Shown: piece after piece, positions 1 to 41,200 of the stretch
How positions within the stretch are numbered: position 1 is the stretch's first letter
Layout: every line of letters starts with the position of its first letter
Origin: Deltaproteobacteria bacterium
GTDB taxonomy: Bacteria; UBA10199; JACPAL01
Direction of reading: 5' to 3'
DNA length: 41,200 nucleotides
Assembly: GCA_016180845.1 (NCBI GenBank)
Contig: JACPAK010000010.1
Coordinates: 1 to 41,200 of the forward strand
Program-made: the position numbers and the translations under genes
The notes under the pieces: model-generated
Told to the model about the DNA's origin: nothing
The model's database searches: none
The model's input: only the letters and a program-made list of their open reading frames with translations

Positions 1-797
<797 letters not shown>

Positions 798-924
798 AAT
801 TTTTAACTGTTGCCCCTCACCGCCTCCTGGCAACGCGTTCCTTTTTGAGGTTCGCTTCAGGATTTGATTGAGAGGCTGGAGTTTGCAAAAAAATTTCTGG
901 GTCCCAATTGGTCTATCTATCTAG

Positions 925-937
925 TTTTCAAAGAGCG
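925..937 (-). promoter_or_regulatory. boxA-like antitermination element in the 16S leader
   Basis: The minus strand reads CGCTCTTTGAAAA, close to the known boxA core TGCTCTTTAACA. It sits about 130 bases upstream of the 16S 5' end, where Nus-factor loading sites of rRNA operons normally lie. The call rests on motif and position only. Confidence 0.55.
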
Positions 938-954
938 AAGAAAAAGGCGTCATC

Positions 955-983
955 GTGTAGCAAGAAAAATGCTGAAATGTCAA
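955..983 (-). promoter_or_regulatory. candidate rRNA promoter P2
   Basis: On the minus strand a perfect -35 (TTGACA, 978-983) is followed after 17 bases by a poor -10 (CTACAC, or TACACG with 18 bases). It lies just upstream of the boxA-like element. The -35 and the location are good but the -10 is weak, so this may be a secondary promoter. Confidence 0.4.
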
Positions 984-1044
984 ATAGTTCTCTCTTTATA
1001 GCCACATTATTTGCTTTTCAAGAGACCCCCCGAGCAAGCTAGCG

Positions 1045-1072
1045 ATATTACGGCGTTTTTTTTTTAAGTCAA
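1045..1072 (-). promoter_or_regulatory. candidate rRNA promoter P1 overlapping the tyrS stop codon
   Basis: The minus strand has TTGACT (1067-1072), a 16-base A-rich spacer and TAATAT (1045-1050), followed by a GC-rich stretch beginning CGCTAGC. A GC-rich discriminator is typical of stringently controlled rRNA promoters. The -35 overlaps the TGA stop of tyrS, so the rRNA operon starts inside the end of the tyrS gene. Confidence 0.5.
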
Positions 1073-2277
1073 GGAGTGTTCTTGAGAATGATCTTATTAA
1101 ACCAGCGTGCGCCAGCCTGAACCAGATATTCACCGGGAAGTTCAAGGCGATAATGGATGTCGGTCACCTTTTGATTATTAACGCGAACCGCTCCCTGACC
1201 GATGAGTTGCCGGATATGGCTCTTGCTCTTGAAACCACCACACTGAGACAAAATGTTTACGAGTGAGTCGCCTGTTTCTATTTTAGTTTGTGAGATGTTC
1301 GAGGGGAGTTCTTTTTTTGAAAATATTTTCTCAAATTCCTGAGCAGCGTTTTCGGCGACACTTGAATTATGAAAACGAGCGACAATTTCCACGGCCAAAT
1401 TCTTCTTGGCCTCCTTGGGATGAAATGTTCCGGCCCGCACCTCCTCTCTTAATTTTTGAATCTCTGAAAGTGGCTTCTGAGAAAGCAACTCGTAGTAATT
1501 CCACATCAGATTATCGGAAACGGACATGATCTTCCCAAACATTTCCTCCGGCGACTCCGCAATCCCGATCGCATTTCCATAAGACTTACTCATTTTCTGT
1601 ACACCATCCGTACCGACCAGGAGCGGAAGTGTCATCACGACTTGGGGTTCTTGTTTGGCGTCTCTTTGGAGGTCTCGTCCCACGAGAAGATTAAACTTTT
1701 GGTCCGTTCCACCCAATTCAACATCAGCCTTCACTTCAACAGAATCTTGCCCTTGCAATAAGGGATAAAGAAATTCATGCAAACTAATCGGCAGGTCACT
1801 TTTGTATCTCTTCTCAAAATCATCCCGTTCAAGCATTCTGGAAACTGTTTTTTTGGCGGCAAGACGGATGAGGTCGGTCGCAACCATTTTTCCCAACCAT
1901 TCAGAGTTGTAAACAGCCTTCGTCTTCGCTTGATCCAAAATTTTGAAAACCTGATCTTCGTAAGTTTTTACATTGTGGCGGATTTGTTCGGTGCTAAGTG
2001 GCGGACGCGTTTCATTCCTCCCCGATGGATCACCGATCATCGCGGTATAATCGCCGATGATAAAAATAACTTCGTGGCCCAGATCCTGAAACTGTTTCAT
2101 CTTCTGCAAGAGAACGGTATGTCCCAAATGAAGATCAGGCGAGGTTGGATCAAAGCCCGCCTTGACCCGAAGCGGTTTGCCTTTTTTTAATTTGGCCAAA
2201 AGCTCTTCTTCGGAAATGATCTCGACGATACCGCGTTTCAGGATACTTAACTCCTCTTGTGGAGTCATGCCCGGCAT
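1069..2277 (-). CDS. tyrS: tyrosyl-tRNA synthetase
   Basis: Class I aminoacyl-tRNA synthetase that charges tRNA-Tyr with tyrosine in the cytoplasm. The 402-residue length fits the bacterial family. The ATP-binding HIGH motif appears as HLGH (residues 50-53) and the second signature as KMSKS (228-232). LGGTDQKFN (about 188-196) is the conserved core stretch. Residues about 335-395 form the C-terminal S4 RNA-binding domain ([17 protein letters not shown]). A second in-frame ATG three codons downstream ([13 protein letters not shown]) is equally possible as start, since neither has a clear ribosome binding site. It is the last gene of a minus-strand run and its stop overlaps a candidate rRNA promoter. 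Confidence 0.96.
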
Positions 2278-2355
2278 TTAACCCACCACATATATTTCGC
2301 AACCTATTTTGCCAAGACTCCCATCGAGTCATGGGGTCAATGATTGGAAATTTCA

Positions 2356-4698
2356 CTATAAAGAAGGGGTTTCAGGCGTGTCCGGATCTCCTCCTGCCCC
2401 GCCGCCAGGGACAGTTGGTGTGCTACAACGGCACAATGGAGGTTCCCGAAATCCGCAAACCAGTTCCTGAGGGGGTGGACAAGGGGTGGCATGTATCCCT
2501 TCAATATCATCGGGACAGGCGCGTCCCCCTCTGCTGCAGTAAAGTTGCATCGGTGACTCAGCGCCGGATGCCGATTCTCTATAAATGGCACAGTTACAAG
2601 CCGGATGGGGAGTGCCATTCAGGCAAAAGTCGGGGGGGTCTTCCCGATTTCCGCGGCAAAATTCCTCGGCCTGTTGAAATTGATCCTTTGGAATCCCCCC
2701 GTTCCAATTCATACATTGTATCAAGGGGCTGGACTTATACAAAACGTCTCCCACGGCCCCACCCCCCTCATCGTTCGGATAAATTTGGGGCCCTACCGGG
2801 TTTGGTGGGGAAGGCGGAGGATGAAGTCTGGATAAAACCGGACCGCTAGTACAGCCGACCAGATCGGCAAAGCGCTGGGCCGCGGCGCTACAGTTTTCAC
2901 CACTGCCGGCACCGGGGCCATCGGGTGCAGTATCATTATGGAGACTAGCTGCCCGATCACAGTCCAGGCCGTGTTCATGACAATTGCGTAAATAAGTTTC
3001 TGGCCTACAATCTGCATCTCCACTCAATCCCGAAATACGGCATTGTTCTGCGTAAATATCTGCATGAGTTCCCATTGTTTCTTTGCGGCCAAGGATCTCG
3101 TCAGCCCGATGATCAACTTCGTGTACAACGTACCCAGTAAAAAATTGTGCGTCATTTGAAGTGGTATTTGGACTCGATAGATTATCAACATTGACATAAA
3201 TATCATCTCTGCCATCTTTGGAGGTCCCGCGAACATTGCAAGCACCAACGCCAGGACATGGTGATTCTCTCGCGCTGACAAGATTGATTCTCGCCTCTCT
3301 CGCGGCTCGGTTTTGAGCAGCCCTGACTCTACCGGCACAAGTCAGATCACCTGGCCGGCAAATGTCACTTATTCTCTGATTGACATGATCTTCTCTTAGC
3401 GACTCGCAGGCACGGCTGTTAATATCATTTCCATGAGCTCGTCTACACTCTCGGCGATCCCCGGTGCAATGCGCCCAGCCACTGCTATCCACCGGTCTGC
3501 ACGGAAGAGGATCATCTCTAATTACTTCAGTGGATGAGCCATCGGTCAACGAACATTCCGGATCGGTAATGCCGGGGATCTGGGAATCGATCAATCGTTG
3601 GTCCCGCGCCTGCTGGACGCATATCTCAACCGTATTGACAAGGGCCCTCGCCGGTTGTTGGCTCGCCATCTGGCGTGCCGCACTCATGAAGCAGGACCGT
3701 GCACTGGGAATTGAAGCGGAGAGGCTGTTCATCAGACCTTTCCCTAATCTTCCGCTACACCCCATCTGCCTCGCCGTCTGTTCATCCACTTGGGCCAACT
3801 GACCCGAGAGTGTGTCTGTATTGAGTCTCTGCTCCGGGTTCGCTGACGAGTCCTGCTGATTTTGTTGAGGAGGCTCCGTTTGTGCCGTTCCCGCCACGGG
3901 GGGTTGTCGCTGGTTGAAACAGATCTCTTCCATATCGGGATTGCAAAGAAAGGCTGAAGTTCCCCCCATGGACTGGGCAAGATCGCAGACGGAACTCGGG
4001 GTATCGCCAAACCTCATCCGCTCCGGATAGATCAGGGAAAGGGTGGCCAGGTAAATAGATCGGACTGTGGTCCGCCGGCCACTTAGCAGAATGGTATTTT
4101 CATCATGCCTTTCAAGGGTGTTTCTCCAGACATTATAGATCCAAAAACCGTTGTCGCCCGGCCAGCTCGCTGCTGCCTTGAGTACGGCTGCCTTATGTTT
4201 TTTGGCCCTTTCCTGCAGGATCGATTCGAAGCTCAACAGGTCGGCGACGTGAAGGGCCGGATTGAGCAGGGACTGAACGCACTCATTTTGTTTCTGTTTG
4301 ATACAATAGTCCAGTTGCCGGGATAGAGCGGCATCAAGAAATCGAATGGTATTTTTATCAACGTATCGGGACCACTCGACGAATTGATAAAATTTTTCAA
4401 AGGTCTTCACCGTGTTCCCTTCACGGAAATATCGGAAGTAGTCATGAAGGATCTTGTCTTCCGTCAATGAAAAGTCAGGAACTCCTCTTTGCTTGGCAAA
4501 TTTGGGCATGATCGAAAAAATCTCCGATCCGAAGATCGACTGAAGTTCCACGACGTTTTTTTGGAAATTGCTCTCCCAAGTAGTTGCCAAGGGGGGCTTC
4601 TTTTTTGAGCGAGCCAACTTAAAGTGATTTTTGGAGAAAACCCCTTGGGGGAGGAGGAGCAGGAATGTAATCGCCAGAGCTAAAAGAATCCGAGGCAC
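2356..4698 (-). CDS. exported cysteine-rich protein with HExxH motif (putative zinc metalloprotease)
   Basis: A 780-residue protein of no family I recognise. It starts at GTG with a signal peptide (hydrophobic residues 5-20, probable cleavage near residue 22). Residues 25-260 look helical. A Q/P-rich linker follows (about 262-290), and the rest is rich in cysteine. The stretch VVHEVDHRADE has HEVDH at 526-530, which fits the HExxH zinc-binding motif of zincins; Glu551 is a possible third ligand. The C-terminus is a proline/glycine/cysteine-rich tail ending in a DTPETP stretch. HExxH also occurs by chance, so protease activity is inference. The gene lies between ymdB and tyrS, which are often close neighbours, so it looks like an accessory insertion. 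A sequence resembling a -24/-12 promoter upstream lacks the essential GG. Confidence 0.75.
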   Translation of the reverse strand: MPRILLALAITFLLLLPQGVFSKNHFKLARSKKKPPLATTWESNFQKNVVELQSIFGSEIFSIMPKFAKQRGVPDFSLTEDKILHDYFRYFREGNTVKTFEKFYQFVEWSRYVDKNTIRFLDAALSRQLDYCIKQKQNECVQSLLNPALHVADLLSFESILQERAKKHKAAVLKAAASWPGDNGFWIYNVWRNTLERHDENTILLSGRRTTVRSIYLATLSLIYPERMRFGDTPSSVCDLAQSMGGTSAFLCNPDMEEICFNQRQPPVAGTAQTEPPQQNQQDSSANPEQRLNTDTLSGQLAQVDEQTARQMGCSGRLGKGLMNSLSASIPSARSCFMSAARQMASQQPARALVNTVEICVQQARDQRLIDSQIPGITDPECSLTDGSSTEVIRDDPLPCRPVDSSGWAHCTGDRRECRRAHGNDINSRACESLREDHVNQRISDICRPGDLTCAGRVRAAQNRAAREARINLVSARESPCPGVGACNVRGTSKDGRDDIYVNVDNLSSPNTTSNDAQFFTGYVVHEVDHRADEILGRKETMGTHADIYAEQCRISGLSGDADCRPETYLRNCHEHGLDCDRAASLHNDTAPDGPGAGSGENCSAAAQRFADLVGCTSGPVLSRLHPPPSPPNPVGPQIYPNDEGGGAVGDVLYKSSPLIQCMNWNGGIPKDQFQQAEEFCRGNREDPPDFCLNGTPHPACNCAIYRESASGAESPMQLYCSRGGRACPDDIEGIHATPCPPPQELVCGFREPPLCRCSTPTVPGGGAGGDPDTPETPSL

Positions 4699-4777
4699 TA
4701 CGCTGAATGATATAGCTTGAGGGTGAGCAAAACAAGTGGAATATTCGTGAGTGGCTAAGAAATTCTCTCATAAATTC

Positions 4778-5386
4778 TCAATATCTTTTTCGCCTTCCCC
4801 TTTTGGACCTTGCCTTGAGCAGCTTTTCCAAATCCTTGTAAATCTCCGGCATCTCCAAAACCCTGGCAAATTCCCTCACCCAGTATTGGACTCTTTTTAA
4901 ATCCATGTCGGGATTAAGGGGTAGAATTCCCTCGATATCCGCAATGTCTCGCGGCCGATGGGCGACCGCTTTCATGATCACGAGATCCTCGGGCGAAGGA
5001 GTCGGAATTTTAAGATCGTCAATGCTCACATCTGTCTTCCGTTCCAAGGCTTCTTCCTGAAATGGAAGATCCGCAAAAGATATGTCAATCTTGATCCGAC
5101 TCTCTTTATGTTCCAGAAGCAAAACGCGCCGCCGTCTTGCAAACTCAAAGGCACCCGAGAGGCGAGGTAAAAAATCAGAATTGAGGATTTTTTTGAAGAA
5201 TTCTTCCTGCTGGTCACCCTTCAAGAGAACAAGGCCGTCGATGTCCTGCGTCGCCCTGGGCTTTCCGACGAGCGATACGGCTATTCCCCCAATGATCATA
5301 TGGGGAAATCGAGCATTTCGAAAAAACGAGAGAAGATCGCGCAATGTCTCCCAAAAGGGTTTTAACCACTCTTCAGTTTTAACCAA
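4778..5386 (-). CDS. nucleotidyltransferase-fold protein
   Basis: A 202-residue protein of the nucleotidyltransferase superfamily, similar in layout to AbiEii/DUF6036-type proteins. The signature GGIAVSLVGKPRATQDID (residues about 33-50) contains the Gly-Gly helix and the D-x-D metal-binding pair. KIDISFAD supplies the expected third acidic residue. The start is TTG, preceded by GGGAGAG at good spacing. It overlaps the 3' end of the small upstream gene by 8 bases, so the two are translationally coupled. Many such pairs behave as toxin-antitoxin or defence modules, but nothing here shows the substrate. The C-terminus is very basic (SKRGRRKRY). Confidence 0.8.
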   Translation of the reverse strand: MVKTEEWLKPFWETLRDLLSFFRNARFPHMIIGGIAVSLVGKPRATQDIDGLVLLKGDQQEEFFKKILNSDFLPRLSGAFEFARRRRVLLLEHKESRIKIDISFADLPFQEEALERKTDVSIDDLKIPTPSPEDLVIMKAVAHRPRDIADIEGILPLNPDMDLKRVQYWVREFARVLEMPEIYKDLEKLLKARSKRGRRKRY

Positions 5387-5609
5387 CCGTTCTCTCCCGA
5401 AGTTTCAGCCACCGATCTCTCACCAAAGAGGTCTCATCTGCCCGACCCTCTCGAGAAACAAGCCTTAGGGCAAAACCCATCATCCGGACACATTGAATCA
5501 ATTTTTCCCGTAATGGAGTTCTTCTCATCTCATCAATCTCAAACTGATTGACCTCTTCAAATCGCGCTAAAAAGGCCTTTGCTTCCTTCGGAGTCATTTT
5601 TCTTTTCAT
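5379..5609 (-). CDS. small helical partner of the nucleotidyltransferase
   Basis: A 76-residue protein with an ATG start and AGG upstream. It is charged and predicted helical (TPKEAKAFLARFEEVNQFEI, then a conserved-looking RDRWLKLRE tail). Similar short proteins accompany nucleotidyltransferase genes in other bacteria as I recall, but no function is established. Its stop overlaps the start of the nucleotidyltransferase, giving a two-gene unit. It could act as antitoxin or regulator of its neighbour; that is inference from gene order and size. Confidence 0.65.
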   Translation of the reverse strand: MKRKMTPKEAKAFLARFEEVNQFEIDEMRRTPLREKLIQCVRMMGFALRLVSREGRADETSLVRDRWLKLRERTVG

Positions 5610-5652
5610 GAACCTACATTACCACACTAACTTGGGAAAAGCTACGGTCACC

Positions 5653-6441
5653 TTATAGGGAAACTCTTTCCTGAATCCTCAATATCTTTTTCGCCTTGCC
5701 GGTTCGTTCATCAACGTCAATCAGGACGGCGGAAAGTCGCGCATCGCCCGTTCCGACAACAAATTTCTCCGGAAGACGGGTCGTAAATTTTCGAATCGCC
5801 ACATCCTTATCAAGACCGATCACTGAGCGATAAGGACCGGACATCCCGACATCTGTGATGTAAGCGGTTCCATTTGGCAGAATCTCCTCATCAGCGGTCG
5901 GGACATGTGTATGCGTCCCTACAACAGCAGCAACACGCCCATCCAGATACCATCCCATTGCCCGCTTCTCGCTGGTCGCCTCAGCGTGCATATCCACAAC
6001 AAAGATCTCGGCCCTCCCCTTCCATTTCTCTAACTCTCGATCCACCGCCTCAAACGGCGAACCGATCGCATTCCCCATCAAGACCTGTCCTTCCAAACTG
6101 ATCACAACGACTCGAATCCCTGCATAAACCTCAAAGATCAAAGAGCCCTCGCCGGGTGCTTTCGTTGGATAATTCGCAGGCCGCATCAGTATCTTGGAAT
6201 TAGCAATGTAAGAAACAATTTCCCTCTGATCCCAGATATGATTTCCGGCGGTGCAGGCATTGACTCCCCATTGCTGAAACTCTTCGATCATTTTTGGAGT
6301 GACCCCCTTGCCGTGGGCCGCATTTTCGACATTAGCGACAACAAAATCGATTCCATGTTGCTGACGCAATAGAGGAAGCTTTTCCTTCACTGCCTGTCTT
6401 CCCGGTTCTCCGAAAACATCACCAATAAAGAGGATTTTCAT
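5653..6441 (-). CDS. ymdB: YmdB-family metallophosphoesterase (TIGR00282 type)
   Basis: A 262-residue calcineurin-like phosphoesterase. Metal-binding motifs are in order: GDVFGEPGR (residues 7-15), NVENAAHGKG (about 37-46), GNHIWDQ (about 66-72), DMHAEATSEK (about 150) and GTHTHVPTAD (about 175). Family members hydrolyse 2',3'-cyclic nucleotides and cyclic-AMP in Bacillus. It begins two bases after the stop of rny and is clearly co-transcribed with it, as in many bacteria where the RNase Y and YmdB genes are adjacent. Size and motifs are normal. Confidence 0.93.
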   Translation of the reverse strand: MKILFIGDVFGEPGRQAVKEKLPLLRQQHGIDFVVANVENAAHGKGVTPKMIEEFQQWGVNACTAGNHIWDQREIVSYIANSKILMRPANYPTKAPGEGSLIFEVYAGIRVVVISLEGQVLMGNAIGSPFEAVDRELEKWKGRAEIFVVDMHAEATSEKRAMGWYLDGRVAAVVGTHTHVPTADEEILPNGTAYITDVGMSGPYRSVIGLDKDVAIRKFTTRLPEKFVVGTGDARLSAVLIDVDERTGKAKKILRIQERVSL

Positions 6442-6443
6442 AT

Positions 6444-8006
6444 TTATTTTGCGTAAGTAACGGCTCGTGTTTCCCGAATCACAGTCACCTTGATCTGGCC
6501 GGGATAAGTCAGTTCCTTTTCAATCTGTTTCGCAATGTCACGACAAATAAGATTCGCCATGTCATCATTCACCTTTCCAGGTTGGACCATGACGCGTAGC
6601 TCACGTCCTGCCTGAATCGCATACGCCTTCTCGATATTGTCAAATGACGTTGCAATCCGTTCCAGATCTTCAAGTCGTTTTACATACGCCTCTGCTTGTT
6701 CCATGCGGGCCCCTGGCCTGGCGCCTGAAAGGGCATCCGCCGCCTCCACCAAATGATCCAGAACAGACTCCTGAGGAATATCCTCATGGTGGGCCCAGAT
6801 CCCATGAACCACCTCGGCAGGTTCGCCATATTTTTTCGCAACTTCACCTCCGATGACCGCATGAGAGCCCTCAATTTCGTGGGTGAGTGCCTTGCCAATG
6901 TCATGGAGAAGGCCTGCCCGGCGTGCAATCTTCTGGTTGAGTCCAAGCTCTGCCCCCATCATCCCACAGAGAAAACCAACCTCAATAGAATGTCTCAAGA
7001 CATTTTGGGCATAACTGTAACGGAACTTGAGACTCCCCAAAAGTTTCACGATTTCAGGATGAACCCCATGGATATCCAGTTCAAACAACGCCGCCTGGCC
7101 CGCTTCCCGAATTCCCTTTTCAACTTCCTGTGTTACCTTTGTTAACGTCTCTTCAATCCTCGCGGGATGGATGCGCCCATCCTGCAGGAGACGTTCAAGG
7201 GCAACCCTCGCAATCTCTCGTCGAACCGGATTGTGTGAAGAAAGGACAACCGCTCCCGGTGTCTCATCAATAATCAAATCAACTCCGGTCAGCGCTTCCA
7301 GTGTCCGAATATTCCTCCCCTCTCGACCGATAATTCTCCCCTTCATATCATCGCTCGGCAATTTTACAGTGCTGACGGTAGACTCTTGAACCCACTCCCC
7401 TGCCAAACGTTCGACCGCCAAACTGATTATTTTTTTTGCTTTTTGTTCCGAAGAGTCCTTGATTTCGTCTTCTATCTGCTTCGCTTTTTTTGCCGCATCA
7501 TGACGAACCTCAGACAAAAATTCATCCATAAGCATTTTTTTTGCCTGTTCCGAGCTAATGCCTGAAACTTTTTCGAGGGTCTTTCGGGTTTGATCCACCA
7601 AGGTCCCATATTCCTGCTCCTTCTGTTCTAGGACTTTTTTTCTCTCCCCCAAGCTCTGTTCCAGCCTCCGACTCTCCTGTTCTGTCCTATCCAGATCCGA
7701 GTGGCGCCGCTCCAGCCTTATTTCCAGACCTCTCAAATCTCTCTCCTGAATCTGGAGCTCCTGCATCTTGAGTTTATAATTCTCCTCAGTCTCCAACCTT
7801 CCTTTTAAAATCAGCTCCTTGGCAGAAGACTCGGCCTCTTTCTGAATACTTTTTGCCTTGACCTCTGCCTCTGCAATCAGATTGCGAATTCTCCCCGTCT
7901 GAGATCCGTCATCAAGAACTCCGGACCTTCTCCGACTCTTCAGGAAAAGAACCGTCCCAATAATAGAAACAAGAACCACAGCACCCAAAACAATAGCACT
8001 ATTCAT
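6444..8006 (-). CDS. rny: ribonuclease Y
   Basis: Membrane-anchored endoribonuclease that initiates mRNA decay. The 520-residue length is typical. One N-terminal membrane segment (residues about 3-22) is followed by a long Glu/Lys/Arg/Gln coiled coil (about 35-200). A KH RNA-binding domain follows with GRIIGREGRNIRTLEALTG (about 225-243), then an HD phosphohydrolase domain with LRHSIEVG and AGLLHDIGKA (about 335-375). The conserved end reads GQIKVTVIRETRAVTYAK. GAGGAGGAG lies seven bases before the ATG. It overlaps the folate cyclo-ligase gene by ATGA and precedes ymdB by two bases, so it sits in an operon. Confidence 0.96.
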   Translation of the reverse strand: MNSAIVLGAVVLVSIIGTVLFLKSRRRSGVLDDGSQTGRIRNLIAEAEVKAKSIQKEAESSAKELILKGRLETEENYKLKMQELQIQERDLRGLEIRLERRHSDLDRTEQESRRLEQSLGERKKVLEQKEQEYGTLVDQTRKTLEKVSGISSEQAKKMLMDEFLSEVRHDAAKKAKQIEDEIKDSSEQKAKKIISLAVERLAGEWVQESTVSTVKLPSDDMKGRIIGREGRNIRTLEALTGVDLIIDETPGAVVLSSHNPVRREIARVALERLLQDGRIHPARIEETLTKVTQEVEKGIREAGQAALFELDIHGVHPEIVKLLGSLKFRYSYAQNVLRHSIEVGFLCGMMGAELGLNQKIARRAGLLHDIGKALTHEIEGSHAVIGGEVAKKYGEPAEVVHGIWAHHEDIPQESVLDHLVEAADALSGARPGARMEQAEAYVKRLEDLERIATSFDNIEKAYAIQAGRELRVMVQPGKVNDDMANLICRDIAKQIEKELTYPGQIKVTVIRETRAVTYAK

Positions 8007-8554
8007 AGACTCCTCCTCATGATTCGCTTCTCACTCACGACAAAATCACAGGGGACATCATGTCCCCTCGATTCGAGATGGGGAATAATCTGGTGATCGT
8101 AAGCAAGACCGATTTTTAACCCCATGTATTTTTTTAAGGCACGATCATAGTAGCCCTTCCCAAAACCAACCCGAAAACCATCATGATCAAAGGCAATCCC
8201 AGGCACCAAGACACAATCAATCCCCTGAAGAGCGGAAGTTCCCACTTCTGGTTGGAAAACTCCCAAAGAACTCATCTCAAAGGAAGTCGTTTCAGAAAAG
8301 GGAACAAAAAACAGTTTGTTTCCGGAAACGCGTGGAAAAAAGATCTTTTTGCCTTGCCGTCTTGCCTCGAGGAAAATATCCCAAGGCCAAACCTCACCTT
8401 TTAAAGGGAAATAAAGCGCGAGAGACCGTGCCTTTTGAAAATAGGGCAAAGCACGAGAGCAAATCTTCTGGCTCCATTTTGAATAAAAAACATTTCCAAA
8501 CGAAGCCCTCTTCTTTAGATTTTTATGACGGATTTCAGTTTTTGAATAAAACAA
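8003..8554 (-). CDS. 5-formyltetrahydrofolate cyclo-ligase (MTHFS/YgfA family)
   Basis: A 183-residue enzyme that converts 5-formyl-THF to 5,10-methenyl-THF using ATP. The family signature GFRVGFGKGYYDRALK lies near residues 128-143, preceded by DCVLVPGIAFD. A basic N-terminal helix (EIRHKNLKKR) carries the usual start of the fold. The start is TTG at 8554; no ATG is available nearby, and the ribosome binding site is weak. The gene overlaps rny by four bases and follows a 6S RNA-like locus on the same strand. 6S RNA upstream of this family (ygfA) is the classic arrangement in proteobacteria. Confidence 0.9.
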   Translation of the reverse strand: MFYSKTEIRHKNLKKRASFGNVFYSKWSQKICSRALPYFQKARSLALYFPLKGEVWPWDIFLEARRQGKKIFFPRVSGNKLFFVPFSETTSFEMSSLGVFQPEVGTSALQGIDCVLVPGIAFDHDGFRVGFGKGYYDRALKKYMGLKIGLAYDHQIIPHLESRGHDVPCDFVVSEKRIMRRSL

Positions 8555-8712
8555 TCACTCACAGCAAGAAAGCAAGGGTGGAGATGGATCTCTCATGAGT
8601 TCTTGGAAAAAGCTCTTGTTGATAACAGAAAAAATCTTCATCTTCCTTGACTTAAAAGTAAACCCAACCCCTTAAAAATTAAAATTCCTTTCTTTCCTCA
8701 CTGCCTCCATAG

Positions 8713-8741
8713 ATCCTGTCTTTAGTAGTATAAGACAGGAT
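8713..8741. repeat. perfect 10-bp inverted repeat between the 6S-like RNA and the cyclo-ligase gene
   Basis: ATCCTGTCTT (8713-8722) and AAGACAGGAT (8732-8741) pair perfectly around a nine-base loop. On the minus strand no U-tract follows, so it is not a standard terminator for the RNA upstream of it. It may be a processing hairpin at the 3' side of the 6S-like RNA or a leader structure of the operon. Confidence 0.6.
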
Positions 8742-8744
8742 TTA

Positions 8745-8915
8745 AATCTTGCCCTGCGTTGCTTTAGTGAAGCAGGGCAACATTTATCCCCTATCTTGGC
8801 CGTGGAGATTGAGACTTAGAAAAACCCTAGTTCATCTAGGGGGGAACCGTATTACTGCTTTAGACTTCCCATTCTAGAAGCAATGGGCCTGCACACCACA
8901 GCAAGGGACAGTCCC
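8745..8915 (-). ncRNA. ssrS: probable 6S RNA
   Basis: The 524-base gap 8555-9078 contains a region that folds, on the minus strand, like 6S RNA. A long interrupted terminal stem pairs GTCC, TTGCT, TGGTG and GCAGG on the 5' side (8886-8909) with CCTGC, CACTA, AGCAA and GGGC on the 3' side (8751-8780). Inside is a large open region with a small 5'-side hairpin (CCCATT/AATGGG) and an apical hairpin (CCCTAG/CTAGGG). Two G-U pairs fit only the minus strand. The size of about 170 bases and the place just upstream of the YgfA-family gene match known 6S loci. 6S RNA binds housekeeping RNA polymerase in stationary phase. A possible -10 (TACGAT) lies at 8923-8928. Ends are approximate, and the fold was made by hand. 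Confidence 0.6.
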
Positions 8916-8998
8916 CAAAAAGATCGTACGGGTTTTTAAGACATCAACCTCTTCACGCGCCAGAGAGGGGAATGTCAAAGATCCAAGTTTCTGTTGAA

Positions 8999-9027
8999 AG
9001 AATAAAACTCACCACTTGGGGTGTCAA
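8999..9027 (-). promoter_or_regulatory. sigma-70-type promoter upstream of the 6S-like RNA and rny operon
   Basis: The minus strand has TTGACA (9022-9027), exactly 17 bases, then TATTCT (8999-9004). Transcription would start near 8992, run through the 6S-like RNA and then into the cyclo-ligase, rny and ymdB genes. It lies just after the end of the RNase R-like gene, so it could make this run independent. Confidence 0.6.
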
Positions 9028-9078
9028 GACGTTTACATGGAAAAATCGCACACCAAAGGGTTTGGACCAAAATGGCCC

Positions 9079-10653
9079 CTACTTTGCTAGGCTAAAATCA
9101 ATCCACCTCTTCTCCAGATTTACCCGCTCAAGAATCACTGTAATCGGCTCACCCAAGCGAAAGCGCCTCTTTTTCCTAAGCCCCACGATCTCATGCCCTG
9201 TCGATCTCAAGACATAATAGTCATCCTTCAAGCTCCTCAAAGGAACAAGCCCTTGAACATAATAAGGAGAAATCTCGACAAAAAATCCAAACTTCGTCAT
9301 GCCACTAATGATCGCGGGGAACTTCTCCCCCTCCTTGTCCTTCATAAAAAACGCGGCGGCCAGATCACGACTCGCCCATTCCGCCTTCATCGCAACCCTC
9401 TCCCTCTCCGAGCAATGCCGCGCCTCTTCTTCGAGTCGATTCGCTTGCGCCCCGCCTTGGAAACGGCGGGGACGCTCGCTAAAGTTAGGGGGAGATCCTG
9501 CTCTCCCCCTAACAACCCCCATCAACTGGCACAAGGCTCGATGCACCATCAGGTCAGGGTAACGGCGAATCGGAGAGGTAAAATGTGTGTAGCATTCAGA
9601 GGCCAACCCGAAATGACCGACATTTTTTGTATTATAAATAGCCCGCTCAAGCGTCTTCACCAACATCCCATTGATAATCTTCTCTTCTTTTCCCCCTCTC
9701 ACAAAATCCAGAATACGCGAAAAATCCCTCGGCTCAAAAGACCTCTTCTTACGAAAAGGGATGCCCAAGTTATGTAAAAGAAGCACGAAGTCCTTTATTT
9801 TTTCCGGCGTCGGTGAGGGATGAATTCGATAGACTGCAGGCGCCTTTCTGTCGCGAAGAAAACTCGCGACGGATTCGTTCGCAGCGATCATGAATTCTTC
9901 GATCAAGCGGTGGGCCAGGTTTCTTTCGGCCTTAACAATCTTATCAATCCCCCCCTCTTCCAGATCCAGGACAATCTCCGGTTCAGGGAGATCGAAATCC
10001 AGGCTTCCTCTGGCAAACCGTCGTTGTCGCATCCGCTCTGCCAGATCCGCCATGAGCTCCAGATCCGCAATGAGAGGCTCATGCCTTTTTCGAAGAGCTG
10101 GATCCCGGTCAAGCAAGACTTTTCGCACCTCCGTATAGGTCAGACGGGCAAAACTTCGAATAACACTCCGATAAAAACGGGAGGCAATCTTCTTCCCTTT
10201 TGGATCAAATTCCATCTCTGCCGTGACAGTAAGTCGATCTCTTCGAGGCACGAGACTGCAAAGATCATTCGAGAGCCTTTCGGGAAACATCGGCAATACC
10301 CGATCAGGGAAATAAACGCTTGTCGCGCGTCGATACGCCTCATGATCCAACGCGGAACCAACCGATACATAGTAACTCACATCCGCAATGGAAACTTTCA
10401 GGATAAAATGACCATTTGGCTTTTGTTGGACAGAAACAGCATCATCGAAATCACGCGCCGTCTCCCCGTCGATTGTCACCACCTTCTCTTTTCTCAAATC
10501 AACCCGACCGGAAATCACGTGGCCCAAAGAATCCTCCGAGAGAAGCTCTGCCTCTGATAAGACCTTCGGAGGGTAGTGGGTCGAAAGTTCAAATTCTTGA
10601 ATAATCTGATCGACACCTTGAGCAAAAGATATTGATTTCACCTCTTTTTTCAT
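9079..10653 (-). CDS. RNase R/RNase II-family exoribonuclease lacking the N-terminal OB domains
   Basis: A 3'-5' exoribonuclease of the RNB family. The catalytic start VTIDGETARDFDDAVSV is complete, including the Asp cluster that binds magnesium. The RNB body continues with YFPDRVLPMFPERLSNDLCSL in two parts, YRIHPSPTPEK, and TSPIRRYPDLMVHR. A C-terminal S1 domain is present (GMTKFGFFVEI). Starting at ATG 10653 (AAGG seven bases upstream) the protein has about 525 residues and begins in the linker before RNB. The two cold-shock/OB domains found in RNase R and RNase II are absent. The open frame extends upstream to 10761 but that part does not look like an OB domain and runs over a divergent gene. 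A palindromic insert of about 20-25 residues sits between CQLMGVV and NRLEEEARHCSERER. Confidence 0.88.
   Translation of the reverse strand: MKKEVKSISFAQGVDQIIQEFELSTHYPPKVLSEAELLSEDSLGHVISGRVDLRKEKVVTIDGETARDFDDAVSVQQKPNGHFILKVSIADVSYYVSVGSALDHEAYRRATSVYFPDRVLPMFPERLSNDLCSLVPRRDRLTVTAEMEFDPKGKKIASRFYRSVIRSFARLTYTEVRKVLLDRDPALRKRHEPLIADLELMADLAERMRQRRFARGSLDFDLPEPEIVLDLEEGGIDKIVKAERNLAHRLIEEFMIAANESVASFLRDRKAPAVYRIHPSPTPEKIKDFVLLLHNLGIPFRKKRSFEPRDFSRILDFVRGGKEEKIINGMLVKTLERAIYNTKNVGHFGLASECYTHFTSPIRRYPDLMVHRALCQLMGVVRGRAGSPPNFSERPRRFQGGAQANRLEEEARHCSERERVAMKAEWASRDLAAAFFMKDKEGEKFPAIISGMTKFGFFVEISPYYVQGLVPLRSLKDDYYVLRSTGHEIVGLRKKRRFRLGEPITVILERVNLEKRWIDFSLAK
9450..9513. repeat. palindromic insert inside the RNase R-like coding region
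   Basis: Two hairpins stand side by side. CCCCGCC (9450-9456) pairs with GGCGGGG (9465-9471). GTTAGGGGGAGA (9484-9495) pairs perfectly with TCTCCCCCTAAC (9502-9513) around six bases. The segment keeps the reading frame and encodes a Gly/Pro/Arg-rich stretch not expected in the family. This resembles protein-coding palindromic elements such as those known in Rickettsia, but no second copy was found in this window. Confidence 0.6.
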
Positions 10654-10716
10654 GCCATACCTTGATAGGTAAAACAACAAAGATGATCCAGAAAAGAAAA
10701 TTAAGGAGGTACCTTC

Positions 10717-10929
10717 ATGCCAGGGCGCGATGACGATATGATGGATGATTATTGTCCCCATTGTGGAGCCTACACCGGAGGGGACTCCGTCTGTCCCAAC
10801 TGCGGAAAAGATATTTTTGACGACTCAGGTCTTGAAGAAATCGATGAGGACGAGGGGGAACCGGAACAGCCTGGCGATACTGAAGATGATGAGGATAAAG
10901 GAGGGGGAGGAGGCCGTTACAAACATTAA
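10717..10929 (+). CDS. small acidic zinc-ribbon protein
   Basis: A 70-residue protein with a strong ribosome binding site (AAGGAGG seven bases before the ATG). Two CxxC knuckles, CPHC (residues 13-16) and CPNC (26-29), form a short zinc ribbon. An extremely acidic middle (DDSGLEEIDEDEGEPE) follows, then a glycine run and a basic tip (GGGGGRYKH). It is transcribed away from the RNase R-like gene. Such mini zinc ribbons are common and mostly uncharacterised; an RNA- or protein-binding role is only a guess. Confidence 0.75.
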   Translation: MPGRDDDMMDDYCPHCGAYTGGDSVCPNCGKDIFDDSGLEEIDEDEGEPEQPGDTEDDEDKGGGGGRYKH

Positions 10930-10933
10930 TAGT

Positions 10934-10966
10934 CCGGGACAGGACTTGTGCCCGGGACAGGACTTG
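10934..10966. repeat. 18-bp tandem duplication of the tRNA-Leu 3' end
   Basis: CCGGGACAGGACTTG occurs at 10934-10948 and again at 10952-10966, where it forms the T-arm and acceptor part of tRNA-Leu. The copies are 18 bases apart. A repeated tRNA 3' end can be an att scar from an integrated element, or simple replication slippage. Confidence 0.75.
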
Positions 10967-11032
10967 AACCTGCACGACCTTGCGGCCACTAGCTCCTGAA
11001 GCTAGCGCGTCTGCCAATTCCGCCACCCGGGC
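10949..11032 (-). tRNA. tRNA-Leu (anticodon CAG)
   Basis: The minus strand folds as a cloverleaf with acceptor GCCCGGG/CCCGGGC, D-arm, anticodon stem CTAGC/GCTAG around the loop TTCAGGA (anticodon CAG), a long variable arm typical of leucine tRNAs, and a T-arm with GGTTCAAGTCC. The discriminator base is A. CCA is not encoded. It is 84 bases long and lies between the zinc-ribbon gene and the thioredoxin-like gene, opposite to both. Confidence 0.95.
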
Positions 11033-11049
11033 AAGAGAGGAGAAACGAG

Positions 11050-11604
11050 ATGGTTCTCATCACACAAAACGCCCCAAAGCTCAAGTTCGGAGATAAGGCG
11101 CCGGATTTTTCACTTCCGGGCGTCGATGGAAAAACCTGCTCCCTCGCTTCATTTAAAGACAAAAAAATCCTCGTCGTCATATTCTCCTGCAATCACTGCC
11201 CTTATGTGCAGGCCTATGAAGACCGCATGATCGCCGTGCAGAAAGATTACGCAGAGAAAGGGGTTCAATTCGTCGCGATCTGTGCAAACGATGCAAACGA
11301 ATATCCTGAAGACAATCTGGAAAATATGAAGATTCGGGCCCGGGAGAAACATTACAATTTTCCCTACCTTCGAGACGAATCACAAAAGGTCGCCAAGGCG
11401 TATGACGCTGCCTGCACTCCGGAGTTTTTCGCCTTTGATGCCGAGCGACGTCTCCGATTCCATGGACGCGTGGATGACAATCACGAAAATCCGAAAAAGG
11501 TGACCAGACAGTACCTTCGAGATGCATTGGACGATCTCGTCGCAGGAAAACCGGTCCGCAATCCAGAATCCCACCCGATCGGCTGTTCGATTAAATGGGT
11601 TTAA
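11050..11604 (+). CDS. thioredoxin-fold / AhpC-TSA-like protein (PRX_like1 type)
   Basis: A 184-residue cytoplasmic thioredoxin-fold protein. [14 protein letters not shown] (residues 14-27) is the typical AhpC/TSA start. The redox motif is CNHC (47-50), within [15 protein letters not shown]. The conserved end GCSIKW is present. The family is widespread, its substrate uncertain; a thiol-disulfide or peroxide role is likely. GAGGAG lies nine bases before the ATG. There is no signal peptide. The last 31 bases, encoding PIGCSIKWV and the stop, are found again after the following toxin-antitoxin cassette with only synonymous changes. Confidence 0.88.
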
Positions 11605-11625
11605 TCACCTCTCTCGTGCTACGCC

Positions 11626-11656
11626 TTGACTATCGATCGATAGTGTGTCATACATT
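11626..11656 (+). promoter_or_regulatory. promoter with palindromic operator of the VapBC-type module
   Basis: A -35 (TTGACT, 11626-11631) is followed by -10-like TACATT (11651-11656, spacing 19). The perfect 14-bp palindrome CTATCGATCGATAG (11630-11643) fills the spacer. This is the usual design for autoregulation by the antitoxin or toxin-antitoxin complex. The ATG lies only eight bases after the -10, so the mRNA would be nearly leaderless. Confidence 0.6.
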
Positions 11657-11664
11657 ATCTCATT

Positions 11665-11883
11665 ATGACGTACACCTCGGTTTCTCCCAAATACCAGGTT
11701 GTGATCCCCAAGGAGGTTCGGGAGAGGGTCTCGCTCCGGCCGGGGCAGAAGATGATCGTTTATGAGCGTGGTGGCATTATCCATCTGGTGCCACGCGTTC
11801 CCATCCGGAAGCTTCGTGGTACACTCAAGGGAACAGGGATCACACTGGAAGGATTGAGAGACAAGTCGGATCGTCCCTTATGA
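11665..11883 (+). CDS. AbrB/MazE-type antitoxin (VapB)
   Basis: A 72-residue swapped-hairpin AbrB-family protein. SPKYQVVIPKEVRERVSLRPGQ (residues 6-27, in two halves) is the DNA-binding part, and the C-terminal half should neutralise the toxin. Its stop overlaps the PIN gene start by ATGA (11880-11883). The palindrome in the promoter is its likely operator. Antitoxins of this kind are proteolysed under stress, freeing the toxin. Confidence 0.88.
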   Translation: MTYTSVSPKYQVVIPKEVRERVSLRPGQKMIVYERGGIIHLVPRVPIRKLRGTLKGTGITLEGLRDKSDRPL

Positions 11884-12248
11884 TCTTGATAGATTCTTCT
11901 GCCTGGATCGCCTATTTTCTGGAATCACCCTCCGCCTCTGCCATCGATCAGTATCTTAAAAAAGAGGAACAGTTTGTTCTTCCAACGATCGTCCTTTACG
12001 AGGTCTACCGGCATCTCACAGCCAAACTCGGATCTGAAAAGGCCCTTTTCTATGTTGACCAAATGCAGCATGGGGATGTCCGCCCTCTTGATGCGGAATT
12101 GGCCCTCAATGCGGCCGAACTCAGCCATCAATACAAGCTGGGAACCGCCGATGCGATTGTTTACGCAACAGCCCTCTCTCAACAGGCCAAAATCATCACC
12201 CTCGATAACGATTTTAGGAACTTACCAGGATGCACAGTGATCCAGTAA
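11880..12248 (+). CDS. PIN-domain ribonuclease toxin (VapC)
   Basis: A 122-residue PIN-domain protein. The four acidic residues expected in the metal-dependent nuclease site are visible: Asp5 (ILIDSSAWI), Glu41 (VLYEVYRH), Asp91 (GTADAIVYATA) and Asp109 or Asp111 (ITLDNDF). Family toxins cut tRNA or rRNA. It follows the AbrB-type antitoxin with a four-base overlap. Just after its stop lies a second copy of the end of the upstream thioredoxin-like gene, which suggests the pair arrived as a mobile cassette. Confidence 0.9.
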   Translation: MILIDSSAWIAYFLESPSASAIDQYLKKEEQFVLPTIVLYEVYRHLTAKLGSEKALFYVDQMQHGDVRPLDAELALNAAELSHQYKLGTADAIVYATALSQQAKIITLDNDFRNLPGCTVIQ

Positions 12249-12249
12249 G

Positions 12250-12280
12250 CCCGATCGGGTGTTCGATTAAGTGGGTGTAA
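12250..12280 (+). pseudogene. remnant: second copy of the 3' end of the thioredoxin-like gene
   Basis: This 31-base stretch matches 11574-11604 at 28 positions and encodes the same PIGCSIKWV followed by TAA. The three differences (GGC/GGG, AAA/AAG, GTT/GTG) are all synonymous. It has no start and is not a gene. It is best read as the original or a divergent end of the upstream gene, cut off by the toxin-antitoxin cassette. Confidence 0.8.
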
Positions 12281-12284
12281 CGAA

Positions 12285-15200
12285 TCATTTCTGAAGCCCC
12301 ATCGAGAGCGAATAGTTGCATGGGGTTTTACCATCAACCTCAACAAGGTAACGTCCCTGATTTAGGCTGACACTCCCCAGTCGACTGACCTTCTGATCTG
12401 AAGTGGCCGAATCAAAATTCTCTCCCTCTCTCATGAGTCGCTTCCCGCTATCGAGGAGTCGGACGGTCATCTGACAGGCGGGGCTTGAGGAGATCTGAAC
12501 CATAAAATCAGTCACCTGCTGTCCGATATCGAAGAGATAATATTCAGGATCGGGATCATCCGGACAGGCGGTTGATCGACAGAGACCGCTCTTCGGGAAA
12601 AAACCCTGGCGAGGCTTTGTCAAATCAATCTTTCCCAAGTCGATATCGGTTAAAAAACCGAGGAGAGTTGCCTCATCCACGAGATGTTCCAAGGAAGGGA
12701 GCAAATCTCTCGAAACTCTTATCTGAAACGACCAAGGGACATACTTTAGATTTAGGTTGTAATAGTTTCTGCGTTCAAATTGGTCATCACTTGACCGAAT
12801 CCTGATTCCTATGACACCTGAAGAAACGATCGAATGCGGACATTCGATTCGAAGCCCCCGACCAGCACTCACTGATCCTATTAAAGAACTGGCAGGGATC
12901 GGCGACCAAGTGGTTCCATCAAAAAGTTCGACATGGATACTGTCAGGATAATGATGTGAGAGGGGGCTGCCGATAAGAGAGATCGCAAAGTAACCTGCGC
13001 GATATTCATACTGAACAGTACCACCCATTGTATCCGAAGACTCAAACTCCCTGATTTCTTCGGGTGACAGACACCTCTCGGCAGGAAGCTGCAACTGAAA
13101 ATAATCGTTATCCGATCCTCTATCAAAATTAAACCCCGTCAGATCAACTCCAAAGGGTGAGCTCAGTTCCACCTCCTGTACCTCTCCAAGCTCGCTTGAT
13201 GATCCGCCCCCTCCTAAGGCAATTCTCCTCAACCAGGTAGCGGTCTCCTGGGTCTCATTTCGCAACTCACCGGAAGGGCTTTGATCGTCATAGCGATCGG
13301 GAGGCAGGACGACATCGCGCTGTTGGAGCGTCAATCGGTAATTGCCAAAGGTGTCGGCATCCCCATAAATCTTCAGATAATTCGCCAACCCGTTTGGCGG
13401 GAGAGGATTGATCATGATCGGAGTCAGGTGATCGACCGTCGTCTCAGCATGCTGGAGGAAATAGGGGCCGTTTAACTCCACGACTCTATCCCCAACTGTT
13501 CCAGCAACATTGCGAGCACTGAGTCTGATCTCCAATGAGCTGTAGTTAACATTTGAGGAGAATCGATACCAATCCTCATCCCCACCAGGAACTATCGACC
13601 CGGCCACCTCAAAAGGGTGAAAAATAGTTGGCCCATCGGTCCCAGATTCAACACCTCCATTCATAGAAATCCCCACGGCATCATCTCTGGTGTTGTTTTC
13701 ATCCGGTGGAAGCGTAATCCCTTCACGCCTGATCACCTCTTGAATCGCCCTGTAGGGATTTATGTACCCGGGGGGCATGATTCCAGCTGAGGCTGGGTTG
13801 GCGTCGGGAGCTCGCATCGTTTCATCTGGGCTGGGTGAGGCGGTGATTTGAAGAATCTCGAGCGCCTCAAGCGGCGTCAGTGTCGGCTTGAGTGCCTTCA
13901 TCATGGCAATAACCCCGGCGACATAGGGGGATGCCAGTGAGGTACCTGAGTTCATACCGGGCGTTACAGCGGAGCTGGCGAATTCTTCAACCGTTATAGC
14001 ACAGGGAGCATTTGTGAGGCATTCCCTGGAGAAAAGTCCGAAAAAAGGAGGAGGTGCATAGAGTGCGACATTTGCACTGTAATTAGAACCCCCATCAGGA
14101 TTCGTATCTGGATCAGGACCATCGGGAATGATCCAGCGGGATTCTCTGCCGGAACCGACACAGATCACACCGGGAAATTCACAGGGGTAGAGACTATTAG
14201 TAGTCAAGTTCCAGTTCTGATTTCCAGCCGCTGCAACAATTATCACCTGGCTATCATCGATCGCCTCCCTGACCGCATCACGAAAATAGGAACACTGTGT
14301 TATATCTCGACAATCCGAGACGTCGTAGCCAAAACCCCAATAACCGAACGACATATTAATGATATCGGCCCCCCAATAGACCGCCTGACTCACCATTGCG
14401 GCTGACTGGTATAAGGATACAAGGCGTTCGCCCTCTCCATAAGCAGCATGGTTCTTGAAAAGCATCGGGTAAATAACCTGGCCGCCGGTCCCTGCTATCC
14501 CACTCTGATTGTTTAAAAGGGCTGAGGCAGTACTCTGGACCACCAGACCGTGCCAACAGGTAGGCGTTCCGCTACAAAAAATTGAGGTCGAGGTCGTGGA
14601 TTGATTGAGATTTATCGGTTCATCCATCACATTAAAATCCCACTCATAGTCAGGAGCGTCGTACCCTCCCCAAGAATTGGCCTCCGGAACATAGGTCGAT
14701 TCGGCACCGTCGAGCTGCAATGGAGTTGGGAGAAGATCGACTGACGCTTTGAACCCATCATCAATGAAAGCGACCCAGACCGCATCCTCAAAAAACAATC
14801 CTCTCGATGAGATCGCCTGTGCGGCAGGCGGATTCAATAGATCAATATACTGCCAAGCTTTTTGGAGACGTACCCCTTCTTCAACAACAGGAACTTTTAT
14901 GAAAAAATCATCGTAACCCTCACTATCATCCATCCACTCCTCTTCAGAGAAACTGATTATATCCGGTTCGCTCATGAACTCCCCGAGCAGATTCGGTTCC
15001 ACCCGATCCCCTTTTTGCTGACGCTCAAGCATCGTATTGATAAGTCTCGCCCCCTCCTCATTGAACCGGTAATTCCCCCTTTTGGCCTTAGGTTGAACTC
15101 CGATCTTTTGCGCCAGTCGTGAGGGGCTGGCGGTGATCGTGAGATCAACCTGGATCAGGTAGTAACCGGTCTCAGTTTTGACCTTTCGGATCTTCTTTTT

Positions 15201-15542
15201 GGAAACCCCAGGCGGTGGTGGGGCAAGCCTTCCTGTATGGAGGATCTTTCCTTTCGTCTCCTGAAGAAATTTCCTCAAGTCTCGCCGGCTCTTCGGCTTG
15301 AAAATCACCTGGTTCGAGAGAAACTTTGAGATACCGCCTTCGGGAGTCACCATGACACCAACTCCTGATTTTAGTTGCGCGAGGCTCGGGTAGGCCTGTT
15401 GAAGATCTTGATTCTTCTGAATTGAAATGCAAACTCCTCTGTGGCATGTCGGTGGCGAGGTCGGTCCGCCCCACGACCACTCAAGGCCTGAGAGGACCAA
15501 GAGTGGAACCAGGAATAGCCAATGAAATCGGGATATCACCAT
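12285..15542 (-). CDS. exported subtilisin-like serine protease (S8) with C-terminal PPC-like domains
   Basis: About 1085 residues from ATG 15542; a TTG start at 15572 would add ten. The N-terminus MVISRFHWLFLVPLLVLSG is a good signal peptide. A propeptide-like region (about 70-210) precedes the catalytic domain. Numbered from ATG 15542, the triad is Asp261 or 262 (AFIDDGF), His331 (CWHGLVVQSTA) and Ser535 (NSGTSLASPYVAG), with the oxyanion Asn441 (AAAGNQNW). The second half holds domains with DEDWYRF and DNDYFQL motifs typical of pre-peptidase C-terminal (PPC) modules. ATG 15542 is chosen because it gives a clean signal peptide and lies 15 bases from a -24/-12 promoter. It converges tightly on the VapC cassette. 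Confidence 0.92.
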   Translation of the reverse strand: MVISRFHWLFLVPLLVLSGLEWSWGGPTSPPTCHRGVCISIQKNQDLQQAYPSLAQLKSGVGVMVTPEGGISKFLSNQVIFKPKSRRDLRKFLQETKGKILHTGRLAPPPPGVSKKKIRKVKTETGYYLIQVDLTITASPSRLAQKIGVQPKAKRGNYRFNEEGARLINTMLERQQKGDRVEPNLLGEFMSEPDIISFSEEEWMDDSEGYDDFFIKVPVVEEGVRLQKAWQYIDLLNPPAAQAISSRGLFFEDAVWVAFIDDGFKASVDLLPTPLQLDGAESTYVPEANSWGGYDAPDYEWDFNVMDEPINLNQSTTSTSIFCSGTPTCWHGLVVQSTASALLNNQSGIAGTGGQVIYPMLFKNHAAYGEGERLVSLYQSAAMVSQAVYWGADIINMSFGYWGFGYDVSDCRDITQCSYFRDAVREAIDDSQVIIVAAAGNQNWNLTTNSLYPCEFPGVICVGSGRESRWIIPDGPDPDTNPDGGSNYSANVALYAPPPFFGLFSRECLTNAPCAITVEEFASSAVTPGMNSGTSLASPYVAGVIAMMKALKPTLTPLEALEILQITASPSPDETMRAPDANPASAGIMPPGYINPYRAIQEVIRREGITLPPDENNTRDDAVGISMNGGVESGTDGPTIFHPFEVAGSIVPGGDEDWYRFSSNVNYSSLEIRLSARNVAGTVGDRVVELNGPYFLQHAETTVDHLTPIMINPLPPNGLANYLKIYGDADTFGNYRLTLQQRDVVLPPDRYDDQSPSGELRNETQETATWLRRIALGGGGSSSELGEVQEVELSSPFGVDLTGFNFDRGSDNDYFQLQLPAERCLSPEEIREFESSDTMGGTVQYEYRAGYFAISLIGSPLSHHYPDSIHVELFDGTTWSPIPASSLIGSVSAGRGLRIECPHSIVSSGVIGIRIRSSDDQFERRNYYNLNLKYVPWSFQIRVSRDLLPSLEHLVDEATLLGFLTDIDLGKIDLTKPRQGFFPKSGLCRSTACPDDPDPEYYLFDIGQQVTDFMVQISSSPACQMTVRLLDSGKRLMREGENFDSATSDQKVSRLGSVSLNQGRYLVEVDGKTPCNYSLSMGLQK

Positions 15543-15556
15543 TACCAACAGAGCAC

Positions 15557-15571
15557 GCAAGTCCGGTGCCA
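15557..15571 (-). promoter_or_regulatory. sigma-54 (-24/-12) promoter of the subtilase gene
   Basis: The minus strand reads TGGCAC (15566-15571), five bases, TTGC (15557-15560). All ten core bases match; only the following base (G instead of A/T) is off. The C of TTGC lies 15 bases before the A of ATG 15542, so transcription would begin about three bases before the start codon. Confidence 0.6.
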
Positions 15572-15624
15572 ATCGTGCACGAAATAAAATTCAATGATAT
15601 TCGCTAATTGACGATTTATGTTCC

Positions 15625-15647
15625 TTATCATAATGATAATTTTATCA
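15625..15647. promoter_or_regulatory. dyad operator or enhancer site, copy 1 (TGATAA-TT-TTATCA)
   Basis: TGATAATTTTATCA (15634-15647) is a perfect dyad. It overlaps a 7-1-7 palindrome TTATCATAATGATAA (15625-15639), giving three half-sites. It lies about 95 bases upstream of the predicted sigma-54 start of the subtilase gene and directly before the permease ATG. The 14 bases ATGATAATTTTATC recur exactly at 30580-30593. It may be an enhancer for the minus-strand gene or a Fur/Zur-like operator for the permease. Confidence 0.6.
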
Positions 15648-15649
15648 AG

Positions 15650-16699
15650 ATGAGAAAAAAAACTTCCCACGAACCCTGCTGTCACGAACCGGCCAAAAAA
15701 CTCTGGTATAAAAACAAACTCCTGATCGTCTCGTCACTTGCCTCCCTCCTTTATATAGCGGGATTCTTCTTCCCTCTCCTCAAACCGTTCCAGGAATCCT
15801 TCCTCCATTATATGCGGATGATCTGGTGGGCGCTCCTGCTCGGATTTTTGCTGGCCGGTGTCATTGAACACTATGTCCCTTCCGAATATATCTCTAAAAT
15901 TCTCGCCCGTCGTTCAAAAAGGACCATCTTTTATTCCACTTTCTTGGGGCTCATCATGAGCGCCTGTAGTCATGGAATCTTGGCGATCGGAATGGAGCTC
16001 CATAAAAAAGGGGCATCGGGACCCGCCGTGATCAGTTTCTTGCTCGGAAGTCCCTGGGCCAATCTTCCAGTCACCCTCTTGCTCGTCAGTCTCTTTAAGA
16101 TCAAGGGGTTCCTGATTATCGCTGCCGCACTTTTCGTGGCGATCTCGACCGGTCTGATCTTTCAAGGACTTGATCGATTGGGTTGGATTGAGAGGAATAA
16201 AAATACGCTGGAGGTCAACACGAAATTTTCGATTCTGGCAGATATAAAAAAGCGATGGGCTGATCGTGTATCTCCCCCCCTCTCCGATATAACCGCCATT
16301 CTCCACGGTGCCTGGTCACTCGCCGACATGATCCTCTGGTGGATCTTGTTGGGAATCGTTATTGCCGGACTGATCGGGGCCTTTGTCCCCTCTCATTTTT
16401 TCCAGACCTACCTTGGACCAAATCTGACCGGCCTTCTGCTGACTCTCGCGGCAGCAACAGTGATTGAAATTTGCTCCGAAGGAAGCGCCCCGCTCGCGTT
16501 TGAAATTTACCGACAGACAGGGTCGTTGGGAAATACGTTTGCCTTTCTGATGGGTGGTTTTGTCACCGACTACACCGAGGTCGGTCTCGTCTGGACAAAC
16601 CTCGGCTGGAGAACAGCGGTCTGGATGGTGTTTGTCACGCTACCTCAGGTTGTCCTGATAGGACTTCTTCTCAATCGGTTTTTCAGTGGTTCCAATTAA
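15650..16699 (+). CDS. DUF318/ArsP-type permease (UPF0718 family)
   Basis: An inner-membrane protein of 349 residues with about eight to ten membrane segments in two homologous halves. The first half has SACSHGILAIGMELHKKGAS and PAVISFLLGSPWANLPVT, the second ICSEGSAPLAFEIYRQTGSLG and FLMGGFVTDYTEVG, as in predicted permeases of the pfam03773 group. Some members export arsenicals or metals. The Cys/His-rich N-terminus (HEPCCHEP) suggests metal binding. ATG 15650 is preferred over TTG 15608, because a -35-like TTGACG (15608-15613) and -10-like sequences lie between them; the mRNA would then be nearly leaderless. A 7-1-7 palindrome overlaps this promoter. Its stop overlaps the convergent gene by four bases. 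Confidence 0.82.
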   Translation: MRKKTSHEPCCHEPAKKLWYKNKLLIVSSLASLLYIAGFFFPLLKPFQESFLHYMRMIWWALLLGFLLAGVIEHYVPSEYISKILARRSKRTIFYSTFLGLIMSACSHGILAIGMELHKKGASGPAVISFLLGSPWANLPVTLLLVSLFKIKGFLIIAAALFVAISTGLIFQGLDRLGWIERNKNTLEVNTKFSILADIKKRWADRVSPPLSDITAILHGAWSLADMILWWILLGIVIAGLIGAFVPSHFFQTYLGPNLTGLLLTLAAATVIEICSEGSAPLAFEIYRQTGSLGNTFAFLMGGFVTDYTEVGLVWTNLGWRTAVWMVFVTLPQVVLIGLLLNRFFSGSN

Positions 16700-18303
16700 C
16701 GAGTCGGAACTTCCAAGATCGGATCCAACACACCCAGGACGAGGTTATAAGCCCATTCCATCTCATCCTTGGTTGCATCTCCCTGTGCCTGCATCCATTG
16801 CAAATGACGAACAACCGCGCTCAGATTGGTTAAACCATATTCATCGCACCGTTGTATAAATTCCCGATAATCCAGACGCTCCACGGTCTTGATGAAGTCA
16901 TGAAGCCCCATCGGGGAAGGGACCGCACGATTAAATATTCCACGATCTTGTGCAAGAAAAATATCTGAGGGTGTCGAATCATGCCTTGTCTCATCAAAAA
17001 AACGGAGATCGATCTGCACGGTCTCATGATTAAAAGAGGCGACTAAGGCCTTTTTCTGACCTGGTTCGAGACGAGGATCCTTCTGCCGGTTGCCTTCGAC
17101 GAACTTCCTGAGTGACCGAGCCAAGTAATAAATATTTCCGGAGTAACTCGGTTTTCCCTCAATAAATTCCGGTTGGGTAACAATTCTCTGCCTTAAAAGT
17201 TCTTCGACGAGGACAACCGTCGTATCATCAACCTGATCCGTATATGTGTATTCCGGCGAGGCGGCGATCGTCACCACCCCCGGGCGAATATTTTTCTCCC
17301 TGAGCGTTTTCACAAAACCTCGCGCCACCTCACGGGCCTGATCCAGCGTTAAATGAGGATCCAGATCTCCTACAGTATCGTGACCTGTGTTATTGATCCA
17401 ATCCTGATCCATATCGACGAAAACGCTTCTTTTTTCCCGGGAAAAATCAGGCAAATCTTCCTTGTAGACCTTATGAACAATGATCTTCCGAACCTCCCCA
17501 GCACACTCCCCCTTTCTTGGAGGTAGAGGAGAAAAATAGACCGAATCTGGGGGACCTTTCTTCTTCCCATAATAGACCGTCAGATCTTTTTCCGGCCCCA
17601 GCATCGCGATCCAACGCCCGAGTTCTCTTAATCTTCGATCTTCCAGGACAGACCTGTCTTTGATCGATTCGAGCATCTTGAACTCTCGAACAAGATTGTC
17701 TGAGTCTTTGAGCCAAAGATGGTTTCCCATCTTGGATCCCCGCGGCGCCCAGTCGGGCAAGACCCAGTAGATCTCGCTAAACAATCCCTCATAGACCGCC
17801 GGTGCAATAAAGGTTGGGATTTCTAATTCATCTGCATAGCGGTCAAAAATTTCAAGTCTCTGCTCGGGCGTTCCTGCTTGAGCAATCTCCTCTGATGTCG
17901 GTGGAAGAAGATTATTCTCAGACACCTGCATGTCATCGTGGGTATCAAAATGAATCAAGATGCCACCTTTTTTCACATCCCCTTCTTGAAACGCCTTGTG
18001 CCAATAGTAGTAGGCTCGATTGTGATCCCCAAATATTGCGATATCGGCTCTCTGCACTGGAAACGATCGCCTGGGGGCAAAGGCTGGGGAAAGATCCCGA
18101 CGAAAGAGGGTCACGTTTGAAAGTCCCGCCGCACTTTCACGTGCCACTCGAGTCGAGCGGTCATGCGAGTTTGAGAGGCATTCCCTTTCAAATCCATCTT
18201 GCGGCAAGGTTTCACATTCTGGCGGAAGCGAAGGCCGATCAACCGGGACAGTGATCGGTTCGGAAGCGGGAGCGGGATCGGCTTTATCAACAAATAGACC
18301 CAT
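16696..18303 (-). CDS. UPF0489-like (C5orf22-type) protein
   Basis: A 535-residue protein without signal peptide. The core FPVQRADIAIFGDHNRAYYY, ILIHFDTHDDM (residues about 115-125) and VFVDMDQDWINN (about 287-298) resembles the UPF0489 family, which relates to the arginase/deacetylase fold by its Asp/His metal-like motifs. The family's reaction is unknown. The first 80 residues are proline- and charge-rich and probably disordered. AGAGGA stands just before the ATG. The gene ends four bases inside the convergent permease gene. Confidence 0.65.
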   Translation of the reverse strand: MGLFVDKADPAPASEPITVPVDRPSLPPECETLPQDGFERECLSNSHDRSTRVARESAAGLSNVTLFRRDLSPAFAPRRSFPVQRADIAIFGDHNRAYYYWHKAFQEGDVKKGGILIHFDTHDDMQVSENNLLPPTSEEIAQAGTPEQRLEIFDRYADELEIPTFIAPAVYEGLFSEIYWVLPDWAPRGSKMGNHLWLKDSDNLVREFKMLESIKDRSVLEDRRLRELGRWIAMLGPEKDLTVYYGKKKGPPDSVYFSPLPPRKGECAGEVRKIIVHKVYKEDLPDFSREKRSVFVDMDQDWINNTGHDTVGDLDPHLTLDQAREVARGFVKTLREKNIRPGVVTIAASPEYTYTDQVDDTTVVLVEELLRQRIVTQPEFIEGKPSYSGNIYYLARSLRKFVEGNRQKDPRLEPGQKKALVASFNHETVQIDLRFFDETRHDSTPSDIFLAQDRGIFNRAVPSPMGLHDFIKTVERLDYREFIQRCDEYGLTNLSAVVRHLQWMQAQGDATKDEMEWAYNLVLGVLDPILEVPTR

Positions 18304-18360
18304 CGTCCTCTTTATTATCGGATCGCTAGCCTCCTCGAGTTTTGTGGTATTGTCTTTTTT

Positions 18361-18387
18361 AAAAAACTAACAATTTTAATTAGTTAG
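18361..18387 (-). terminator. rho-independent terminator after the lipoprotein gene
   Basis: On the minus strand the AT-rich hairpin CTAAC...GTTAG (18383-18387 with 18367-18371, extended inside by ATT/AAT) is followed directly by TTTTTT. It lies 16 bases after the stop of the lipoprotein gene. The stem is short and weak, so efficiency is uncertain. Confidence 0.5.
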
Positions 18388-18402
18388 ATATGGGAAAACC
18401 CT

Positions 18403-19482
18403 CTAAAACGTTGGGCTTTCAGGAAAATCGTCCGGCAGTGCCAGATCATCTTGAACAGGCAGATCGGCAAATTCGAGCCCCTCAACATCGATCCCAAGAT
18501 CAAGACAGAATGACCTGGCCACCTCATTAGCGGTAGAGATTTGGGCACAGGCATTTGAAAAATTATCCGCGGTTAATCCCTCAACGGCTGTCTGTAAAAT
18601 TGTCCCGGACCAAAAATCCTGATCCTCCTTCCAGGAGCCGATATAATGAAATTCCGGGTACTGTGTGCCCGAACCTGAAAATTTACTGCTCATCCGAATC
18701 GTCTTTTTGGCAGTCTCATCGGGACCTGATTGCGCCAAGCTAATATGTCCCTCAAAGTTTGACGGGAGATCCTCTCCAGAACCTGTCGTCGAACCGATTC
18801 CATAGAGATCCGAGACCTTGTCCTCAGCATCGGAGTGGTCATAGATCGCCATCATCAGTAGATCCTGCCCCACAACCTGATCCTTGTCTCCACTCTGTGA
18901 AATGCGAAACCGCCCTCTTCCAGCATTTTCCTCGGTCGGGAAATCCTCGAAGAGACCGGCCATAAACCGTTCGTCATTCCACCAGAGTCTGAAACAGATC
19001 GGCGTCTTCGCGGTATGCCCGGAGCAGCCTTCCTTCTCTCCATCCCCATCCAGATCATAATCAGCAAAATCGATCTTGATTGTTGCGGTCACCTTCCCTC
19101 CACCAAACTCCTCCGGACGTTCTATCTCGTTCGTTGAGGAGAAGTTCACTGTGGTACTCGATACGGGGATCTCCAGACCGCTCAGAAGTGATAAATTATG
19201 TTTCAAGATATCATTAATCAGCGAAGCCATATGAGGACCTTCGGCAATCGGTTGAGAAAACCTTCCACCCGATCCGACCAATGCCAATGAAGGGCTGGCA
19301 GATGAGCTGACTTTATCCACATTGATACCGACATCCTGAGGAAAGGTCAGCGCCGCCGGCAATTCGGCCGGTGGGGCTGGCGGGGTCGCCGGGTTGGAAT
19401 CGAGGCAGCCATAAAAAAAGATCAATAGAGTGCAGAGGCACTTGCGGCACCATTGACCTAATATGTTCCTGAGATGTTCCAT
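18403..19482 (-). CDS. lipoprotein of unknown function
   Basis: A 359-residue protein with a lipobox: LLIFFYGC puts the lipidated Cys at residue 26, followed by a Pro/Ala-rich linker (DSNPATPPAPPAELPAAL). The body is acidic and predicted mostly beta. It includes FADYDLDGDGEKEGCSGH (about 137-154), which looks like a calcium-binding Asp-rich loop. No family recognised. GGAGAAG precedes the ATG at good distance. It is divergent from the large kinase/sigma-54 activator. A weak -24/-12 element lies upstream, and an AT-rich terminator follows. Confidence 0.78.
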   Translation of the reverse strand: MEHLRNILGQWCRKCLCTLLIFFYGCLDSNPATPPAPPAELPAALTFPQDVGINVDKVSSSASPSLALVGSGGRFSQPIAEGPHMASLINDILKHNLSLLSGLEIPVSSTTVNFSSTNEIERPEEFGGGKVTATIKIDFADYDLDGDGEKEGCSGHTAKTPICFRLWWNDERFMAGLFEDFPTEENAGRGRFRISQSGDKDQVVGQDLLMMAIYDHSDAEDKVSDLYGIGSTTGSGEDLPSNFEGHISLAQSGPDETAKKTIRMSSKFSGSGTQYPEFHYIGSWKEDQDFWSGTILQTAVEGLTADNFSNACAQISTANEVARSFCLDLGIDVEGLEFADLPVQDDLALPDDFPESPTF

Positions 19483-19506
19483 CTTCTTCTCCGAATTGTA
19501 TTACAT

Positions 19507-19521
19507 TCAATCCTCATGCCA
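19507..19521 (-). promoter_or_regulatory. weak sigma-54-like element before the lipoprotein gene
   Basis: The minus strand has TGGCAT (19516-19521), five bases, TTGA (19507-19510), matching 8 of 10 core bases, but the nearly invariant -12 GC is GA. The predicted start would give a 13-base leader that contains the GGAGAAG ribosome site. About 90 bases upstream is a degenerate TGATTATTTTTAA. Matches of this quality occur by chance. Confidence 0.25.
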
Positions 19522-19624
19522 AGTATCTCTTTTTAAATAATAATAGCAAGTCATTGTAATTGTTATATAATTATTTATTAAAAATAATCATGCCTAAGTA
19601 GCTGTAAAAAATATTAACAGACAA

Positions 19625-22600
19625 GTGATATTTAATGAGTTAGAATTAAACACTGTGGAAAAGTTACTCCGGTCCACGGCAGGAGTTTATCACCTGATCA
19701 GAAAGATTGGCGAGGGGGAATTTGGCGCGGTCTGGCTCGCGACGGAGGCCGATTCAAAACGTGATATCGCCCTGAAGTTCCTGAAATTAGAGGGGCTCCG
19801 TCATGACCTGATTGAGAGATTCAAACAAGAGTTCAGTATCCTGGCGGCGCTTCGCCACCCACATCTCGCGAAGGTCTTTGACTTCGGTTTCTCTGAAGAG
19901 GATCAACAATATTTTTTCACCTCAGAGTACTTCCCGGGGCAGGATCTTTTTCTCGCCACGCCAGAGCCGACAACTCCCATGACAGAAGAGATTCTCGTTC
20001 AAATCCTTTCCGCGCTGGATTACATCCATTCTCAAGGGGTCATCCACTTCGATATCAAGACTCAAAATGTCCTGGCCACTTTTCAGAAAGGTCATCCGCT
20101 GATCAAGCTGGTCGACTTTGGCCTCGCCAGTCGCCTGAACCATGAATCTCGCAGTCAGGCCGGCACACTCGCCTACATGGCTCCGGAGATCCTTTCCCGA
20201 TCCTCGAAGATCGATCATCGGGCCGATCTCTACTCCCTCGGCATCCTCCTGCTTCGAGTCCTGAACCGAGACTGGCCTTTCGACATCCATGACAGTCATA
20301 AAATTATGCAATGGCATCTCAAAGGGGATCTTTCGCAAATTCACTGGAAGGACCCCCTTCCCCCAAAACACCTTCAGGAGTTGATTCTTAAATTGATTGC
20401 AAAAAACCCCTCAGACCGATTCTCCAATGCCAGAGTCGTTTTGAATTTTCTGAATCTCGCTACAGGCAAAAAATATCTCTCCACTGAAAAAACATTAAGC
20501 CGTTCGATTCCCAAAGAGGGCCCTCTGATAGAACGAGAAGAGATCATGGGAGAAATCCAGTCCCATTTCAGAAGCTGTTTTTTTTCGGCGACGGCAAAAC
20601 CGCTTTCTTCCGTAATCCTGATCTCTGGAGAACAGGGGATCGGCAAAAGCCGAATACTGGAAGAAACAAAACTTTTTATTCAACCCCATGAAATCCCTAC
20701 TTACGAACTTACCTGCGACTGGAACATCCCAACCTGGCCTCGACTCGCCCAACTCCTGAATCTTTCCGAAGAAGAAATACCGGCTGTTGAGGAACCGCTT
20801 TCGATCGCCGGAGAGGAATCGACAGAGGGATGGCTTCCTTTGAGACATGCCCATCATCTGATGGAGAGGGCCAGAACCGCCCCTTTCTGTCTCCTGCTGG
20901 ACGATCTCCACAAGGCCGAACCTGAGATGAAAGAAACGCTTTCGATCGTCATGACAAAATCGAAGCTTGAACGAAAAGAAGGCCGTGGCTCCCCTTTTCT
21001 GATTCTGGCAACGAGCCAGGATTCAGGGGGAATCCGCCTCCCTCGTTTGAGTGAACAAGGAATCTCCCAATACTGCTCTCATCTCTTGGGCCAGCAGGAA
21101 AAAATCCGAGAGGTCGCCCATCTTTTGAAACAGTACAGTGGAGGTCTCCCGCTCCTCGTGGTGGAAGGACTCCAATTTCTGGCTCCTGACTTCTTCGAAG
21201 GGAAAAAATTGGATGAAATACTCCCTCCCCCTCAGTTCTCACTCCTCTACCGTGATCGGTTGGAAATGCTTTCCGGACAAGAGCGAGAGGCGATTCAAAT
21301 CGCCGCCCTCCTCTTCCGCCCTTCTTCTGAAAAAGAGTTTTCCGAAATTCTTCATCTTTCCGAAAAAGAGACCGGCCCGATTTTCGAAAAAATGGTCCGA
21401 TCGGGGCTGATCCGGAAGGAGATGGGCCCATCAAAAATCAGTTACGAGCTCTCCTCTCAGGCACTCGCGTTGGAGATGATCAAAACGATCGAACCTGAAA
21501 AAAAGAAGGGACTTCACCAAAAAATCGCCTTGGGACTCGAAAAACAGTCAGAAAAAAGTATCGAGGAACTCGCCTATCATTTCGCTTCCGGTGGAGAAAA
21601 AGAAAAGGCCCAAAGGCTTTATGAAGAAGCAGCAAGAGAGCTAAAAGAAAAAGGCCTCATTTCCCAAGCAGTGGAATGTCTCAAACGTGCCTCCTCACTC
21701 TGTGAGGAAGAATCCTCTCGAGCCGACACCCTGAGATTCCAGTTAGTCCGGCTTCTCGCCCTTTCCGGCTCATTTCGCGAAGCTCAGGAGAAGGCAAAAA
21801 AACTCCCGAAGAATAGTTCTGTGGAACAGGAAGAAATTAAGGGATGGCTTGCCTTTAAACTGCGCCGCTTCTCCGAGGCACAGGCCTCCTATGAGAGCGC
21901 CTTGAATCTGCTCCCCCCCTCCCCTTCCTTAAAAAAAGTCCTCCTTTATAATGCCTTGGCCAATGTGGATCTCCAGACAGGAGACGTTGATGGGGCGATA
22001 AGGCTTTTCAAAAATTCACTAAAACTCGAAAAAGACCTCCCTCACGAAGAACAATCACAGATCCATAACAATAATTTGGGATTGGCCCTTTCGCTTCATG
22101 GGCAGACAGACGAGGCGATCCGCTTCGCCGAAGATCGTCTCCTGCGGGTTCAAGGGCGATCGACACCTGAAGCGATCCATCTCTTAAATAATCTTGGTTT
22201 TGTCTTGCTCGGCTCTTCTCGCTATGGGGAGGCGATTGAAAAACTTCGGAGGGCACTTGAACTTTCTGAAAAAACAGGGGCGCATCATCTTCTTTTTACC
22301 ATCTTGGGAAATCTCACAACCGCCTATCTGAAAGAGAACCGTTATCCGGAGAGTCTCTCTATACTGCAAAAGATGGTCTCCTATCAGGAGAGGCTGGGGA
22401 CAACACGGGACATCGCGTTTAACTGGCTGAGACAAGGAAGCGTCTACCTGACGCTTGGGATGAAAGAGATCTCTGCGGAATGTTTCTCCAAGGGAAAGGA
22501 ATTGGCCGACGAGAACCAGGACCAGTCGCTTCAAGGATGGATCCTCTTGATGCAAGGATATTGGGAAAGGGAGTTTGGGAGCTCATCATCGGCCGAAAAA

Positions 22601-24652
22601 GTTTTGAATGAAGCGCGATCCCTGGCTCAAAAATCCGAACTCCCCGATCTCCTGCTCTGGATAGAATATGCGTTGGCTGACCTTGATTACGAAAACGGGG
22701 AAATCACCTCCTGCGAGAAAAGGATCAAAACAATTGAGCAGAAAAAACCGCCTTCTCACGATGAAGAATTTCTTGCCCGCATTGAGCTTCTGAAGGCCAA
22801 ACTCGATCCTTCCCTCTGTGAACCCCTTGAACGTTTCTGCCAGCAACATGGTTTCCGGGAAATTTTGTGGGAACTCTATCACACCTGGGGACTGCACAAA
22901 AAAAAGGAAGGTTCTCTGGAACAAGCAGCCAGTTTGATGAAAAAGGGGATCGATATCATTGAGTCTATTGTTCAGCTTCTCCCCGAAGAGTACCGTGATC
23001 GCTATCGTCAACAACAATCCAGAAAAAAACTGGAGCAAGATTGGAAGGAGGTTTCCGCTATGGCCCAAGAACAGTTTCTTTCGCGTCTCCTCGAGGTGAA
23101 CAAAAAGATGGTCTCCGAACATGATCCGCAGAGACTCCTGGAATTTATCATGGACACGGCGATCGAGCTCTCCGGCGCTGAGGAGGGGTTTCTGCTGCTC
23201 CCGGACGGTCAGGGAGGATTTGAACCAAAGATCGCAAGGAACATTCAGAAAGAGAATCTTGAGGCGATTCAATTCTCCCAATCAGTTGCCAAAGAGGTCC
23301 TTCGAACAGGGCAGGCTCTTTTTTCTCTGAATGCCTTTGAAGACCTGAAGGCCTTCAAAAGTGTGATCAGTCTGGAACTCAAAACAGTCGCCTGTGTTCC
23401 TCTGAAGGCCCAGAACAAGGTAATCGGCGTCATCTACCTCGATACAGAGAAAGAGTTGCCCCCTCTCAAGAGAGAAGTCCTTCCTGTCCTGGAGGCCTTC
23501 GCCGATCAGGCGGCGATCGCCCTGAAAAACGCCTGGCTCTTTCAGGAGAGGGAAACTTACAGCCAAAAACTTGCCGAAGATCTTTCCGACACGAAACGAG
23601 TCGTTGAGGAGCAGTCCCAACAGATCCATGAACTCGCAAGCATGGTCTCTCAAAAACCACGCCGGACACTTTTTCCGTATGAGAGGATCATTGGCAAATC
23701 GAAGAAGATCGAAGAGGTCTTGAAGACCCTGGATAAGGTCACGAACACGCAGGTCCCTATCTTCATCTTCGGAGAAACAGGGAGCGGCAAGGAACTCCTC
23801 GCCCGTGCCCTGCATGAGAATAGTGTCCGAAAAGCAAAATCGTTCGTCGCGATTAATTGCTCCGCCTTCCCTGAGACAATTCTCGAGAGTGAACTTTTTG
23901 GCTACTACAAGGGAGCCTTTACGGGCGCCGATCAGGATCGAAAAGGACTTTTTGAAGAGGCGAATGAAGGAACCCTCTTCCTCGATGAAATCGGGGAGAT
24001 GAGCCTTGCGATGCAGGCCAAACTGCTGCGGGTCATTCAGGAAAAGGAGATCATGAGGGTCGGAGGACGAACACCGATCAAGATCAATGTCCGGATCGTC
24101 TCCGCCTCCAACAAAGACCTCAAGAAGATGGTTCGTGAGGGGAAATTCCGGGAAGACCTCTATTTTCGAATAGCCGGAATGACACTCACACTCCCTCCCC
24201 TTCGGGAAAGAAAAGAGGACATCCCACTTCTGGTAAAACATTTCGTTGAGAAGATAAAAAAGGAAAATCGATTGCCAAAGAATCTCAAGTTCTCGCGAGA
24301 GGCAATGAATACGCTGATCCTCTATCCATGGCCCGGGAATATTCGGGAGCTTGAGCAATGCCTCACAAACGCCTGTCTGCTAGCTGAAGGAAGCGAGATC
24401 AAGGCGGAGCATATCATTCTCCAGAAAGACCTCTATGAAAAGAGCGGGGAAGACAATCTCGCTCGATCCTCTCAGGATGTTTTTCTTCTTAATCCTGAGA
24501 AAAAGTGGGAGGACTACGAAAGGGAAATCCTCTTAAAGACTCTCGATCTCTGTGGAGGGAACAAGAGCGAGGCGGCGAGACGACTCGGCCTCTCACGACT
24601 GACGCTTCATAAAAAGATCAAGGCATATGAGATCCCGGACTCGTCAAAATAA
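19625..24652 (+). CDS. hybrid Ser/Thr kinase - AAA ATPase - TPR - GAF - sigma-54 activator
   Basis: A 1675-residue cytoplasmic regulator. The kinase (about 22-285) has the Gly loop GEGEFG (29-34), Lys51, HFDIKTQN (141-148), DFG (164-166) and APE (186-188); Phe replaces Arg of HRD, making it a non-RD kinase. An AAA/STAND-type ATPase follows with GEQGIGKS (near 335-343) and LLLDDLHKAEP. TPR repeats span about 630-1050. A GAF domain covers about 1155-1320, then a coiled segment. The sigma-54 activator AAA+ domain begins near 1355, with GETGSGKE, GAFTGA (about 1430-1435, the sigma-54 contact loop) and LFLDEIGE. A Fis-type helix-turn-helix ends it (GNKSEAARRLGLSRLTLHKK). The start is GTG 19625, with no clear ribosome site, so it is uncertain. 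It should sense a signal and switch on -24/-12 promoters. Confidence 0.93.
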   Translation: MIFNELELNTVEKLLRSTAGVYHLIRKIGEGEFGAVWLATEADSKRDIALKFLKLEGLRHDLIERFKQEFSILAALRHPHLAKVFDFGFSEEDQQYFFTSEYFPGQDLFLATPEPTTPMTEEILVQILSALDYIHSQGVIHFDIKTQNVLATFQKGHPLIKLVDFGLASRLNHESRSQAGTLAYMAPEILSRSSKIDHRADLYSLGILLLRVLNRDWPFDIHDSHKIMQWHLKGDLSQIHWKDPLPPKHLQELILKLIAKNPSDRFSNARVVLNFLNLATGKKYLSTEKTLSRSIPKEGPLIEREEIMGEIQSHFRSCFFSATAKPLSSVILISGEQGIGKSRILEETKLFIQPHEIPTYELTCDWNIPTWPRLAQLLNLSEEEIPAVEEPLSIAGEESTEGWLPLRHAHHLMERARTAPFCLLLDDLHKAEPEMKETLSIVMTKSKLERKEGRGSPFLILATSQDSGGIRLPRLSEQGISQYCSHLLGQQEKIREVAHLLKQYSGGLPLLVVEGLQFLAPDFFEGKKLDEILPPPQFSLLYRDRLEMLSGQEREAIQIAALLFRPSSEKEFSEILHLSEKETGPIFEKMVRSGLIRKEMGPSKISYELSSQALALEMIKTIEPEKKKGLHQKIALGLEKQSEKSIEELAYHFASGGEKEKAQRLYEEAARELKEKGLISQAVECLKRASSLCEEESSRADTLRFQLVRLLALSGSFREAQEKAKKLPKNSSVEQEEIKGWLAFKLRRFSEAQASYESALNLLPPSPSLKKVLLYNALANVDLQTGDVDGAIRLFKNSLKLEKDLPHEEQSQIHNNNLGLALSLHGQTDEAIRFAEDRLLRVQGRSTPEAIHLLNNLGFVLLGSSRYGEAIEKLRRALELSEKTGAHHLLFTILGNLTTAYLKENRYPESLSILQKMVSYQERLGTTRDIAFNWLRQGSVYLTLGMKEISAECFSKGKELADENQDQSLQGWILLMQGYWEREFGSSSSAEKVLNEARSLAQKSELPDLLLWIEYALADLDYENGEITSCEKRIKTIEQKKPPSHDEEFLARIELLKAKLDPSLCEPLERFCQQHGFREILWELYHTWGLHKKKEGSLEQAASLMKKGIDIIESIVQLLPEEYRDRYRQQQSRKKLEQDWKEVSAMAQEQFLSRLLEVNKKMVSEHDPQRLLEFIMDTAIELSGAEEGFLLLPDGQGGFEPKIARNIQKENLEAIQFSQSVAKEVLRTGQALFSLNAFEDLKAFKSVISLELKTVACVPLKAQNKVIGVIYLDTEKELPPLKREVLPVLEAFADQAAIALKNAWLFQERETYSQKLAEDLSDTKRVVEEQSQQIHELASMVSQKPRRTLFPYERIIGKSKKIEEVLKTLDKVTNTQVPIFIFGETGSGKELLARALHENSVRKAKSFVAINCSAFPETILESELFGYYKGAFTGADQDRKGLFEEANEGTLFLDEIGEMSLAMQAKLLRVIQEKEIMRVGGRTPIKINVRIVSASNKDLKKMVREGKFREDLYFRIAGMTLTLPPLRERKEDIPLLVKHFVEKIKKENRLPKNLKFSREAMNTLILYPWPGNIRELEQCLTNACLLAEGSEIKAEHIILQKDLYEKSGEDNLARSSQDVFLLNPEKKWEDYEREILLKTLDLCGGNKSEAARRLGLSRLTLHKKIKAYEIPDSSK

Positions 24653-24874
24653 CCGAAAAACCAGAATCATTTTTCCGAAATGGAAAAGACGATTCCGATT
24701 TCGCTACTCCAAAACCAAAACAATTCACCTTCATGATCCTGTATTGTAATCGACTGGGGACTGGTACCCCTTTTGATGGGGGGGTTAAAGATCACACATT
24801 CAATGTTTGAAAAATAAGGACTAGTATCAGGCTTGAGTTTTATTTCAGCGAATGAGGTTTCTACAGAGGGAGAA

Positions 24875-26438
24875 GTGAAGGCAATCATAAAATGTCTGTT
24901 TTTATTCTGGGTCGCACTCCTACTTTCAAGCACCTCCAAGGCTTGGGCGGTCGATCTTGGTTTTTCACTTGCCCTGGTCGACCCGCCTGACTCCACCCTG
25001 TTGGGGACGGAGATTCACTGAGGTGGGTGAAGGAGAGGATCTAGAGACACTTAACCGATGTACCTTTAGACATCCATCGCGTGAATATGCGAACGAAGAA
25101 TGGTTAGAATTATTAATACCAACTACATTCCCCTTGCCGGAGGAGTCGGAGCCTGTTGCCATAAATTTTTCTGATTGGCTGATCCCAGAGGCATTTGCCC
25201 AGGAAGTTGAACGACTCTATTGGAGTTTGGAAGAACGGGAACTTGTCGCAATCCTCATGAGACGGGCAGCGGAAAATATCGAAAATGCTATTGAGAGAAA
25301 TGACGTAGAAGAGGTAGGTAATGTCGGTTCTGAATTCCGCCTCTATGTAGAATTTGCCCGTCAGGTTGCCTTATGGTTTTCCCATGTCCTTGCACCGAAT
25401 ACCTTTGTTGACTGCCCCCAAGGGCATGAAAGGTTTTGTAACGAAACCATCCCTTTTTGGATTTGGTGGGGGGATGGAGGAATGGGCGGATTAAATTTTG
25501 GGGTTAACGCAATTGAAGTCAGCCAAAGGTTTTCGCCTTTAAGTGACACAACTATTTCAATAGTGGCTCATGAGGCAACCCACTCGGTCACTCGATGGCT
25601 CTTCCCAAGTTCAACTTTTTCCTCTGAGGAACGAGTCCTTCGTGCCTATATGGATGAGTCAACCGCGTTCATCGTAGAAGCCATAATAATGCACTTCCTT
25701 GATTCGGTTGCTTGCCGCAATTCCTGTATGAACGACAGCGCCCCTGCTTTCTGCGACACAATCTGCTCACGAACCTCCGGTCTGTCGTTCTGTCCTCCTC
25801 CTGAGACTGAAGGATCAGGCGGAGGCTCCGGCGGAGGAGACTCCGGAGGGACAGGTGATAGCGGCGGGGGATCGGGTGGTTCTTCCGAGGGAGATACATT
25901 AACAGATTGTCGTCGGGGTGTTCTGGATCTGGTGAGTGACGGGCTTTGGCCGTTTCTAGGAGAAGTTTGCGTGGACGGATCGGGAAACTATGTAGCTGGA
26001 GGGCCGAGAGATGACGATTGGGTCGGATGTCGGGCCGATGGGACTGTCGGAACTGGATGGGGAGTAGCGCCGAACCCGTACGGGGCTCTAATCACCGGTG
26101 GGAATGCTTTCTTGTGGGGGATCAGTTATGGTTCTAATGATGGGTATTATTGTTCGTACAACTGTTCGCTGGGAACAGATCTTGGTGGATTTCTGGCCTG
26201 TTGGTGTGCTCCAGACCTGGAGGCTGTACTTGGTGGAAGGTGTCGTTATGGTGGCTTTTTATAGAAAGGGATCTCAAAAAGCGGCCTTGGTCTTCGCCTC
26301 TACTTTTTTGCATGGTCGAACATCGATGGCTTCACGTGGGTGACGTCAGCCGCCCACGCTTGCACAACGATAACGGATGGTTGGGGCACCTGGTGCTATT
26401 ACGAGCAGGTCAACTATTGCATCATCGACCGGTCCTAA
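24875..26438 (+). pseudogene. exported HExxH zincin-like protein, broken by a frameshift and an amber stop
   Basis: The signal peptide IIKCLFLFWVALLLSS and mature start (ending SKAWAVDLG) are read from GTG 24875 (AGAGGGAG just upstream) and run into TGA at 25019. The mature protein continues one base later in the next frame to TAG at 26262. A GGGG run at 25003-25006 is the likely slip point: losing one G joins the frames. After the TAG the same frame stays open for 57 codons of similar Cys/Trp/Tyr-rich style (GWGTWCYYEQVNYC) to TAA 26436. The zincin motif HEATH is at 25569-25583, with Glu in YMDESTAF about 25 residues later as possible third ligand. A Gly/Ser-rich linker and a Cys-rich tail follow. 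Decay is likely, but sequence errors or programmed recoding are not excluded. The 222-base gap 24653-24874 before it holds no other gene I can support. Confidence 0.65.
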
Positions 26439-26512
26439 ACCTTCCTCGCGATCAAACCCCTACTTTTTCAATTTCTCCCGTTTTTCCTCTTTGATGATCA
26501 CCAATTTTTTTC

Positions 26513-26540
26513 TTGTTTTTTCATTTTTTAAACTTATAAT
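26513..26540 (+). promoter_or_regulatory. promoter of the RelBE/ParE-type module
   Basis: TTGTTT (26513-26518), 16 bases, and a perfect TATAAT (26535-26540). The ATG is at 26549, eight bases after the -10, so the transcript should be leaderless or nearly so. The region around it is very T-rich. Confidence 0.6.
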
Positions 26541-26548
26541 TTCACACT

Positions 26549-26773
26549 ATGAGTCAATTATCCCCTTTATCGACACTGATTGATGCCCAAGTCAAAAAAG
26601 CGGCCACCGAGTTTTGCAAGCGTCGGGGGTTGAAGCTCCGTTCGCTGGTGGAGCAGGCATTGGTAGAACAGTTGGAGGACGAAATGGATCTGGAGGCCTA
26701 TCATCAGCGTCGGTCTGAAGAGACTATTCCGCTCGAAAAAATTCTTGCTGGTCGCAAAAGCCGGAAATCCTGA
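26549..26773 (+). CDS. ribbon-helix-helix-like antitoxin
   Basis: A 74-residue protein. The first half (LIDAQVKKAATEFCKRRGLK) resembles a ribbon-helix-helix DNA-binding domain, and the second half is acidic and helical as in RelB/ParD-type antitoxins. Its TGA shares one base with the ATG of the RelE/ParE-like gene (26773), a typical coupling. It has a clear promoter with a start codon almost at the transcription start. It probably represses its own promoter and neutralises its neighbour. Confidence 0.8.
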   Translation: MSQLSPLSTLIDAQVKKAATEFCKRRGLKLRSLVEQALVEQLEDEMDLEAYHQRRSEETIPLEKILAGRKSRKS

Positions 26774-27045
26774 TGGCTTCGTATCGGATCGAATTTGTCA
26801 AAAGTGCTCGCCAGGAGTTTGATCGCCTTCCGGCAAAGGTACATGGGAAGATCGTGGAGGCGTTAAGGTTTCTGTCGGAGAACCCCTATTCCGAGCTCCT
26901 TCGCATCAAAAAAATGAAAGGAGTTCCATCTCTCTATCGCATCCGTATTGGTGATTATCGGGTTGTTTATGAAGTAAGAAACGAGTCGCTGGTTGTCTTA
27001 GTAATCAAGATTGGTCATCGCCGAGAGGTTTATCGAAATTTATAA
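26773..27045 (+). CDS. RelE/ParE-family toxin
   Basis: A 90-residue protein of the RelE/ParE fold: YRIEFVKSARQEFDRLP at the start, IKKMKGVPSLYRIRIGDYRVVYEV in the middle (two halves) and VLVIKIGHRREVYR at the end. These are the standard family landmarks, and the conserved basic and Tyr residues of mRNA-cleaving RelE members are present. Whether it cuts mRNA (RelE) or poisons gyrase (ParE) cannot be told. It overlaps the antitoxin gene by one base. Confidence 0.88.
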   Translation: MASYRIEFVKSARQEFDRLPAKVHGKIVEALRFLSENPYSELLRIKKMKGVPSLYRIRIGDYRVVYEVRNESLVVLVIKIGHRREVYRNL

Positions 27046-27104
27046 ACCTGAGGCCACGAGACTGCGTTATCGACCGGTCGTAGTCATTTGGGGTTATTTT
27101 CTTC

Positions 27105-27230
27105 TCAGGAAATAATTTCATAATTCTCCTCGATCACCTTGCGAAATTCATCGCTGATCGAGTTCCGTTCCAGCAGATCAACCCGGATCGGCAGGTCCGA
27201 TTTCTCAACGGTACAGATGCAAAAACGAAC
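27105..27230 (-). pseudogene. remnant of a MNT-type nucleotidyltransferase (C-terminal piece)
   Basis: The frame ends SDLPIRVDLLERNSISDEF followed by RKVIEENYEII and a stop. This is the usual C-terminal pattern of small MNT-domain nucleotidyltransferases (xxLPxxVDxxxxxxIxxxF, then KxIExxxxxI). The catalytic GS and D-x-D part is missing; upstream the frame turns into unrelated basic sequence and overlaps the patatin start. It is best seen as a gene relic beside the RelE/ParE module. Apart from it, 27046-27286 holds only a weak -10 (TATACT, 27256-27261) for the patatin gene. Confidence 0.5.
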
Positions 27231-27286
27231 TCTTCGCCTTTTTCCTCCTTTGCTGTATACTTTCTGATGTGGGTTCGTCAGTGCCA

Positions 27287-28513
27287 ATGAAAAGAAAAAC
27301 AGCGATGGTCCTCTCGGGAGGCGGTGCACGTGGCGCCTATGAGGCGGGGATCATCCACTACATCAGGACGGCGCTCCCCTCTTCCGTTCGCAACCGTCAT
27401 TTCGACATCCATTGTGGTTCCTCCGTCGGGGCGATCAACTCCTGTTTCATGGCAGCGACCGCGGATGACCTCGCCTACCAGGGAAAGATGTCGCGCGAAA
27501 TCTGGGAAAACCTACGAGCCGACCAGATCTTTCGGCGCGATACGATAGCCCTCTTTGATTTTCTGACCAAGGGGGGCAAGGGAATCTTGCTCAACATGAT
27601 CCGCGGCAGCTGGCTCAAAAAGGGAACGACCCATTTCGAGGGGTTTCTCAACACCTCCCCCTTCCTCCCGTTTCTTGAAAAGGCGATTCCCTGGGAAAAG
27701 ATTACCAAAAATATTGACAGTGGTCTGATCCAGGCCCTCTCGGTTTCAGCGACGAATGTCTTCACCGGACGTTTCGAACTGTTTATCCAAAAAAATCCGG
27801 AGGTGGAATATACCGGAGAGTACATTACTCATTTTACGAAGATTCAGCCGATCCATGCGAAGGCCTCAGCCGCAATCCCGATTATTTTTCCGACTGTGTT
27901 GATTGACGGGATCGCCTATACCGATGGGGGGCTCCGGCTTAACACACCGATGTCCCCTGCCATCCAGCTCGGAGCCGACGCTATTTTTATGATCGGTCTT
28001 CATCATCGAGGTACAGGAGAAAAAATCCCTTCCCATGGAATCCATGGTCATCAGCCCTCACTGGGGCAGGTCTTGAGCCGCGTCATGAACTCCATCTTCC
28101 TCGATCGAACCCAGTACGACATGGAACAGCTCGAACGGATCAATCGGATCATCGACTGGGGAGAGGAGCTGTATGGGAAAAATTTCATGACCGATCTCAA
28201 TGCCATGCTTCAGAAAAAAAATATCCGTGGTGACATCGCAAACCGGGGGCTCAAGAGACTCAAGGTGTTTCGGATCCGGCCGAGCGAGGATATCGGAGAA
28301 CTCTTCAGTCACATCTTTCAGCGCCATCGGGACAAACATTTTACCCTCTTTGAGAAATTCATGCTGCGCTTTCTGGATGTCGATCCGACCGGAGGGATCG
28401 ACTTTCTCTCGTACATTGGATTCATCCCAGAATACCTAAAAAAACTCCTTGAGTTGGGGTTTGAAGATGCCAAGTCAAATCGCCAGGCAATCATCGAATT
28501 TCTGGAAAGTTAA
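27287..28513 (+). CDS. patatin-like phospholipase
   Basis: A 408-residue lipid acyl hydrolase. From ATG 27287 (MKRKTAMVLSGGGARG) the oxyanion motif GGGARG is at 11-16. The nucleophile elbow GSSVG is at 44-48 with Ser46, and the catalytic Asp lies in AYTDGGLRLN (near 213). ASAAIPIIFP is the conserved patatin stretch before it. GTG 27269 is an alternative start; ATG is preferred by family N-termini. No signal peptide. The C-terminal 150 residues are helical and unassigned. Family members act on membrane phospholipids or serve as effectors. It converges on the next gene with 22 bases between stops. Confidence 0.9.
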   Translation: MKRKTAMVLSGGGARGAYEAGIIHYIRTALPSSVRNRHFDIHCGSSVGAINSCFMAATADDLAYQGKMSREIWENLRADQIFRRDTIALFDFLTKGGKGILLNMIRGSWLKKGTTHFEGFLNTSPFLPFLEKAIPWEKITKNIDSGLIQALSVSATNVFTGRFELFIQKNPEVEYTGEYITHFTKIQPIHAKASAAIPIIFPTVLIDGIAYTDGGLRLNTPMSPAIQLGADAIFMIGLHHRGTGEKIPSHGIHGHQPSLGQVLSRVMNSIFLDRTQYDMEQLERINRIIDWGEELYGKNFMTDLNAMLQKKNIRGDIANRGLKRLKVFRIRPSEDIGELFSHIFQRHRDKHFTLFEKFMLRFLDVDPTGGIDFLSYIGFIPEYLKKLLELGFEDAKSNRQAIIEFLES

Positions 28514-28535
28514 GCTAAAAATTTGTTCGAGTCTG

Positions 28536-30464
28536 TCAAGGTAAGAGACATGGGGTCTCTCCATCGGACGCAGGCCCTGTACCATCAGGAAGATATTTTT
28601 CGATAACAATATCCATATAAAACCCCTCCAGAGGGTCAACAGGAGGATTATGGAGGGATCCGATAAAGTAGACAGCCCCCGTAGGATCAACCGTGACAGC
28701 ACTAAATCTCTCCACAAAGCCATAAGATCCAGAAACTTGGTTGATACAATGCTCCCAATCGGCAGAATAATCTGTGTTGAACCGTGCCGCCCATCTCCGA
28801 TCAATATCATCTTCTGAACCAATGCCCCCCATGTACCTCTGATCTCCAGCAATCTGAATCTCCCCTTCTGCATTGACGGCAATCCCATTGATCTCACGCG
28901 CTTGGTCGTTAGTCCGTGTCAGGAGACCGATGCGTTCACCATCACTACTGTATTTCGCAACAACAGGCCAACTCCAAGGTGGCCCGATAAGTCCGTGGGT
29001 TGCGACATGAATATTTCCCTCGGGGTCTACGGCGAGATCTTTTCCATCACTTGATTGAGAAGAGAGTTCAGGGTCTTCGGACCAGTTCAGTGACCAAAGC
29101 TGGCTACCACCGGAGGAATACTTTGCAAGCCAAAGGTGTGAGATGGAGGGGGTAGAGGGCCATGAACCTACCCCAACCGTCCCCGTGACATAAAGATTCC
29201 CTACTGAATCAACGGCAACACCGCTGCCATAATCTCTTAAATCAGTCTCCCCTTCAGAGGTTCCATTGACAATGTTTCCCCAGACAAGAGGGGTGATACC
29301 GAAGGGGGTGAAATCATATCTCCTCACAAAAATCTCTGATTCCATAAAAGGTCCGGTTGATCCCGTCACATAGAGTCGCTTATTAGGACGGTCGACGGTA
29401 ATATCTGATGATCTTTCTCCATCCCAGGTATCCTCAGAGATGTTAAATGAAAAGCCGCCTCCAGATTCACCTTCGTGAGTGACCCTTGCAATGAAGAGTC
29501 CCTCCGGACCAAAGAAATTTTGACCTGTGATGTAACTATTTCCACACGCATCGATATCAATCCCACTCGCATACTTTCCTGAGAATGGGAGCTCCCAGAT
29601 CAAATTTCCGCAGGCATCAAATTGTCGAACCACCGTTGTCCATGAGTCTGCATTGGTCACGGTATAGAGGGTTCCGTACATATCAGCGGCGATATCAACA
29701 CCATGGTCATCTATAGTGCCCGGTTCCCCAAGAATCCTTCTCCAAGGGGTGTCTGGCGATTCACAAAGGGCATAATGGGGATCAATCGGATCATCAGGGG
29801 ATTTAGGCTTGCCGGCCGGATCACAGGGAGTCGGTGGCCGTCTCACACAACGATCGGTGCAACCAAAACCACCGTCACACGCCTCCCCTGCTTCCACAAT
29901 CCCATTGCCACAAACGGGCCGGATGCAGTTCTTCGGGCATGCCCCTACGACAGTATCGCTGTTCGCGAGCCCCTCATCACACTCTTCTCCCACTTCCAAG
30001 ATCCCATTTCCACAGGAGGCTGGACATTCTGGGATGTGAGTCAGAACTCCCTGCGGCAACTCGCATTCGATGACACAATCTTCGCTACAACCATCTCCGG
30101 AGACTCGATTCCCATCGTCGCACCTCTCCCCACCATTAAGAACCCCATTTCCACAAAGGTTAAAACGGACAATCACTCGAGGATCAAGATCGAATATCCT
30201 ATCGAACCGCTTACCAAACTCTTTAAACCCTTTCTTGATTCTCTCGGTCAAAGAAACTTCCTTTTTGGTAAGTTCCAAACTCTCCTTGGCGCGTCTCACC
30301 TGGAATGGGTTCTTAGATTTCTTGGGTTGAACGGCTCTTTTGACTTCCTGTCTGGTAAATTTTGTCTGGGCTTGGAGCGGTCTCAAAAAGAGCCCTTCGG
30401 ATCCGGTCTGAAAAATCAGGAGACTGATAAAAAACGAGGTCATTATGAAGAGGGTCTTGGCCAT
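28536..30464 (-). CDS. exported protein with DUF4215 cysteine-rich repeats and SBBP-type propeller
   Basis: A 642-residue protein. MAKTLFIMTSFFISLLIF is a signal peptide, then a basic region. Three Myxococcus-type cysteine-rich repeats (TIGR02232/DUF4215) lie at about 105-215: CGNGVLNGGERCDDGNRVSG, CGNGILEVGEECDEG and CGNGIVEAGEACDGG. The rest (about 245-640) is a beta-propeller of repeated units such as DITVDRPNKRLYVTGSTG, VAVDSVGNLYVTGTVG and LAVDPEGNIHVATHG, the SBBP pattern. Likely surface or secreted; function unknown. An ATG seven codons downstream is an alternative start. The ATG at 30464 lies 15 bases from a perfect -24/-12 promoter. Confidence 0.88.
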   Translation of the reverse strand: MAKTLFIMTSFFISLLIFQTGSEGLFLRPLQAQTKFTRQEVKRAVQPKKSKNPFQVRRAKESLELTKKEVSLTERIKKGFKEFGKRFDRIFDLDPRVIVRFNLCGNGVLNGGERCDDGNRVSGDGCSEDCVIECELPQGVLTHIPECPASCGNGILEVGEECDEGLANSDTVVGACPKNCIRPVCGNGIVEAGEACDGGFGCTDRCVRRPPTPCDPAGKPKSPDDPIDPHYALCESPDTPWRRILGEPGTIDDHGVDIAADMYGTLYTVTNADSWTTVVRQFDACGNLIWELPFSGKYASGIDIDACGNSYITGQNFFGPEGLFIARVTHEGESGGGFSFNISEDTWDGERSSDITVDRPNKRLYVTGSTGPFMESEIFVRRYDFTPFGITPLVWGNIVNGTSEGETDLRDYGSGVAVDSVGNLYVTGTVGVGSWPSTPSISHLWLAKYSSGGSQLWSLNWSEDPELSSQSSDGKDLAVDPEGNIHVATHGLIGPPWSWPVVAKYSSDGERIGLLTRTNDQAREINGIAVNAEGEIQIAGDQRYMGGIGSEDDIDRRWAARFNTDYSADWEHCINQVSGSYGFVERFSAVTVDPTGAVYFIGSLHNPPVDPLEGFYMDIVIEKYLPDGTGPASDGETPCLLP

Positions 30465-30478
30465 GAGAGTTTATTGAA

Positions 30479-30493
30479 GCAAGAAGTGTGCCA
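30479..30493 (-). promoter_or_regulatory. sigma-54 (-24/-12) promoter of the cysteine-rich propeller protein
   Basis: The minus strand reads CTGGCAC, five bases, TTGCT, a full match to the YTGGCAC-N5-TTGCW consensus (TGGCAC at 30488-30493, TTGC at 30479-30482). The C of TTGC lies 15 bases before the A of ATG 30464, the same distance as in the subtilase gene. Transcription should start about three bases before the ATG. Confidence 0.7.
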
Positions 30494-30580
30494 GCTCAGA
30501 GGCGATGGAAAAAGGAATATAACACATTAAAGTAGCTCATCTTTTTAGTTTATTGATACCCAATGAAGAATTTATCTAAA

Positions 30581-30594
30581 TGATAATTTTATCG
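30581..30594. promoter_or_regulatory. dyad operator or enhancer site, copy 2 (TGATAA-TT-TTATCG)
   Basis: TGATAATTTTATCG, followed by a further half-site GATAA (30599-30603). It lies about 120 bases upstream of the predicted sigma-54 start of the minus-strand gene and about 75 bases before pyrG. The block 30581-30604 matches 32358-32381 at 21 of 24 bases. Confidence 0.6.
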
Positions 30595-30626
30595 TTTTGA
30601 TAAATTTTTAAACCCATGACTTTTAA

Positions 30627-32357
<1,731 letters not shown>

Positions 32358-32360
<3 letters not shown>

Positions 32361-32371
32361 TAAAATTATCG
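32358..32371. promoter_or_regulatory. dyad operator or enhancer site, copy 3 (TGATAA-AA-TTATCG)
   Basis: TGATAAAATTATCG begins at the TGA stop of pyrG and is followed by GTTTTGAGAAA, like copy 2. It lies about 114 bases upstream of the predicted start of the NTR-like/metzincin operon. No metal-transport or pyrimidine gene starts here, which favours a role in the operon downstream. Confidence 0.55.
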
Positions 32372-32452
32372 TTTTGAGAAAAAACTTGCCCCCCCCACCT
32401 TGCTAATCACTTGTAATCACACATCTTATTTTTTAGCCCCGGCTTATTAATC

Positions 32453-32468
32453 TGGCATTGATTATGCA
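32453..32468 (+). promoter_or_regulatory. candidate sigma-54 promoter of the NTR-like/metzincin operon
   Basis: CTGGCAT, five bases, ATGCA, with the GG and GC pairs in exact register and two mismatches to YTGGCAC-N5-TTGCW. The C of the -12 GC lies 16 bases before ATG 32483, nearly the same geometry as the two stronger promoters. Alone it would be weak evidence. Confidence 0.4.
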
Positions 32469-32482
32469 CTATCCAGGTTCTC

Positions 32483-34030
32483 ATGAGGAAGATGGTGAAG
32501 AAAGCAACCTTTCAACTCCTTGTTCTTCTTGTCTCCTTGGTCCCAGCCCAGAAAATTCTCGCCTGTGGTTATGGTTATCATCTCCTGCATCATCTGATTA
32601 ATCGTGAGGTCATCACCTATACAGCGCCACAAACTCTTCCCACGACACTTCTCCAAGGAAATAGTGTCTTCAAAGTTAAAATTACCGATGTCTTTAATGG
32701 AAACGTGAAAAAAGGCTCAACGATCTTCCTGATTTGCCAGGAGGGGGTGAAACCGGAGTCTTGTAAATTCGATGGGAGAAAATCCCCCTTCCTGTTTTTG
32801 ATAAAGCTGAGCGAAAAATCCCCCGTTTATAAAAATCTTCGAAAGATCTCCAAGACAGTCTACACCTTTCACCCTAACGATGGGATATCGCTAACTGTAA
32901 AAGACGGTCCCGGCTTACGTGAATTTATTAAAAATAAAAACAACCTCCAAAAATCGGCTATCGCGATGAAATCAGTTCAGACCCCTGCCTTAAAGGCGTC
33001 TCACTGCGCCCTCATTGCCCAAAAACAAACGGACAATCCAAATCTGCCCGGCTGTGTTGCGGAGGTCTTAAAAACAAAGTCCGTTGCCGATATTAATGCC
33101 CTTTTAAAAGTCATTTCGGACAACGTTTCCAAACTGAAGAAAAATATCGGCCCTCTCTGCAATCTCCTCAAGAATGATTTTAATCAGGCGAACAAGAATA
33201 TCATCAATCAAGGCGAACTGAACCTCCGTTCCTCACTGAAATGTCCTGACAACGCCTCCTGGCTGCTGAGTGAGCTTGAAAAAAGCACGAACGAATTTGT
33301 GACGATGCTGATCCCATATCATCTGGGATTAGCCCGTGATGCTGCAGCGGTGAAAAAAGGGATAGGGTATTTCGAAAAACATCCTGAAAAAATAACCACC
33401 GTCATCCTTGAACAGTTCGCCTACGCCCTCTTCATGACGAATCAATGCGATCTGATGGATCAGTATGTGGAAAAAATCAGCAATGAACTTAAAAATCTTC
33501 CTTCCGATTATCTTGAATCATTTGAAAAAAATCAAACCTGGGATTCGATCGCCCAACACTATACGAGATGCAAGGGGATCCAATCGGGAAAATCAAAGCT
33601 CCTCGTCTCACTCCTTACCGATTCACCACAAGGATGGCCGTTTCCCGCCAAAAACGGCAAGGTCAGCTTTCGAATCCAACAAGCGGCGATAACATCACTG
33701 GAAATGCAGCTCTCCAAAAAAATAATCACCCCTGCCGAAGAGGGGTTGAAAGGGGCGATGCTTTACCAACTCCAGTCGGGACACCCTCAGGTTGTTCCAG
33801 AGGCGATCCGCTTCTTGAAGAGATATTACACGAGCCCCGATATCGATTCGCAAATTCTTCAAGTCGCGATGAGACCAGATGCCGAGAAATACTGGCAGAG
33901 CCATGCCATCATGGCGTTCCTTCAGAATAGTCAGACCGACAAGGCGATCCAGATTGCAACAAACAGCCGATTTCGACAGATCAAGACAATGGGACAGATG
34001 CTCCAGAAGGGGAAGAAAAACAAGCCATGA
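32483..34030 (+). CDS. exported protein with possible NTR/TIMP-like N-terminal domain
   Basis: A 515-residue protein with signal peptide (LLVLLVSLVPAQKILA) and a Cys (residue 28) as probable first mature residue. Residues about 58-115 (SVFKVKITDVFNGNVKKGST, then IFLICQ, ESCKF and SPFLFLIKL) resemble the OB-like fold of NTR/TIMP domains, where an N-terminal Cys can contact a protease zinc. That match is by eye only. The remaining 350 residues are helical, with Cys pairs and HEAT-like segments near the end. Start codons at 32492 (ATG) and 32495 (GTG) are possible; GAGGA at 32486-32490 would serve the latter. The stop overlaps the metzincin start by ATGA, so the two are made together. Confidence 0.75.
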   Translation: MRKMVKKATFQLLVLLVSLVPAQKILACGYGYHLLHHLINREVITYTAPQTLPTTLLQGNSVFKVKITDVFNGNVKKGSTIFLICQEGVKPESCKFDGRKSPFLFLIKLSEKSPVYKNLRKISKTVYTFHPNDGISLTVKDGPGLREFIKNKNNLQKSAIAMKSVQTPALKASHCALIAQKQTDNPNLPGCVAEVLKTKSVADINALLKVISDNVSKLKKNIGPLCNLLKNDFNQANKNIINQGELNLRSSLKCPDNASWLLSELEKSTNEFVTMLIPYHLGLARDAAAVKKGIGYFEKHPEKITTVILEQFAYALFMTNQCDLMDQYVEKISNELKNLPSDYLESFEKNQTWDSIAQHYTRCKGIQSGKSKLLVSLLTDSPQGWPFPAKNGKVSFRIQQAAITSLEMQLSKKIITPAEEGLKGAMLYQLQSGHPQVVPEAIRFLKRYYTSPDIDSQILQVAMRPDAEKYWQSHAIMAFLQNSQTDKAIQIATNSRFRQIKTMGQMLQKGKKNKP

Positions 34031-35460
34031 AAAGGCGCTCCTTTTTAATAACGTATGCTGCCGCAACAATTCTCCTCCTTTCTCAGGGATGTGATATAGA
34101 TCGGGCTTGGGTCTTCCGACCCCTCCAGGAGGATCTCCTGATAACGACAGACTCTCTCACCCTCACTGGACTGGTGGGACGCTGGTCTGATGGCGCCCTT
34201 GTTGATATCTATGAAGATTGGGGAGGACTCCCCTGTCAATCCAACTTTTACAGAGAAAATTATGGTGATTATATTGCATCGGGAAGAATCAGTTATCCTT
34301 ACGAAACGACAACTGATGACTATGGATTTTTTGAGTTTAACCTGGGATTCACGGGCGCTTCACAGGGACTCTATCAGTTTGAATGTTTCAGACCTCTCTT
34401 GAGACCATCCCGTTATCGGTTGACCACCTATCGAACGGATCTGACAGCTGCCCGGCGACAGTACATCTTTTTCAATTGGGAAGGGACCTATACAACTTAC
34501 TGGGGTGATTGGGTGGATAGCTCTCTAAAAAATACTCTGAGTAGTACTACATCCATTATTGGGACATTCGATCCGGCAATAGAGTATTGGGTTCGTCTAG
34601 CAATTACCGCAGATATGGCAAAGATCGAAACCGAACGAAATTTTCTCGCCCGTTATGCCTGGGCCTATGATCCATTTTGGCCACTGAGAGTGGAAATTTG
34701 GGAAGCCCCCTCCTCAATCGAGACGATCATCGATGAATATGAAACAGCTACTTATACCGATATCGATGTCACCTATAACTATTATGAGTTCCCTGATAAC
34801 GTGCAGGTTGTGCAGATGGTTCCCTGTATATTGTGGGAGCCTACGGTAGAAGAATGTGCAACAATTTTTGGGATTCCGGAGGCAGAGGTTACGGATGATA
34901 TCTGTTCTCCGATCAACAATGATATCTGTTTGGCCTATGGACGTTATTTAGGTGATTGCGCCTTTGATTGGCTCAATTCGGACCTGTCAGGTGGGGCCTG
35001 TAATATTTATGTCCCCTCGATGGCTGCCGCGATCGACGCCGCCTTCGATGGTGGGTTTTTGACCTTGGCTGATGGTAGCGACAATCGGGTTCAGGATATG
35101 GCGAGGATACTCGGCAATTCAGCGGCCCATGAAATTGCTCATGCAGCAGGGCTTGTCAGTAATGAGCATCTGTATGGAACATGCCTTGAAGGAATAGAGG
35201 TGCTTGATGGTTATGGTAATCCGATCTGCCTCAGTCATGATCCGTTTGAACCGGATTTTGTCGCAGCCCAGAGAAATATCCCACGAACGATCATGAATAG
35301 TACCGAAACCCCTTGGGCACCCGGATACTTTTTTGAACGTTGCAGTGGATCGCCCGGTTATACCGGCTATCCGCCTGAAACTGCCGCTCGATGCCCAAAC
35401 CGTTTCAATGATTTTAACGCTCAATACCTACGTTACATCCAAGGAAGAGATGAGCCTTAA
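34027..35460 (+). CDS. metzincin-like zinc metalloprotease lipoprotein
   Basis: A 477-residue protein with lipobox LLLSQGC (Cys22). AHEIAHAAGLVSNEH contains HExxHxxG (His368, Glu369, His372, Gly375), the metzincin helix and turn. RTIMNSTETP supplies a Met-turn (Met423) about 50 residues later, as required in that clan. The third zinc ligand is not at the standard position; His381 or the His of LSHDP are candidates. Residues 40-150 look like a beta-rich domain with carboxypeptidase-like repeat style (SLTLTGLVGRWSDGALVDIY). Acidic and Tyr/Cys-rich. It overlaps the NTR-like gene by four bases. It should be an outer-membrane or surface protease; the subfamily is unclear. Confidence 0.8.
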   Translation: MKRRSFLITYAAATILLLSQGCDIDRAWVFRPLQEDLLITTDSLTLTGLVGRWSDGALVDIYEDWGGLPCQSNFYRENYGDYIASGRISYPYETTTDDYGFFEFNLGFTGASQGLYQFECFRPLLRPSRYRLTTYRTDLTAARRQYIFFNWEGTYTTYWGDWVDSSLKNTLSSTTSIIGTFDPAIEYWVRLAITADMAKIETERNFLARYAWAYDPFWPLRVEIWEAPSSIETIIDEYETATYTDIDVTYNYYEFPDNVQVVQMVPCILWEPTVEECATIFGIPEAEVTDDICSPINNDICLAYGRYLGDCAFDWLNSDLSGGACNIYVPSMAAAIDAAFDGGFLTLADGSDNRVQDMARILGNSAAHEIAHAAGLVSNEHLYGTCLEGIEVLDGYGNPICLSHDPFEPDFVAAQRNIPRTIMNSTETPWAPGYFFERCSGSPGYTGYPPETAARCPNRFNDFNAQYLRYIQGRDEP

Positions 35461-35478
35461 TAAACCTTGGTCAAGACG

Positions 35479-35910
35479 CTAGCGGGAAGGAATAAAACTG
35501 CAGGCCTCTGCCTCGGTCCTTTCAAAATCAAGGATATCGAACCCCTGCGGATTATCATCATTGAGCTGATAGGTCACTGTTGAGAAGCATTTCTGGTCCT
35601 TATCGATCGGTGATCTCCAAAAAACTGTTCGTGTACACTGCCCGGCGTCAGTCATCTGTTTGAGCCTTGCCAGATCCATCGGGGGATCTTCAATCCACTG
35701 ATCATCCCACGCGGGAGGGGGGCCTATATCATAGCCGTTGGGCCTGTAACTCCCCGCTATCCGCGCCTGAATCTCTTCACAATTGTCATAATATTGATTG
35801 TTTAAACACTCCCGATCCCCTTCAGCACATTGATCCTCAGCCCCTCTGCCACCACAGGCCCAGGCCAATGACGCCCCTACCGCGGCCAAGACTGTTAAAA
35901 GTCGACTCAT
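35479..35910 (-). CDS. small exported cysteine-rich protein
   Basis: A 143-residue protein with a signal peptide (LLTVLAAVGASLAWA, cleavage before Cys19; the site only loosely fits a lipobox). Six further Cys residues suggest disulfides (DQCAEGDRECLNNQYYDNCE, then GQCTR, KCFS and EACS). No family recognised. GGGGGG lies nine bases before the ATG. It converges on the metzincin gene with 18 bases between stops and is divergent from rpoN. Confidence 0.7.
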   Translation of the reverse strand: MSRLLTVLAAVGASLAWACGGRGAEDQCAEGDRECLNNQYYDNCEEIQARIAGSYRPNGYDIGPPPAWDDQWIEDPPMDLARLKQMTDAGQCTRTVFWRSPIDKDQKCFSTVTYQLNDDNPQGFDILDFERTEAEACSFIPSR

Positions 35911-35984
35911 TTGGAACCCCCCTTTTTAATAATTCTTATCAAGAGACACATCTTGGTTATCGATTCTGGACCAGAAAAGTTGTG

Positions 35985-36020
35985 CACCAAAAACAGCACC
36001 AAAAAAGTCACCAAAAAGTC
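35985..36020. repeat. three 12-bp tandem repeats upstream of rpoN
   Basis: CACCAAAAACAG, CACCAAAAAAGT and CACCAAAAAGTC start at 35985, 35997 and 36009, an exact 12-base period. They end 52 bases before the rpoN -35. They could be stacked binding sites of a regulator, or polypurine slippage. Confidence 0.7.
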
Positions 36021-36072
36021 AAGATCATAAAGAGCCGACTGAAAAAGTCTTTCTAAAATCTCGTCATGTTTC

Positions 36073-36101
36073 TTGACTTGGGATCTCGCGAGACTTATTA
36101 T
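36073..36101 (+). promoter_or_regulatory. sigma-70-type promoter of rpoN
   Basis: TTGACT (36073-36078), 17 bases, TATTAT (36096-36101). Transcription would begin near 36108, giving a 17-base leader to the rpoN ATG. Confidence 0.7.
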
Positions 36102-36124
36102 TGCACCTTGGAAGGGAAGCTGGA

Positions 36125-37597
36125 ATGGCATTAGAGATCAAGCAGTCCCTGAGATTAGCGCAGCAACTTGTTATCACCCCCCAGTTACAACAAGCGATCA
36201 AGCTTCTTCAACTCTCTCGCCTCGAACTGGAAAACCTGATCCAGCACGAATTGACTGAAAATCCGATCCTCGAAGAGCAGCTTGAGCAGGAAGCACGCCC
36301 CGAAGAGGAGGTTTCAGTCACGGAACCAGCCAACCTAACCCATGATGTGCACGACAAGGAGCAAAAGACAGCCGAGGTCGGGACACGTGATGGAGAGATG
36401 AAAGAACCGACCAACTTCGACTGGGAAAACTATTTGGGCACTTATAATGCCGCTGAATCGGAGCCTCGCCGTGGCAATGGAGAATTTCCGGATGAGATGC
36501 CCTCCTATGAGAATAAATCGGCTCCCTCCATGACGCTTCAAGACCATCTGTTATGGCAACTTCACCTCTCGGACATGACCGAGGATGAAACCCTGATTGC
36601 CGAGGATATTATTGGGAACATCAATGACGACGGCTACTTTCAGGGGAACCTTCAGGAAATCTCCGATAACAACGATTTCCCTCTGGATCGTGTGGAAGAG
36701 GTCTTGGGCATGATCCAGGAATTTGATCCTACCGGCGTCGGCGCTCGGGATCTCAAGGAGTGCCTCAAACTGCAGATTACCCCTTTTGAAAGGGAGACCG
36801 CCCTCCTCGAACAACTGATCGATCATCACCTTGAAGATCTGGAAAAAAGAAACTACGGGGCGATCACAAAGGGACTCGGGATCAGTAATGAAAAGCTCCG
36901 GGAACTGGCCCATATTATTTCGACGCTCGAACCAAAACCAGGACGCCCTTTTGGTGGAGAAAATCCCCAATACATTATCCCGGATGTCTATATCCACAAG
37001 GTCGGCAATGATTATATCGTTTCTTTAAATGACGATGGGCTCCCCAAACTTCAAATCAGCTCTTTTTATCGCAACGCCCTCTTCAAAAATGAGACGACCT
37101 CCCAGACCAAGGAATATATCCAGGACAAGCTCCGCTCCGCGATGTGGTTAATACGCAGCATTCATCAGCGACAGCGGACTCTTTATAAGGTGACCCATTC
37201 GATCATCAAGTTTCAACGTGGTTTTCTGGAGAACGGTGTCTCCCAATTGAAACCAATGATCCTGCGAGATGTCGCACAGGATATCCAAATGCATGAGTCC
37301 ACCATTTCTCGCGTCACGACAAACAAATACGTTCAGACGCCACGCGGACTTTTTGAACTGAAATTCTTTTTTAATAACCGTCTTCCGACAAACTCGGGTG
37401 ATGGAGTGACTTCTGAAAGCATCAAGGCGACTATTCGTCAAATGATAGAAAAAGAAGATGCGCGGCATCCACTGTCCGATCAGCAGATCGCCGAAATGCT
37501 CCAGAAACAAGAGGTCAAGATTTCTCGACGGACTATTGCAAAATATCGAGAGCTGCTCGGAATTTCACCCTCTTCTCGAAGAAGACAAGTTCTTTAA
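36125..37597 (+). CDS. rpoN: RNA polymerase sigma-54 factor
   Basis: Sigma factor for -24/-12 promoters. From ATG 36125 (GGAAGGGAAG upstream) the 490-residue protein starts MALEIKQSLRLAQQLVITPQ, the glutamine/leucine-rich region I that meets the activator. An acidic region II follows (about 55-115), then the core-binding and DNA-binding regions. The RpoN box SRRTIAKYRELLGI, preceded by LSDQQIAEMLQ, sits at the C-terminus. TTG 36101 would add eight atypical residues and lies in the -10. It leads the hpf-ptsN-hprK-rapZ-PTS run; lptA/lptB genes that often precede rpoN are not here. Confidence 0.97.
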   Translation: MALEIKQSLRLAQQLVITPQLQQAIKLLQLSRLELENLIQHELTENPILEEQLEQEARPEEEVSVTEPANLTHDVHDKEQKTAEVGTRDGEMKEPTNFDWENYLGTYNAAESEPRRGNGEFPDEMPSYENKSAPSMTLQDHLLWQLHLSDMTEDETLIAEDIIGNINDDGYFQGNLQEISDNNDFPLDRVEEVLGMIQEFDPTGVGARDLKECLKLQITPFERETALLEQLIDHHLEDLEKRNYGAITKGLGISNEKLRELAHIISTLEPKPGRPFGGENPQYIIPDVYIHKVGNDYIVSLNDDGLPKLQISSFYRNALFKNETTSQTKEYIQDKLRSAMWLIRSIHQRQRTLYKVTHSIIKFQRGFLENGVSQLKPMILRDVAQDIQMHESTISRVTTNKYVQTPRGLFELKFFFNNRLPTNSGDGVTSESIKATIRQMIEKEDARHPLSDQQIAEMLQKQEVKISRRTIAKYRELLGISPSSRRRQVL

Positions 37598-37615
37598 TTT
37601 TTTAGGAGGTTTGTT

Positions 37616-37909
37616 ATGGAAACAACCGTTACTTTTCGGCACAGCGATCCTTCGCCCGCTATAAAACAACATATCGATGAGAAGATAAAAAAGCTGAGCA
37701 AGTATTTTATGAAGGCGATACAGGCCCATGTGATTCTCACAGTGGAGAAATCAAGGCATGTCGCTGAGATCACCCTTTCAGAAAATAATCATACCCTTTA
37801 CGCAAAAGAAGGAAGTCACGATATGTATCGATCTCTGGATATCGTCCTTCATAAGCTCGAGCGACAACTGAGAAAGCTAAAAGAGAAGATCAAGTCACAC
37901 CATCACTAG
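37616..37909 (+). CDS. hpf: ribosome hibernation promoting factor (short HPF/RaiA family)
   Basis: A 97-residue protein that binds the small ribosomal subunit in stationary phase and promotes inactive dimers. VTFRHSDPSPAIKQHIDEKI, then KLSKYF, HVILTVEKSRHVAEITL and the helix SLDIVLHKLERQLRKLKEKI are the family pattern; the length is that of the short form. TAGGAGG precedes the ATG. It follows rpoN by 18 bases, the usual neighbour. Confidence 0.95.
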   Translation: METTVTFRHSDPSPAIKQHIDEKIKKLSKYFMKAIQAHVILTVEKSRHVAEITLSENNHTLYAKEGSHDMYRSLDIVLHKLERQLRKLKEKIKSHHH

Positions 37910-37952
37910 ACCATTGCTTTTTTATCTCTAATCCGATAGCAAGAGACCTCAC

Positions 37953-38414
37953 ATGAAAATAAAACAGATTTTGGCAAAAGATGCGATTATCTCTTCCCTG
38001 AAAGCAACCTCTAAGGAAAATGTTCTTGTTGAGATGGCTTCGCTCCTCTGCCGTCAGATTCCCGATATTTCTCCAGAAGGGATTACTCGTATTCTGATTG
38101 AAAGAGAAAAACTTGGTAGCACAGGAATTGGTAATGGGGTCGCTATACCACACGGAAAAATTTCACAATTAACCCAAATCACCACCGCTTTTGGACGCAG
38201 TCTCCCCGGTATCCCTTTTGACTCTCAGGATTCAAAACCGGCGCATCTTTTCTTTGTTCTACTTGCCCCTGAAAACGCAGCAAGCCTCCACCTGAAAGCC
38301 CTGGCCCGCCTCTCCCGTCTTTTAAAAGATGTTCATTTCCGCAATAAGCTGCTAGAGGCCAAGGACGAACAGCAACTCTATCAATACATCATCGAAGAAG
38401 ACGAAAAATCGTAA
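37953..38414 (+). CDS. ptsN: nitrogen PTS EIIA component
   Basis: A 153-residue EIIA-Ntr/fructose-type protein. The phosphorylated His67 lies in GNGVAIPHGK, and PAHLFFVLLAPENAASLHLKA (in two halves) is the conserved core. It is phosphorylated by the PTS chain and in other bacteria regulates potassium transport and kinases rather than sugar uptake. It follows hpf closely and precedes hprK, the standard order. Confidence 0.95.
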   Translation: MKIKQILAKDAIISSLKATSKENVLVEMASLLCRQIPDISPEGITRILIEREKLGSTGIGNGVAIPHGKISQLTQITTAFGRSLPGIPFDSQDSKPAHLFFVLLAPENAASLHLKALARLSRLLKDVHFRNKLLEAKDEQQLYQYIIEEDEKS

Positions 38415-38427
38415 AGCTGAATTCTAA

Positions 38428-39402
38428 ATGAATGCCCTTTCCATACGTGATCTGCTGACTGACAAAGACAATCATCTCGGCCTTCGATTAGTCAGAGGTC
38501 GAAAAGGCCTCTCGAAAAAGATTACAATTCCCCGCATTCAAAAACCAGGCCTCGCCCTCACAGGACACACCGCTAGCCTCCATCCCGGCCGCATTCAGGT
38601 CCTGGGAACTCTCGAAATCAATTATTTAAAAAGCCTCTCAAGGGATCAGTTAAGAAAGGCGGCCCGTCAGCTCGGCAAAGTCGATCTTTCCTGTATTGTG
38701 ATTACCCACGGCAACAGGACCCCTTCGCTCCTCCTGAATGAAGCGGATCGACGCGGGATCCCTGTTTTGGAAACTGATTTGGCTACCTCTTCCTTCGTCA
38801 CTCGAGTGACCAATTGCCTGGAGGAAAAATTAACAGAATCGACCTCCCTCCATGCAGGACTTATCGATGTTTTTGGGATCGGCATCCTGCTGATGGGAAA
38901 GAGCGGAATTGGGAAGAGCGAATGCGCGCTTGAACTCGTCATGAAGGGACATCGTCTCGTAGCGGACGATATCGTTCATATCCGAAAAAAAGCACCTCAT
39001 TCCCTCTATGGTTTTGCCAGCGAGCTCACAAAGTATCACATGGAAATCCGTGGTTTGGGGATCATCAATATCAAAGACCTCTTTGGCGTCGCCTCTGTGC
39101 GTGATCAAAAACTTGTCGAGCTCGCCATTAAACTGATCGAATGGAAATCAAAGGAAGAGTACGACCGTTTGGGGATTGACGAACAGTCTTATGAATGTTT
39201 GGGGATCAAAATTCCCCTGCTCCGTATTCCTGTGAGTCCAGGACGTAGTCTGACATCCGTTATTGAAGTGGCAGCCCGCAACCAACTCCTGAAAGTCAAG
39301 GGCGTTCACTCCGCACGCGAGTTTCAGGCAAAGTTGACAAAAAAACTTTTGTTGTCGGATTCTGAGGGGGAGCACGCCACCTTGCGAGATCTTGCTGAAT
39401 GA
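38428..39402 (+). CDS. hprK: HPr kinase/phosphorylase
   Basis: A 324-residue enzyme that phosphorylates and dephosphorylates the regulatory Ser of HPr. The Walker A GKSGIGKS is at 157-164, preceded by HAGLIDVFGIGILLM. The family signature EIRGLGIINIKDLFGVASV is near 208-226. A C-terminal helix follows. No clear ribosome site lies before the ATG, 13 bases after ptsN, so coupling is likely. Its stop overlaps rapZ by ATGA. Confidence 0.96.
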   Translation: MNALSIRDLLTDKDNHLGLRLVRGRKGLSKKITIPRIQKPGLALTGHTASLHPGRIQVLGTLEINYLKSLSRDQLRKAARQLGKVDLSCIVITHGNRTPSLLLNEADRRGIPVLETDLATSSFVTRVTNCLEEKLTESTSLHAGLIDVFGIGILLMGKSGIGKSECALELVMKGHRLVADDIVHIRKKAPHSLYGFASELTKYHMEIRGLGIINIKDLFGVASVRDQKLVELAIKLIEWKSKEEYDRLGIDEQSYECLGIKIPLLRIPVSPGRSLTSVIEVAARNQLLKVKGVHSAREFQAKLTKKLLLSDSEGEHATLRDLAE

Positions 39403-40295
39403 CCTCCAGTCAACCCAGGAAAGAAATTTTAATTATCTCAGGACTCTCCGGGGCAGGGAAATCAACGACCCTTCATGTCCTGGAAGATAGCGGCTATTTC
39501 GCTATTGATAATTTCCCCGGTAAACTCCTTCCAAAATTTCTGGATCTGTTCATAAGTCAAACCGACTACCCGCATGATCAAAAAGTTGCCCTCGTGATGG
39601 ATGCGAGGGATACCGAATTCCTGAAACACTTTCCAAAATACCATCAACTTCTCAAACGTGAGCAACTCAAAGTTCGTATCCTTTTTCTCGATGCACGCGA
39701 TGAAATTCTTCTCAGACGATTTTCAGAAACCCGTCGCCGTCATCCCCTCGCCCCTCGAGGACAGGTCCTTGTCGGTGTGCAAAAGGAAAGAAAGCTCCTG
39801 CGCCCCATCCGGGATAGGGCAACTCATTTTATCGATACCTCAGCCCTTTCCACTCACATCTTGAAAAAGACCGTGTTGCAATGCCTGAGGCTCCCTGCAA
39901 TGACTTCCGCACTTTCCATCCAGGTACTCTCTTTCGGATACCACTTCGGACTGCCAACGGAAGCCGACCTCATCTTTGATGTCCGTTTTCTTTCCAATCC
40001 CCATTTTGTCCCAAAACTTGGAGCCCTGCCCGGCGAAAACCCGAAGGTGAAAAGGTATGTCCTCGAGAAAAAAGAAACCCGGGATTTTTTGAAGATCCTT
40101 CAGAAAACCTTGCGCTTTCTCTTGAAATCCTACTTAAAGGAGGGCAAAGCGCATCTCACAATCGCTTTTGGATGTACTGGCGGACGTCATCGTTCCGTCG
40201 TGATTGCCGATCGGGTCGGAAGAGACTTGATACGATGGGGATCTCACGTTACGATTACGCATCGTGATATGACACGATCTTCGGGAGGAGACTAG
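39399..40295 (+). CDS. rapZ: RapZ-family nucleotide-binding protein
   Basis: A 298-residue P-loop protein (formerly YvcJ/YhbJ). Walker A GLSGAGKS is at 15-22, then SGYFAIDNFPGKLLP, LDARDEILLRRFSETRRRHP and the C-terminal AFGCTGGRHRSVVIAD with conserved Cys and His. In E. coli it guides RNase E to the GlmZ small RNA; in other groups the role is unclear. It overlaps hprK by four bases, and its stop abuts the EIIA start. Confidence 0.96.
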   Translation: MTSSQPRKEILIISGLSGAGKSTTLHVLEDSGYFAIDNFPGKLLPKFLDLFISQTDYPHDQKVALVMDARDTEFLKHFPKYHQLLKREQLKVRILFLDARDEILLRRFSETRRRHPLAPRGQVLVGVQKERKLLRPIRDRATHFIDTSALSTHILKKTVLQCLRLPAMTSALSIQVLSFGYHFGLPTEADLIFDVRFLSNPHFVPKLGALPGENPKVKRYVLEKKETRDFLKILQKTLRFLLKSYLKEGKAHLTIAFGCTGGRHRSVVIADRVGRDLIRWGSHVTITHRDMTRSSGGD

Positions 40296-40706
40296 ATGGT
40301 CGGGACAGTGGTTGTGACTCATGGGAAAATTGGAGAAGAGATGGTCCGTGCAGTCCTCTCCATTGTTCGGGAAGATCTCCCGCTTTATAGCGTTGCCCTG
40401 GAACAAAACGAGGATGTCGAGCAGATGCGCCGAAAAATTGAACAGGCGGTCCAGCGTGCCGATCGTGGACATGGGGTTCTTCTCTTGTCAGATATGTTTG
40501 GAGGGACTCCTTCCAACCTTTGCCTTTCCTTTCTGGAAGAGGGTAAAATTGAGGTTGTGACGGGGGTCAACCTCCCGATGATTATTAAACTGGCAACTAT
40601 CCAGGAGAACAGGTCTTTAATAGAAACTGCTGATTTCATTAAACGATATGGCCAAAAAAACATCGCACGGGCAACAGAAGTCCTCCAACAAGGGAGCAGC
40701 GACTAA
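40296..40706 (+). CDS. mannose-type PTS EIIA domain protein
   Basis: A 136-residue EIIA of the mannose class. The phosphorylated His9 lies in VVVTHGKIGEEM, and GVLLLSDMFGGTPSNLCLSF is the family core. No EIIB, EIIC or EIID genes are present, so it probably has a regulatory role with HPr. GGGAGGAG precedes the ATG, which comes right after the rapZ stop. Its last 59 bases are also used by the HPr gene in another frame. Confidence 0.93.
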   Translation: MVGTVVVTHGKIGEEMVRAVLSIVREDLPLYSVALEQNEDVEQMRRKIEQAVQRADRGHGVLLLSDMFGGTPSNLCLSFLEEGKIEVVTGVNLPMIIKLATIQENRSLIETADFIKRYGQKNIARATEVLQQGSSD

Positions 40707-40974
40707 TACCGCCTCCCATGCGTTCAAGGTCAAAAATGAGCTCGGTCTTCACGCTCGGGCAGCGGCCCTCTTTGTTAAAACCGCCTCAAAGTTTAGGGCC
40801 AATATTATGGTGAAAAAAGGGGCCCATGAGGTGAATGGGAAAAGCATCATGGGAATCCTGATGCTGGCAGCGGGACGGGGATCCGAAATCCATATCACGG
40901 CGGATGGCCACGATGCCCCCCAGGCGCTGGCAGAGCTGGGAACACTAATTCAGAATGGTTTTGGGGAAGAGTAG
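40648..40974 (+). CDS. ptsH: HPr phosphocarrier protein with an N-terminal extension
   Basis: A 108-residue protein. The HPr part begins at about residue 24: NELGLHARAAALFVKTA carries the EI-phosphorylated His35, and EVNGKSIMGILML carries the HprK target Ser66. The first 22 residues (AKKTSHGQQKSSNKGAATNT) are an unusual basic tail. They are forced, because ATG 40648 is the only start codon in this frame after the last upstream stop; it lies inside the EIIA gene. Translation is probably coupled. ptsI is not the next gene. Confidence 0.9.
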   Translation: MAKKTSHGQQKSSNKGAATNTASHAFKVKNELGLHARAAALFVKTASKFRANIMVKKGAHEVNGKSIMGILMLAAGRGSEIHITADGHDAPQALAELGTLIQNGFGEE

Positions 40975-41032
40975 GCGGTTTTGCCTCTTCTTCATTGATA
41001 TTTCACCAATTCTCCTCTACGATGGGTATCTA

Positions 41033-41200
41033 GTGAGCACTGCAAGGGTATCTATTCTTTTTTTAATCCTCTCGTTATCCCTCATGTTTTTCCCCTCCTG
41101 CCTCGGTTCAAAAGGCTCCGATCCTTCCTCTGGTGTATCGGCCGACAGTTCGGCTGATTGTTTCGGAGAGTCTGCTGATGACTCGGTTCTCTCCGCCTCC
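41033..41200 (+). CDS. N-terminal part of a lipoprotein (cut by the window edge)
   Basis: From GTG 41033, 56 codons are open to the window end. The signal sequence STARVSILFLILSLSLMFF is followed by the lipobox FPSC and then a Ser/Asp-rich linker (KGSDPSSGVSADSSADC). Nothing further can be said. Its place right after HPr, where ptsI might be expected, is notable. The 58 bases between HPr and this start hold no feature I can support. Confidence 0.6.
   Translation, partial: MSTARVSILFLILSLSLMFFPSCLGSKGSDPSSGVSADSSADCFGESADDSVLSAS

Follow-up and report, generated by a model that had tools for sequence, protein, structure and literature searches.

TIMPs are textbook animal proteins. They place Cys1, which is held by the Cys1-Cys70 link, into the cleft of the protease, where the amino and carbonyl groups of this residue contact the zinc (PMC3679795). 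A bacterial pair has been described in Listeria, where the neighbouring genes LMRG_00713/00714 (Mtz-Tim) encode an exported metzincin and a TIMP-like protein, and similar pairs were found in other Firmicutes; Tim is cleaved by its metzincin Mtz and is thus a substrate rather than a demonstrated inhibitor (PMC8235301). In Tannerella forsythia, the potempin genes directly precede the KLIKK protease genes (PMC7296668). In addition, the alkaline protease inhibitor AP Inh binds the zinc of the protease with the N-terminal residue that signal peptidase exposes, and an N-terminal fusion blocks the inhibition (PMC4070987).

In the window (the whole 41,200-nucleotide stretch that was analysed, from a Deltaproteobacteria bacterium), the first-pass annotation had proposed a possible TIMP/NTR-like exported protein translationally coupled to a metzincin lipoprotein. 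The two genes, here termed A and B, and their features are as follows.

32483..34030, forward strand: gene A, exported protein of 515 aa (open reading frame; homologues at L013:8984-10564 and L014:10148-11755)
32483..32563, forward strand: signal peptide of A, ending QKILA before Cys28 (sequence and homologue alignment)
32564..32932, forward strand: putative N-terminal NTR/OB-like domain of A, residues 28-150 (AlphaFold2 element order; hhalign to the N family, described below, in register)
32945..34027, forward strand: predicted C-terminal alpha-solenoid of A, residues 155-515 (all-helical in AlphaFold2; ARM/HEAT-type matches only)
34027..34030, forward strand: ATGA start/stop overlap of A and B (4-nt overlap also in L013, as ATGA, and L014, as GTGA)
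34027..35460, forward strand: gene B, metzincin-like lipoprotein of 477 aa (open reading frame; four homologues in the sister genome G001)
34027..34092, forward strand: lipoprotein signal peptide of B, ending LLLSQGC (sequence; Gly-Cys in 5/5)
35128..35142, forward strand: HEIAH zinc-binding motif of B, residues 368-372 (sequence and homologue alignment)
35236..35253, forward strand: HDPFEP motif of B with His404, the likely third zinc ligand (H, P, E and P invariant in 5/5; constant Met-turn spacing)
35281..35298, forward strand: Met-turn PRTIMN of B (Met in four of five homologues, Leu in one)

Like Mtz-Tim, A-B consists of adjacent genes for an exported metzincin-like protein and an exported TIMP-like protein, although the TIMP-likeness of A is only suggestive. 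The metzincin gene comes first in Mtz-Tim, whereas the protease-like gene is second here; Tim is the lipoprotein and Mtz is soluble, whereas in A-B the protease-like B is anchored; and Mtz-Tim has a canonical HExxHxxGxx[HD] motif, no reported solenoid and linked phage-type regulators, all unlike A-B. The potempins, compared without regard to folds, share the gene order of A-B, but there the inhibitor is a small lipoprotein without a solenoid. Inh/AprI is, like A, exported and encoded near a metzincin gene, but lacks Cys1. This alkaline protease inhibitor has a fold of another kind.

We addressed the export of A by aligning the three available sequences. The second ATG of the frame, at 32492, was the start common to the homologues and is probably the true start of the gene. 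The cut region reads ...QKILA|CGYGYHLLHHL, and Cys28 was kept in 3/3 sequences, behind the tripeptides ILA, AMT and AEA. Judged by eye, two of these three tripeptides fitted signal peptidase I, and lipobox quality was poor in all three; because of these poor lipoboxes, Cys28 is probably free rather than lipidated, less surely so in L013. In the homologue with AMT before the Cys, the signal may be cleaved two residues earlier. Thus, the earlier claim of an exported protein with Cys at its mature N-terminus was borne out, the mature chain probably starting at or next to Cys28.

The TIMP/NTR-like label, in contrast, could apply only to the front of the protein, a domain of ~120 aa; about three quarters of A is a predicted alpha-solenoid of ~360 aa, which had been overlooked. 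AlphaFold2 (AF2) modelled A from a three-sequence input with a mean pLDDT of 80, placing most solenoid blocks at 80-96 and no long disordered linker between the two parts. In this model, residues 28-150 (pLDDT 63-90) run from a helix through five or six strands to a final helix, which is the order of the NTR module: helix 30-40, strands 42-46, 50-52, 62-72 and 80-85, helix 91-94, strands 103-108 and 126-129, and helix 139-150. The domain opens with CGYGYHLLHHL, and C94 sits at the Cys of the 'CGF' of bacterial TIMP-like proteins, the counterpart of TIMP-1 Cys70. Animal TIMP/NTR modules (PF00965, PF01759) share with A, on these comparisons, the probable mature N-terminal Cys, the predicted NTR-like helix/strand order and a Cys at the Cys70 place; unlike them, A has no Pfam match, no CxC, a Gly at residue 2, a large solenoid and a gene beside that of its presumed target. 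A fold search with the A model returned ARM/HEAT solenoids and designed repeats, with no NTR/TIMP among the matches listed, and was uninformative for the N-terminal domain.

Direct sequence comparisons were less telling. Pfam and NCBIfam gave no usable match for either protein (none for A, weak family matches only for B); Pfam TIMP (PF00965) matched neither A nor its homologues and nothing above its cut-off in the host's class; and a PDB sequence search gave matches at chance level only. Against the T family, the Paenibacillus-like TIMP-like proteins, hhalign found nothing for A. Against the N family, A was aligned at a probability of 24% with a score of 23.9, whereas 100 column shuffles gave no score above 18.2; with a smaller N set the score was 21.3, compared with at most 15.4 in 40 shuffles and at most 12.9 in 23 windows of unrelated natural alignments. 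The aligned stretch coincides with the AF2 strands 62-72, 80-85 and 103-108 of A. An N-family profile search of the host genome did not retrieve A at E<=10. As a calibration, three-sequence subsets of N found T at 41-96%, so any true kinship between A and N must be looser than that of N and T. The front domain of A is probably folded like animal TIMPs; its homology to NTR proteins is only suggestive. The TIMP/NTR idea was partly supported: the AF2 element order speaks for it, and the class-wide pairing of TIMP-like proteins with metzincins gives it stronger, indirect support than the 24% sequence link.

The residues C28, H33, H37, C85 and C94 and an HPxDG motif were invariant in the three A sequences. 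The Cys and His residues (C28, H33, H37 and H130, with C85 and C94) could accordingly be read as binding metal, A being a zinc-delivering or metal-sensing partner, and the N-terminal CxxxxHxxxH was indeed invariant in 3/3 sequences despite differences at up to about 60% of their positions. However, only three sequences are compared, C28 and C94 equally suit a TIMP-type disulphide, and A matched no metal-binding family; we regard this explanation as distinctly unlikely.

B carries the HEIAH and the Met-turn that had led to its description as a metzincin lipoprotein, and its lipoprotein character stands, with a Gly-Cys lipobox in 5/5. The canonical HExxHxxGxx[HD] motif is not satisfied, which is why we call B metzincin-like rather than a metzincin: HExxHxxG is present, but position 11, the place of the third ligand, is Ser in B and reads S/N/D/K/A across the five homologues, with Asp in B2 only. 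Instead, B and its homologues share an H-[DNT]-P-x-E-P motif located 23-32 residues past the second His and at a constant ~20 residues from the Met-turn (consensus P-x-x-[IV]-[ML], after the active-site helix). Because the His of this motif is invariant and keeps this constant distance, it probably replaces the canonical third zinc ligand, as in leishmanolysin (M8), which has a 62-residue insertion before the third His (PMC5572447). B and leishmanolysin have in common HExxHxxG, an insertion before the third His and then the Met-turn; the insertions differ in length (62 residues versus the 23-32 residues from the second to the candidate third His in B), and there is no sequence match. The AF2 model of B, at a mean pLDDT of 44, was too poor for a fold search. 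At the sequence level, the HExxH helix of B matched ADAMTS-5 without significance. B residues about 25-150 (window 34100-34480) look like a beta-sandwich, perhaps carboxypeptidase-regulatory-like.

The overlap of A and B by ATGA, also noted in the first pass, was found at 34027-34030, and it is more than chance since 4-nt overlaps are repeated in the sister genome. Among 99 genomes searched, A or B occurred beyond the host only in this genome, G001, of the same family, where contig 13 carries the cluster A-B1-B2 and contig 19 the cluster B3-A'-B4. In all three clusters of the two genomes, a 4-nt overlap joins each A to the B behind it, and another joins B1 to B2. The L013 homologue was 55-56% identical to A and the L014 homologue 38-40%, and none of the three sites shared its neighbouring genes with another. 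When the host's class and 385 genomes were searched with profiles, no further A or B members came up, the leftover matches being chance, and a scan of genome contigs with the A alignment yielded no relative. The weak matches L017 (which lies antisense to an argD-like gene), L025, L026, L126 and L127 were dismissed as chance, those inspected being unrelated genes. L021 was a generic canonical metzincin. Taken together, the data supported A-B as a real, conserved and co-translated pair. As, among the genomes searched, only G001 besides the host carries A or B, and does so in two clusters at unrelated sites, the pair is, judging from the sequences, a family-restricted module duplicated as a unit. 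That A and B are neighbouring but functionally unrelated envelope proteins, for which one could cite the lack of family matches for A and the merely weak ones for B, is very improbable, for the linkage survives duplication at three unrelated sites with its 4-nt overlaps. Genes resembling pyrG and rpoN (named by eye) flank the pair, and a small gene downstream is oriented towards it; a promoter scan at the locus gave scores no better than shuffles.

The wider pairing was entered through a hand-made NTR consensus, which led to an exported protein of a same-class genome (L028) whose gene overlaps that of a matrixin-like metzincin by 4 nt. A search with this protein showed that 48 of 290 genomes encode relatives, including 32 of the 46 of the host's class. 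The resulting N family is a separate exported TIMP-like family of ~200 aa without a solenoid, for which Pfam and NCBIfam gave no name. It is securely TIMP-like on sequence grounds, because hhalign related it to the T family at 97% and one T member, at 25.1 bits, exceeded the Pfam TIMP cut-off (23.1). The T loci (L060-L089) encode TIMP-like proteins of the Paenibacillus-like 'CSC' kind, of which one or more end in an LPXTG-like C-terminal anchor.

Profile scanning of the retrieved regions gave 56 distinct N loci (L030-L059 and L093-L123 in other genomes, G000:C2:116076-116663 and G000:C8:15729-16112 in the host), two further matches at contig ends being left out. We counted an N locus as paired when HExxHxxxxx[HD] stood in the N frame itself or in its neighbour on the same strand. 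Such a motif adjoined or was fused to N at 39/39 loci in the class and 12/17 outside it, compared with 0/30 T loci having a metzincin motif within 1.5 kb. The N gene commonly lies directly upstream of the metzincin gene and often overlaps it, with typical gaps of -8 to +13 nt, and the host genome has two such pairs besides A-B. In two cases, L096:2866-4947 (reverse strand) and L112:1636-3534 (forward strand), the metzincin and a C-terminal TIMP-like domain form one open frame; L096 scored above the Pfam matrixin cut-off and had a carboxypeptidase-regulatory-like match, below cut-off, between the two domains. Weak Pfam matches likewise placed a carboxypeptidase-regulatory-like domain after the protease in N-linked metzincins. 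No metzincin motif was found near the out-of-class N genes L050, L098, L103, L109 and L114, and that of L103 lies within a frame of more than 1200 aa. These pairs resemble A-B in that an exported NTR-like protein is encoded directly upstream of a metzincin, often with overlap; unlike A-B, they have no solenoid, the third ligand His is canonical (28/28 metzincins beside N), and the metzincin is related to B in the active-site HExxH helix only. N proteins also lack the N-terminal Cys, and the class-wide pairing therefore does not depend on Cys1. The distribution suggests that TIMP-type control of secreted proteases may be common in bacteria.

On these grounds, we tentatively proposed that A-B is a co-translated protease/partner module in which A is an inhibitor or guard of B, a reading whose chances we put somewhat below even and which is nevertheless the best single one, given the gene order, the export and where C28 and C94 lie. 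In this proposal, A would be exported, removal of the signal peptide leaving Cys28 at or near the front of the mature chain, and the NTR-like domain of A would bind the catalytic domain of the lipid-anchored B. The N-terminal amino group and the Cys would approach the zinc of B, as in TIMPs and AP Inh, and A would most likely keep B inactive or guarded until B reaches its place of action, while the solenoid might link both proteins to another protein or to a surface. We infer each of these parts, namely the NTR module, the contact with B, its inhibitory nature and the position of the N-terminus and Cys near the zinc. The proposal is consistent with the linkage of A and B in three clusters at unrelated sites in two genomes; with the invariant Cys28, the Cys70-like place of C94, the NTR order in AF2 and an A-N alignment above shuffles; and with the N-metzincin pairs (39/39 and 12/17), the two fusions and the precedents of neighbouring inhibitor and protease genes. 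Against it stand the A-N hhalign of only 24%, the absence of any A-T match and the N profile that misses A, as well as the N family without an N-terminal Cys. In addition, since the zinc site of B is non-canonical, a TIMP-like insertion into B may not apply.

The Listeria precedent also counts against an inhibitor, since Tim is a substrate. A may by the same token be a substrate or released effector of B, a freed NTR or solenoid fragment acting elsewhere; the sole studied bacterial metzincin/TIMP-like pair that we found works so (PMC8235301), and the long solenoid could be the active part. However, A has no evident cleavage site and its AF2 model no long disordered linker, and the anchored partner in Listeria is the TIMP-like protein, whereas here it is the protease-like B; we thus consider this reading rather unlikely. 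The solenoid, which makes up most of A and has no counterpart in known inhibitors, bears equally on whether A is a folding or assembly partner (a foldase, secretion chaperone or scaffold) that cradles B and does not inhibit it. The size of the solenoid, about 360 aa, the co-translation and the ratio of one A per two B in each G001 cluster would fit such a role, but the same pairing is seen in the N family, which has no solenoid and of which two members are fused to the protease, and we hold a folding partner to be no likelier than a substrate.

The first-pass annotation had held that such a pair would be new for this group. This was overstated, because the plainer N-metzincin pairing is class-wide and a similar pair has been published from Listeria and other Firmicutes (PMC8235301); what stands is the A-B variety itself. 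With the class-wide pairing and the two fusions, one published bacterial case becomes a general question, namely whether NTR domains control metzincins across bacteria and whether the animal TIMP/MMP pair is an instance of an older arrangement. A-B adds to this a version with an N-terminal Cys, nearest to animal TIMPs in that one respect, together with an unusual protease. We would go further only speculatively, and think it doubtful, in supposing that TIMP-type NTR domains, most of them lacking an N-terminal Cys, are in wide use among bacteria as dedicated guards of the metzincins that these bacteria secrete, and that the A guard gained a solenoid arm and a TIMP-like Cys1 with a target whose zinc site is leishmanolysin-like, so that N-terminal Cys chelation would have arisen or persisted outside animals. 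Elsewhere in the window, the reverse strand at 28536-30464 encodes an exported protein of 642 aa that carries DUF4215/myxo disulphide repeats together with SBBP beta-propeller repeats.
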